Shown here: in pieces, positions 1 to 30,507 of the stretch | Position numbering within the stretch: position 1 is the stretch's first letter | How the letters are laid out: every line of letters starts with the position of its first letter | Source of the DNA: a virus | DNA length: 30,507 bases | Virus record (IMG/VR): IMGVR_UViG_3300008012_000103 | Coordinates: 1 to 30,507 of that record | Direction: 5' to 3' (one strand) | The notes under the pieces: model-generated | The model's input: the letters and a program-made list of their open reading frames with translations, nothing else | The model's database searches: none | What the model was told of the DNA's origin: nothing | Position numbers and translations under genes: made by a program

Positions 1-372
1 ATAGTTTTTCCATTTAATCATCTTACATCATTTGTTGGTGATAGATCATCATCATTTTCTTCTGTCAACGATGTAAGTGTTAAAACATCAGACATGAAAT
101 TTTTTGCTAAGACAGTAAACGTTTTTGCTAGTACAAATAAAACTGATGGCGACGTAGTAGACTATACTGTTTCATATCCACCATTTAATGGAAATCCAAT
201 CGTAACTGCAACGATTGTTTCTGGTGCTTCATCAACAATTGGCGACGATGCAACGGTAGTTATGAAAAATATTTCAAGCTCAAGTTGTACATTTAGGATA
301 ACTTTTAATGCTGGTGGAAACCTAGATATTTTTGTTAACATTATTGCAATAGGTTTCCCAGTTCTATCATAA
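1..372 (+). CDS. C-terminal part of a probable phage virion (tail/fibre) protein, 5' truncated
   Basis: The frame is open from base 1 to the TAA at 370-372, so the gene starts before the window; 123 codons are visible and the ATG at 94 is probably internal. The visible part is Ser/Thr/Val-rich, alternates hydrophobic and polar residues as in beta-structure, and ends in a hydrophobic strand (IIAIGFPVLS). Its layout, with a YPPFNGNP segment followed by TATIVSG and a closing GF strand, resembles the H-type-lectin-like beta-sandwich tips at the C-terminus of phage fibres and baseplate proteins. That assignment is inference from pattern. It lies immediately before the replication block, so it probably ends a structural module left of the window. 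Confidence 0.5.
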   Translation: MVFPFNHLTSFVGDRSSSFSSVNDVSVKTSDMKFFAKTVNVFASTNKTDGDVVDYTVSYPPFNGNPIVTATIVSGASSTIGDDATVVMKNISSSSCTFRITFNAGGNLDIFVNIIAIGFPVLS

Positions 373-378
373 TTTTTA

Positions 379-387
379 TGGTAGAAT
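379..387 (+). promoter_or_regulatory. Extended -10 promoter (TGgTAGAAT) before the zinc-ribbon gene
   Basis: TG at 379-380, one spacer base, then TAGAAT at 382-387 form an extended -10 element. The 12-mer GGTAGAATTGTC found here recurs at 12150-12161 in front of another gene, there with a perfect -35. No convincing -35 is seen here. Transcription would start near 394, giving a leader of about 20 nt with an AAGGAA ribosome site before the ATG at 414. It would drive the replication block. Confidence 0.5.
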
Positions 388-413
388 TGTCTAAATTTTA
401 AACAAGGAATATT

Positions 414-602
414 ATGTGCTGCAAAAGATGTAAAGGAAAAATGTTTGTAGATAGAGTTCATTCTGCATATAATCATTTGGAAATTTTTTGCATAAATTGT
501 GGTTATAGAAAAATATATCACCCCCCATCAAAGTTTGGAAATTTTGCATTATGGCTAGAAAAAAAAGAAAAAGAGACAGCCAAACAGGTGAATGGCAGGT
601 AG
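414..602 (+). CDS. Small zinc-ribbon protein (62 aa)
   Basis: The start has an AAGGAA ribosome site 5 nt upstream. Two cysteine pairs are visible: CCKRC at residues 2-6 and CINCG at 26-30, typical of a short zinc ribbon. The C-terminal third is basic and acidic (WLEKKEKE), probably helical. The last 52 nt overlap the start of the next gene in another frame. Small phage proteins with this CxxC pair and a W-L-x-K-K tail are familiar, but no function is known to me. Nucleic-acid binding is a reasonable guess. Confidence 0.65.
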   Translation: MCCKRCKGKMFVDRVHSAYNHLEIFCINCGYRKIYHPPSKFGNFALWLEKKEKETAKQVNGR

Positions 603-1087
603 CTCCAGCAAGAACCATCTTTTTCATAGACGGTATATTAGTAAGGTTATTAAACACAAATAGAGGTGCGAATATCGTAAACCTGTTTGACTTGATTAAT
701 CAAAAAGAAGTATCTATGCTTTTATCAGATTTTAAAAGGCATAAAAAAAGAGCCTATACTTTGGCAGATACAGCAAGACTTTTAAATCGTGGTCCAGCAC
801 AAATATATAGATATATAAACGAGGGATTAATTGATCCGCCAACTGGAACCCAGCCAGGTGGGGAAAGGATGTTTACTAAACTATCTTATTATTCAGAGGA
901 CGACATATTTAAAATTAGAGAGGTTATGTCAACAATTCATAGGGGTAGACCAAGAAAAGATGGGAAAATATCCAACAGCGTATTGACTGAGCAAGAATTG
1001 CGTGCTAAGATGGGTGATGCCTTGATGTTATATACAAGGACAAAGGATGGGGATTTTGTCCCTGTTTGGTCAGAACAAACATATTAG
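551..1087 (+). CDS. HTH (MerR-like) DNA-binding protein with an AT-hook-like motif
   Basis: This 178-aa protein starts with a basic stretch (residues 1-8, MARKKRKR). A helix-turn-helix of MerR/excisionase type lies at about residues 68-92 (YTLADTARLLNRG...IYRYINEGLI). It is followed by an RGRPRK sequence at 131-136, the core of an AT-hook, which contacts the minor groove of AT-rich DNA. The C-terminus ends in a Tyr/Trp-rich strand. The start overlaps the upstream gene by 52 nt. It was chosen because the N-terminal GEW..APARTIFFID block looks conserved in phage proteins of this kind I can recall, though no strong Shine-Dalgarno is present. It is likely a regulator or an origin-associated protein, since it heads the replication block. 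Confidence 0.65.
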   Translation: MARKKRKRDSQTGEWQVAPARTIFFIDGILVRLLNTNRGANIVNLFDLINQKEVSMLLSDFKRHKKRAYTLADTARLLNRGPAQIYRYINEGLIDPPTGTQPGGERMFTKLSYYSEDDIFKIREVMSTIHRGRPRKDGKISNSVLTEQELRAKMGDALMLYTRTKDGDFVPVWSEQTY

Positions 1088-1095
1088 GAGAAAAA

Positions 1096-1296
1096 ATGTC
1101 AGAAAAAACAGAGGTTACTGTAAACCTTGGATACACGCTCAATCTTGGAAATTTTCAGAGTCTGAGGGTAGATCTCGGATGTACTGACTATGTTCGTCAA
1201 GATGAAGATGTAGATACCGCAATGAATCGCGTTTATGACTTTGTAGAGGGCAAAGTTATGAGTAGGATTGAGGAAGCTAAGCGGGAAATGGATTAA
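1096..1296 (+). CDS. Conserved small phage protein, unknown function (66 aa)
   Basis: The start at 1096 is chosen over an upstream in-frame ATG at 1066 because AGGAG lies 5 nt before it and it avoids overlap with the preceding gene. The N-terminal half is made of short beta-strands (VTVNLGYTLNLGNF, SLRVDLG). The C-terminal half is a charged helix containing FVEGKVMSRIEEAKREM. The pattern resembles a family of short proteins found beside phage helicase and primase genes, but I know of no established function. Its stop overlaps the next start (TAATG), so the two are probably translationally coupled. Confidence 0.6.
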   Translation: MSEKTEVTVNLGYTLNLGNFQSLRVDLGCTDYVRQDEDVDTAMNRVYDFVEGKVMSRIEEAKREMD

Positions 1297-1604
1297 TGGT
1301 TGATAAGAAGCAAAGATACTCTCTTATAAGCTATTTTAAAAAAGTAGCAAAGGAAAACAATGCTCCCTTACAACCGATTAATATTCATTCTCAGCAATGG
1401 GCTGCAGAAGCACTTATAGAATCATATGGATATCAGGAGTGTAAGGATTTAGTAGATTATTATTTTGTTGTCTCAGCCTCACCAGACTGGACATGGTTTG
1501 CGTACAACTCTGATAGGCTGCTACAATCTAAGACATTAGAAGATGATGATCGGATACTAAGAGAACGTTTACGAAAAGGTGCTAAGGAATGGTTGGAGAC
1601 TTAA
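1296..1604 (+). CDS. Conserved hypothetical protein before the helicase (102 aa); possible helicase-loader role
   Basis: The ATG overlaps the preceding TAA by one base, and the gene ends by overlapping the DnaB start in the same way. The protein is mostly helical, with aromatic-rich blocks (YYFVVSASPDWTWFAYNSDRL at about residues 55-75) and a basic, charged C-terminus (RERLRKGAKEW). No catalytic motif is visible. Its place directly before the helicase is where several phages encode a helicase loader or replisome organiser. That is context only; the sequence does not show it. Confidence 0.55.
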   Translation: MVDKKQRYSLISYFKKVAKENNAPLQPINIHSQQWAAEALIESYGYQECKDLVDYYFVVSASPDWTWFAYNSDRLLQSKTLEDDDRILRERLRKGAKEWLET

Positions 1605-2824
1605 TGGATGACCTAGAGGCAAAAGTATTATCTGCAGTCCTTGAAGACAAGCAAATTCATGTTTTATTGCAAGCAAATCCAGATTCATTATTCAGAACAC
1701 ATGGAGATGTTTGGGAATTTATCAGGACATACTATGAGAAGAATATGTCTGTTCCTCCGTCATCTATTGTTGTAGAAAAGTTTAGAGACTTTGAGCCAGT
1801 AAAAGATGTGGGTGCTACCAAGCACCATGTAGACGAACTAAGAACAAACTTCCTTGACGGTAAAATTAGGGAGTTGCTAAAAACTAGTGCATCACAGCTC
1901 CAGGAAAACAAGGTTCAAGATGCTCTTAATACCCTTATTTCTCAAAGTTCTGACCTTAAGCGTGGCTCTGCAGAGGTTCGTGATATTGACGTTGTAGATG
2001 TAGATGATGCTGTAGCATACTTCAAACACATTGAAGAACTAAATAGGCTTGGTGCTCATGGCATTAAAACAGGTCTGGCAGGATTTGATAACTACCTACC
2101 TTCTGGAATTATGCCAGGGCAGTTTGGAATTCTTCTTGCTTATCCTGCTATTGGTAAGTCGTGGCTTGCATTGTATCTTGCTGTGCAGGCATGGAAGAAT
2201 GGCAAAAAGCCACTCTTTGTATCTCTAGAGATGACAGAGAGCGAGGTTCGTAATCGTGCCTATACTATTATGGCAGGGGGTCAGTTCTCTCATCGTAAGA
2301 TTAGTGCTGGAGAAATTGATATTGAAGAGTTTCAGCGTTGGGGTAATAAATATTTAAATAATATGCCCTCCTTTCAGATTGTTTCTAATGATGGATTGGG
2401 CGAGGTAACTCCAGCAGTTTTGCGGGGCAAAATAGACCAATACTCACCAGACATAGTGTTTGTTGACTATATTCAGCTTATGCAGTCTAATACGCCAACG
2501 GATAATGAGGTAGTAAAGATTAAGAACATTAGTCGTGAATTAAAAATTCTTGCTATATCGGAGCAGACTCCTATTATTGCAATTGCTTCTGCAACACCTG
2601 ATGATGCAAAGAATATGAATACTGTTCCAACTTTGGGTCAGGTTTCATGGTCAAAGCAGTTGGCTTATGATGCCGATTGGGTTTTGGCACTTGGCCGTGA
2701 AGCGTCCTCTGATATTCTTGAGGCTTGCTTTAGAAAAAATAGACACGGCTACCTTGGAGAGTTTTTAGTACAGGTAGACTTTGACAAGGGCAGATTCTTA
2801 TACAAAGATTTTGAGGACCAATAA
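1604..2824 (+). CDS. dnaB: Replicative DNA helicase, DnaB family
   Basis: The 406-aa protein starts at 1604, where GGAG precedes the ATG by about 6 nt and the ATG overlaps the upstream stop. A start at 1589 would add five residues. The N-terminal helical domain covers about residues 1-125. The RecA-like motor follows: Walker A AYPAIGKS (179-186), the SLEM motif (about 205-208), Walker B DIVFVDYIQLM (about 283-293), and a C-terminal KNRHG segment as in DnaB H4/R-finger regions. Hexameric helicases of this family unwind DNA 5'-3' ahead of the polymerase. The downstream primase and polymerase support this role. The Walker A lacks the usual first glycine, as is often seen in phage DnaB proteins. 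Confidence 0.92.
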   Translation: MDDLEAKVLSAVLEDKQIHVLLQANPDSLFRTHGDVWEFIRTYYEKNMSVPPSSIVVEKFRDFEPVKDVGATKHHVDELRTNFLDGKIRELLKTSASQLQENKVQDALNTLISQSSDLKRGSAEVRDIDVVDVDDAVAYFKHIEELNRLGAHGIKTGLAGFDNYLPSGIMPGQFGILLAYPAIGKSWLALYLAVQAWKNGKKPLFVSLEMTESEVRNRAYTIMAGGQFSHRKISAGEIDIEEFQRWGNKYLNNMPSFQIVSNDGLGEVTPAVLRGKIDQYSPDIVFVDYIQLMQSNTPTDNEVVKIKNISRELKILAISEQTPIIAIASATPDDAKNMNTVPTLGQVSWSKQLAYDADWVLALGREASSDILEACFRKNRHGYLGEFLVQVDFDKGRFLYKDFEDQ

Positions 2825-2831
2825 AGTCCAG

Positions 2832-2837
2832 TATAAT
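2832..2837 (+). promoter_or_regulatory. Leaderless promoter (-10 TATAAT, 6 nt before the ATG)
   Basis: TATAAT at 2832-2837 is followed by TATCCT and the ATG at 2844, placing the expected transcription start at or next to the A of the start codon. A weak -35 (TTTTGA, 2809-2814, 17-bp spacing) lies in the end of the helicase gene. The same order with almost the same spacer, TATAATTGTCCTATG, occurs at 16161-16175. Confidence 0.65.
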
Positions 2838-2843
2838 TATCCT

Positions 2844-3167
2844 ATGACAATTGTACACAAAGGGATTAAAAGGTTCGAACTAGAAGGACAAATCTATGAT
2901 GAATCTTCTATTCCCCGAATAAAAAATGAACATATATTCATGCTAACAATGATGATGAAAACGAAAGGTTATTTGATTAGATATGATATTGACCCTGACT
3001 TTACCATCATGTACAATGGAAAATCATTCGACTTTAAGTTATCGGTATACGGAGTATTTGTAGGAAAGAAGAGGGCGCAATGGTTCGATGGGGTGGACAA
3101 AAACAAGCTAATATCGAATTCTACTCAGAAGAGCAAGTCAGAAGAACACTCCTGGCCTGCGGCATAG
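2844..3167 (+). CDS. Hypothetical protein between helicase and primase, leaderless (107 aa)
   Basis: The frame is open from 2781, but the start at 2844 fits the TATAAT box exactly 6 nt upstream and avoids overlap with the helicase gene. There is no Shine-Dalgarno. The protein has an alternating basic/hydrophobic pattern, an MLTMMMK segment and beta-rich stretches (YLIRYDIDPDFTIMYNGKSFDF, VYGVFVGKK). Its last 88 nt overlap the primase start in a different frame. I do not recognise a family. Its own promoter and its place inside the replication operon suggest it is needed at a different level or time from its neighbours. Confidence 0.6.
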   Translation: MTIVHKGIKRFELEGQIYDESSIPRIKNEHIFMLTMMMKTKGYLIRYDIDPDFTIMYNGKSFDFKLSVYGVFVGKKRAQWFDGVDKNKLISNSTQKSKSEEHSWPAA

Positions 3168-4030
3168 ATATTGTCCAAGAGATTGAGTCAGACTTTATAA
3201 TTTACTGCCCATATCATAACAACCATAGAACACCAGCAGCAGAAGTATCTAAAACATCAGGAGATTTCTATTGCTTTGGATGCCATGAGTCACGCGATTT
3301 AGTTCAGCTCGTAATGTTCTGCTCAAAAAGAAATTACTTTGAGGCAATGCGTCTTATTTATTCCAAGAAAGCAGAAGACAATATAGAGGTTGACTTGCTT
3401 AAGATATTAGACAAAAAGCCAGAATATCCAGAGTTTGATGAAGGAGTCGTATTAAGGCTAAATGATGCTGCTCTTGTGTCTTATAGGGCAGCAGGTTATC
3501 TAAAGGGCAGAGGCATTACTAAAGATAGCGTAGAAAAATATAAGATAGGATATTCAGAAAAGCAGGATATGATTACCATTCCCATCTACTCGCCTGATAG
3601 TATTTGTGTAGGAATGGTAGGTAGGTCTGTAGAGGGCAAGGAGTTCAAGAATACCCCAGGACTCCCACGATCTAAAACTATGTTCAATATCCAAAGAAAC
3701 AAAGCTGCCAACAAGATATTCCTGGTAGAATCATCCTTTGATGCTATCCGCATTGAACAAGTGGGCGGTAAGGCATTGGCGACACTAGGATCAAATATTT
3801 CTAATAAGCAAAAGGACTTGCTAAAAAAGTATTTTACTAGTATAATCGTAGTGTCAGACAACGACGACGCAGGAAGGGATATGAAAGAAAAGTTATCAAT
3901 GTCCCTTGGTAGCATAGTAATACAGGGCGATCTACCTGATACTGTTAAAGACGTTTCTGACTTGGATGACGAACAACTAAAAACATTTATAAATACATTT
4001 GATAACGAGATACATTACATATTACAATAG
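3080..4030 (+). CDS. DnaG-type DNA primase (zinc finger plus TOPRIM)
   Basis: This 316-aa protein has an N-terminal CHC2-type zinc finger with ligands C43, H46, C65 and C68 (CPYH and CFGC). A TOPRIM domain follows, with the conserved glutamate at E217 (LVESSFDA) and the DxD pair at D260/D262 (SDNDDAG). These are the metal-binding catalytic residues that make RNA primers. It is shorter than bacterial DnaG (about 600 aa) and lacks a recognisable helicase-binding C-terminal domain, which is usual in phages. The ATG at 3080 gives an 88-nt overlap with the preceding gene and has only a weak purine-rich site. A shorter N-terminus is possible, but the zinc finger fixes the frame. Confidence 0.9.
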   Translation: MVRWGGQKQANIEFYSEEQVRRTLLACGIDIVQEIESDFIIYCPYHNNHRTPAAEVSKTSGDFYCFGCHESRDLVQLVMFCSKRNYFEAMRLIYSKKAEDNIEVDLLKILDKKPEYPEFDEGVVLRLNDAALVSYRAAGYLKGRGITKDSVEKYKIGYSEKQDMITIPIYSPDSICVGMVGRSVEGKEFKNTPGLPRSKTMFNIQRNKAANKIFLVESSFDAIRIEQVGGKALATLGSNISNKQKDLLKKYFTSIIVVSDNDDAGRDMKEKLSMSLGSIVIQGDLPDTVKDVSDLDDEQLKTFINTFDNEIHYILQ

Positions 4031-4042
4031 GAGAGATGATAT

Positions 4043-4693
4043 ATGGGAATTATTAAGGGGCTAAAGAACATTGAAGCTGTTCTAGATAAGCCAAAGACGG
4101 GCGGAACAGAAAGCAAAGTACGATGGCTAAGAATGGAAGATGGTCAAAGCACAAAGATTCGCTTTGTCAATGAGATTGATGAAGACTCTAAGTTTTATAA
4201 CGAAGACCGTGGTTTAGCAATTGTTGTAAGCGAACATACTAATCCAAAGGACTATAAGCGTAAGGCTGTATGCAGTCTAGAAGATGAGGGCCGTTGCTTT
4301 GGATGCGAAATGCATCGTAAGGATATGAAGGCTGGATGGAGGCCAAGGCTACGCTTTTATACCAATGTTATTGTTGATGATGGAATTGAAGACCCATACG
4401 TCGCAGTATGGAGCATGGGTGTTGCAAAGTCTGCAACATTTTCTACTATTCGTGAATATGCAATGGATGCAGAGGGCATCACAAATATGACATGGAAGCT
4501 TAAAAGAAATGGTATGGGCACAGAGACAAATTATACTCTCATTCCAGGCGCACCAGACATAGAAGAGTTTGACTGGTCTGGAATTGAGGCATATGCATTA
4601 GAGTCTGCGATTAGACAGGTTCCTTATGTTGATCAAGAGTCTTTCTACCTTGGATTTGACAATCCAGCAACATCAACTACGGTTGATTGGTAA
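4043..4693 (+). CDS. Single-stranded DNA-binding protein, T4 gp32-like
   Basis: The start has GGAGAG about 7 nt upstream. In this 216-aa protein a zinc site can be read from H65, C77, C85 and C88 (C at 77, then CFGC at 85-88). This matches the ligand order and nearly the positions of T4 gp32 (His64, Cys77, Cys87, Cys90). An OB-fold-like set of strands surrounds it (RWLRMEDGQSTKIRFVNEI, RPRLRFYTNVIVDD, YVAVWSMG). gp32-type proteins coat single strands and help the polymerase and recombinase. Its place between primase and DNA polymerase fits. A second, bacterial-type SSB is encoded at 20205. Confidence 0.8.
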   Translation: MGIIKGLKNIEAVLDKPKTGGTESKVRWLRMEDGQSTKIRFVNEIDEDSKFYNEDRGLAIVVSEHTNPKDYKRKAVCSLEDEGRCFGCEMHRKDMKAGWRPRLRFYTNVIVDDGIEDPYVAVWSMGVAKSATFSTIREYAMDAEGITNMTWKLKRNGMGTETNYTLIPGAPDIEEFDWSGIEAYALESAIRQVPYVDQESFYLGFDNPATSTTVDW

Positions 4694-4696
4694 GCC

Positions 4697-7600
4697 TTGA
4701 ATTACGCACCACTTCACGTTCATTCGCATTATAGTCTTATGGACGGGGTTGCAACCCCAGAGGAGTATGCTAAGCGTGCTGCTTCTCTGGGGATGCCAGC
4801 CCTAGCCATTACAGACCACGGTGTTCTTTCTGGTCATAGGCCAATGTACAGGGCTGCAAAAGAGCAGGGAGTCAAGCCCATTCTTGGTGTAGAGGGATAC
4901 ATTACTGCTGATCGTTTTGATAAGCGTGATAAGACAGAAAGAACAACACCACTAGACCTTATTTACAATCACATCGTAATCCTTGCTAAAGATCCACAGG
5001 GACTACAGAATCTTAATACTCTCAATGAGATTGGTTGGACAGAGGGATTTTACAAGAAGCCACGAATTGATTTTGAGGTTCTTGATAAGTATGGTGACGG
5101 TCTTATTGTTTCCTCTGCCTGCATGTCAGGCCTTATCAATAAGGCTATTGAAGTAGATGATTATGCTGTTGCCAAGAATCATATCAAGTGGTTTATGGAT
5201 CGCTTTGGCGATGACTTTTATGTAGAACTTATGCCACACAACGTTGCTGGTATGAACACAGAGCTTTATAATCTTGCTAATGAAATGGGTGCTAAGTGCA
5301 TCGTTACCCCTGACTGTCATCATTGTACGACAGATCAAAAGGTAATTCAAGAAATTATGCTTGCACTCAACACACATGCCAAGATACAAAAAGACGTTAG
5401 TTATGAGAAGTCTGCCAAGATACCTGACTTGATGAAGCGTCTTGACTATCTTTATGGTGAAGATCGTCCTATGTCATTCCGTAGTTTTGATATCCATCTC
5501 CTTTCATATGAAGAGATGCGAGAGGGTATGGAGAAAGAGCAGAAGTTTGATGATAGCATTTATTCTAACACCCTTGAGATTGCAGAGAAGGTTGAAGACT
5601 ATAAGCTAAAGAGTAACCTTAATCTTCTTCCAATCAAGGTAAAGAATCCAGAAGATGAGTTGAGAAATCTTGTCATAGATGGCCTTAAGTCTAGGGGGCT
5701 AGACAAAGATGAAGAATATCTAGCCAGGGTAGACGAAGAACTATCTATCATTAATGACAAAGAGTTTGCACCCTACTTCCTTGTTGTTAGCAATATGATC
5801 TCATGGTCTAAGGAACAAGGTATTATGGTTGGGCCAGGACGAGGATCTGCTGCAGGCTCTCTCGTCTGTTATGCACTAGGTATTACAGAAGTAGACCCAA
5901 TTAAGTATGGACTTTTGTTCTTCCGATTTATTAATCCTGAGCGAAATGACTTTCCAGATATTGATACTGATATCCAGGATAGCCGTCGTGAAGAGGTTAA
6001 GGAATACCTAGAGAAAGAATACAAGAATGTAGCCTCTATTACTACCTTCCTGATGTTTAAGGACAAGGGCGTTGTGCGTGACGTTGCTAGGGCACTTCAT
6101 GTTCCTTTGCCAGATGTGAATAAGGCACTCAAGCTTGTTGACACATGGGAAGATTTTATTAGTTCTAATTCAACAGAATGGTTTAGAGAAAAGTATCCAG
6201 ATGTTCAGATATACGCAGAGCAATTGCGTGGTCGTATTCGTGGTACAGGGGTCCATGCTGCAGGAGTTGTAACTGCAAAGGATGCTATTCATAAGTACGC
6301 TCCAATGGAAACTAGAACTGTAACGGGTACTAAGACTCGTATTCCTGTTGTTGCTGTAGATATGGATGAAGCAGCAGACATTGGCCTGATTAAGATTGAT
6401 GCCCTTGGGCTAAAGACTCTTACTGTTATTCAAGATACTCTAAGGACTATCAAGGAAAGAAACGGTATAGACATTGATCTTAATACTATTGATCTAAAAG
6501 ATAGAGAAGTATATCGAATGCTTTCTGAGGGAAATACCAAGGGAGTGTTTCAATGTGAAGCAACTCCATATACTAACCTTCTTATAAAGATGGGTGTTAA
6601 GAACTTTGATGAACTAGTGGCTTCTAACGCCCTTGTTCGCCCAGGAGCCATGAATACTATTGGAAAGGAATACATTGCTAGAAAGAGTGGTAAAAATATT
6701 GTTGAGTATCCCCATTCAGTAATGAGGCCATTCCTAGAAGATACTTATGGTCAGATTCTTTATCAGGAGCAGGTTATGCAGGCGTGTACCACAGTCGGAG
6801 GCATGACATTCGCAGAGGCTGACAAGGTTCGCAAGATTATTGGTAAGAAGAAAGACGCTAAAGAGCTTGATGTATTCAAGGATAAGTTTATTAGAAATGC
6901 ATCGGCATACATTAGTCCATTCCAGGCAGATAATATGTGGCACGACTTTGAGGCACATGCAGGGTACTCATTTAATAAGTCTCACGCCGTTGCATACTCA
7001 ATGCTTTCTTACTGGACAGCTTGGCTCAAGTTCTACTACCCTATTGAGTTTATGTATTCTGTCCTTAGCAATGAAAAGGATAAGGACTCAAGGACAGAGT
7101 ATCTTATTGAGGCCAAGCGTATGGGAATTCCACTAAGGCTTCCCCATGTCAATGAATCAGAGATTGATTTCTCTATTGAGGGTAAAGCAATTAGGTTTGG
7201 ACTATCTTCTATCAAGTGGCTATCTGATAAAGTTTCGTCAAACATTATTGCTGCTAGGCCATTTAATTCTTACCAAGAAGTTCGTGATGCCGCATTTAAG
7301 AAGGGTAGCGGGATCAATAGTCGTGCAATAGAGGCCATGAATGCCGTTGGTGCATTGACCTTTGACGATAATCCACGGGATGAAAAGAGGGTAAGAGAAA
7401 ACCTTTACGAATATCTTAACCTGCCAGAATTCAACATAAATGTTCCTAACCACTATTATGCGTATATTGACAACTCTGAAGATTATGAAGAAGACGGGTC
7501 ACACATTCTTCTAGGCGTTGTCAAAAATATAAAGCGTGGTAAGGGCTGGTCGCGTGTTGAACTACTAGACAAGACGGGATCAGTAGGAATATTTGCGCCT

Positions 7601-7972
7601 GAGGACACTACGATAGAAACGGGAAAGACGTACCTAATTCTTGCATCAGCCAATAGGGTTGCGGAGGCAATTCCAATTGATGAACTTGATAGTTACAAGA
7701 CAAGTCCCATGATTAGGTTCCTCAACTATAAGCAAATACCCTTTGGACAAGACGAGGTTTTTGTGCTATCGTTTAATCCTAGAATAACAAAGGCGGGTAA
7801 GAAAATGGCTAACATGACAATAGCAACCGCTGATCGTGAAATGATTGCTGTAACAGTTTTCCCATCACAATTTGCACAAGCATATATGAAGTGTGAAGAA
7901 GGTACAGTCGTTAAGATTGAGCTATCAAAAACAAAAGAAGGAACTACCATTTTGAAGGAAGTAATATCATGA
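4697..7972 (+). CDS. dnaE: DNA polymerase III alpha subunit (DnaE type)
   Basis: This 1091-aa protein starts at TTG 4697, needed to include the N-terminal PHP motif LHVHSHYSLMDG (residues 6-17); the TTG comes 3 nt after the previous stop. The order is the classical C-family one: PHP domain (ITDHG at 38-42), VGPGRGSAAGSL (378-389), catalytic aspartates in PDIDTD (D421, D423), third aspartate D568 (IKIDALG), YQEQVM (689-694), FNKSHAVAYS (759-768), and an OB fold from about 937. It copies phage DNA processively with a clamp, which is not seen here. Most PHP metal-binding residues look kept (HxH, TDHG, SSAC, PDCHH), so proofreading by the PHP domain is possible. The stop overlaps the next ATG (ATGA). 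Confidence 0.95.
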   Translation: MNYAPLHVHSHYSLMDGVATPEEYAKRAASLGMPALAITDHGVLSGHRPMYRAAKEQGVKPILGVEGYITADRFDKRDKTERTTPLDLIYNHIVILAKDPQGLQNLNTLNEIGWTEGFYKKPRIDFEVLDKYGDGLIVSSACMSGLINKAIEVDDYAVAKNHIKWFMDRFGDDFYVELMPHNVAGMNTELYNLANEMGAKCIVTPDCHHCTTDQKVIQEIMLALNTHAKIQKDVSYEKSAKIPDLMKRLDYLYGEDRPMSFRSFDIHLLSYEEMREGMEKEQKFDDSIYSNTLEIAEKVEDYKLKSNLNLLPIKVKNPEDELRNLVIDGLKSRGLDKDEEYLARVDEELSIINDKEFAPYFLVVSNMISWSKEQGIMVGPGRGSAAGSLVCYALGITEVDPIKYGLLFFRFINPERNDFPDIDTDIQDSRREEVKEYLEKEYKNVASITTFLMFKDKGVVRDVARALHVPLPDVNKALKLVDTWEDFISSNSTEWFREKYPDVQIYAEQLRGRIRGTGVHAAGVVTAKDAIHKYAPMETRTVTGTKTRIPVVAVDMDEAADIGLIKIDALGLKTLTVIQDTLRTIKERNGIDIDLNTIDLKDREVYRMLSEGNTKGVFQCEATPYTNLLIKMGVKNFDELVASNALVRPGAMNTIGKEYIARKSGKNIVEYPHSVMRPFLEDTYGQILYQEQVMQACTTVGGMTFAEADKVRKIIGKKKDAKELDVFKDKFIRNASAYISPFQADNMWHDFEAHAGYSFNKSHAVAYSMLSYWTAWLKFYYPIEFMYSVLSNEKDKDSRTEYLIEAKRMGIPLRLPHVNESEIDFSIEGKAIRFGLSSIKWLSDKVSSNIIAARPFNSYQEVRDAAFKKGSGINSRAIEAMNAVGALTFDDNPRDEKRVRENLYEYLNLPEFNINVPNHYYAYIDNSEDYEEDGSHILLGVVKNIKRGKGWSRVELLDKTGSVGIFAPEDTTIETGKTYLILASANRVAEAIPIDELDSYKTSPMIRFLNYKQIPFGQDEVFVLSFNPRITKAGKKMANMTIATADREMIAVTVFPSQFAQAYMKCEEGTVVKIELSKTKEGTTILKEVIS

Positions 7973-8319
7973 GTTATTTAAAAGATATGGATGATCTAGC
8001 CTTTACTCTGCACTCAGGAGCAGTAAAGAAGGGGTTCTATGAGCCATACTTACACATGGATGAGGCAGATAGGATAGTGTTTTATTTAAAGCAACTGGCT
8101 ATGATTCATAGTGAGGTATCAGAAGTTTTAGAGGCTATGAGGAAAGAGAAGGGCGACGATGTTGTTGTTGAAGAGTTGGCTGACATTATCATTCGTGTCC
8201 TAGACTTTTGGGCATTTCTTTCTATGACACAGTATACAAATAAGTCTTTAGCAAAGGCCGTTGTAAACAAGATGGAAAAGAACAAGGAGCGTCCAGCGAT
8301 GCATGGAGTATTAGCGTGA
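7969..8319 (+). CDS. MazG-like nucleotide pyrophosphohydrolase
   Basis: This 116-aa all-alpha protein carries the paired acidic motifs of the MazG/NTP-PPase superfamily: an ExxE at E49/E52 (SEVSEVLEAMR) and an ExxD at E69/D72 (EELADIIIRVLDF). These bind the Mg ions used to cleave NTPs or dNTPs to monophosphates and pyrophosphate. Phage MazG proteins have been proposed to clean up unusual nucleotides or adjust (p)ppGpp, but the substrate here is unknown. It overlaps dnaE by 4 nt and recA by 4 nt, so it is translationally coupled to both. Confidence 0.82.
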   Translation: MSYLKDMDDLAFTLHSGAVKKGFYEPYLHMDEADRIVFYLKQLAMIHSEVSEVLEAMRKEKGDDVVVEELADIIIRVLDFWAFLSMTQYTNKSLAKAVVNKMEKNKERPAMHGVLA

Positions 8320-9323
8320 TTAGTGAGGCAATGGAAGAAGTTCTTTCACAAATAGATCCAAAGCTTAGAAAGAAAGTGTCTGCTGCCTCAGATATTGAGG
8401 TCATAATGCAAAAGACACCCAGCGTTGGGCTAAATAAGCAACTAAATGGTGGCCTCGCTTATGGCAGGCAGGTTCTTATTTGGGGCAATAAGTCTGCTGG
8501 CAAGTCGTCGTTTTGCTTGCAAATGATTGGTCAGGCACAGAAAGAAGGAAAGATATGTGCGTGGATTGACTCAGAGCAATCATATGATCCTAAGTGGGCA
8601 CAGAGGCTAGGAGTAGACTCAGAGAGCCTTATATATTCTCCTGCCAGGACAATCAACGACATGGTTGATGTTGCCACACAACTTATGTCTGCTGGCGTAG
8701 ATATTATTGTTGTTGATTCTATCTCTGCCCTGCTTCCTGCTATCTACTTTGAGAAAGACTCTGATGAACTAAAACAGTTAGAGAATACTAAGCAAATCGG
8801 TGCAGAGGCACGGGATATGACAAACGCTGTCAAGATGCTTAACTATGCAAACAATCAGACTAAGCAAACATTGCTAGTTCTTATATCTCAGCAACGTAAT
8901 AATATTGGTCAGATGTTTGTAAGCCACCAGCCCACAGGGGGTCATGCTGTTAAGTTTTTTTCTAGCACAGTCGTCAAGCTTTGGTCAAGTGAGTCAGAAA
9001 AGAATGCTATCCAGGGCAAGATAGAAGTAGGAGATAAAGTCATACAAAGCAAGATAGGTCGCCAAGTCACCTGGACTATTGACTACAACAAGACAGGAAA
9101 AGCCTTTGAGAGTGGCATGTACGACTTCTATTTCTCTGGTGACTTTGTTGGCGTAGATAACATTGCAGAAGTTGTAGACGTTGCAGAGCAATTAGGACAC
9201 ATAGAAAAGGGTGGCGCATGGTACACAGTTCTTGGAGAAAGGTTCCAGGGTAGAGCAAAGGTGGTCGAATGGCTACGACAAAATCCAGATAAGGCGGCAG
9301 AACTTGTCCAAATCATCGAATAA
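8316..9323 (+). CDS. recA: RecA-family recombinase
   Basis: This 335-aa protein starts at GTG 8316, overlapping the preceding TGA; an in-frame ATG at 8331 would remove five residues. Walker A is GNKSAGKS (57-64), the catalytic-glutamate region is WIDSEQSY (about 83-90), Walker B is VDIIVVDS (128-135), and the ISQQRNN strand and a glycine-containing DNA-binding loop follow. The C-terminus has a compact domain with a helical end. It is a filament-forming strand-exchange protein, expected to work with the nearby exonuclease and resolvases in recombination-dependent replication and repair. It diverges clearly from chromosomal RecA, as UvsX/RecA-like phage proteins do. Confidence 0.9.
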   Translation: MISEAMEEVLSQIDPKLRKKVSAASDIEVIMQKTPSVGLNKQLNGGLAYGRQVLIWGNKSAGKSSFCLQMIGQAQKEGKICAWIDSEQSYDPKWAQRLGVDSESLIYSPARTINDMVDVATQLMSAGVDIIVVDSISALLPAIYFEKDSDELKQLENTKQIGAEARDMTNAVKMLNYANNQTKQTLLVLISQQRNNIGQMFVSHQPTGGHAVKFFSSTVVKLWSSESEKNAIQGKIEVGDKVIQSKIGRQVTWTIDYNKTGKAFESGMYDFYFSGDFVGVDNIAEVVDVAEQLGHIEKGGAWYTVLGERFQGRAKVVEWLRQNPDKAAELVQIIE

Positions 9324-9477
9324 GTATCAGGTAATACATGGAATATTTCTATGCCAGGGCTGCTCTTCAGAGGCAAACTCGTCTAGATTTTACCCATCTA
9401 CTTTAGATATTACCTGGAAGTGTAAATATTGCGAGCAAATATCCACTGTAAATATAGAAAAAGAAAGAGGATATTGA
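9304..9477 (+). CDS. Small zinc-ribbon protein (57 aa)
   Basis: The coding potential lies in a frame overlapping the end of recA. TTG at 9304 is the most likely start, with AAGGCGG about 8 nt upstream; the ATG at 9211 would overlap recA by more than 100 nt. Two CxxC pairs (CQGC near residue 17, CKYC near residue 42) separated by an aromatic-rich stretch define a zinc ribbon. The stop overlaps the next ATG. Function is unknown; nucleic-acid binding is plausible. Confidence 0.55.
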   Translation: MSKSSNKYQVIHGIFLCQGCSSEANSSRFYPSTLDITWKCKYCEQISTVNIEKERGY

Positions 9478-9788
9478 TGAGTGAGCATGGCGAGTTAAAG
9501 CGTATTGGTGCAAAGCCACATAAAAATTCTGGTCGTGGAATGGTAAAAGGCGACGGTAGCTTAGACAGATATGTTGTAGATGTAAAAGAGTATAGCAAAT
9601 CATTTTCTGTTAATAAGGATGTATGGGGTAAAATAGTTACAGACACTTTAAGAGTAGATCCAAATAAATCTCCCGTAATAATGTTAGTTCTTGGAGAGAC
9701 AAAGAAGACAAGGCTTGCTATAATTGAGTGGAATGAGTTTGAAGAGTTACGAGAGATAAGAGAGAATAATGAGCGAAAACACGATTGA
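9477..9788 (+). CDS. Probable PD-(D/E)XK nuclease / Holliday-junction-resolvase-like protein
   Basis: The start at 9477 overlaps the previous stop; the longer frame from 9429 has no ribosome site. In this 103-aa protein the motif GDGSLDRYVVDVKEY (25-39) gives D26, D35 and K37, the order of acidic and lysine residues used by PD-(D/E)XK nucleases. It is followed by strands VIMLVLGE and RLAIIEW, the usual beta-hairpin of the fold. The size and GAKPHKNSGRG start resemble small phage resolvases of the Hjc kind. The assignment rests on motif spacing only. It lies in the recombination block next to a Cas4-like exonuclease and a RuvC-like protein. Confidence 0.5.
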   Translation: MSEHGELKRIGAKPHKNSGRGMVKGDGSLDRYVVDVKEYSKSFSVNKDVWGKIVTDTLRVDPNKSPVIMLVLGETKKTRLAIIEWNEFEELREIRENNERKHD

Positions 9789-10089
9789 TATTATAAATCA
9801 AATTAATGACTTTAATGATTTATCAGAATATATGCAAGATGAAGAAATAACTCAAGCACTTATCGCAATTGCTAAACTAATTGCTAAGCCAGATATTCCT
9901 CCAGACAAGGCTGCTAGGCTTATCATTCAGATTCAGGCCTACTCTGCTAAATTTGCAATGCTAGCTTCATGGTATGCCAATGTAAAAAAAGATGATCGTG
10001 CTAAAAAAAATATTTACTATTCAGCAAGAGAGGCACTTGATAAGTTATCGGATGCCCTTAAATACACAATTAGGAGCTACCATGGCTAA
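9769..10089 (+). CDS. Helical conserved phage protein, unknown function (106 aa)
   Basis: The start overlaps the upstream gene by 20 nt; the stop overlaps the exonuclease start by 8 nt. The protein is almost entirely alpha-helical and acidic in its first third, and turns basic after KKDDRAKKN (about residues 73-81). A helical segment rich in Ala/Ile (ALIAIAKLIA) lies in the middle. No motif is recognised. Its fixed place directly before the recombination exonuclease suggests a partner or regulator of that enzyme, but this is context only. Confidence 0.55.
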   Translation: MSENTIDIINQINDFNDLSEYMQDEEITQALIAIAKLIAKPDIPPDKAARLIIQIQAYSAKFAMLASWYANVKKDDRAKKNIYYSAREALDKLSDALKYTIRSYHG

Positions 10090-10912
10090 AAATATAATAT
10101 CTAAGATTGTCAAGGGTAAATCAAAAGAGGCTGTAGAAGAAGTAGAATGGCAAACACAAATGCCTGACAATGTAGAGGATGAATTTGCAGACCTTGTTGA
10201 TGCTATTCACAAGGGGTATGTTGCTAGCAATGAACCTAAGTATATGAAGAAGAAGACCTTTTCTCCTTCCACCATTGTTTTTGGTCACGGCAAGTGTCCA
10301 CGGTATTGGTATCTAGCATTTGAGGGTAACACTTTTTATGAAGAGCGTGAGGGCAAGTCTCAGGCTAACATGGATAGTGGCACAGACAGACACAAAAGAA
10401 TTCAAGATGCCATTTCTAGTGCAGGACTAATGCTTGTCAACGAAGAGAAGGTAGTGTTTGATGACCCACCCATCTTTGGTTTTTTGGATAGTATTATTAA
10501 GTGGAAAGATTCAGAATATTTAGTTGAGATTAAGACAGCAAACCATGATGCATTTGAGCGTCATAAGAAGAGTATGACAGCAAGTACATACCACATTGTT
10601 CAGCTTCTTATTTACATGAAAATATTTAAAAAGAAAAATGGCATAGTAATGTATGAGAACAAAAATACTCATGATCTACTTGCTATCCCTGTAAATATTA
10701 CACAGAGACATGTAGACTTTGTTGACTACCTCTTTGATTGGATGAAAGAGGTGTATGGTGCATGGAAGGATCAGAAGCTCCCAGAGGTTCCGTATAAGAA
10801 TAATAAAGTAAAGGTTCCGTGTGGTAGTTGCCCTGTGCAAAAGGCCTGTCAGGAGGCCCCTAAGGGAGATATTAAGATATCTAGAAGAAAGGAAGAAAAG
10901 GGAGATTTCTAA
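10082..10912 (+). CDS. Cas4-like / RecB-family PD-(D/E)XK exonuclease with a 4Fe-4S site
   Basis: The start at 10082 follows AGGAG by 6 nt; an upstream in-frame ATG at 9992 lies within the previous gene. The 276-aa protein shows C72 (KCPRYW), the nuclease core H104, D136 (FGFLD), E149-x-K151 (VEIKTA) and QLLIY (174-178, motif QxxxY), and then C247, C250 and C256 (CGSCPVQKAC). One N-terminal and three C-terminal cysteines around a RecB nuclease core are the hallmark of Cas4/AddB-type iron-sulfur nucleases. It likely resects DNA ends for the RecA protein encoded upstream. There is no CRISPR array or other cas gene here, so a recombination role is preferred. Confidence 0.85.
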   Translation: MAKNIISKIVKGKSKEAVEEVEWQTQMPDNVEDEFADLVDAIHKGYVASNEPKYMKKKTFSPSTIVFGHGKCPRYWYLAFEGNTFYEEREGKSQANMDSGTDRHKRIQDAISSAGLMLVNEEKVVFDDPPIFGFLDSIIKWKDSEYLVEIKTANHDAFERHKKSMTASTYHIVQLLIYMKIFKKKNGIVMYENKNTHDLLAIPVNITQRHVDFVDYLFDWMKEVYGAWKDQKLPEVPYKNNKVKVPCGSCPVQKACQEAPKGDIKISRRKEEKGDF

Positions 10913-11202
10913 TGTCTTTCTGCTCATGGTGCGACAAAGAGTTTTTTCCAAACTCAGCAAAACAAATTTATTGCTCTGCTGAGTGTAGGCAGGAGTCAAG
11001 TAAAGAAAAAATTCTTCAAAGATACGAAATAGAAAAAAGAAGAAAAAGAGTTGGAAGAGATAAAAAATGTGCTGGTGATTGTGGAACATATCTAAGCATT
11101 TATAATGATGTTGGAATGTGTGACAATTGCCTTATTAACAAAAAAAAGTTTAATAATTTTATAAAGGAGTTGAAAGGATATTTTGAGTACCAACAAGAGT
11201 AG
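10912..11202 (+). CDS. Double zinc-finger protein (96 aa)
   Basis: The ATG overlaps the previous stop (TAATG). The first cysteine cluster is CSWC (4-7) with CSAEC (21-25), resembling a treble-clef finger. The second is CAGDCG (53-58) with CDNC (70-73). Between them is a very basic helix (EKRRKRVGRDKK). Two zinc modules joined by a basic helix suggest binding to DNA or RNA. The C-terminus is lysine- and aromatic-rich. The gene overlaps the RuvC-like gene by 20 nt, which suggests shared expression in recombination. Confidence 0.6.
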   Translation: MSFCSWCDKEFFPNSAKQIYCSAECRQESSKEKILQRYEIEKRRKRVGRDKKCAGDCGTYLSIYNDVGMCDNCLINKKKFNNFIKELKGYFEYQQE

Positions 11203-11770
11203 GGGTTTAGCAAGTCTATCAAAACCAAGGACTATAATAGCAGTAGATGCCTCTACAAATTCAATGGCATTTTCAATATTTGAGGAAGGAAGGCTGATCA
11301 AATATGGAAAGGTTCGATTTGTTGGCACAGATGCTCTTTATAAAGCAGGAGATGCCTGTAGAAAAGCTATCCCGTTTTTTAAAGCTTTTCGATCAGACGC
11401 TATTATTCTTGAATCGGCTATCTATAGCAACTCTCCAAAAACCGCTATGCAACTGTCGTTGGTGCAAGGAGCAATTATTGCAGCAGCGCAAGTTGCTGGA
11501 ATTAAAACGGTAAAGAATGTAGCACCTATGGCTTGGCAAAATTATATTGGAACAAAGCTTTTGAGTGCAGCAGAAAAGCAAGCAATTGTAAAAAAGACAC
11601 CAGGAAAATCTAATTCATGGTATAAAGGAAAGGAAAGAGAATTAAGAAAACAAAAGACTATTGACTATGTTAATAATAGATACAAAATTAAAGTTGATGA
11701 CGATGATGTGGCAGACTCAATTGGCATAGGGTCTTATGTAAGCGACAAGTGGGGTGCCATTTTTGAATAA
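11183..11770 (+). CDS. RuvC-like Holliday junction resolvase (RNase H fold)
   Basis: The start is TTG 11183, with AAAGGA 5 nt upstream. In this 195-aa protein the first strand IIAVDASTNSMAFSIF carries the catalytic D22, IILESAIY carries E77, and the C-terminal DDDDVADSIGIG supplies D175/D178. This is the acidic triad/tetrad order of RuvC-type nucleases, which cut four-way junctions. Length is close to RuvC (about 170-190 aa). An insertion rich in Lys and Trp (residues 138-160) precedes the last motif. It would debranch replicating DNA before packaging. The stop overlaps a further small HTH gene. Confidence 0.8.
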   Translation: MSTNKSRGLASLSKPRTIIAVDASTNSMAFSIFEEGRLIKYGKVRFVGTDALYKAGDACRKAIPFFKAFRSDAIILESAIYSNSPKTAMQLSLVQGAIIAAAQVAGIKTVKNVAPMAWQNYIGTKLLSAAEKQAIVKKTPGKSNSWYKGKERELRKQKTIDYVNNRYKIKVDDDDVADSIGIGSYVSDKWGAIFE

Positions 11771-11930
11771 AAAAGATTTTTACAAAAATAAAAGCTGGCT
11801 TCACAAACGTTATGTACAAGACAAGAAAACTCCAGAAGAAATAGCAAAAGAATGTGGTTGCACAGTACAAACAATTTATCTATACTTGAACAAGTTCGGA
11901 TTAAAGATGGGAAGAAAGGGTAGAAGATGA
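11763..11930 (+). CDS. Small HTH protein (55 aa), TTG start
   Basis: It is read from TTG 11763, which overlaps the end of the resolvase gene, to TGA 11930. The protein has a basic N-terminus (KDFYKNKSWLHKRY) and a homeodomain-like helix-turn-helix of resolvase type (TPEEIAKECGCTVQTIYLYL, about residues 24-43), then a short basic tail (GRKGRR). GGGG occurs about 10 nt before the TTG. It resembles the HTH module often found at the end of phage HNH endonucleases, here free-standing. The stop overlaps the next ATG (ATGA), which supports it being translated. Confidence 0.6.
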   Translation: MNKKDFYKNKSWLHKRYVQDKKTPEEIAKECGCTVQTIYLYLNKFGLKMGRKGRR

Positions 11931-12142
11931 ATGACGAAGTAAATCATCCCAAGCATTACACAATACATCCTAGTGGTATTGAAACAATAGAGCTTACAGA
12001 ACACATGAATTTCTGTCTTGGCAATGTTATAAAGTATGTTATGCGTGCCCCATACAAGGGTAAACAAATTCAGGACTTGGAAAAAGCAGCCTGGTATTTG
12101 AATCGTGAAATAAATAGACTTAAAACTATTGACAAAGAATAG
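11927..12142 (+). CDS. DUF3310 family protein
   Basis: The 71-aa sequence begins with the family signature N-H-P-x-H-Y (VNHPKHY, residues 5-11), then IETIEL, FCLGNVIKYVMRAPYKG and LEKAAWYLNREI. This is the full short helical domain known as DUF3310, sometimes annotated as a nucleotide-kinase-associated domain in phages. Its biochemical function is not established. The ATG overlaps the stop of the HTH gene upstream. A strong promoter begins within the last codons of this gene. Confidence 0.85.
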   Translation: MNDEVNHPKHYTIHPSGIETIELTEHMNFCLGNVIKYVMRAPYKGKQIQDLEKAAWYLNREINRLKTIDKE

Positions 12143-12157
12143 ACACCATGGTAGAAT
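12129..12157 (+). promoter_or_regulatory. Strong sigma70-type promoter (TTGACA-17-TAGAAT)
   Basis: TTGACA (12129-12134) and TAGAAT (12152-12157) are separated by exactly 17 bp, and TG at 12149-12150 adds an extended -10. The start of transcription is expected near 12164, giving a leader of about 20 nt with AAGGAGT before the ATG at 12185. It would drive the 97-aa protein and the terminase pair. The sequence GGTAGAATTGTC is shared with the promoter at 379. TGGTAG/CTACCA (12149-12154 and 12166-12171) forms a short dyad over the -10 region that could be an operator. Confidence 0.8.
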
Positions 12158-12184
12158 TGTCCTACCTACCACAAAGGAGTAAAA

Positions 12185-12478
12185 ATGGGACGACGCAAAA
12201 AGGTGCAAATAAACGACCCCTTTATTAGAGAGGGTAGTTTTACTACACAAGAAGGCAAGGTAGTAAATCAGGGGGACATTATTAAGATAAAAGGTATTTG
12301 GGGTACTAAGTTTAAGTTTCACCAACATGTTACTAATCCAGAGAATAATAGGTCTTGGATTGATTGCGTAGAATTAGAAAAGGGTGTTAGTTGTGGTATG
12401 CGTTCTTTTTATGAAGATCGTGTAAGGGTAATGCCTAAGAAGCGAGGAAAGCGTGTCAAAAGAAATAGACCTAGTTAA
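12185..12478 (+). CDS. Conserved small basic actinophage-type protein (97 aa)
   Basis: AAGGAGT precedes the ATG by 6 nt. The core runs EGSFTTQEGKVVNQGDIIKI, then KGIWGTKFKF, HVTN, WIDCVELEKG and a basic tail (KKRGKRVKRNRPS). This arrangement matches small proteins I recall from actinobacteriophages (DUF7246-like), with an SH3-like barrel and a basic tail. The function is unknown; DNA or RNA binding is likely from the charge. Its end overlaps the terminase small-subunit start by 26 nt. It is the first gene after the strong promoter. Confidence 0.65.
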   Translation: MGRRKKVQINDPFIREGSFTTQEGKVVNQGDIIKIKGIWGTKFKFHQHVTNPENNRSWIDCVELEKGVSCGMRSFYEDRVRVMPKKRGKRVKRNRPS

Positions 12479-12974
12479 GCATCTTGATGAAGTAAACAAG
12501 GTTGCATCAGAATATTTAAAGGGAACTGATACAGCACAGATAGCACGGGAGTTAGACATACCCCGTACCCGTGTAATGTCATTGCTCAATGACTGGCGTA
12601 AAATGGCAGCAAATAATGAAGCCATTCATGCGAGAGCAAGAGAGGCATTGGCTGGTGCAGATCAACATTATTCCAGCTTAATTAAAAAGGCATATGAGGT
12701 CATTGACACAGCAGATCAAACAGCAAATCTTAATGCTAAGACAACATCAATCAAACTTATTGCTGATATTGAAGCAAAAAGACTTGACATGCTTCATCGT
12801 GCAGGTCTTTTAGATAATAAAGAGGTAGCAGAAGAACTTGCTCGTATGGAAGAAAAGCATCAAATTCTTATAATTATTCTTAAAGATGTTGCTACAAAAT
12901 ATCCAGAAATTCGTAATGAAATTATGTCAAAGCTTTCTGAAGCAACTGACGGAGTGATCATAGTTGACAATTGA
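12453..12974 (+). CDS. Probable terminase small subunit
   Basis: The GTG start at 12453 has GAGGAAAG about 3-9 nt upstream. In this 173-aa protein an N-terminal HTH at about residues 24-48 (GTDTAQIARELDIPRTRVMSLLNDW) precedes a long helical region that could oligomerise (residues 55-140), ending in an acidic tail. That build and the position directly before the large subunit are typical of phage TerS proteins, which recognise the packaging site and hand DNA to the motor. Sequence identity to a named family is not visible, so the call depends on architecture and context. Confidence 0.7.
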   Translation: MSKEIDLVKHLDEVNKVASEYLKGTDTAQIARELDIPRTRVMSLLNDWRKMAANNEAIHARAREALAGADQHYSSLIKKAYEVIDTADQTANLNAKTTSIKLIADIEAKRLDMLHRAGLLDNKEVAEELARMEEKHQILIIILKDVATKYPEIRNEIMSKLSEATDGVIIVDN

Positions 12975-14745
12975 TTTATCTGATTTCATGGAGGCTCTTG
13001 ATGATAATCCATTTCAGGAAGAACCAGTAGATGTAGAAACCTTTGTAAAGTCCCCAGACTTTTTAGGGCAGCCAGAACTGTCTCACTATCAGTATGTTCT
13101 CGTAGAGTGCATGAGTCAGATATACAAAGAAAAAGATTTGCAAAGATTTATGGGAAAGGAAGAGGGTAGTGAACACTATAAGAAATATACTAAGTCAGAA
13201 GTTATATTGCAACTTGGCAAAGGATCAGGTAAGGATCACACTTCTACTGTGGGTTGTGCTTATCTTGTTTATAAGCTTCTTTGCTTAAAAGATCCTGCTG
13301 CATATTTTGGTAAGCCCCCTGGTGATGCTATTGACATTATCAATATTGCTGTAAACGCACAGCAAGCAAAGAATGTTTTCTTTAAAGGATTCAAAAACAA
13401 GATTGATAAATCTCCATGGTTTGCTGGAAAGTATGATGCTAAAGTAGACAATGTTGAGTTCGATAAGGCTGTCACAGTATATTCTGGTCACTCAGAAAGA
13501 GAGAGCCATGAGGGTCTAAACCTTATGCTTGCTGTCCTTGATGAGATTTCTGGTTTTGCCCAAGAGTCAAGTAGTGGCAATGAAAATGCAAAAACAGGAG
13601 AAGCAATCTATAAAGCATTCCGTGGCTCAGTTGATTCACGATTTCCCGACTATGGAAAGGTAGTTCTTCTTTCATTCCCACGTTACAAGGGTGACTTTAT
13701 CTCTAAAAGATATGATGACGTTGTTGCTGAAAAAGAAACTGAATTTAAAAAGCATACCTTTGTTCTTAATCCTGCCTTGCCAGAAGATGATCCAGGAAAC
13801 ACCTTTGATATTGAATGGGAAGAAGACAGAATAGAGTCTTATAAGTTCCCTGGAGTTTATGCGCTTAAAAGACCTACATGGGAAGTAAACCCAACAAGAA
13901 GCATTGAAGACTTTAAGCTTGCATTTTATACAGATCCAGCAGATGCAATGATGCGCTTTGCCTGTATGCCTACTGTATCTTCAGATGCATTTTTTAAATC
14001 GCGGGATAAGATAGAAAAGTCATTAAGTATTCGTAATCCGCTTGATACTTTTAGAAGAATAGATCCTAGTTTTAAACCAAACCCAGATACAACTTATTTT
14101 GTACATGCTGACCTAGCACAAAAACATGACAAGTGTGCAGTAGCATTAAGCCATGTTGAAAAATGGGTAGAGGTGCAAACATTTAATGACTACACTCAAG
14201 TAGTGCCATTTGTTGTTGTAGATATGATTGCTTGGTGGGAGCCTCGTAGAGAAGGCCCAGTAGACTTATCTGAAGTAAAAAACTGGATTATTGATCTTAG
14301 AAGAAATGGATTTAATCTTGGTCTAGTTACATTTGACCGCTGGCAGTCATTTGATATTCAGCGGGATCTAAAGAGTGTTGGTATTAATACAGAGACTCTT
14401 TCAGTAGCAAAGAAACACTATGAAGATCTTGCCATGCTTTTTTATGAAGAGCGGGTTGTTGCACCACATATTGAAATACTCTTAGAAGAGCTTTTGGAAC
14501 TTAGAATCGTGTCAAATAACAAGGTCGATCACCCAAGAAAGAAGTCAAAGGACTTGGCTGATGCAATGTGTGGATCTGTTTATAATGCAATCTCTCACTC
14601 CAAGAAAAATACTTTTGGAGAAATAGAGGTACACACATGGTCCTCATTTAAAGCAGATAGAAATAGAGAATTAATAGAAGAAAAAGAAAAACCACAAATG
14701 ACAGATGATATAAAAAATTATCTTTCTAACTACAAACTAATATAG
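12964..14745 (+). CDS. Terminase large subunit (packaging ATPase/nuclease)
   Basis: The 593-aa protein starts at TTG 12964, overlapping TerS by 11 nt. The ATPase domain has Walker A LGKGSGKD (84-91) and Walker B LMLAVLDE (187-194) with the catalytic E194. The C-terminal RNase H-like nuclease shows D383 (VHADLAQK), D458 (VTFDRWQ) and D530/D533 (KDLADAM), the three acidic sites expected. It cuts concatemers and pumps DNA into proheads. The Walker A ends in GKD rather than GKT/S, a variation found in some phage terminases. No portal gene follows, so the head module lies elsewhere. Confidence 0.92.
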   Translation: MTIDLSDFMEALDDNPFQEEPVDVETFVKSPDFLGQPELSHYQYVLVECMSQIYKEKDLQRFMGKEEGSEHYKKYTKSEVILQLGKGSGKDHTSTVGCAYLVYKLLCLKDPAAYFGKPPGDAIDIINIAVNAQQAKNVFFKGFKNKIDKSPWFAGKYDAKVDNVEFDKAVTVYSGHSERESHEGLNLMLAVLDEISGFAQESSSGNENAKTGEAIYKAFRGSVDSRFPDYGKVVLLSFPRYKGDFISKRYDDVVAEKETEFKKHTFVLNPALPEDDPGNTFDIEWEEDRIESYKFPGVYALKRPTWEVNPTRSIEDFKLAFYTDPADAMMRFACMPTVSSDAFFKSRDKIEKSLSIRNPLDTFRRIDPSFKPNPDTTYFVHADLAQKHDKCAVALSHVEKWVEVQTFNDYTQVVPFVVVDMIAWWEPRREGPVDLSEVKNWIIDLRRNGFNLGLVTFDRWQSFDIQRDLKSVGINTETLSVAKKHYEDLAMLFYEERVVAPHIEILLEELLELRIVSNNKVDHPRKKSKDLADAMCGSVYNAISHSKKNTFGEIEVHTWSSFKADRNRELIEEKEKPQMTDDIKNYLSNYKLI

Positions 14746-14753
14746 GAGACAAA

Positions 14754-15782
14754 ATGTTAAAAGTAGGCAAAGCAATGTGTTTTGATGATATTCTTCTTGT
14801 TCCACAAAAAAGCTCAATATCTTCAAGACACGAAGTTAATTTGTCAATGAGTATAGGTTATAAAAAAAAGAAAATTAATCTAGAATTGCCTGTTATAGCA
14901 GCACCTATGGATACAGTTTGTGACACTGAAATGTGTATTGCTATGCATAATGCTGGCGGTATAGGAATCCTTCATAGATATATGTCTTATCAAGAACAAA
15001 TATTAAAGTCTCAAAACCTTTTAGAAAAAGAAATAAGATTTGGTGTTGCCCTTGCATCTAATAATGGATATCTTGCTCAGGCAGATCATTTATATAATGT
15101 TGGAGTAAGAGTTTTTCTTGTTGATACTGCAAACGGTCATAGTACTTATGCTACTAAGGCAGTAGCACAACTTAGAAACGCATTTAAAGATGCACATATT
15201 ATGGCTGGAAATGTTTCTACAAAAGACGGATTTTTAAGGTTGGCAGAAGCAGGAGCAGACTCTGTTCGCGTAGGAATTGGTGGAGGGAGTGCCTGCACTA
15301 CAAGAATGGTTAGTGGCCATGGAGTTCCAACATTACAATCAATTATGGATTGTGCAGAAACATTTCAAGAATGTTCCATCATTGCTGATGGAGGAATAAG
15401 AACAAGTGGAGACATGGTTAAGTCTTTTGCTGCTGGTGCTGATGCAGTAATGATTGGATCAATGCTTGCTGGGACAGATGAGTCCCCAGGAGAAATACTA
15501 ACAGATGCTGATGGTAGAGAGGTAAAAGCTTTCCGTGGCATGGCGAGTGCTTCTGCACAAAAAGATGCCACAGGAAAGGTTTCGGTAGCAGAAGGTATAT
15601 CTACTACTGTTCCATACAAGGGTTCTGTTGCACACATTCTTAATCAAATTCGTGGTGGACTAGGTAGTGGATGCTCTTATAGCGGAGCAGAGAATCTTTC
15701 ATGCCTTGAAGAATATTCAGAATATGTAACGGTATCAGCATTAAGTATAAATGAATCAATTCCACATGCAAAAATAGGATAG
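14754..15782 (+). CDS. IMP dehydrogenase / GMP reductase family enzyme without CBS domains
   Basis: AGGAGA precedes the ATG by 5 nt. The 342-aa TIM barrel has FDDILLVP (10-17), [10 protein letters not shown] (46-55), the phosphate-binding and catalytic loop [11 protein letters not shown] (174-184, Cys181), [10 protein letters not shown] (211-220), and the C-terminal PYKGSV (287-292). These are family hallmarks. IMPDH makes XMP from IMP and GMPR runs GMP to IMP; both use NAD(P). The length and absence of CBS domains are GMPR-like or minimal-IMPDH-like, and I cannot separate them by eye. As a phage purine gene it would raise or redirect guanine nucleotide supply. It sits oddly between the terminase and late-type genes. 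Confidence 0.85.
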
Positions 15783-15785
15783 AAT
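15780..15785 (+). promoter_or_regulatory. Leaderless promoter (-10 TAGAAT, 6 nt before the ATG)
   Basis: TAGAAT at 15780-15785 overlaps the stop of the IMPDH-like gene and is followed by ATATAC and the ATG at 15792, so transcription should begin at the start codon. No ribosome site and no clear -35 are present. Confidence 0.5.
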
Positions 15786-15791
15786 ATATAC

Positions 15792-16160
15792 ATGTCAAAT
15801 TATGATAAAGAAGCGCAAGACCTGATAGAATTCCTTATTAAAATGGGAATACTAAAGCCCTTAGGATATGATGAAAGTATTGGTGACGAAATGTATCTTG
15901 TGTCACAAGAAACACAAAATCTTATGCCAGAGCTTGCAAAAATGCAACAACAAGAGCTAAATGCCACAGTGTTTGATCTATGGAGTATAGACATGATTGA
16001 TGTTACTTTTGGTGAAGATGGCGAGCCTATGATTGGACTTAATAAAAATAGTACAGATATAAACAAAATAGAGGCAATAGAGGATGAAAAGTTAAGAAAT
16101 CAAATGTATTTTATAGTTTCTATTTTTTCTAAATATTTTGATGAAAATGAGAAACAATGA
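15792..16160 (+). CDS. Acidic hypothetical protein, leaderless (122 aa)
   Basis: The start has no Shine-Dalgarno but a TAGAAT box 6 nt upstream. The protein is acidic, with a helical N-terminus (KEAQDLIEFLIKMG), a central Met/Gln-rich helix (LMPELAKMQQQEL), a short beta segment (MIDVTFGEDGEPMIGL) and a C-terminal aromatic helix (IVSIFSKYF). No membrane segment or catalytic motif is clear. It is placed between the purine enzyme and the 392-aa multidomain protein, both of which are non-replication genes. A virion-accessory or assembly role would fit the position, but nothing in the sequence proves it. Confidence 0.6.
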   Translation: MSNYDKEAQDLIEFLIKMGILKPLGYDESIGDEMYLVSQETQNLMPELAKMQQQELNATVFDLWSIDMIDVTFGEDGEPMIGLNKNSTDINKIEAIEDEKLRNQMYFIVSIFSKYFDENEKQ

Positions 16161-16166
16161 TATAAT
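16158..16166 (+). promoter_or_regulatory. Leaderless extended -10 promoter (TGaTATAAT, 6 nt before the ATG)
   Basis: TG at 16158-16159 and TATAAT at 16161-16166 make a perfect extended -10. TTGTCC... then leads to ATG 16173 with a 6-nt gap after the box (TGTCCT). The leader is expected to be 0-1 nt. The box overlaps the stop of the preceding gene, so the two genes are uncoupled in transcription. Confidence 0.72.
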
Positions 16167-16172
16167 TGTCCT

Positions 16173-17351
16173 ATGCCATGGGAAATTAGGCGCAATTATG
16201 GTGGCTGTTCTGGATACGCAGTAGTAAAGCTACCAGACGGCTCAGTTTCTGGTTGTCATACAACTAGAGCGTCTGCAAGGGCACAGTTAGCAGCATTATA
16301 TGCATCTGAGCCAGAGGCTGCTCAAAAAGATGTTATAACAAATGAAACTACCCCCAATAAATACCCACAATACATTGGACCTAAAAAGAAAAAGAAAAGG
16401 GAATTTATGGATACAACAAAATCAATGCATGAAGAAGAGCGTCTTTATGACATGCTCACTCCAGAAGAGAAAGCATATCACGATGCACTCGTTGGTATTG
16501 CAGAAGATTTTGGTCCCTTTGATCAGGGCGCATCAAGTATATGGGTTGGATATGAATCTGCTGCAGAAAATGAAGATGCAGCGATAGGAGTAAAGTGTGG
16601 CAATTGTTCATTTCATGTTGAACAAGAAAACGGAACTATCGCTTGTAAGCTCGTATCATTTCTCGTAGAGGAAGAGGCAAAGTGCAGACTTGCTGCAATT
16701 CCAGATGGACTAGTAAATACAGGAATGGAAACACCAACTATGAACAGAGATCAAATGCAGGAATTTGTTGATGACATGATGGAAAGAATTGGCAAGGCAG
16801 AAGGCGTAAGAGTCGGAGACATGGTTTCCTGGAATTCTAGTGGCGGTAGGGCAAGTGGCAAGGTAACCAGAGTTATTCGTAATGGAAAATACAATGTTCC
16901 AAATTCAGACTTTACCATTACTGGAACTCCAGATGATCCAGCAGTAGCAATCAGAGTTTACAGAAATGGAGAACCAACAGACACCGTGGTTGGTCATAAA
17001 ATGAGTACTTTAAGGAGGGTAGGTAAATCAATGAACCAAGATATTAATGATGCAATGGAAATTCTAAAGTCCATTAACAAAGCTCATCATGACATGAAAG
17101 AAGAGGCCAAGGCACATAGCATGAAAGAAGAAGAGAAGTCAATGCATGATGATGAGGAAGACGAAGAGATGCAGCAAAAGGGATACAAGGATAAGGAGAA
17201 CAAGTCAATTGATTCAGATTCTGCTCACAAGACAGATGTACCAGCAGATCTTTCTTCCATCTTTGCCAATCCTCCAAAGCAGGCTAGGAGAGCAACAACA
17301 GGTGGAAAGTCTCCAATATCTCTTAATCTTTTTAGAGGAGAAGAAAAATAA
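16173..17351 (+). CDS. 392-aa multidomain phage protein: N-terminal motif, four-Cys domain, Tudor-like domain, charged tail
   Basis: The start is fixed by the leaderless promoter. Residues 1-46 (MPWEIRRNYGGCSGYAVVK...) form a short block known from phage head or protease polyproteins. Residues 142-180 hold C142, C145, C158 and C171, a likely metal site of the kind seen in phage capsid-maturation proteases. Residues about 211-283 (VRVGDMVSWNSSGGRASGKV...) look like the Tudor-like DUF2945 barrel. Residues 303-345 are Met/Glu/Lys-rich low complexity. A polylysine stretch sits at 71-75. No catalytic triad is seen, so a protease call is not justified. It may be a virion-associated accessory protein. 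An internal ATG at 16408 could give a shorter form. Confidence 0.6.
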   Translation: MPWEIRRNYGGCSGYAVVKLPDGSVSGCHTTRASARAQLAALYASEPEAAQKDVITNETTPNKYPQYIGPKKKKKREFMDTTKSMHEEERLYDMLTPEEKAYHDALVGIAEDFGPFDQGASSIWVGYESAAENEDAAIGVKCGNCSFHVEQENGTIACKLVSFLVEEEAKCRLAAIPDGLVNTGMETPTMNRDQMQEFVDDMMERIGKAEGVRVGDMVSWNSSGGRASGKVTRVIRNGKYNVPNSDFTITGTPDDPAVAIRVYRNGEPTDTVVGHKMSTLRRVGKSMNQDINDAMEILKSINKAHHDMKEEAKAHSMKEEEKSMHDDEEDEEMQQKGYKDKENKSIDSDSAHKTDVPADLSSIFANPPKQARRATTGGKSPISLNLFRGEEK

Positions 17352-17353
17352 CA

Positions 17354-17746
17354 ATGGACTTCTATAAAGAAGAAACATACACACCAACTTCTGGAATGAA
17401 GGCTGCCGCAAGGCGTGCTTTAAAATGGAAAGAGCAAGGTAAAGCAACGGGAGCGGGAACACCAGTAGGCTGGGGTAGAGCAAGCGATATTGTCGCAGGA
17501 AGATCAATGTCTTTGTCTACAGTAAAAAGAATGTACTCTTTCTTTTCACGACATGAAGTTGATAAGAAAGGTAAGGATTTTTACAATACTTCCAACCCAT
17601 CTAACGGTCGTATCATGTGGGATGCCTGGGGCGGGGATGCAGGATTTTCTTGGTCTAGGAAGATTGTAGAGAGAGCCAAGGCCAAGAAAGATGTTTGGCA
17701 AGACTCTGCGTTTTCCTTTACCAAAAAACTTGACAACGAACAATAA
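17354..17746 (+). CDS. Conserved phage domain protein (130 aa), unknown function
   Basis: It begins 2 nt after the preceding stop, with AGGAG about 15 nt upstream, so it is probably coupled. The sequence shows a conserved block: MKAAARRALKWKEQGKATG (15-33), AGTPVGWGRASDIVAGRSMS, TVKRMYSFFSRHEVD (about 56-70), IMWDAWGGDAGFSWSRKIVE (about 87-106). I recall this block recurring in phage structural loci, sometimes fused to capsid or protease genes. It is basic and helical. A DNA- or virion-related role is inferred from distribution and from its pairing with the 392-aa protein that carries other such modules. Confidence 0.6.
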   Translation: MDFYKEETYTPTSGMKAAARRALKWKEQGKATGAGTPVGWGRASDIVAGRSMSLSTVKRMYSFFSRHEVDKKGKDFYNTSNPSNGRIMWDAWGGDAGFSWSRKIVERAKAKKDVWQDSAFSFTKKLDNEQ

Positions 17747-17758
17747 CCAATGTATTCT
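17730..17758 (+). promoter_or_regulatory. Sigma70-type promoter (TTGACA-17-TATTCT)
   Basis: A perfect TTGACA (17730-17735) lies in the last codons of the upstream gene, with TATTCT (17753-17758) 17 bp later. Transcription should start near 17765, followed by AAGGAGAG and the ATG at 17782. It is likely the head promoter for the run of small genes to 20853. Confidence 0.65.
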
Positions 17759-17781
17759 TTACTTCTAAAGAAGGAGAGATA

Positions 17782-17940
17782 ATGAATGAGAATGAACAAA
17801 TTCTACAGGCTATGGTTGAGTATTATCGTAACAAATGTAGTAAACTTGAGCATGATTTTCTTGTCTATAAAATCAACTCTCAAAGAATCATTCAAACACT
17901 CAACGAAAATAAATCAGATGAGTCGTCTTCAGCAGAATGA
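17782..17940 (+). CDS. Small helical protein (52 aa)
   Basis: AAGGAGAG stands 3 nt before this ATG, one of the best ribosome sites in the window. The protein is a single probable amphipathic helix (EQILQAMVEYYRNKC...LVYKINSQRIIQTLNE), hydrophobic at i/i+3/i+4 spacing as in a coiled coil, with a Ser/Glu tail. It has one cysteine and no membrane segment. The function is unknown. Another frame across the same bases is open but has no ribosome site, so this is preferred. Confidence 0.6.
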   Translation: MNENEQILQAMVEYYRNKCSKLEHDFLVYKINSQRIIQTLNENKSDESSSAE

Positions 17941-17941
17941 C

Positions 17942-18154
17942 ATGCAGACTCAATCTCAAAAACTAAGAAAGAAGTATGTCGTGACTGTTGCTATTGTAGG
18001 AGAAAAGGCTTATTGGGTTCATCAAAACATTTTCTATGAAACAGAAATAGTTGATGGAGAAATTGATAAAGATTCTGCACGACCAATTGACGCTCATAAC
18101 TTGTCAAAGAAACAGTTTAACGAACTGCTTGACATACTAGACAGTATTTCATAA
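17942..18154 (+). CDS. Small protein (70 aa) with a YW..IDKxSAxxID domain
   Basis: The start is uncertain: ATG 17942 begins one base after the previous stop, while ATG 17918 would add eight residues and overlap. After a basic start, strands VVTVAIVG and AYWVHQNIFYETEIV lead to IDKDSARPIDAHNLS and a final helix. The same order (YW, IDKxSAxxID, N, LS, terminal helix) occurs in the next gene, so the two are tandem paralogues; here the membrane anchor is missing. I do not know a function for this fold. Confidence 0.55.
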   Translation: MQTQSQKLRKKYVVTVAIVGEKAYWVHQNIFYETEIVDGEIDKDSARPIDAHNLSKKQFNELLDILDSIS

Positions 18155-18158
18155 TATC

Positions 18159-18461
18159 ATGAACGATTACATGTTTTTTGTTTGGGTTATTATTGCTATT
18201 GTTCAGGTAGTTTTATTTTCATTTTACCTTGGAAAAATATCAAAGAATGATCAAAAAATATTTGAAGAATCTATTGACATAATTCCGATTTGTAACTATA
18301 ATGGATATAATTATTGGCTAGAAGAAACTGGCTTATATAGATTGCAAGAAAACAACAAAATAGATAAAAAATCTGCTGAAAGAATAGATCAGGTGAATAC
18401 AAAAGATCTGTCTCCAGTAGAAGTTATCTACATAGTAGAAACAATAAGGGAGCAAAGATGA
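18159..18461 (+). CDS. Membrane-anchored paralogue of the preceding gene (100 aa)
   Basis: Residues 5-25 (MFFVWVIIAIVQVVLFSFYL) form one transmembrane helix with the N-terminus short. The soluble part repeats the domain of the previous gene (NYWLEETGLYRL, IDKKSAERIDQVN, DLSPVEVIYIVETI). The same module is thus present once soluble and once tethered to the membrane. A pinholin or spanin-like role could be considered because of the single N-terminal anchor, but there is no further support. The stop overlaps the next gene by 4 nt. Confidence 0.6.
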   Translation: MNDYMFFVWVIIAIVQVVLFSFYLGKISKNDQKIFEESIDIIPICNYNGYNYWLEETGLYRLQENNKIDKKSAERIDQVNTKDLSPVEVIYIVETIREQR

Positions 18462-18805
18462 TTATTGCAGTTCAGGGTACAAAAAGATTTCAAGACTATG
18501 ATACCTTTATGCGTGCCATGGGAGTAGCATTGTCTCAGCCAAATAATGAAAGCATAATTGAGGTCTGGTCTGCTGGCCCACACAAAATAAATTCATTTAC
18601 TGCTGCCTTTTGCAACTCTGCAGAAAACTATTTGAAGCAAAAAGGTTTTAAGGTTGTCTTTAAGAAGCTCCCAGAGAATTATATTGAAGAGAACATTGAC
18701 TATGTTTCTTATCTTGCCTTCTTTAGTAAAAAGAATGAGAATCAATCTAAGCTTGTGAGCATTGCAGAACTGGCAGACATTGAAGTTGGCATTTACAGGG
18801 ATTAA
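18458..18805 (+). CDS. Probable small Rossmann-like (SLOG/YspA-like) protein (115 aa)
   Basis: The ATG overlaps the preceding TGA. The first strand and loop, MIIAVQGTKRFQDYDTFMRA, look like the G-x-R-x-F-x-D-Y start of DUF2493/YspA-type SLOG proteins, which bind nucleotide-derived ligands. The middle has EVWSAGPHKINSFTAAF followed by a helix and a second strand (FKVVFKKLP). The usual glycine pair after the second strand is replaced by AGPHK, so the resemblance is partial. It could act in nucleotide sensing next to the deaminase that follows. This is a weak assignment. Confidence 0.4.
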   Translation: MIIAVQGTKRFQDYDTFMRAMGVALSQPNNESIIEVWSAGPHKINSFTAAFCNSAENYLKQKGFKVVFKKLPENYIEENIDYVSYLAFFSKKNENQSKLVSIAELADIEVGIYRD

Positions 18806-18806
18806 T

Positions 18807-19175
18807 ATGTTGAGCAATAAAGATGTTTCTTATCTTAATCTTGCACGATCCTTGGCAGAAAGATCTGAGGAAAATAAAAGGCATGGTGCTGTCGTAATCA
18901 AATCTGGAAGAGTCGTTGGCTATGGTTTTAACAAGTTTAAAAATCATACAGACCTGTTTCCAGAGGAACTAATTAAGGTTCATTGTTCACGACATGCAGA
19001 AGAAGTTGCAATTAAAACCGCTGGACAAAATGCAAAGGGAGCGATTCTTTATGTTGCAAGAGTAAATAGGCAAGGTATAGATAGAAATAGTAAGCCATGC
19101 AAGATATGTGCAGACCTTATTAAAAACTCTGGAATTAAAAAGGTTATTTATACCATGGAGGAAACATGTCACTAA
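18807..19175 (+). CDS. Cytidine/deoxycytidylate deaminase family protein
   Basis: The start at 18807 begins right after the previous stop (TAATATG) with AGGG nearby; a longer frame from 18762 would overlap. The 122-aa protein has the zinc site H63-A-E65 with C98-x2-C101 (SRHAEE and PCKIC), the order for cytidine/dCMP deaminases, where the glutamate shuttles protons. The size is small for dCMP deaminase, and N-terminal phosphate-binding residues are not obvious, so the substrate could be free cytidine, dCMP or another amine. Phage deaminases usually feed the dTTP pool. Confidence 0.75.
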   Translation: MLSNKDVSYLNLARSLAERSEENKRHGAVVIKSGRVVGYGFNKFKNHTDLFPEELIKVHCSRHAEEVAIKTAGQNAKGAILYVARVNRQGIDRNSKPCKICADLIKNSGIKKVIYTMEETCH

Positions 19176-19441
19176 CTTCCTGGTCATTAGTATTCTTTGG
19201 TAGTCAGGCTTTGCTGTATTTAAGTATTTACTTTGCTATGTTTAGTTCACCGCCAGCACTATCAAAATTTATTATCGCTGGACTGCTTTGGTTTGTTCAA
19301 CTATTTGTAACTCTAATATATGGAATGTCAACAGGGCAGATAGGCTTTGTAATGATGTTCTTTTTAGAAATAGCGATGATAATGTTCGTATACATCGTAA
19401 CAGGAAAGATGAAATACAATGAGGATAAAGAGCTTAACTGA
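19166..19441 (+). CDS. Small membrane protein with three predicted helices; holin candidate (91 aa)
   Basis: GGAGGAAAC precedes the ATG, and the start overlaps the deaminase by 10 nt. Hydrophobic runs at about residues 7-27, 34-54 and 61-79 indicate three transmembrane helices, followed by a short charged tail (KMKYNEDKELN). Three helices, small size and a charged C-terminus fit a class I holin. The endolysin is 3 kb away on the other strand, and another small membrane protein is encoded at 28211, so the role stays open. Confidence 0.55.
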   Translation: MSLTSWSLVFFGSQALLYLSIYFAMFSSPPALSKFIIAGLLWFVQLFVTLIYGMSTGQIGFVMMFFLEIAMIMFVYIVTGKMKYNEDKELN

Positions 19442-19634
19442 AGTAGAAATAATAGTAGAAAACAATCCCAACCTTTCCTGGGATGGATGGGATGTAATAT
19501 ATGTTGTTCAAGATGACTATGCAGAATTTCTACACATAGGATTTTTTGATAAAGAGTCTGGGAAATGGTATAAAAAGTTCATATTTTCCTGTGATTCTGA
19601 AGGCTGGGATATTCCAGATTCGGTGATAATATGA
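19419..19634 (+). CDS. Small acidic protein, unknown function (71 aa)
   Basis: The ATG overlaps the membrane protein gene by 23 nt. The protein is acidic, with the pattern LSWDGWDVIYVVQDDYAEFL (about 19-38), then HIGFFDKESGKWYKKFIF and a terminal EGWDIPDSVII. The regular Trp and alternating strands suggest a small beta-sheet domain. I do not recognise a family. Its stop overlaps the WhiB gene start by 4 nt, which ties the two in translation. Confidence 0.5.
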   Translation: MRIKSLTEVEIIVENNPNLSWDGWDVIYVVQDDYAEFLHIGFFDKESGKWYKKFIFSCDSEGWDIPDSVII

Positions 19635-19915
19635 GTAAAGAGTGGCAACAAAAAGCTAGATGCCTTGACATGAATACCAATTACTTTTTTGATAAATACG
19701 AAGAAGATGTAGACTTTCGTAGTGGAATAGACTCTTTATGTAAATCTTGCCCCGTACAAAGAGAATGCCTAGCTTCTGGAGTAAGCAGACAAGAGTGGGG
19801 TGTTTGGGGTGGAGTTTATTTTGAAAAAGGAAAAATATCAAGGGAATTCAATAATCATAAAAAAAAGGAAGAGTGGTTTGATATCTGGAAGTTCTTGACA
19901 ATGGAGGTCCAATGA
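19631..19915 (+). CDS. whiB: WhiB-like iron-sulfur transcription regulator
   Basis: This 94-aa protein has the Wbl signature: C11 (ARCLDMNTNYFF), then C37-x2-C40-x5-C46 (CKSCPVQREC), and the glycine turn GVWGG (57-61). The four cysteines hold a 4Fe-4S cluster that lets Wbl proteins bind region 4 of the primary sigma factor and steer transcription. The family is confined to Actinobacteria and their phages, which sets the host type. The usual basic DNA-binding tail after the turn is weak here (KGKISREFNNHKKKEEW). It may repress or retune host promoters, as shown for the mycobacteriophage TM4 WhiB. Confidence 0.9.
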   Translation: MSKEWQQKARCLDMNTNYFFDKYEEDVDFRSGIDSLCKSCPVQRECLASGVSRQEWGVWGGVYFEKGKISREFNNHKKKEEWFDIWKFLTMEVQ

Positions 19916-20205
19916 TATATACTTCAAAAATGAAGTCAGCAGTAAAGTCAATTAAACCACCACACGACTTTATAGTAGATATTGTAGAGTATGACATGAA
20001 GGGTCATGAATTCATTGGCATTAGGTTTTATGAAAGCCAATGGGAGTATTATAATGAGAAGGAAAGGCTTGATTGCATATTGTATTTAGATAAGATTAAG
20101 TCTATAATAGAGAGATTCGGTGTCAGGACTACACTAGATCCTGTCATTGATACGGGTAACAACCTGCCCACTAATAAAAAGATACGAGGAAAAGGAATAA
20201 TATAA
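19912..20205 (+). CDS. Conserved hypothetical protein (97 aa)
   Basis: The ATG overlaps the whiB stop (ATGA), with GGAGG about 5 nt upstream. The protein is mixed alpha/beta with KPPHDFIVDIVEYD, FIGIRFYESQWEYYNEKERL and a C-terminal LDKIKSIIERFGVRTTLDPV. The basic tail (NKKIRGKGII) could bind nucleic acid. The stop overlaps the start of the SSB gene. No motif gives a function. Confidence 0.5.
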   Translation: MIYTSKMKSAVKSIKPPHDFIVDIVEYDMKGHEFIGIRFYESQWEYYNEKERLDCILYLDKIKSIIERFGVRTTLDPVIDTGNNLPTNKKIRGKGII

Positions 20206-20573
20206 TGAGTATGATTACGGTAGTTGGAAATTTGGTTGCCGATCCAGAATTAAAAACAGTTGCTGGACACAAGCTATCTAAGTTGCGTGTTGCAAGTAAT
20301 GAGCGCATCAAGGATAGCAATGGTCAATGGAAGGATGGAGACACCACCTACATTGATGTTACCTGCTGGCGTAGGCTTGCAGAGGGTTCTGAGTCACTTA
20401 AAAAGGGACAAAAAATTATTGTTCATGGAAAGCTAAAGGGCCGTTCTTTTGAGCGTAGTGATGGATCTAAGGGCTATGCATATCAGATTGAGGCAACAGA
20501 CATTGGAGCCTCTGTTATGGCAAAGAGCACCTCTACAAATGTAGAACCAGATCTAGACAGTCCATGGGAATAA
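20205..20573 (+). CDS. ssb: Single-stranded DNA-binding protein, bacterial SSB type
   Basis: The ATG overlaps the preceding TAA. In this 122-aa protein the OB fold is complete: MITVVGNLVADPELK, LSKLRVASNERIKDSN, TTYIDVTCWRRLAE, KKGQKIIVHGKLKGRSFE, and YAYQIEATDIGASV. The C-terminal tail is short and ends DLDSPWE, which resembles but does not equal the acidic DDDIPF tip that recruits partner proteins. It lies far from the replication block that carries a gp32-like protein, so it may act at another time or with host SSB partners. Confidence 0.9.
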   Translation: MSMITVVGNLVADPELKTVAGHKLSKLRVASNERIKDSNGQWKDGDTTYIDVTCWRRLAEGSESLKKGQKIIVHGKLKGRSFERSDGSKGYAYQIEATDIGASVMAKSTSTNVEPDLDSPWE

Positions 20574-20574
20574 T

Positions 20575-20853
20575 ATGGATACTGAAACCAAATGTTTAAT
20601 TCTTGAAGAGCTTTCTAAAGCTTTTACTTTTGGGGAATTGGACAGGGAGTTTTTTTCAGAATTCATAATATATAATGATCTAGGTCTTCCACTAGCGCAA
20701 ATGGTTGCCTACGATCTTGGAACTTTAAATAATGATGGGAAAAAAATAATAGATGAAACATGGCTATCATTGTGTAATCTATTAAATTTAGACCCAACAG
20801 AAGAGTTTCAAAATATTGATGATATGCTAGATGAGTATGAGTCAGATGATTAA
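20575..20853 (+). CDS. Acidic hypothetical protein (92 aa)
   Basis: The gene follows the SSB stop by 1 nt (TAATATG) with no strong ribosome site of its own beyond GGGAATAA. The protein is helical and acidic with a very acidic C-terminus (DDMLDEYESDD). A central block (IIYNDLGLPLAQMVAYDLGTL) is reminiscent of small phage proteins of unknown function. Acidic tails of this kind sometimes mimic DNA, but nothing more can be said. Its end overlaps the convergent FkbM gene by 4 bp. Confidence 0.5.
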   Translation: MDTETKCLILEELSKAFTFGELDREFFSEFIIYNDLGLPLAQMVAYDLGTLNNDGKKIIDETWLSLCNLLNLDPTEEFQNIDDMLDEYESDD

Positions 20854-21578
20854 TTTACTGTTGCTAGGAAATTACCCTGATCATCTAGTCTAGAAATATT
20901 GTATCCAAAATCTCTTAACAGAGATTCAGATGTTGGAGGGGTTTGAATTCCAAGATCTGCCAATGTAGACTTTGAAATAGTTTTATGATTATGTTCAAAT
21001 ACTATTGTTGGCATACATTCTTTTATGGTTTTTTGTGCACCTAAAAGAACTAAGGGTTCAAATCCCTCCACATCTATTTTCATAAAATCAACATTCGATA
21101 GATCTAGCGAATCAATCGTAATGATATTGGTAGCCTCTCCACCCTTGCCCATTTGTAGTCCACCAAGATTATATCTTTTTTCTGTTCCATAACCTATTTC
21201 TCTATTTGCATTCTCACCATCAATAGATGAATTACTCATTGTAAATATTCTATTTTCATGTCCAACGGCACAGTTATATATGTGAACATTGTCAAAATTA
21301 TTTTGCTCTACATTATGGGTAAGCAAGTCTGACATTTTTCTTTGTGGCTCAAAGGCAAATATCTCAGAACTTGGATTTAGATATTTATACAATATTGTAT
21401 GAGATCCAGCATGTGCACCTATGTCAAGAATAGTTTTACTACTCTTTATATATGGTGCAAGTTTATTTAATACTAAGCCTTGCTCATATATCTTTCCATT
21501 ATTTAATGTATCAGCAAATACCTGATCATTTTTATAATAGGCTATGTATCCGTAATCAGTTTTCTTTTCTATAATCAC
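20850..21578 (-). CDS. FkbM-family SAM methyltransferase
   Basis: The GTG start at 21578 lies 6 nt after a TACAAT box, so it is probably leaderless. The 242-aa protein has SAM motif I LDIGAHAGSH (51-60), FAFEPQ (74-79, carrying the acidic residue for ribose), and KIDVEGFEPLVLLGA (167-181), the FkbM hallmark. FkbM enzymes O-methylate sugars or macrolides; many act on glycans and exopolysaccharides. Next to it, divergently, is a glycosyltransferase, suggesting a joint role on a glycan. The gene points opposite to the replication and late genes. Confidence 0.88.
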   Translation of the reverse strand: MIIEKKTDYGYIAYYKNDQVFADTLNNGKIYEQGLVLNKLAPYIKSSKTILDIGAHAGSHTILYKYLNPSSEIFAFEPQRKMSDLLTHNVEQNNFDNVHIYNCAVGHENRIFTMSNSSIDGENANREIGYGTEKRYNLGGLQMGKGGEATNIITIDSLDLSNVDFMKIDVEGFEPLVLLGAQKTIKECMPTIVFEHNHKTISKSTLADLGIQTPPTSESLLRDFGYNISRLDDQGNFLATVN

Positions 21579-21584
21579 AAGAAA

Positions 21585-21590
21585 ATTGTA
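21585..21590 (-). promoter_or_regulatory. Leaderless promoter for the FkbM gene (TACAAT, 6 nt before GTG)
   Basis: Read on the minus strand, TACAAT is followed by TTTCTT and then GTG at 21578, so the transcript should begin at or by the start codon. TG and one base (TGa) precede the box, making an extended -10. It lies 6 bp from the oppositely directed TATAAT of the glycosyltransferase gene. Confidence 0.55.
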
Positions 21591-21593
21591 TCA

Positions 21594-21602
21594 TGCTATA
21601 AT
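21594..21602 (+). promoter_or_regulatory. Leaderless promoter for the glycosyltransferase gene (TGcTATAAT, 6 nt before the ATG)
   Basis: TG at 21594-21595, one base, TATAAT at 21597-21602, then TTTTGC and ATG 21609. The perfect extended -10 with a 6-nt gap predicts a leaderless transcript. No ribosome site is present. Confidence 0.65.
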
Positions 21603-21608
21603 TTTTGC

Positions 21609-22397
21609 ATGTTTAAACCCATACAATATGACAAGCATTTTGTTATCGGAACCCCCCTTGTTGGATGGAAAGTAGACAGAGGTGAGCATATGTACTGGTT
21701 ACAGAATGCAAATAAGATTAGAGAAAAATTTCCCAACGCTGTTTACTTTGCTGCATTAGAGCTTGATCACAGAGGAATAGAGCCATTTAAGCCAATGATA
21801 GAAGTATTAGAATCTGTTGGCGGTAATTACTGGACATACACTATTGATGATAGGCAGGAGACAGTAACATCTGGCAATCGCTGGATAAGAATTGAAACTG
21901 GTCGTAATCTTATTCGTGAGTTTGCACAAAGAAAAAGAGTAATGTCTGGAAATAATTGGGGAGAAGAAACAAAACAGTCAGTTGTAAATTTTGATGCGAT
22001 TCTTTATATAGACTCAGACAATATTGTTACAACGGAAATTATAGAAAAAATGTTTGAAATTGATAGACCACTTGTTGGTGTAGATGTTCCAGCATATGGG
22101 TTGAAGGGCGAAGTTGTAAATCAAAGACCAAGAATTGAGGAGCATTGGACAACTGCTGGAATGCTGCTTGTTAATGCTCCAGCCTATTACGACCTACCCT
22201 GGTTTCATAATGCATACTTAAATCTTAGCGATGACCCAACATTCCAATCAGTTGCGAATAGACTAAAAAGGCGGGTAGGACAAGAAACATTTGAAGATAC
22301 ATATGGAATGACATGGGTAAGAAAAGATATCAAGTCTGAGCATAAGGGTCAATTAATTTCTGTAGAGAAAAGAAATATACCTAATAGAATTATTTAG
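21609..22397 (+). CDS. Probable GT-A-type glycosyltransferase
   Basis: In this 262-aa protein VNFDAILYIDSDNIV (126-140) has the D-x-D metal site DSD (135-137) of GT-A glycosyltransferases, and the start FVIGTPLVGW resembles the first strand of family-2-like transferases. The region RPLVGVDVPAYGL and WTTAGMLLVNAPAYYDLPWF (about 180-200) looks like the acceptor half. The sugar and acceptor are unknown. Likely targets are phage virion proteins, DNA bases or a host glycan. The gene has its own leaderless promoter and overlaps the convergent endolysin gene by 8 bp. Confidence 0.75.
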   Translation: MFKPIQYDKHFVIGTPLVGWKVDRGEHMYWLQNANKIREKFPNAVYFAALELDHRGIEPFKPMIEVLESVGGNYWTYTIDDRQETVTSGNRWIRIETGRNLIREFAQRKRVMSGNNWGEETKQSVVNFDAILYIDSDNIVTTEIIEKMFEIDRPLVGVDVPAYGLKGEVVNQRPRIEEHWTTAGMLLVNAPAYYDLPWFHNAYLNLSDDPTFQSVANRLKRRVGQETFEDTYGMTWVRKDIKSEHKGQLISVEKRNIPNRII

Positions 22398-22917
22398 TTC
22401 TCTTGCCATTCTTTTTAATGCCAAGTAGCCTTTGTACTTCCTTAACATCTTTAAAGGTAGTATTTCTTTTAGCACCACGATCCCATGACTGAGAAAGTTC
22501 TGTGTGCATACCGTCTGGCTTTCTCCACCATTCACCATTTGCAAAAATTCTGTGACCATCCTTTGTCTTGTAACGATCAAGAATGCGGTTGAGGATCTTC
22601 ATTTCTGATTGATTCATGTGTGGCTTACCGTCTGGCTTAAGAACATCGTATCTAAGGTCTACGGCTGTTCCAGATGCGTGGTTTGAATAGTTTTTGGTAT
22701 ATCTAGAGTATCTGTAATTCCACCCGTCTACTGGACCTTTGTTTAGATTGAGTCTTTCTGGCATTTCAGCGTGCCAGTCTGCAAGAAATGCAGCAAAAAC
22801 TGGAGCGATGCCACGACGAACACGAACGGTTCGATTAGTTCCTGGAATTTTAACAGCCTTAAGTCTTGGATCTGCCCATTTTGTAATTACGGGCCAGTTG
22901 TTTAATGATTTAGCCAT
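22390..22917 (-). CDS. Endolysin: M15-family zinc peptidase (VanY/L-Ala-D-Glu type)
   Basis: The start at 22917 is chosen because a TATAAT box stands 6 nt upstream; an ATG at 22932 would add five residues. The 175-aa protein has the zinc ligands H80 and D87 (NHASGTAVDLRYD) and H138 (GMHTEL), as in M15 carboxypeptidase/endopeptidase lysins. It cuts the peptide part of peptidoglycan. There is no signal peptide, so a holin would be needed. The C-terminal DVKEVQRLLGI looks like the first helix of a PG_binding_1 repeat, but it is cut short before the repeat ends. The gene shares its promoter region with the kinase-P450 operon. Confidence 0.85.
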   Translation of the reverse strand: MAKSLNNWPVITKWADPRLKAVKIPGTNRTVRVRRGIAPVFAAFLADWHAEMPERLNLNKGPVDGWNYRYSRYTKNYSNHASGTAVDLRYDVLKPDGKPHMNQSEMKILNRILDRYKTKDGHRIFANGEWWRKPDGMHTELSQSWDRGAKRNTTFKDVKEVQRLLGIKKNGKRTK

Positions 22918-22923
22918 ACAAAT

Positions 22924-22929
22924 ATTATA
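22924..22929 (-). promoter_or_regulatory. Leaderless promoter for the endolysin (TATAAT, 6 nt before the ATG)
   Basis: On the minus strand TATAAT (22929-22924) is followed by ATTTGT and ATG 22917. The -10 overlaps by 2 bp the -10 of the rightward promoter. Confidence 0.65.
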
Positions 22930-22933
22930 CACT
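22928..22933 (+). promoter_or_regulatory. Leaderless promoter for the kinase-methyltransferase-P450 operon (TACACT, 6 nt before the ATG)
   Basis: TACACT at 22928-22933, then ATACCT and ATG 22940. The box fits the TANNNT form with the 6-nt gap seen elsewhere in this window, but is weaker than TATAAT. A second reading is TATACA (22926-22931), 8 nt before the ATG. Confidence 0.5.
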
Positions 22934-22939
22934 ATACCT

Positions 22940-23818
22940 ATGAATTACGAAGAATTCTTAAAGTTCTGGCTAGAAGAAAGCCAAGGGTTTAATAAATTTA
23001 CAGATATTCAGAGACTGTCTTCTGGAATATCATCTAATGTTTGTAGAATAGGTAATGCTAGTGGTGACACACTAATATTAAAATATGCTATATCAGATGA
23101 CTTTGTGACCAAAAAAAGAATATTCAATCAGTATCAAATACAAAAAACTCTTTATGGTAGCTTTCCTGTTGCCGAGCCTCTTTACTATAATATTTCTCCA
23201 TCAATTTTTGAATTTCCTTTTTACATAATGGAAGATATTGAAGGAAGGCCAAGTTACAATAGTGAATCAATAATTAATTCGTTTGATATGCTGCATAAGT
23301 TACACAGCATGGATCTTGATAAATTTTTAACATCGAAAACCAAGGGTAAAAATAACATAGGATATAATATACAAAAAATAAACAAACAATGTATTGATAG
23401 GTCAGAGTTAGTTCCCATAAATGTAGATCACATACATAAGTGGCTCATGAAAAATTATCCAGAAGAAAACAAAAATTCAATAGTTCATAATGATTGGAAA
23501 ATGGACAATATTTTATTTCATAATAATCAGATATCCGCAATACTAGATTGGGAGCTTTTTGATGTAGGAGATCCTAGAATGGATTTTGGCATAGCAATGT
23601 CTTACTGGTCGGATGAGTATTTATGTCCCAAGGAGAAGGTGCTTGATTTATTTATTGATAAGTATTTTGTAAGTGAAAAAGAGTGGAAATTCTTTGAGGT
23701 TTTAGGAATGTTTAGGCTAATTCCCATAGCACAATTAGCACAGATACGATATAATAATATGACTATCCAAGATAAAATAAATACGATAGTAGAAAGATGC
23801 GAAGGAGCAATAAGATAA
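22940..23818 (+). CDS. Aminoglycoside-phosphotransferase-fold (APH/choline kinase-like) enzyme
   Basis: The start at 22940 fits the leaderless promoter; an open frame from 22739 would run antisense over the endolysin. The 292-aa protein shows the kinase-like fold: glycine loop at about 28-33 (SSGISS), VHNDWKMDNILF (182-193) with catalytic D185 and N190, then the metal aspartate D203 in ILDWELFDVGDPRMDFG. This is the Brenner motif set of APH, choline and homoserine kinases. The substrate is probably a small hydroxyl compound. It opens a three-gene operon with a methyltransferase and a P450, which suggests work on one shared metabolite. Confidence 0.82.
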   Translation: MNYEEFLKFWLEESQGFNKFTDIQRLSSGISSNVCRIGNASGDTLILKYAISDDFVTKKRIFNQYQIQKTLYGSFPVAEPLYYNISPSIFEFPFYIMEDIEGRPSYNSESIINSFDMLHKLHSMDLDKFLTSKTKGKNNIGYNIQKINKQCIDRSELVPINVDHIHKWLMKNYPEENKNSIVHNDWKMDNILFHNNQISAILDWELFDVGDPRMDFGIAMSYWSDEYLCPKEKVLDLFIDKYFVSEKEWKFFEVLGMFRLIPIAQLAQIRYNNMTIQDKINTIVERCEGAIR

Positions 23819-24430
23819 ATGTCAAGGGTTTTATATCAGCCAGTATTAAATCAGGCCATTAATGATAACTCAGCAATACTTAGGGGCTGCCAAGATAGGC
23901 TAGATGCTATGGTTGCCTTTTGTGAAAACAAGTTTGGCTCCTCTCTTTCAGAAAAGTCATTTTTAGATATTGGATCTTGTTACGGATTTTTTGTAAATGC
24001 ATTTAATGGTTTATGCTCAATTGTTACTGGTATTGAGAATGGAAACAAAGAATTTAATATGACCAGAATATTTTATCCAGACATTTCTTCTCAAATAAAC
24101 AAAGAAGATTTTACAGAGACAATAGACGGCTACCAAAATTATGACATTGTTTCTCTTTTAAGCGTATTGCATAGCATAATAATTTCAGATGGTGCCGATC
24201 ATGCCGCAGAAATTCTAAGAAAAATTGATGCAAAAACAAATGATGTTTTATTTATTGATATGGGCCAAGAAAATGAATTAATTTATAACAGCAGTATGAG
24301 TGGATGGAATAAAGATTCTATTGCCCAATGGGTACTGAATGAGACAAGTTTTGATGTTTGTGAACCATTGATTGAAGACTCTGACCCAAGATTTGGAAGA
24401 ACCCTTTTTGCCTGTTATAGAAATAAGTAA
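23819..24430 (+). CDS. Class I SAM-dependent methyltransferase
   Basis: The ATG follows the previous TAA directly, with AAGGAG about 13 nt upstream. This 203-aa protein has motif I LDIGSCYGFF (49-58), the acidic end of strand 2 in VTGIENGN, and motif IV-like YDIVSLLSVLHSII (about 108-121), which together make up a Rossmann methyltransferase core. The N-terminus (RDxx-type basic helices) could form a substrate lid. The target atom cannot be read from sequence. Its stop overlaps the P450 start (TAATG), so the pair is coupled. Confidence 0.75.
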   Translation: MSRVLYQPVLNQAINDNSAILRGCQDRLDAMVAFCENKFGSSLSEKSFLDIGSCYGFFVNAFNGLCSIVTGIENGNKEFNMTRIFYPDISSQINKEDFTETIDGYQNYDIVSLLSVLHSIIISDGADHAAEILRKIDAKTNDVLFIDMGQENELIYNSSMSGWNKDSIAQWVLNETSFDVCEPLIEDSDPRFGRTLFACYRNK

Positions 24431-25602
24431 TGAAGCAAGTAATTGGCGGGGAAGACTTAATAAATAGTTTTATTTCTCTTAGAGACTCCTGTGATAATGG
24501 ATATTTTCATTATAGCTATGGCAAAAGAGATGCACTATTAATATTTTCTCCAGAAATTGTTAATGAGGTCTTAGTAAATAAACAAAACAGTTTTTCTAGA
24601 GGGATAGTTTTTCTTAAAATGAAAAACTTTTTTGGCAATGGCTTGATAGTATCAGAAGATCCAGAGCACATAACAAACAAAAGAATGCTGCAGGGTAGTT
24701 TTAGCAAAAAGATAGTTGATGATTATCAAACAATAATTAATAATGAATGCAATGCAAGCTTTGAAAACTTAGAAGAAAAAGGCTTCTCGTTGTCAAATTT
24801 AGCAGACAAGGTAGCATTTGATTGCGTTGCTAAATGTTTTATTGGAGAAGATGTTCCATCTGAATATATTTCTGCATACCATGATATATCTTATAAGATA
24901 TCTAACATTCCTAGACTTGTATTTTCTACTGAAGAAACAATTAATTTTTCGCCTGTTAGAAACTTTATAAAAGATATTATTTTACAGAGCAATGTACAAG
25001 ATAACTTACTTTGGTCAATGATTAATTCTGACATGAATACTGATCAAATAACTGATGAAATAATAACCATATTAGGTGCTGGATTTGAAACAACAAGTGC
25101 TTTGATATCTTGGACACTTATTAATTTGTATAACAATGATGACGTTCTACAAAAATGTAGAGAAGATGACTCAATGATAGATAAAGCTATTAAAGAAACA
25201 TTGAGAACAAATCCTCCTGCTTACTTTACAACTAGGACGGCATCAAATGATATAGATTTATCTGGCGTAACAATAAAGCAAGGAACAAATATTTTTATAT
25301 CGCAATATGTTACTCATAGGGATAAAAAATACTATTCAGATCCAGATAATTGGAACCCTGAAAGATGGAGTAAACAATTTGAAAAAAGCTTGCCCCGTGG
25401 AGCATACTTCCCTTTTGGAATGGGGTCTAAAAAATGTATTGGCGAATATTTTTCTATAATGGTTGCAAAAACCTTTATTTCATTATTCATTAATAGATAT
25501 CATTTTGAAATAATTGACAAAAATATTAAACCAAAGTACCTTGTTTCCATGATTCCAGATAGCCCTGTGACTACAATCACTAGTAGTTTGTTCGACAAAT
25601 AA
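24430..25602 (+). CDS. Cytochrome P450
   Basis: This 390-aa protein has all P450 hallmarks: the C-helix region with H80 and R85 (EHITNKRML), the I-helix oxygen site GAGFETTS (216-223), the ExxR pair E256/R259 (KETLR), the PERF-like NPERW (309-313), and the heme loop FGMGSKKCIG (329-338) with C336 as thiolate ligand. There is no membrane anchor, so it should be soluble and fed by a ferredoxin; no redox partner gene is visible, so host proteins are implied. It inserts oxygen into a small molecule. Arginine codons are nearly all AGA/AGG, unlike the CGT-using core genes. P450 genes are rare in phages. Confidence 0.93.
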   Translation: MKQVIGGEDLINSFISLRDSCDNGYFHYSYGKRDALLIFSPEIVNEVLVNKQNSFSRGIVFLKMKNFFGNGLIVSEDPEHITNKRMLQGSFSKKIVDDYQTIINNECNASFENLEEKGFSLSNLADKVAFDCVAKCFIGEDVPSEYISAYHDISYKISNIPRLVFSTEETINFSPVRNFIKDIILQSNVQDNLLWSMINSDMNTDQITDEIITILGAGFETTSALISWTLINLYNNDDVLQKCREDDSMIDKAIKETLRTNPPAYFTTRTASNDIDLSGVTIKQGTNIFISQYVTHRDKKYYSDPDNWNPERWSKQFEKSLPRGAYFPFGMGSKKCIGEYFSIMVAKTFISLFINRYHFEIIDKNIKPKYLVSMIPDSPVTTITSSLFDK

Positions 25603-25620
25603 ACAAAGTCTTGATATAAT
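25592..25620 (+). promoter_or_regulatory. Sigma70-type promoter (TCGACA-17-TATAAT with extended -10)
   Basis: TCGACA (25592-25597) differs by one base from the -35 consensus, followed after 17 bp by TATAAT (25615-25620), with TGa at 25612-25614. The start point is near 25627, leaving a leader of about 30 nt that carries AAAGGAGG before ATG 25657. This is one of the strongest promoter and ribosome-site pairs in the window. Confidence 0.75.
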
Positions 25621-25656
25621 TGAGATATCCCAACAATCCCAAAAGGAGGAATTTAC

Positions 25657-25830
25657 ATGAAAACACTCATGCGTAAAATTGAGAATCTTTTCACAAACGC
25701 CACAAGCGAAGAAGAAAAGTCTCGTCGTGCAATGCACCGTGCATGGATGGTCGAAAGAGAAAGGGCCGCTAGATATGGCCCCCATCATGTCCAAGAGATT
25801 GACGCAATCTTTACTCGCGCAGGACTCTAA
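25657..25830 (+). CDS. Small, highly expressed-looking charged protein (57 aa)
   Basis: It has AAAGGAGG about 7 nt upstream and a strong promoter of its own. The protein is helical and basic/acidic: MKTLMRKIENLFTNATSEEE, then KSRRAMHRAWMVERERAARYG and a HHVQEIDAIFTRAGL tail. No cysteine, no membrane segment and no known motif. Isolation between two promoters, with a short monocistronic unit, suggests early or high-level expression, as for host take-over peptides. Function is unknown. Confidence 0.65.
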   Translation: MKTLMRKIENLFTNATSEEEKSRRAMHRAWMVERERAARYGPHHVQEIDAIFTRAGL

Positions 25831-25833
25831 TTA

Positions 25834-25862
25834 TTGACATTTGTCCACACTTCCTGTAATAT
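25834..25862 (+). promoter_or_regulatory. Putative promoter (TTGACA-17-TAATAT)
   Basis: A perfect TTGACA (25834-25839) stands 17 bp before TAATAT (25857-25862), which matches the -10 at four of six bases. Transcription would begin near 25869 and the first gene starts at 25898, with AGGGAG before the ATG. The -10 lies in the loop of an inverted repeat. Confidence 0.55.
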
Positions 25863-25877
25863 TGGAGGTGTGGATAA
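25841..25877 (+). repeat. 14-bp imperfect inverted repeat around the -10 box
   Basis: Arms 25841-25854 and 25864-25877 pair over 14 bp, with two G-T wobbles and a 9-nt loop; the core is CCACACTTCC against GGAGGTGTGG. As DNA it is a possible operator across the -10 region; in a read-through transcript it would fold into a strong hairpin. It is not followed by a T-run, so an intrinsic terminator is less likely. Confidence 0.65.
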
Positions 25878-25897
25878 GTCATATTTAGGGAGATTAT

Positions 25898-26080
25898 ATG
25901 CTTGACTGCAGAGGCATTCCTACGAGGGAATGCATAAATTGTGGATCAAATCTTTTTACTGTACAAGTACAGTTTGATGAAGCATATGAAATAACCTCTT
26001 ATCTACTTGACTGTGAGTGTGCTTACTGTCATACTAAGCTAACTGCTCCAACACCGTTGGACCTTATAGAAATGGATTAA
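25898..26080 (+). CDS. Small zinc-ribbon protein (60 aa)
   Basis: AGGGAG lies 7 nt before the ATG. Cysteine pairs CINC (12-17 region) and CECAYC (about 39-44) mark a zinc ribbon, with beta-strands LFTVQVQF and ITSYLLDC between. It overlaps nothing and is followed after 1 nt by the DNA glycosylase-like gene. Such small ribbons often bind RNA polymerase or nucleic acid in phages, but the role here is unknown. Confidence 0.55.
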   Translation: MLDCRGIPTRECINCGSNLFTVQVQFDEAYEITSYLLDCECAYCHTKLTAPTPLDLIEMD

Positions 26081-26081
26081 T

Positions 26082-26573
26082 ATGCAAACCTTTGTTCCGT
26101 ATGTAGACATGTATGAGTCTGCTTCTGTATTGGATAACAAGCGACTTAATAAACAACTGCTAGAAGGTCGTCAAATTTATAGCATCCTATCCTCTGGACG
26201 TACTAGGGGTGGGTGGGTACGGCATCCAGCGGTACTTATGTGGAAAGGTTATGACAACGCACTCTTTGAATATCTCATTGCTATTAAGTATGAATGTGAT
26301 GAACGCGGCATTAGTACAGAAAAGAATTGGGATGCTATTCAAGAAATGTATGACTGGAATTGGGATCGTGGCGACAATATCGTAATGCCTCCGTGGTGGG
26401 GAGATGAAAGGATACACGAATCTCATCGCAATAACCTATACATAAAAGACCCAGAATATTATGCAGAGTTTCGTAATGCTAATCGTGTAGCATGTTGTGA
26501 CAAGTGCAATTACTTCTGGCCCACACATACGCTATACTACAATCTAGAAATGGAGCAATTAATTGAAGCCTAA
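26082..26573 (+). CDS. MSMEG_6728-type / pyrimidine-dimer DNA glycosylase-like protein
   Basis: In this 163-aa protein MQTFVPYVDMYESASVLDNKRLNKQLLEGRQI resembles the start of MSMEG_6728-family proteins, as do GGWVRHPAVLMWKGYDNALFEYL and the block HESHRNNLYIKDPEYY. Homologues are annotated as pyrimidine dimer DNA glycosylases because of remote similarity to T4 endonuclease V. The basic N-terminal segment would contact DNA, and the conserved His/Arg region would lie in the active site. A C-terminal CCDKCNYF pair is an addition and could bind zinc. The role is probably UV-damage repair, valuable for a phage in sunlit water. Confidence 0.7.
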   Translation: MQTFVPYVDMYESASVLDNKRLNKQLLEGRQIYSILSSGRTRGGWVRHPAVLMWKGYDNALFEYLIAIKYECDERGISTEKNWDAIQEMYDWNWDRGDNIVMPPWWGDERIHESHRNNLYIKDPEYYAEFRNANRVACCDKCNYFWPTHTLYYNLEMEQLIEA

Positions 26574-26760
26574 GAGTGAATACACAGACGAAGACGAGCG
26601 TGCCCTGCGTGACCTAGAGAAGGCAATGGATGCCATTCGTAAAGGTGCTGGTGGAAAGGCTGGAGAGTCTTTAGAGTCAAAGTATGCAGAAGCATACAAT
26701 AAATGCTATCGAATGGGATTAAAGCAATACAAGCTTGAATGGTGTAAAACCACAAGGTAG
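26563..26760 (+). CDS. Small charged helical protein (65 aa), TTG start
   Basis: It begins at TTG 26563, overlapping the preceding gene by 11 nt, with GGAG about 8 nt upstream. The sequence is a pair of charged helices: DEDERALRDLEKAMDAIRKG and SLESKYAEAYNKCYRMGLKQY, joined by a Gly-rich turn (GAGGKAGE). No motif is recognised. The next gene begins 2 nt after its stop. Confidence 0.5.
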   Translation: MKPKSEYTDEDERALRDLEKAMDAIRKGAGGKAGESLESKYAEAYNKCYRMGLKQYKLEWCKTTR

Positions 26761-26762
26761 TT

Positions 26763-27221
26763 ATGGATATCTATCAGGAAGTTCTATTCCCTGCGCCAAC
26801 AGAAAGATACTGTTATGTGTGCAAAAGAATTCTCCCTGAAGAAAACTTTGCTAAAAATGTTACTAAAACAGACGAGGTAAGGCCTGAATGCCGCGAGTGT
26901 GATAATAAACAAAGACGGGAAAGAAAGCAAAGAGAAAAAGAAAGAGATCCAGATGCCTGGAGAGATAAATACTTGAAGAAAAAGTATGGAATATCTCTTG
27001 AAGATTATAACAAAATGGTAACGGAACAAGACGGTCTTTGCTGGATATGTGAGAAAGAATCTGATTTGGTTGTAGATCACGATCACGATACAGGAAAAGT
27101 CAGGGGACTTTTATGTAGCCTTTGCAATACTTCTCTTGGCGGATTTAAAGACAGTACAGATTCATTGTATAAAGCCATTGACTATCTTATTACTCATAAT
27201 AAAGGCATACAATATTATTAG
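26763..27221 (+). CDS. Recombination endonuclease VII (T4 gp49-like), with an extra N-terminal zinc module
   Basis: In this 152-aa protein YGISLEDYNKMVTEQDGLCW (75-94) is the endonuclease VII lead-in. C93/C96 and C118/C121 bind zinc, and VVDHDHDTGKVRG (103-115) is the His-Me finger catalytic loop, with N122 (CNTSLGG) completing the active site. T4 endonuclease VII trims branched DNA and heteroduplex loops before packaging. The first 50 residues add a further CxxC pair (C17/C20, C43/C46). It is the third candidate junction-cutting enzyme of the window. No intron is seen nearby. Confidence 0.88.
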   Translation: MDIYQEVLFPAPTERYCYVCKRILPEENFAKNVTKTDEVRPECRECDNKQRRERKQREKERDPDAWRDKYLKKKYGISLEDYNKMVTEQDGLCWICEKESDLVVDHDHDTGKVRGLLCSLCNTSLGGFKDSTDSLYKAIDYLITHNKGIQYY

Positions 27222-27222
27222 A

Positions 27223-27438
27223 ATGTTAAAGCCCTGTACAGTATGTGACAAATATATTGCAATGGCCCCAGAAGAGGACTATGATCTGTGTAGAGAATGC
27301 CGTATAAACGAATATAAATGGCGACACAAAATAGCAAAAGAATTGGAAAAAGCTCTTGACTCATCGACGCTTTTCGATTATACTTTTACTCGTAAGCAAA
27401 CAATACTAGACATTGTTAGGAGATACAATGGAATTTGA
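27223..27438 (+). CDS. Small zinc protein with helical tail (71 aa)
   Basis: The start at 27223 begins 1 nt after the preceding stop; a longer frame from 27136 overlaps endonuclease VII. CTVC (5-8) and CREC (about 23-26) are a zinc knuckle or ribbon; the rest is a basic helical region (YKWRHKIAKELEKALD) ending in TRKQTILDIVRRYNGI. The order finger-then-helix resembles a DNA-binding or protein-binding adaptor. Function is unknown. Its stop overlaps a 24-codon gene. Confidence 0.55.
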   Translation: MLKPCTVCDKYIAMAPEEDYDLCRECRINEYKWRHKIAKELEKALDSSTLFDYTFTRKQTILDIVRRYNGI

Positions 27439-27502
27439 TGTGAAGGACTACACCGACAGTATTGACGATTACTTTGAGCAAAAGTTTCAGGACTTGAAGT
27501 GA
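27428..27502 (+). CDS. Microprotein (24 aa), acidic
   Basis: TAGGAGATACAATG gives a very good ribosome site for this 25-codon frame (ATG 27428 to TGA 27502), which overlaps the upstream gene by 11 nt. The product is acidic with aromatic residues (MEFDVKDYTDSIDDYFEQ). It is short enough to be doubtful, but its spacing to the ribosome site and fit in the gene chain favour translation. Confidence 0.45.
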   Translation: MEFDVKDYTDSIDDYFEQKFQDLK

Positions 27503-27509
27503 CTTTGGC

Positions 27510-27647
27510 ATGAGCGTAATAGTACAAAATAATGAAGAAAAGGCTGCACACTTTGCTTCCATAGGATTTATGGACCATGCAAATTATTATGCTACCATGG
27601 TACTGATCGAAGAGATCAAAAATCTTAGAAAATCCTTGGAGAAATAA
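27510..27647 (+). CDS. Microprotein (45 aa), helical
   Basis: Read from ATG 27510 to TAA 27647, overlapping the next ATG (TAATG). The protein is helical (EEKAAHFASIGFMDHANYYA, then VLIEEIKNLRKSLEK). The ribosome site is weak (GAAGTGACTTTGGC). The phase with its neighbours supports a real gene rather than chance. Confidence 0.45.
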   Translation: MSVIVQNNEEKAAHFASIGFMDHANYYATMVLIEEIKNLRKSLEK

Positions 27648-27694
27648 TGTATTGTGGTGCATGTCGGGTCTATCATATGGGTATGTGTCGATGA
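27647..27694 (+). CDS. 15-residue Cys/His peptide (possible zinc knuckle)
   Basis: GGAG stands 7 nt before ATG 27647. The product MYCGACRVYHMGMCR has C3, C6, H10 and C14, a CxxC-x3-H-x3-C set like the CCHC ligands of a minimal zinc knuckle. The ATG overlaps the preceding TAA and the stop overlaps the next ATG (ATGA), so it fits the gene chain. Whether it is made or only used to couple translation cannot be decided from the sequence. Confidence 0.35.
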   Translation: MYCGACRVYHMGMCR

Positions 27695-27780
27695 GCGAAT
27701 GTAAGCATGAGTACGCTATCTGGCGTGGTCGTTATATTTGTGCTGAGTGTGGACAAGAAAAGAATTATGGTGTAGAATAG
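27691..27780 (+). CDS. 29-residue zinc-ribbon microprotein
   Basis: Read from ATG 27691, which overlaps the preceding TGA, to TAG 27780. The product has CKHEY at 4-8 and CAECG at 18-22, so Cys, His, Cys, Cys can form a zinc site. Similar half-ribbons (C-x-H ... C-x-x-C) occur in the small proteins next to it. The fit to the chain is good, but the size makes the call moderate. Confidence 0.45.
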   Translation: MSECKHEYAIWRGRYICAECGQEKNYGVE

Positions 27781-27814
27781 CGCATACGGAAACTGGCGCA
27801 AGGAGATACGGGAA

Positions 27815-28096
27815 ATGGCATATTGTAGATTTATAGACGCTGATGCCTATATATATGACGATATTTATTATGGCATTATTTGTTGTGCCTGCTCTATGGG
27901 AGTAGATGGCAATTTTATTGCAGGCTATGACTACGATCTAATGCTGGCTCACATACAAGAGCATAGGGAACAAAAAGATTTTATTCCTTTAGATGTAGAT
28001 GAAAGACTCAAACTTGAAAGAGACTGTACACATGAAAGTGAAGAAACGAAATATGGACAAGTATGTAAGAAATGTTGGAGGTCTTTAGATGTATGA
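27815..28096 (+). CDS. Conserved small phage protein with Cys-rich ends (93 aa)
   Basis: AAGGAG precedes the ATG by about 9 nt. The N-terminus MAYCRFIDADAYIYDDIYYG and the pair CCACS (about 23-27) with HIQEHREQKDFIP are familiar from small proteins of cyanophages and actinophages. The C-terminus has a second cysteine group (CTHESEE, CKKCW). It probably has a zinc-binding core with an acidic aromatic strand. Function is unknown. The last codons overlap the next gene by 8 nt. Confidence 0.6.
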   Translation: MAYCRFIDADAYIYDDIYYGIICCACSMGVDGNFIAGYDYDLMLAHIQEHREQKDFIPLDVDERLKLERDCTHESEETKYGQVCKKCWRSLDV

Positions 28097-28214
28097 CGAT
28101 CCTATCCCATATGATCAATGTCCCGTCTGCCTTGACCCCATGGACTATTGCCAGGGTCATGGAGAAATTGGGGACTACGAGGGCTTTGTTATTTTACAAG
28201 AAGAGGATCTATGA
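28089..28214 (+). CDS. Small Cys/His protein (41 aa)
   Basis: The frame runs from ATG 28089 to TGA 28214. GGAGG precedes the ATG by 7 nt, which favours it over the overlapping frame from 28072. The protein has CPVC (11-14), C21 and H24 (DYCQGHGE), and an acidic tail (LQEEDL). The ligands fit a small treble-clef or zinc knuckle. Its stop overlaps the next ATG. Confidence 0.55.
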   Translation: MYDDPIPYDQCPVCLDPMDYCQGHGEIGDYEGFVILQEEDL

Positions 28215-28459
28215 TCGCTTGGTATTGGTCATGGATTCTTATGTCTGTCAATCTTGCCGCCATGATTTTGGCAGGTAGAAAGTTGTGGTGGGCTTGGCTA
28301 GTAGGTGTTTCTGCTGAGTGCATGTGGCTAATTTATGGTTGGCAAACACAACAATGGGGCTTTAGTTTTTTTGCTTTTATATTTGGTGCTGTATATTTGA
28401 GAAATGCATATAAATGGAAATCAATTCATAAACAACACGATGGAAGAGTAGTAATATAA
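28211..28459 (+). CDS. Small membrane protein, PnuC-like in appearance (82 aa)
   Basis: The start at 28211 has AAGAGG about 7 nt upstream and overlaps the preceding stop by 4 nt; an open frame from 28148 is out of the expected chain. Hydrophobic runs at about residues 4-20, 26-44 and 49-64 indicate three helices, rich in Trp, with a basic end (RNAYKWKSIHKQHDGR). The repeated W..G...E..W..YGW pattern resembles short pieces of PnuC-type or holin-like proteins. It is a second candidate for the missing holin. Confidence 0.55.
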   Translation: MIAWYWSWILMSVNLAAMILAGRKLWWAWLVGVSAECMWLIYGWQTQQWGFSFFAFIFGAVYLRNAYKWKSIHKQHDGRVVI

Positions 28460-28626
28460 TGTCTTTTGAATCGTCGGAAATTTCGGCGGCGGGTGAAAAT
28501 AGTATACCCATTGGAATAAACGGACATGACATACATTGTAAGGCAAGATATCCACAATTAATAAATGTGGAACTATGCCTATGGTGTAATGTTATCCGTA
28601 CTGTAAGGAATGAATATGAGGCTTAA
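28459..28626 (+). CDS. Small protein with His/Cys pairs (55 aa)
   Basis: The ATG overlaps the preceding TAA (TAATG). A Ser/Glu-rich start (MSFESSEISAAGENS) is followed by HDIHC (about 23-27) and CLWC (40-43), which could bind zinc, then a basic end (VIRTVRNEYEA). The stop lies 11 nt inside the next frame. Its function is unknown; the repeated zinc theme of this region supports it being genuine. Confidence 0.45.
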   Translation: MSFESSEISAAGENSIPIGINGHDIHCKARYPQLINVELCLWCNVIRTVRNEYEA

Positions 28627-28861
28627 TATCTTTCGTAATTGTACTATAGATGCACAGGTAGGATACCTTATTGATTCTATGATTGATGCCCGTAGAAAAG
28701 AAACGGAAGAATATTGGCGAGGGGTGCTGGAAAAGGAATGCCAGGACAATGCCATACAAGCCTACAATAATGGATATACAGATGGATATAATGATGCTAA
28801 AAAGACATACTTTGATGAGATGCATTCCTTTGTTGAGAATCTAGGAGATGATTTACTATGA
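28616..28861 (+). CDS. Helical protein with aromatic/Asn-rich C-terminus (81 aa)
   Basis: The start at 28616 has AAGGA 6 nt upstream, while ATG 28610 is too close to it. The sequence forms one long charged helix (VGYLIDSMIDARRKETEEYW... to about residue 48) and a repeat-like AYNNGYTDGYNDAKK segment (about 49-63). The N-terminal piece has a Cys. No family is recognised. The NGYTDGYNDA pattern is often seen in short phage proteins of unknown role. Confidence 0.5.
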   Translation: MRLNIFRNCTIDAQVGYLIDSMIDARRKETEEYWRGVLEKECQDNAIQAYNNGYTDGYNDAKKTYFDEMHSFVENLGDDLL

Positions 28862-29040
28862 TGATTAAATGCTGGAACTGCGGTACAGAAATGGAAAAAC
28901 GCGGGGTAGAAGAATACAAAGCATCATTACTAGCTAATATAAGAAATCTAGAAGAAATATTTTCTACCGTAGGAGATAACTATAGGGCAAGTGCCTATGA
29001 AGATATTATCTATTTGATTGAGAACTTTGATGGGCAATGA
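28858..29040 (+). CDS. Small protein with one CxxC (60 aa)
   Basis: The ATG overlaps the preceding TGA. The N-terminus KCWNCG (4-9) is half a zinc ribbon and the rest is a helix (YKASLLANIRNLEEIFSTVG) plus an acidic tail. The other half of a ribbon is absent, so it may dimerise around one zinc. Its 3' end overlaps the convergent dioxygenase gene by 31 bp. Confidence 0.5.
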   Translation: MMIKCWNCGTEMEKRGVEEYKASLLANIRNLEEIFSTVGDNYRASAYEDIIYLIENFDGQ

Positions 29041-29591
29041 GGAATCTCTCCATATGGCACATCATTTAGCCATGTTACAAGAACAAATTTTTCTCCTGAT
29101 TTTACTGGCATAGCCTTGTGAGTGCAGACATAGTTTGATGGAAAGAATACCGCTGAAGGAGTCTGAGGCTTTATACTCACATCATAATATTGAAAGTATG
29201 TCTGCCCACCCTCATATTCGGTCGGGTTTAAATAAACAATGACTGAGGTAGTTCTATATATATTCCACGCAGCATCTGAATGATAATCGAAATATTGTCC
29301 TTGTTCGTATTTGAGCAGACTAACCCTTTCTGATGAACGTAGATCCGCATTTGGATGATTTGCACAATAGTCTTGAGAGTAAGAAATAAGTAAGTCTTTT
29401 AGCTTATTTTTTATATCGGGGCTAAACCATTTAAAGGGAGTTTCTGTACTTGTTCTTTGAGGCTGAGTAGAGACTTCCCCTGCAAGAAGAGAGTCTTTCC
29501 ACATTGGCTTTATTCTTTGTGAGAAAGCAATAATATCTTTGGCAAGTTCGGGTGGGAAATCATATACTTCAAATCCTGGTGGATATATCAT
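29010..29591 (-). CDS. 2-oxoglutarate/Fe(II) dioxygenase (prolyl 4-hydroxylase-like)
   Basis: In this 193-aa double-stranded beta-helix protein the iron ligands are H104-x-D106 (FDYHSDAAW) and H158 (VCTHKAMPV), and K168 (SGEKFVLVTW) is the 2-oxoglutarate anchor. The order H-x-D...H...K is that of P4H-type dioxygenases. They hydroxylate proline in proteins or small molecules. The start overlaps the sulfotransferase by 23 nt, with AAGGAAAGG about 12 nt upstream, so both form a minus-strand operon. It may act on a virion protein, a host glycoprotein or a metabolite. Confidence 0.85.
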   Translation of the reverse strand: MIYPPGFEVYDFPPELAKDIIAFSQRIKPMWKDSLLAGEVSTQPQRTSTETPFKWFSPDIKNKLKDLLISYSQDYCANHPNADLRSSERVSLLKYEQGQYFDYHSDAAWNIYRTTSVIVYLNPTEYEGGQTYFQYYDVSIKPQTPSAVFFPSNYVCTHKAMPVKSGEKFVLVTWLNDVPYGEIPHCPSKFSIK

Positions 29592-30360
29592 TATCGAATC
29601 TTTCCTTTCCTTTAATATATATCTCGTAATCTGGGCTTTTGTCGTAGAACTTTTGTCTGGGAAATAAACAGTCGTATGGCTTACCCACAGCCTTATCTTT
29701 GTTGTCGTTGGTGTTGCCTCCTGCCACCTTTATTCCCCACAAGCTATTTAACAGGTCTATGGTAGCAGACATGTTTTCCGTTATGCCAACGGAATCAAAA
29801 GAATCAACGTCATCAAAATAAACGGGGTAGGTAGGATTATCTACTGACCACTCTAAGTAATCATCTACACTCATATCATACTTATGAATGTTATATGTCT
29901 TGTCATAAAAAGCAGTTGATGGACCATCGTCAGTAAATCCTCCCCAACCAGAAATTCCCATTATCTTTCCTGTGTGGTGAGCTAAAAACTCAAGTTTGCG
30001 AGGATCGGTTAAATCCCAATTTTTAAAAATGCTCAATGCGTTCTGTGCCTGTCGCTTGATGAAATAGTATTCAGAAGCAGCCCTGTCATAAGGATCGCGG
30101 AGAACAGTAAAGTAGGGGGTAGAGTTATTCGTAATCTCCTTTATGAGAGAAAGAGTCATATGAGAAGAGCCAGGAGTCTTAGAGTTTCTTAGCCGTGCTC
30201 GTCCTAAAGAATAAGGGGAATAATAATGAGAAGGCACGGGGGTTAGAGAAAGATATGTACTTCCTGTCTTAGGTACAAACACTATCCCTATAGATGTATT
30301 AATAGAAGGAGAAGATCTAGATATGGTGGTTATTTCTTTGTATTTTTTGGCTTCATTCAT
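29569..30360 (-). CDS. Sulfotransferase (PAPS-dependent)
   Basis: The start at 30360 is favoured because an extended -10 (TGaTATACT) stands 8 nt upstream; an open frame from 30378 would add six residues and overlap it. The 263-aa protein has the 5'-phosphosulfate loop VPKTGSTYL (29-37) and the 3'-phosphate site FTVLRDPYDRAASEYY (84-99), the two defining PAPS-binding motifs. Family members sulfate sugars, peptides or small molecules. The acceptor is unknown; linkage to a dioxygenase and to glycosyltransferase/methyltransferase genes suggests a glycan or a natural-product-like molecule. No PAPS synthesis gene is visible, so the host must supply the donor. Confidence 0.82.
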   Translation of the reverse strand: MNEAKKYKEITTISRSSPSINTSIGIVFVPKTGSTYLSLTPVPSHYYSPYSLGRARLRNSKTPGSSHMTLSLIKEITNNSTPYFTVLRDPYDRAASEYYFIKRQAQNALSIFKNWDLTDPRKLEFLAHHTGKIMGISGWGGFTDDGPSTAFYDKTYNIHKYDMSVDDYLEWSVDNPTYPVYFDDVDSFDSVGITENMSATIDLLNSLWGIKVAGGNTNDNKDKAVGKPYDCLFPRQKFYDKSPDYEIYIKGKERFDNDISTRI

Positions 30361-30368
30361 GATAAATA

Positions 30369-30377
30369 AGTATATCA
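30369..30377 (-). promoter_or_regulatory. Extended -10 promoter (TGaTATACT) for the sulfotransferase operon
   Basis: On the minus strand TGaTATACT ends 8 nt before ATG 30360, so the leader would be only 1-2 nt. There is no ribosome site. This is a nearly leaderless variant of the pattern seen elsewhere. Confidence 0.5.
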
Positions 30378-30397
30378 AATTGTTGCATAAAAAGATA

Positions 30398-30417
30398 GTG
30401 TAATTATATTATTACAC
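30398..30417. repeat. Perfect 7-bp inverted repeat, possible operator
   Basis: GTGTAAT at 30398-30404 and ATTACAC at 30411-30417 are exact inverted copies with a 6-bp AT spacer. It lies about 20 bp upstream of the minus-strand -10 box and in front of any rightward gene beyond the window, a typical operator place. No coding frame covers it. Confidence 0.5.
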
Positions 30418-30478
30418 ATAATGGTGTGTTGTGGAGGGAAATGGGTGATTGTGGGTTTGTTACCAAATCGTAATACTT

Positions 30479-30507
30479 TTGCGACAATTCTGCGACATTT
30501 GTATATA
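30479..30507 (+). promoter_or_regulatory. Putative rightward promoter with TGCGACA direct repeats
   Basis: TTGCGA (30479-30484) and TATATA (30502-30507) are 17 bp apart and would start a transcript beyond the right edge. Within it the heptamer TGCGACA occurs twice, at 30480-30486 and 30491-30497, an 11-bp period that puts both copies on one face of the helix, as for a regulator site. The sequence ends here, so the promoter cannot be judged fully. Confidence 0.4.

Follow-up and report, generated by a model that had tools for sequence, protein, structure and literature searches.

Genes and promoter boxes at the lysin-kinase gap

The window (i.e., the whole stretch of DNA that was analyzed, 30,507 nucleotides) is a 30.5-kb contig from a viral record. 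Among its genes is a WhiB gene, taken as a marker of actinophages in a study of cultured freshwater phages (PMC10202952), and the host of the phage probably belongs to the actinobacteria. A lysin gene on the minus strand and a kinase-methyltransferase-P450 cassette on the plus strand begin back to back, with the following features:

22390 to 22917, minus strand: endolysin, M15-type peptidase of 175 aa (PHROG endolysin, 1e-12; relatives at 54 to 91% identity)
22923 to 22928, plus strand: alternative -10 box TATTAT, with a predicted start near 22935
22924 to 22929, minus strand: lysin -10 box TATAAT, kept upstream of the lysin in six relatives (L001 to L006)
22928 to 22933, plus strand: candidate kinase -10 box TACACT at the leaderless offset; its last T is missing in relatives (TACACC)
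22940 to 23818, plus strand: APH-family phosphotransferase (kinase), first cassette gene (Pfam APH, 1.8e-24)
23819 to 24430, plus strand: SAM methyltransferase-like protein (weak Methyltransf_11 match, 0.0082)
24430 to 25602, plus strand: cytochrome P450 (Pfam p450, 6.4e-53), whose last codons cross a dyad described below

The endolysin also matches Pfam Peptidase_M15_4 (2.9e-4, under the gathering score). Its minus-strand ATG appears as CAT at 22915 to 22917 and the kinase ATG lies at 22940 to 22942, so that, as an earlier sequence-only reading had noted, 22 bp (22918 to 22939) separate the two start codons. The same reading described two -10 boxes overlapping by 2 bp, and this is borne out: the shared bases are TA at 22928 to 22929, a self-complementary (palindromic) pair. 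Because TA is its own complement, two -10 boxes that begin with TA overlap naturally at such spacing.

In a leaderless gene, the -10 box is expected to end about 7 nt ahead of the start codon. The lysin box, an exact TATAAT consensus, has its final T at precisely this position (-7 from the ATG), and TACACT, which agrees with the consensus at 4 of 6 positions and fits both TANNNT and TANANT, likewise ends at -7 from the kinase ATG. No Shine-Dalgarno sequence is visible upstream of the lysin start at 22917, and a search at the kinase start at 22940 found none. Since both genes combine a -10 box at the exact leaderless offset with the lack of a Shine-Dalgarno sequence, both are probably leaderless, and the leaderless starts proposed in the sequence-only reading are to that extent supported. 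For the kinase box, it is position that points, weakly, to a promoter. The predicted starts at 22917 and 22940 would be 23 bp apart, while TATTAT would place a start approximately 5 nt upstream of the kinase ATG and 18 bp from the lysin start. A GTG at 22932, five codons upstream of the lysin ATG, opens the longest ORF; it was rejected as the lysin start, as it would put the -10 box inside the gene and its frame is broken by a 7-nt gap in one relative (L006).

Few relatives of the cassette (the "tailoring operon" of the sequence-only reading) were found. Close relatives of the kinase were not found in viral contigs, nor were close relatives of the P450 in viral or genome contigs; only three phage records matched the P450, at 22 to 25% identity. 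The sole methyltransferase relative among the viral contigs (46%) adjoins an APH gene in contig L140, and none was found in genome contigs or phage records. This related kinase-methyltransferase pair (L140:1103-2622) occupies the same variable site and comes without a P450; the lysin is absent from the stretch of L140 covered. Near the contig end of the window, minus-strand genes at 29010 to 30378 encode a 2OG-Fe(II) oxygenase and a sulfotransferase-like protein, which we read as further small-molecule- or glycan-modifying enzymes of the phage.

Predicted leaderless promoters against chance expectation

Loose motifs carry little information in the window: bare TANNNT-N6-ATG occurs 37 times (33.5 expected), and TATAAT-N6-ATG with at most one mismatch occurs 23 times (22.3 expected). 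TANNNT alone, not being above chance, was therefore rejected as evidence. We listed by hand 54 plausible gene starts, 42 of which are countable ATGs. Of the gene ATGs so counted, 4 of 42 have an exact TATAAT at offset 6, versus 0 of 1,316 other ATGs (p = 8e-7); the four are at 2844, 16173, 21609, and 22917, and one of them is a judgement, as 2844 was picked as the first ATG past the previous gene. TANANT at this offset precedes 6 of 42 gene ATGs versus 7 of 1,316 others, and TANNNT is also found ahead of 31 of the 1,316 non-gene ATGs. At the remaining offsets from 2 to 13, exact TATAAT precedes none of the 42 gene ATGs, and neither exact TATAAT nor TANANT is enriched at gene ATGs of the window at offsets besides 6. 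The gene that follows the DnaB-like helicase gene probably begins at ATG 2844, with an exact leaderless TATAAT, and not with the longer TTG frame at 2781.

Five related records contain exact TATAAT-N6-ATG 23 times, versus 3 times for a reversed control. When six records were pooled and ORFs were called mechanically, the exact box preceded 16 of 579 early in-frame ATGs versus 11 of 8,945 others, several of these 11 opening shorter reading frames; these pooled counts are not independent, as the records share genes. In this pool, enrichment of the exact box is seen at offset 6 and weakly at 7, whereas offset 11 shows none. It is thus very probable that phages of this group do have leaderless -10 promoters.

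The window also contains a second divergent leaderless pair, with these boxes:

21585 to 21590, minus strand: -10 box TACAAT of an FkbM methyltransferase gene (GTG 21578)
21597 to 21602, plus strand: -10 box TATAAT of the gene at ATG 21609

The predicted starts of this pair (21578 and 21609) are 31 bp apart and 1.3 kb from the lysin-kinase gap. Close divergent pairs in which both boxes are at the leaderless offset thus number two in the window versus approximately 0.05 expected; none was found in the five relatives. Both pairs sit where the relatives have other neighbors, and the DNA ahead of the 21609 ATG is quite different in the relatives. It had been suggested that a switch with start codons as transcription starts would be unusual, a view that the presence of a second such pair only 1.3 kb away does not favor.

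Lysin relatives, a probable insertion junction, and a dyad probably displaced by it

Relatives of the lysin were found at ten loci among viral contigs, eight of which include the start. Six of these eight (L001 to L006; four distinct sequences) keep the lysin box, with GTGTATAAT, then 6 to 7 nt, then the ATG. A more distant relative (L007) has a Shine-Dalgarno sequence in place of the box, and another (L010) has neither the GTGTATAAT promoter nor a Shine-Dalgarno sequence at the lysin start. None of the six relatives with the box carries the cassette beside the lysin; on the opposite strand, the neighbor is a small ORF whose Shine-Dalgarno sequence is strong and whose promoter has TATAAT (the L006 fragment covers only the upstream part of this neighbor). 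Alignment of the relatives with the window extends on the lysin side to 22932 to 22941 and resumes from 25566 to 25576, with the cassette missing between. The cassette thus stands where the relatives have roughly 12 bp of sequence, directly upstream of the lysin -10 box. A DNA pattern scan of the viral contigs matched at least 120 stretches, including L001 and L065 (the latter in the contig of L002).

Insertion of the cassette in the lineage of the window would be the simplest reading, its polarity resting on parsimony and not on proof. Since the cassette is missing in all six relatives that share the lysin promoter, the pairing of lysin and cassette looks like a recent junction. At the site of the kinase box, four distinct relatives read TACACC and the window reads TACACT; the plus-strand box would thus combine five bases from the old lysin promoter with a sixth from the junction.

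On the far side of the cassette lies the DNA that borders the lysin promoter in the relatives:

25567 to 25580, plus strand: CRP/GlxR-like dyad GTGA-N6-TCAC, adjoining the lysin promoter in relatives
25587 to 25607, plus strand: TTTGT-N11-ACAAA, another conserved dyad, which covers the -35 region and spacer (9 of 9 aligned promoters)
25615 to 25620, plus strand: -10 box TATAAT of the old neighbor promoter, conserved in relatives
25657 to 25830, plus strand: small ORF of 57 aa with a strong Shine-Dalgarno sequence, the divergent lysin neighbor in relatives
L131:2433-2446, L132:3988-4001, L140:2603-2616, and L200:3414-3427: copies of the first dyad upstream of the small-ORF promoter

A scan for promoters with a -35 element (31 found versus 29.5 expected) was uninformative apart from one site, at 25592 to 25620, which is the best promoter-like site of the region (11/12). 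Nine small-ORF promoters were aligned without gaps, anchored on the -10 box (two of them, L136 and L194, are nearly alike); L133-group loci were excluded because of their differing upstream DNA and retain only GTGATCTGTAACAC. The nine share TGA..A...TCAC and TTTGTT.GA(c)......ACAAA, and TGA-N6-TCAC is present in 9 of 9. Pairwise identity is 92% in the arms of the first dyad, 50% in its center, and 36% in the DNA to its left. The second dyad, invariant in the nine aligned sequences, resembles a repressor operator.

The site at 25567 to 25580 is the only perfect GTGA-N6-TCAC of the window. The operator consensus of GlxR/CRP is given as TGTGA-N6-TCACA (PMC7999487), and the window sequence TGTGA-CTACAA-TCACT agrees with it at 9 of 10 consensus letters; its arms are conserved and its center is variable in the relatives, as in such an operator, though the full ten-letter consensus is not reached. 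No Crp-type helix-turn-helix was found in any of the six phage records, and any protein that binds the dyad would therefore be a host protein. In the relatives, the dyad has its center at -33.5 relative to the lysin ATG and covers the -35 region; a protein bound there would presumably repress the lysin. In the window, the lysin lies about 2.6 kb away from the dyad. Classic CRP activator positions (class I/II) are -41.5 or -61.5. Neither promoter has the dyad at these positions, and the window dyad, at approximately -53.5 from the presumed start of the small-gene promoter, is not at a classic activator position and is a candidate operator.

The left edge of the dyad is also where accessory genes are joined on. 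In L131, L132, and L200, the TGA of the dyad serves as the stop codon that ends the upstream gene, while in L140 and the window the gene on that side continues through the dyad and stops beyond it.

A probable bidirectional promoter and its known counterparts

We favor, with some but by no means full confidence, the reading that an insertion junction gave rise to a bidirectional leaderless promoter in the 22-bp gap. A holoenzyme of the host type would read TATAAT leftward and yield a lysin mRNA that begins at its ATG, and the overlapping TACACT would be read rightward to yield a cassette mRNA that begins at or within about 5 nt of the kinase ATG. At any given instant, a single DNA molecule could be read in only one of the two directions, and a dedicated switch would be unneeded. 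The insertion would also have carried the lysin approximately 2.6 kb from the old CRP/GlxR-like dyad.

Points against this reading include the 4/6 agreement of the kinase box, the 31 of 1,316 non-gene ATGs that also have TANNNT at this offset, the Shine-Dalgarno sequence of the L007 lysin, and the possibility of readthrough from the 21609 gene. If the plus-strand box arose by chance, the cassette could be transcribed from the promoter at 21597 to 21602 across the convergent lysin gene, giving lysin antisense RNA. The exact TATAAT-N6-ATG of the 21609 gene, the failure to find a terminator-like site between 22390 and 22940, and the chance-level frequency of TANNNT-N6-ATG across the whole window are compatible with such readthrough. 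However, the kinase ATG, without a Shine-Dalgarno sequence, would be poorly translated from a long leader, and TANANT is found at the leaderless offset of gene ATGs far more often than of others (6/42 versus 7/1,316); we regard readthrough as a possible but rather unlikely source of the cassette transcript.

It is doubtful that the insertion rewired lysis. Under this proposal, a host cAMP-responsive protein of the CRP/GlxR type, bound at -33.5 in the relatives, would have repressed the lysin, and with that repression lost in the window, polymerase occupancy of the overlapping cassette promoter would have become the sole remaining brake on the lysin, such that cassette transcription would time lysis.

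The sequence-only reading had inferred a mutually exclusive switch between lysis and tailoring, in which a polymerase on one -10 box shuts off the other and the cell makes either lysin or cassette products. Its physical premise is sound: with the -10 boxes overlapping by 2 bp, simultaneous occupancy by two polymerases is sterically impossible, and in promoters that have been tested, one direction can be repressed when the other is activated (PMC12825309). Mutual exclusion at one instant is true of any such site, however, and a lysis-versus-cassette switch is a further claim, for which we find no support. The pairing of both genes at the site is not conserved, the cassette being missing beside the lysin in L001 to L006. 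At known bidirectional promoters, basal firing one way leaves the other direction unaffected; basal transcription is described as too low for competition, which arises only upon strong activation of one direction (PMC12825309). A divergent leaderless pair of M. tuberculosis (i.e., prpD and Rv1129c) is induced together, by starvation (PMC3898074). Additionally, the gap itself yielded no regulator site, and the conserved dyad is 2.6 kb off. Such a switch is thus very improbable. There is equally little to recommend the idea that TATTAT (22923 to 22928) is the rightward promoter and TACACT is irrelevant, since, for all its 5/6 agreement with the consensus, its identical letters in relatives L001 and L002, and an 18-bp spacing to 22917 that is the commonest at bidirectional promoters (PMC12825309), it would leave a leader of about 5 nt in a phage group that shows no enrichment of the exact box at offset 11, in contrast to 6 and, weakly, 7.

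In our best reading, then, the promoter is of a known kind, bidirectional, leaderless, and ordinary, and arose through gene insertion. The case suggests that a phage can gain genes with almost no added regulatory DNA: where promoters are leaderless and need only a -10 box, a few junction bases are enough for a transcript start, with most of the new box already present on the opposite strand of an older one. The relatives without the cassette and the window form a clean before-and-after pair for the effect of gene insertion on lysis timing. The comparison also draws attention to a CRP/GlxR-like site that these phages have conserved.

Promoters that fire in both directions from shared or overlapping -10 elements were reportedly described by Warman et al. 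in 2021. The lysin-kinase gap would belong to the overlapping class, its -10 boxes on opposite strands (TATAAT at 22924 to 22929 and TACACT at 22928 to 22933) sharing bases. A search of openly accessible literature, at the level of titles and the openings of abstracts, turned up no divergent leaderless pair in a phage whose -10 boxes overlap. In a study of bidirectional promoters (NAR 2026; PMC12825309), divergent starts are most commonly 18 bp apart, with 10 and 23 bp also common, and steric constraints are reported to block simultaneous binding. The gap resembles these promoters in its overlapping opposite-strand -10 boxes and its steric exclusion, and its predicted spacing of 23 bp (with 18 bp available) would fit them. 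It differs from them in that both mRNAs are predicted to be leaderless and both genes are coding, and in that it is a phage site, probably completed by gene insertion.

In M. tuberculosis, promoters are reported to have mainly TANNNT and no conserved -35 element, about a quarter of the genes with a primary start are leaderless, and closely juxtaposed divergent promoters are called common (PMC3898074). On the basis of these promoter data, neither the layout of the gap nor transcription starts at start codons would be unusual for actinobacteria, contrary to what had been supposed. The prpD/Rv1129c pair (PMC3898074) is comparable in form, with divergent genes whose starts in M. tuberculosis are mapped to the start codons, whereas those of the window are predicted. 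It comprises a host gene and a regulator that are induced together, while the window joins a lysin to an accessory cassette.

Follow-up and report, generated by a model that had tools for sequence, protein, structure and literature searches.

The window analysed here, a virus record of 30.5 kb (30,507 nucleotides) that is a genome fragment, carries in tight succession (22940-25602) genes for an APH-fold phosphotransferase, a class I SAM methyltransferase and a complete cytochrome P450, and the three recur in that order in a cousin phage. We suggest that they form a horizontally moved, phage-borne cassette for tailoring a molecule by capping it with methyl phosphate, a reading in which we infer substrate, order of steps and purpose, and to which we give somewhat less than an even chance.

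All three genes are on the plus strand. The first (22940-23818) has an ATG start and encodes a putative kinase of 292 aa, ACAD10/11-kinase/LvaA-like, with a Pfam APH match at 1.8e-24. The second (23819-24430) encodes a methyltransferase of 203 aa related to the WbdD methyltransferase domain, and the third (24430-25602) a P450 of 390 aa that matches Pfam p450 (PF00067) at 6.4e-53. The start of the methyltransferase gene abuts the kinase stop (23818/23819), and its own stop shares one base with the P450 start. The kinase motifs HNDWKMDN (H183, D185, N190) and DWE (D203) are intact, and in our alignments these four residues are invariant across the kinases of the window, of acI genomes and of the cousin phage. 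The P450 has an I-helix motif (AGFETT, residues 217-222), keeps the ExxR motif (E256, R259) and has a heme loop, PFGMGSKKCIG, that fits FxxGxxxCxG with C336 as the heme cysteine. With these abutting or overlapping ends and kept catalytic motifs, the claim of the initial annotation that three intact genes are tightly coupled is borne out, and the structure prediction that it proposed gave confident AlphaFold2 models for the methyltransferase (pLDDT 88.8) and the P450 (pLDDT 89.9). For each gene, given the local composition, an open frame of such length would arise by chance with a probability of 1e-7 to 1e-15.

The cousin phage was found by a kinase-profile scan of the viral records in IMG/VR, which gave L132 (IMGVR_UViG_3300042112_000506) and L133; the two records overlap, are 99.99% identical over 16.8 kb and represent a single phage type. 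In L132 kinase, methyltransferase and P450 are respectively 36, 44 and 43% identical to those of the window, with Pfam matches (APH, methyltransferase, p450) above the cut-offs. Scattering of the genes, or a P450 decayed to the loss of its heme cysteine, had been named as outcomes to look for in relatives; in L132 the genes are together in the order of the window and the heme cysteine is kept. IMG/VR scans with the P450, kinase and methyltransferase as single proteins gave no match. The L132 terminase is 76% identical to that of the window and the gene order is common to the two through the SSB region, whereas the three genes are at a different locus, immediately divergent from a sulfotransferase gene. 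As they are far more diverged than the terminases, the set was probably acquired separately, or moved, in the two phages.

Comparison of window and L132 by NG86 gave dN/dS of about 0.3-0.4 for all three genes, with dN 0.59 and dS 1.5 for the kinase, 0.46 and 1.74 for the methyltransferase, and 0.50 and 1.31 for the P450; the dS values are near saturation, and the ratio is still well under 1. This suggests that all three genes are maintained, and since in both phages the P450 comes as a conserved unit with the kinase and methyltransferase, it is probably used in infection.

Two further genes of the window may be related to the set. A sulfotransferase-like gene (29569-30378, minus strand) is 41% identical to the sulfotransferase beside the three genes in L132 and is a possible satellite of them; a search of the 10 kb on that side in the sibling phages L004, L006 and L007 gave no such gene. 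The association of a 2OG-Fe(II) oxygenase gene (29010-29591, minus strand) is uncertain, and in the cousin phage a different 2OG oxygenase comes after the set. Cousin-phage record L139 has other metabolic cargo (reverse complement, 9178-10290 and 12701-14708), comprising a PstS-like phosphate-binding protein (identified by eye), a cytidine-type deaminase and a cytosine/purine permease.

With regard to the genome itself, there are clear phage families among the replication genes, terminase and SSB of the window, and as the terminase is 55-58% identical to those of Streptomyces phages such as Gilson and Karimac the virus is, by its sequence, placed as an actinophage. Sibling loci (n=10) were fetched with the divergent lysin as query. 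In six of them (L003-L007 and L009) the lysin gene directly adjoins the genes that in the window are to the right of the P450 gene, and at base level the gap from lysin to the promoter of the next gene is about 60 bp in L003-L006. In the window about 35 bp of this intergenic sequence is replaced by the three genes: sibling-like sequence is kept up to about 22932 on the left and from about 25583 on the right, which puts the approximate edges of the segment absent from the siblings at 22933 and 25583. The left anchor of the site is the divergent M15-type endolysin gene (22390-22932, minus strand) and the right anchor a small phage gene, g57 (57 aa; 25657-25830, plus strand). A promoter-like site of the resident phage for the next gene, TCGACA-17-TATAAT (25592-25620, plus strand), is conserved in the siblings; the last P450 codons and stop overlap it, its -35 box falling in the C-terminal codons. 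The inserted segment has a GC content of 0.30-0.33 as against about 0.38 around it, and there are no convincing flanking direct repeats at its edges to mark transposition. The L004 terminase is 98% identical to that of the window, which makes either the insertion or, in the siblings, its loss a recent event.

We had also to consider that these might be decaying passenger genes, or that the assembly joined phage to host DNA, as was raised in the initial annotation. The low GC, the absence from siblings and a P450 N terminus that is short by comparison with host homologues would all fit. However both flanks match the sibling phages at base level, in two phages the motifs are intact and dN is lower than dS, none of the bacterial loci read showed the three-gene order, and a search of 296 acI-order genomes, which had no positive control in that group, did not find the methyltransferase. 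Decay or chimera is thus largely refuted and has very little probability left. With the sibling site empty and both flanks phage, the set is a separate inserted segment rather than a chimeric join with host DNA, and it is what is generally called an auxiliary metabolic cassette: metabolic genes, variably present, between phage flanks. The position beside the lysin gene had been taken as a sign of late action, for which it is a weak guide, the lysin being divergently transcribed and the set being elsewhere in the cousin phage.

Other cargo is present in this phage group. An IMPDH/GMP-reductase-like gene (14754-15782; Pfam 6e-98) directly follows the terminase in the window, is present in siblings such as L011 and is missing from the cousin phage (L139). 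Variable cargo (20850-22397) is found beside a conserved GT-like gene (21609-22397), with an FkbM methyltransferase in the window and, at the same site in sibling L004 (11320-13708), a HAD-nucleotidyltransferase fusion, another FkbM gene and a gene for 145 aa; it seems that surface-sugar-like cargo swaps at this position.

For the host there is a lead in a 60-aa CxxC protein encoded near the three genes (25898-26080), nearly invariant in sibling phages, with homologues of about 48-57% identity in 26 of 201 acI-order genomes; in one locus (L019, 1691-1861) the homologue is between a fur-like gene and uppS. We treat it as a gene common to phage and host. These homologues, together with a P450 that is closest to those of aquatic actinobacteria, make an aquatic actinobacterial host likely, as judged from shared genes.

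The methyltransferase carries much of the functional argument. The protein (METHYLTRANSFERASE) is barely recognised by Pfam, with Methyltransf_11 at 0.008 and below the curated cut-off, but WbdD came first in a Foldseek search with the model (E 5.8e-11, TMq 0.74), tied with ChlM by VIA (Z 18.1 over 193 residues, as against 18.2), was well ahead in a profile search of PDB sequences with hmmsearch (4e-13, next family 1e-5), and gave 97.7% by hhalign for its methyltransferase domain. By sequence and model we take the two to be homologous. WbdD of E. coli phosphorylates the terminal mannose of the O antigen and then methylates that phosphate, for which Y16, H132, H133 and R203 are needed, H133A abolishing methylation (PMC3482155). 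We aligned 14 sequences, with a WbdD segment identical to the PDB entries. Y6, R27, E73 and H118 of the window protein are the equivalents of WbdD Y16, R36, D82 and H132, and the Y16, R36 and H132 positions are invariant in 14/14. For R203 the candidate equivalents are R194 by topology and R201 by MAFFT. The H133 position is His in 13 of the 14 sequences and Ser (S119) in the window protein, which would count against phosphate methylation. His pairs are also found in methyltransferases acting on other groups, such as NodS and RebM (PMC3482155). On the sequence a phosphate-methylating role is plausible.

Searches of genomes gave methyltransferase relatives of 29-40% identity in some Actinomycetes, and at least one of them is the C-terminal portion of a longer protein (L118, 433 aa). 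Their neighbours, by eye, include Wzz-like, flippase, glycosyltransferase and sulfotransferase genes, with CysN/CysD in one, so that to the eye they sit in exopolysaccharide clusters. No kinase was found near the relatives in four bacterial clusters, and coupling to a kinase is therefore not general in the family. A search of phages and plasmids with the methyltransferase gave no match, and the profile built from the bacterial relatives failed to recover the cousin-phage protein. These clusters allow another reading, that phosphate, O-methyl on a hydroxyl and oxidation are three independent decorations of one glycan or secondary-metabolite scaffold, with sulfate in addition and no methyl phosphate made. 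The sulfotransferase linked to the set would fit this, as would the O8 WbdD of E. coli, which methylates hydroxyls directly (PMC3482155). But the O8 type is without the His pair and R203, and most of the family of the phage enzyme keeps the pair; furthermore the kinase adjoins the methyltransferase in both phages. We regard independent decoration as unlikely, while still deserving attention. In both phages the kinase gene is directly before the methyltransferase gene, and in WbdD a kinase domain is fused to the methyltransferase; this adjacency of a kinase to a WbdD-like enzyme in two phages suggests that the methyltransferase acts on the kinase product, and for that pairing taken alone we would put the chances at about even.

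The best PDB match of the kinase is ACAD11 (2e-19). ACAD10/11 and the bacterial LvaA phosphorylate 4-hydroxyacyl-CoAs (PMC11342911), and acI genomes have, by eye, a complete ACAD-kinase-SDR-ADH operon. The three phage genes could thus be a lipid or fatty-acid set, in which an LvaA/ACAD11-like kinase acts on a hydroxyacyl-CoA made by the P450 to feed or divert host lipid metabolism, and the methyltransferase makes a methyl ester or ether, with no methylation of a phosphate. The kinase family and the host operon speak for this, as does the likeness of the P450 to folds that bind fatty acids. However LvaA/ACAD11 chemistry needs a partner acyl-CoA dehydrogenase, and there is none within or beside the set in either phage; the kinase is only 25-30% identical to the acI kinases; and the methyltransferase is WbdD-like and not like carboxyl methyltransferases. 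We consider a lipid set to be a minor possibility. In none of the host loci read is a kinase gene next to a P450 gene.

P450s and methyltransferases can modify drugs, and actinobacterial phages may meet such compounds. With a kinase of APH fold, the set might then detoxify an antibiotic, as the initial annotation had thought possible, or a host-made anti-phage small molecule. But against the NCBIfam resistance APH models the best score was 37.9 bits for a cut-off of 205, and the nearest relatives are the acyl kinases of the ACAD10/11-LvaA group, so we reject resistance as a reading of the kinase; there was also no PADLOC match for the set. Detoxification is improbable.

For the P450 the AlphaFold2 model has TMq 0.85 to CYP184A1, and the nearest folds (CYP184A1, CYP3A, CYP97A3 and CYP46A1) handle long hydrophobic molecules, the CYP184A1 structure having been crystallised with oleic acid. 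As CYP97 and CYP175 are among its matches, the predicted P450 could be read as a carotenoid hydroxylase, which these do not single out. Its N terminus is about 70 residues shorter than in host homologues, and is likewise short in the cousin phage. In our tree the P450s of the two phages form a fully supported pair, sister to aquatic actinobacterial P450s with 99% SH-aLRT; the tree was made by a quick method and has long branches, so that the pairing is firm and the deep placement a lead. Substrates of P450 and kinase are not to be read from identities of 20-30%. Ferredoxins of two Pfam families were looked for, with none in the window record (a fragment) or the cousin-phage record.

P450s had been said to be very rare in phages, and so they are in INPHARED, with 3 in 50,697 records and one of these in bacterial-looking DNA. 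That one is Pseudomonas phage Y1 (L013, OQ572403.1), which we rejected as a phage P450: its region looks like bacterial chromosome and by eye encodes adenylate kinase, TsaB-like and RND-efflux-like proteins. P450 profiles gave no match in IMG/VR, although the cousin phage was there, so that these negatives and those of the single-protein scans say little about rarity; the P450 pattern required LPR and hence missed the cousin-phage protein, in which the loop is LPKGAYFP.

The preferred reading, methyl-phosphate capping, may be set out as follows. With host ferredoxin and reductase, the P450 would hydroxylate a host lipid or lipid-linked molecule on its hydrophobic portion, acyl or isoprenoid, or else oxidise that molecule elsewhere, as a first or independent step. 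The kinase would phosphorylate the hydroxyl so made, or one on a sugar of the molecule, and the WbdD-like enzyme would methylate the new phosphate to give the cap. A lipid or lipid-linked surface glycan would be a fitting substrate in view of what the three enzymes are related to and of the sulfotransferase linked to them. The purpose might be to remodel the infected cell's surface or envelope, with a growing glycan capped or a receptor masked against other phages. In this full form, a mobile operon that gives an infected actinobacterium a lipid or glycan which is hydroxylated and capped with methyl phosphate, and so alters the cell surface, the proposal is tentative and less likely than not. 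The set had been described as a small-molecule tailoring route in the order phosphorylate, methylate, oxidise; tailoring of a small or surface molecule stands, whereas for the order the methyl is better placed on the phosphate and the P450 probably acts first or independently. Looking in the literature for a precedent of fostriecin type, with P450 and kinase, gave nothing usable.

The link to WbdD, which like the insertion is absent from the initial annotation, turns a generic tailoring set into one question, whether kinase and methyltransferase together make a methyl phosphate. If they do, a surface-capping chemistry of their own would be carried by phages of freshwater actinobacteria, which are among the most abundant bacteria of fresh water. 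Phage P450s and auxiliary metabolic cassettes are already known, and there is a real chance here of new phage chemistry. The initial annotation knew of no phage operon with these three genes, and we found no report of one in the open-licence literature; to our knowledge there is also no earlier description of phage chemistry that joins a P450 to a split WbdD-like capping pair, and we know of no phage P450 with established function.

In relation to known systems, the sister group of the phage P450s is the freshwater actinobacterial P450 (acI/Nanopelagicales, Luna and others), which differs in being about 470 aa long and 26-34% identical, and in standing alone, for example between leuA and a small gene or glnA; it was not seen with the phage kinase or methyltransferase in the loci read. 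Such stand-alone P450s are widespread in small-genome freshwater actinobacteria (L018-L060), with neighbourhoods that vary between lineages; hydroxylation of carotenoids or fatty acids is a candidate function. In IMCC26077 (L037, 5776-8047) the host P450 is followed 149 bp downstream by a class I methyltransferase gene, for which BLAST with the phage methyltransferase gave no match. Mycobacterium phage Adler resembles the window in being an actinobacterial phage with a P450, but that P450 is elsewhere in the tree at 19-25% identity and has no kinase or methyltransferase annotated beside it. One article cites the Adler P450 and gives redox partners as not found in viral genomes so far (PMC9405906). 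The LvaA and ACAD10-ACAD11 kinases are the nearest solved and host relatives of the phage kinase, which differs from them in having no partner acyl-CoA dehydrogenase and in its 25-30% identity. The cousin phage (L132/L139) shares the three genes in their order and the sulfotransferase, and differs in the locus and in proteins that are 36-44% identical. The bifunctional WbdD of E. coli O9a, which makes a methyl-phosphate cap, is homologous to the window methyltransferase over most of the domain; the window protein keeps the equivalents of Y16, R36 and H132 and has a kinase encoded alongside, but kinase and methyltransferase are separate genes without the C-terminal coiled coil, the kinase is of ACAD11-type APH and not the WbdD kinase domain, and the window has Ser at the H133 position, an added P450 and a phage location.

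Follow-up and report, generated by a model that had tools for sequence, protein, structure and literature searches.

Overlapping sulfotransferase and oxygenase genes in an actinophage-like contig

Two genes on the minus strand of the viral contig IMGVR_UViG_3300008012_000103, P0002 and P0001, encode a predicted sulfotransferase and a predicted Fe(II)/2-oxoglutarate (2OG) oxygenase, respectively (Table 1). The window is the whole stretch of 30,507 nt that was analyzed, a 30.5-kb viral contig with a G+C content of 37%. The initial annotation had described the two genes as a minus-strand unit, and both open reading frames (ORFs) were found where it placed them, tightly linked by a 23-bp overlap and probably co-translated; P0001 also has its own ribosome-binding site, with a clear Shine–Dalgarno (SD)-like AAAGGAAAGGAAAG. 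The near-leaderless promoter proposed at the same time did not hold up: TGATATACT lies where a leaderless transcript would require a −10 box, but no −35 box was found upstream of it, and a scan returned 6 promoter-like sites compared with 6.3 in shuffled sequences.

Table 1. Sequence features of the P0002–P0001 locus (window coordinates)
Feature	Position	Strand	Remarks
Predicted sulfotransferase gene P0002	29569..30360	-	263 aa, ATG start; PF00685, phrog_3347, phage sulfotransferase HMM, BLAST
5′-PSB motif PKTGST, residues 30-35	30256..30273	-	P30 and K31 invariant in 24 phage sulfotransferases
H67, candidate catalytic base	30160..30162	-	Invariant in 24 phage sulfotransferases
3′-PB motif R88-S96 (RDPYDRAAS)	30073..30099	-	R88, P90, Y91, and S96 invariant in 24 phage sulfotransferases
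Predicted P4H-like Fe(II)/2OG oxygenase gene P0001	29010..29591	-	193 aa, ATG start; PF13640, phrog_61
HxD iron ligands H104 and D106	29274..29282	-	Sequence motif
Distal iron ligand H158	29118..29120	-	Sequence motif
K168, presumed 2OG carboxylate anchor	29088..29090	-	Sequence motif
Overlap of P0002 and P0001 reading frames	29569..29591	-	23 bp
SD-like AAAGGAAAGGAAAG	29600..29613	-	8 nt 5′ of oxygenase ATG
Extended −10-like TGATATACT	30369..30377	-	8 nt 5′ of sulfotransferase ATG; not above chance

P0002 is predicted to be a PAPS-type sulfotransferase. It passes the curated Pfam cutoff for PF00685 marginally (23.2 bits, cutoff 22), is recovered by a hidden Markov model (HMM) made from other phage sulfotransferases, and matches two other phage sulfotransferases by BLASTP (E = 2e-6 and 5e-5). 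Both PAPS motifs claimed in the initial annotation were found, PKTGST starting at residue 30 and LRDPYDRAAS at residue 87, and loss of these motifs from homologs, which it had named as evidence against its reading, was not seen: P30, K31, H67, R88, P90, Y91, and S96 are invariant in an alignment of 24 phage sulfotransferases. P0002 shares the 5′-PSB, the 3′-PB, and a conserved histidine with the PF00685/PF03567 sulfotransferases, which include the heparan sulfate 2-O- and 6-O-enzymes and the phage "Galactose-3-O-sulfotransferase" phrog_3347, but it is short and very divergent from them. Its profile matched the phage sulfotransferase family weakly (hhalign probability 15.5, E = 0.0017), and its AlphaFold model has a pLDDT of 36. 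The agreement in fold was modeled for a sister phage family rather than for P0002 itself; that model (pLDDT 89.7) best matched heparan sulfate 6-O- and 2-O-sulfotransferases (Z = 11.4 and 9.2), a resemblance that does not decide between a protein and a glycan acceptor. No match to P0002 was detected by TBLASTN in phages at E = 0.1 or by phmmer in the Protein Data Bank, and in bacterial species genomes a peptide pattern found none, with one marginal match in 9 genomes. A motif scan with VLRDPYDRA gave a chance match only, in locus L254, which is not a sulfotransferase.

The P0001 product is unambiguously predicted, from its motifs and profile match, to be a prolyl 4-hydroxylase (P4H)-like Fe(II)/2OG oxygenase. 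It scores 51.4 bits against PF13640 (curated Pfam cutoff 27), its closest solved structures are prolyl 4-hydroxylases, and the residues H104, D106, H158, and K168 occur at the positions given in the initial annotation. The HxD...H and lysine arrangement is that of prolyl 4-hydroxylases and of phage 2OG-Fe(II) oxygenases (phrog_61, PF13640; cyanophage PiuC-like), and P0001 is 25-35% identical to cyanophage oxygenase proteins. Unlike P0001, two cyanophage relatives that were checked have helicase or endonuclease V genes as neighbors and no sulfotransferase. An alignment search of viral contigs with P0001 returned five oxygenase loci, two of them (L256 and L257) on contigs already known to carry a pair and three new ones without a sulfotransferase.

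The contig's order of helicase, primase, SSB, DnaE, RecA, Cas4-like exonuclease, RuvC, and terminase genes is that of Streptomyces phage BillNye, and its DnaE is ~54% identical to those of the Stanwilliamsviridae. On the basis of shared replication genes and their order, rather than of a tree, we assign it as a putative fragment of a Stanwilliamsviridae-like actinophage, the host of which is likely an actinobacterium. Isolates of phages that infect freshwater actinobacteria exist (PMC10202952). A 54.8-kb record (L006/G003) aligns at ~100% over contig positions 1-2900 and has an identical DnaE; its coordinates span contig positions 1 to ~19,000 and end before the sulfotransferase and oxygenase genes. 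The neighbors of the pair in the contig are small genes of unassigned function. Elsewhere, a cassette of an APH-type kinase, a methyltransferase, and a cytochrome P450 lies at 22739-25602 (+), with a G+C content of 30-33% compared with 38% in the core. P450 genes are scarce in phages, with matches in three phage records. Adjoining this cassette are an FkbM methyltransferase gene (60 bits; 20850-21578, −) and a gene for a weakly glycosyltransferase-like protein (21609-22397, +). An IMP dehydrogenase/GMP reductase family gene (328 bits; 14754-15782, +) is found immediately 3′ of the terminase gene.

Recurrence of the gene pair in related phages

Fifty records with a related DnaE were collected, 25 of which were read almost fully; in these 25, sulfotransferases and Fe/2OG oxygenases were called by iterated HMMs. 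Nine of 14 sulfotransferase genes, including the contig's own, directly adjoin an Fe/2OG oxygenase gene, eight of them on the same strand. With the contig's own gene left out, the count is 8 of 13, seven on the same strand, compared with an expectation of 0.97 under whole-genome shuffling (p = 5e-5). When shuffling was confined to 10 genes, 2.0 were expected (p = 2e-4), and when it was confined to 5 genes, 3.0 (p = 3.5e-4). When one sulfotransferase per homologous class was counted, again without the contig's own, 6 of 11 were paired, with p = 1e-4 for the whole genome, 2e-3 within 10 genes, and 5e-3 (4.8e-3) within 5 genes. The coupling suggested in the initial annotation therefore recurs in related phages far above chance (8 of 13 where about one is expected), and the separation of the two genes in all related phages, which it had named as evidence to the contrary, was not observed.

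The same-strand pairs are closely packed. Six of the seven others in the 25 records lie between a 4-bp overlap and a 3-bp gap, the seventh being separated by 70 bp, and the contig's own pair likewise overlaps (23 bp). Both gene orders and two oxygenase families (PF13640 and PF05118) occur among the pairs. Since the partner family (P4H-like or aspartyl/asparaginyl β-hydroxylase, AspH), the gene order, and the sulfotransferase class all vary, the pairs arose repeatedly. Of the 43 Fe/2OG oxygenases in these phages, however, 37 lack a sulfotransferase alongside, and the contigs G017, G027, G046, and G050 each carry six to eight Fe/2OG oxygenase genes. We found no ortholog of the P0002–P0001 pair itself with peptide patterns in viral contigs, TBLASTN in phages, the DnaE-related records, or a motif scan.

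Viral contigs were also searched by sulfotransferase alone, blind to neighbors, for three sulfotransferase classes. All 50 loci of the class designated ST2 are paired: 49 have an AspH gene (PF05118) immediately after the sulfotransferase gene, overlapping it by 4 bp in 38 cases; in the remaining locus, L253, a P4H-like oxygenase gene stands immediately before the sulfotransferase gene. The G027 class comprises six loci, in every one of which a P4H-like oxygenase gene shares a 4-bp overlap with the sulfotransferase gene; each locus also carries a second, divergent sulfotransferase–oxygenase pair. In the G042 class, 12 of 18 loci have an oxygenase immediately beside a sulfotransferase and six are unpaired. 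The 4-bp overlaps are kept across sulfotransferase divergence down to ~40-50% identity. Loci within each class are related by descent and thus show conservation rather than independent events; the independence of the pairings follows from the variation in sulfotransferase class, gene order, and partner family. The sulfotransferase–AspH result concerns relatives of the same kind and not the P0002 and P0001 genes themselves.

By contrast, in a bacterial control, which used longest-ORF calling and oxygenase HMMs built from phage sequences and may therefore miss partners of other families, none of 66 chromosomal sulfotransferase relatives had an Fe/2OG oxygenase within three genes. Five phage sulfotransferase loci, from cyanophages P-SSM7 and ACG-2014f, pelagiphage Mosig, and two uncultured phages, are unpaired, and the neighbors of annotated unpaired phage sulfotransferases are glycosyltransferases, an epimerase, or a baseplate gene. 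The annotated cyanophage and pelagiphage enzymes have a glycan or baseplate context and no adjoining oxygenase, unlike the pair in the contig. The AspH genes of phages DC33, MW202665, and PfAn1 are found beside terminase or virion genes and have no sulfotransferase.

Sulfation by a phage enzyme had been described in the initial annotation as rarely seen, but sulfotransferases are encoded widely among phages: a BFVD search gave 23 viral matches at E <= 0.001, among them Roseobacter phage SIO1, Ralstonia phage phiRSL1, and cyanophages, and such genes also occur in OM43 phages (PMC10580990), where the function of phage sulfotransferases was called unclear (PMC10580990). No description of sulfotransferase–oxygenase pairing was found in the CC-licensed PMC text.

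Genomic surroundings of the pairs

The sulfotransferase–AspH pair of related actinophages (L204-L252) resembles the pair in the contig in that the sulfotransferase comes first, the hydroxylase adjoins it, and the reading frames overlap. It differs in its partner, a PF05118 aspartyl/asparaginyl β-hydroxylase rather than a P4H-like enzyme, and in its genome position and neighbors. In actinophages, the sulfotransferase–oxygenase pair is found near lysis genes, and in L252 it lies amid fiber-like genes, one glycine-rich and collagen-like. The stretch L252:62-8522 holds two different sulfotransferases (PF13469 and PF03567) and AspH between glycine-rich fiber-like genes, with more 2OG genes at both ends, and in L253:1-3993 a single sulfotransferase gene lies within a series of several Fe/2OG-type oxygenase genes, just ahead of a likely virion protein.

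Other tailoring genes accompany the pairs. A tryptophan halogenase gene is present within 4 kb in 33 of the 50 sulfotransferase–AspH loci; such genes near sulfotransferase–oxygenase pairs include L113:11911-13458 (−) and L119:9136-10689 (+). An alkanesulfonate-monooxygenase-like gene stands immediately before the sulfotransferase in 25 of the 50 loci, and in G017 a gene of this kind is fused to a 2OG domain. At L115:7051-8505 (+), two genes from a sulfotransferase–2OG pair, an alkanesulfonate-monooxygenase-like flavin enzyme is fused to a P4H-like 2OG oxygenase; homologs of its N-terminal part are those that precede the sulfotransferase in the 25 loci.

An APS-kinase-like gene is encoded near the pair in 44 of the 50 sulfotransferase–AspH loci and follows AspH in 33. 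We considered it as a source of PAPS and downgraded this reading, on which we do not rely because homologs in Stenotrophomonas and Clavibacter phages have no sulfotransferase in the 8-9 kb examined and because the second domain of the protein is NMN-adenylyltransferase-like. The fusion of the two domains is seen at L209:3467-4225 (+) and also in several Stenotrophomonas and Clavibacter phages.

Possible function of the paired enzymes

Hydroxylase and sulfotransferase genes that overlap and have been reassembled several times point to one pathway. We consider it fairly probable that P0002 and P0001 form a single co-translated hydroxylation/sulfation tailoring module in which the sulfotransferase acts on the oxygenase product. 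The oxygenase would hydroxylate a side chain or another C–H position with the help of O2, Fe(II), and 2-oxoglutarate. The sulfotransferase would then transfer the sulfuryl group of PAPS onto a hydroxyl, with the newly made one as the most economical choice, so that a phage or host molecule would bear a charged sulfate ester. We infer the activity of both enzymes, their common acceptor, and the order of the reactions; adjacency is not proof of a common substrate. The acceptor would most likely be a protein or glycan produced in the course of infection, such as a tail-fiber component, an assignment we make with low confidence, and the modification may decorate the virion or the host surface. Mimivirus provides a partial parallel: its lysyl hydroxylase/glycosyltransferase hydroxylates viral collagen and then adds a group to the new hydroxyl, the second step being glycosylation rather than the sulfation proposed here.

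One competing explanation is that two tailoring enzymes with different target molecules stand side by side by happenstance in an accessory island. Accessory regions of these phages do hold up to eight Fe/2OG oxygenases per record together with halogenases, methyltransferases, and kinases, and the six unpaired loci of the 18 in the G042 class fit such an account, but shuffling within 5 genes still gives p = 3.5e-4 (4.8e-3 with one sulfotransferase per class and the contig's own left out) and the 4-bp overlaps persist at ~40-50% sulfotransferase identity; we regard chance proximity as rather unlikely. Slightly more credible, and still only a tentative option, is that the sulfotransferase modifies a sugar of the virion or host surface while the oxygenase is auxiliary or modifies a carrier protein. 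The nearness of the phage sulfotransferase fold to heparan sulfate 6-O- and 2-O-sulfotransferases argues for this, as do the glycosyltransferases and epimerase, or the tail-fiber or baseplate gene, beside annotated cyanophage and pelagiphage sulfotransferases, and the glycosyltransferase-like and FkbM methyltransferase genes 8-9 kb from the pair in the contig. Against it, no glycosyltransferase was noted immediately beside the sulfotransferase–oxygenase pairs, and P4H- and AspH-type Fe/2OG oxygenases are known mainly for acting on amino acid side chains.

Two further accounts were considered. A natural-product-like pathway tailoring a small molecule would draw in the halogenase (33 of 50 loci), flavin monooxygenase (25 of 50, with the 2OG fusion in G017), and the contig's own P450, kinase, and methyltransferase cassette; we consider it improbable, as neither a synthetase, nor a precursor peptide, nor an enzyme that would build a scaffold was recognized. 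That the genes rewire host sulfur use with no molecule decorated is very improbable. The APS-kinase-like gene after AspH in 33 of 50 loci and the upstream alkanesulfonate-monooxygenase-like or TauD genes would suit such a role, but the kinase scores far under the apsK cutoff, forms a fusion with a domain most similar to NMN adenylyltransferases, and occurs in phages for which the 8-9 kb examined showed no sulfotransferase. Genes for the reduction of sulfate or sulfite were not noted.

The favored two-step hydroxylation and sulfation could extend, more speculatively, to the wider group: it is conceivable, if doubtful, that Stanwilliamsviridae-related phages have repeatedly assembled modules, each consisting of a sulfotransferase and an oxygenase of the P4H-like or AspH type and often located close to halogenase and flavin monooxygenase genes, that place a sulfated hydroxy-amino acid on virion or host proteins. 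To our knowledge, this modification has not been described in phages. The enzymes themselves are ordinary, phage sulfotransferases and phage 2OG oxygenases each being common; it is their combination that is unusual and recurrent, and the recurrent overlapping pairing hints at a joint pathway. Should the acceptor turn out to be one of the virion proteins, this would represent a novel type of modification for viral proteins.

At L113:9192-9670 (+), the divergent sulfotransferase and the 2OG–sulfotransferase pair are separated by two small ORFs that are paralogs of each other (76 and 82 aa); they are kept in 6 of 6 loci of the G027 class, and their products are possible acceptors.
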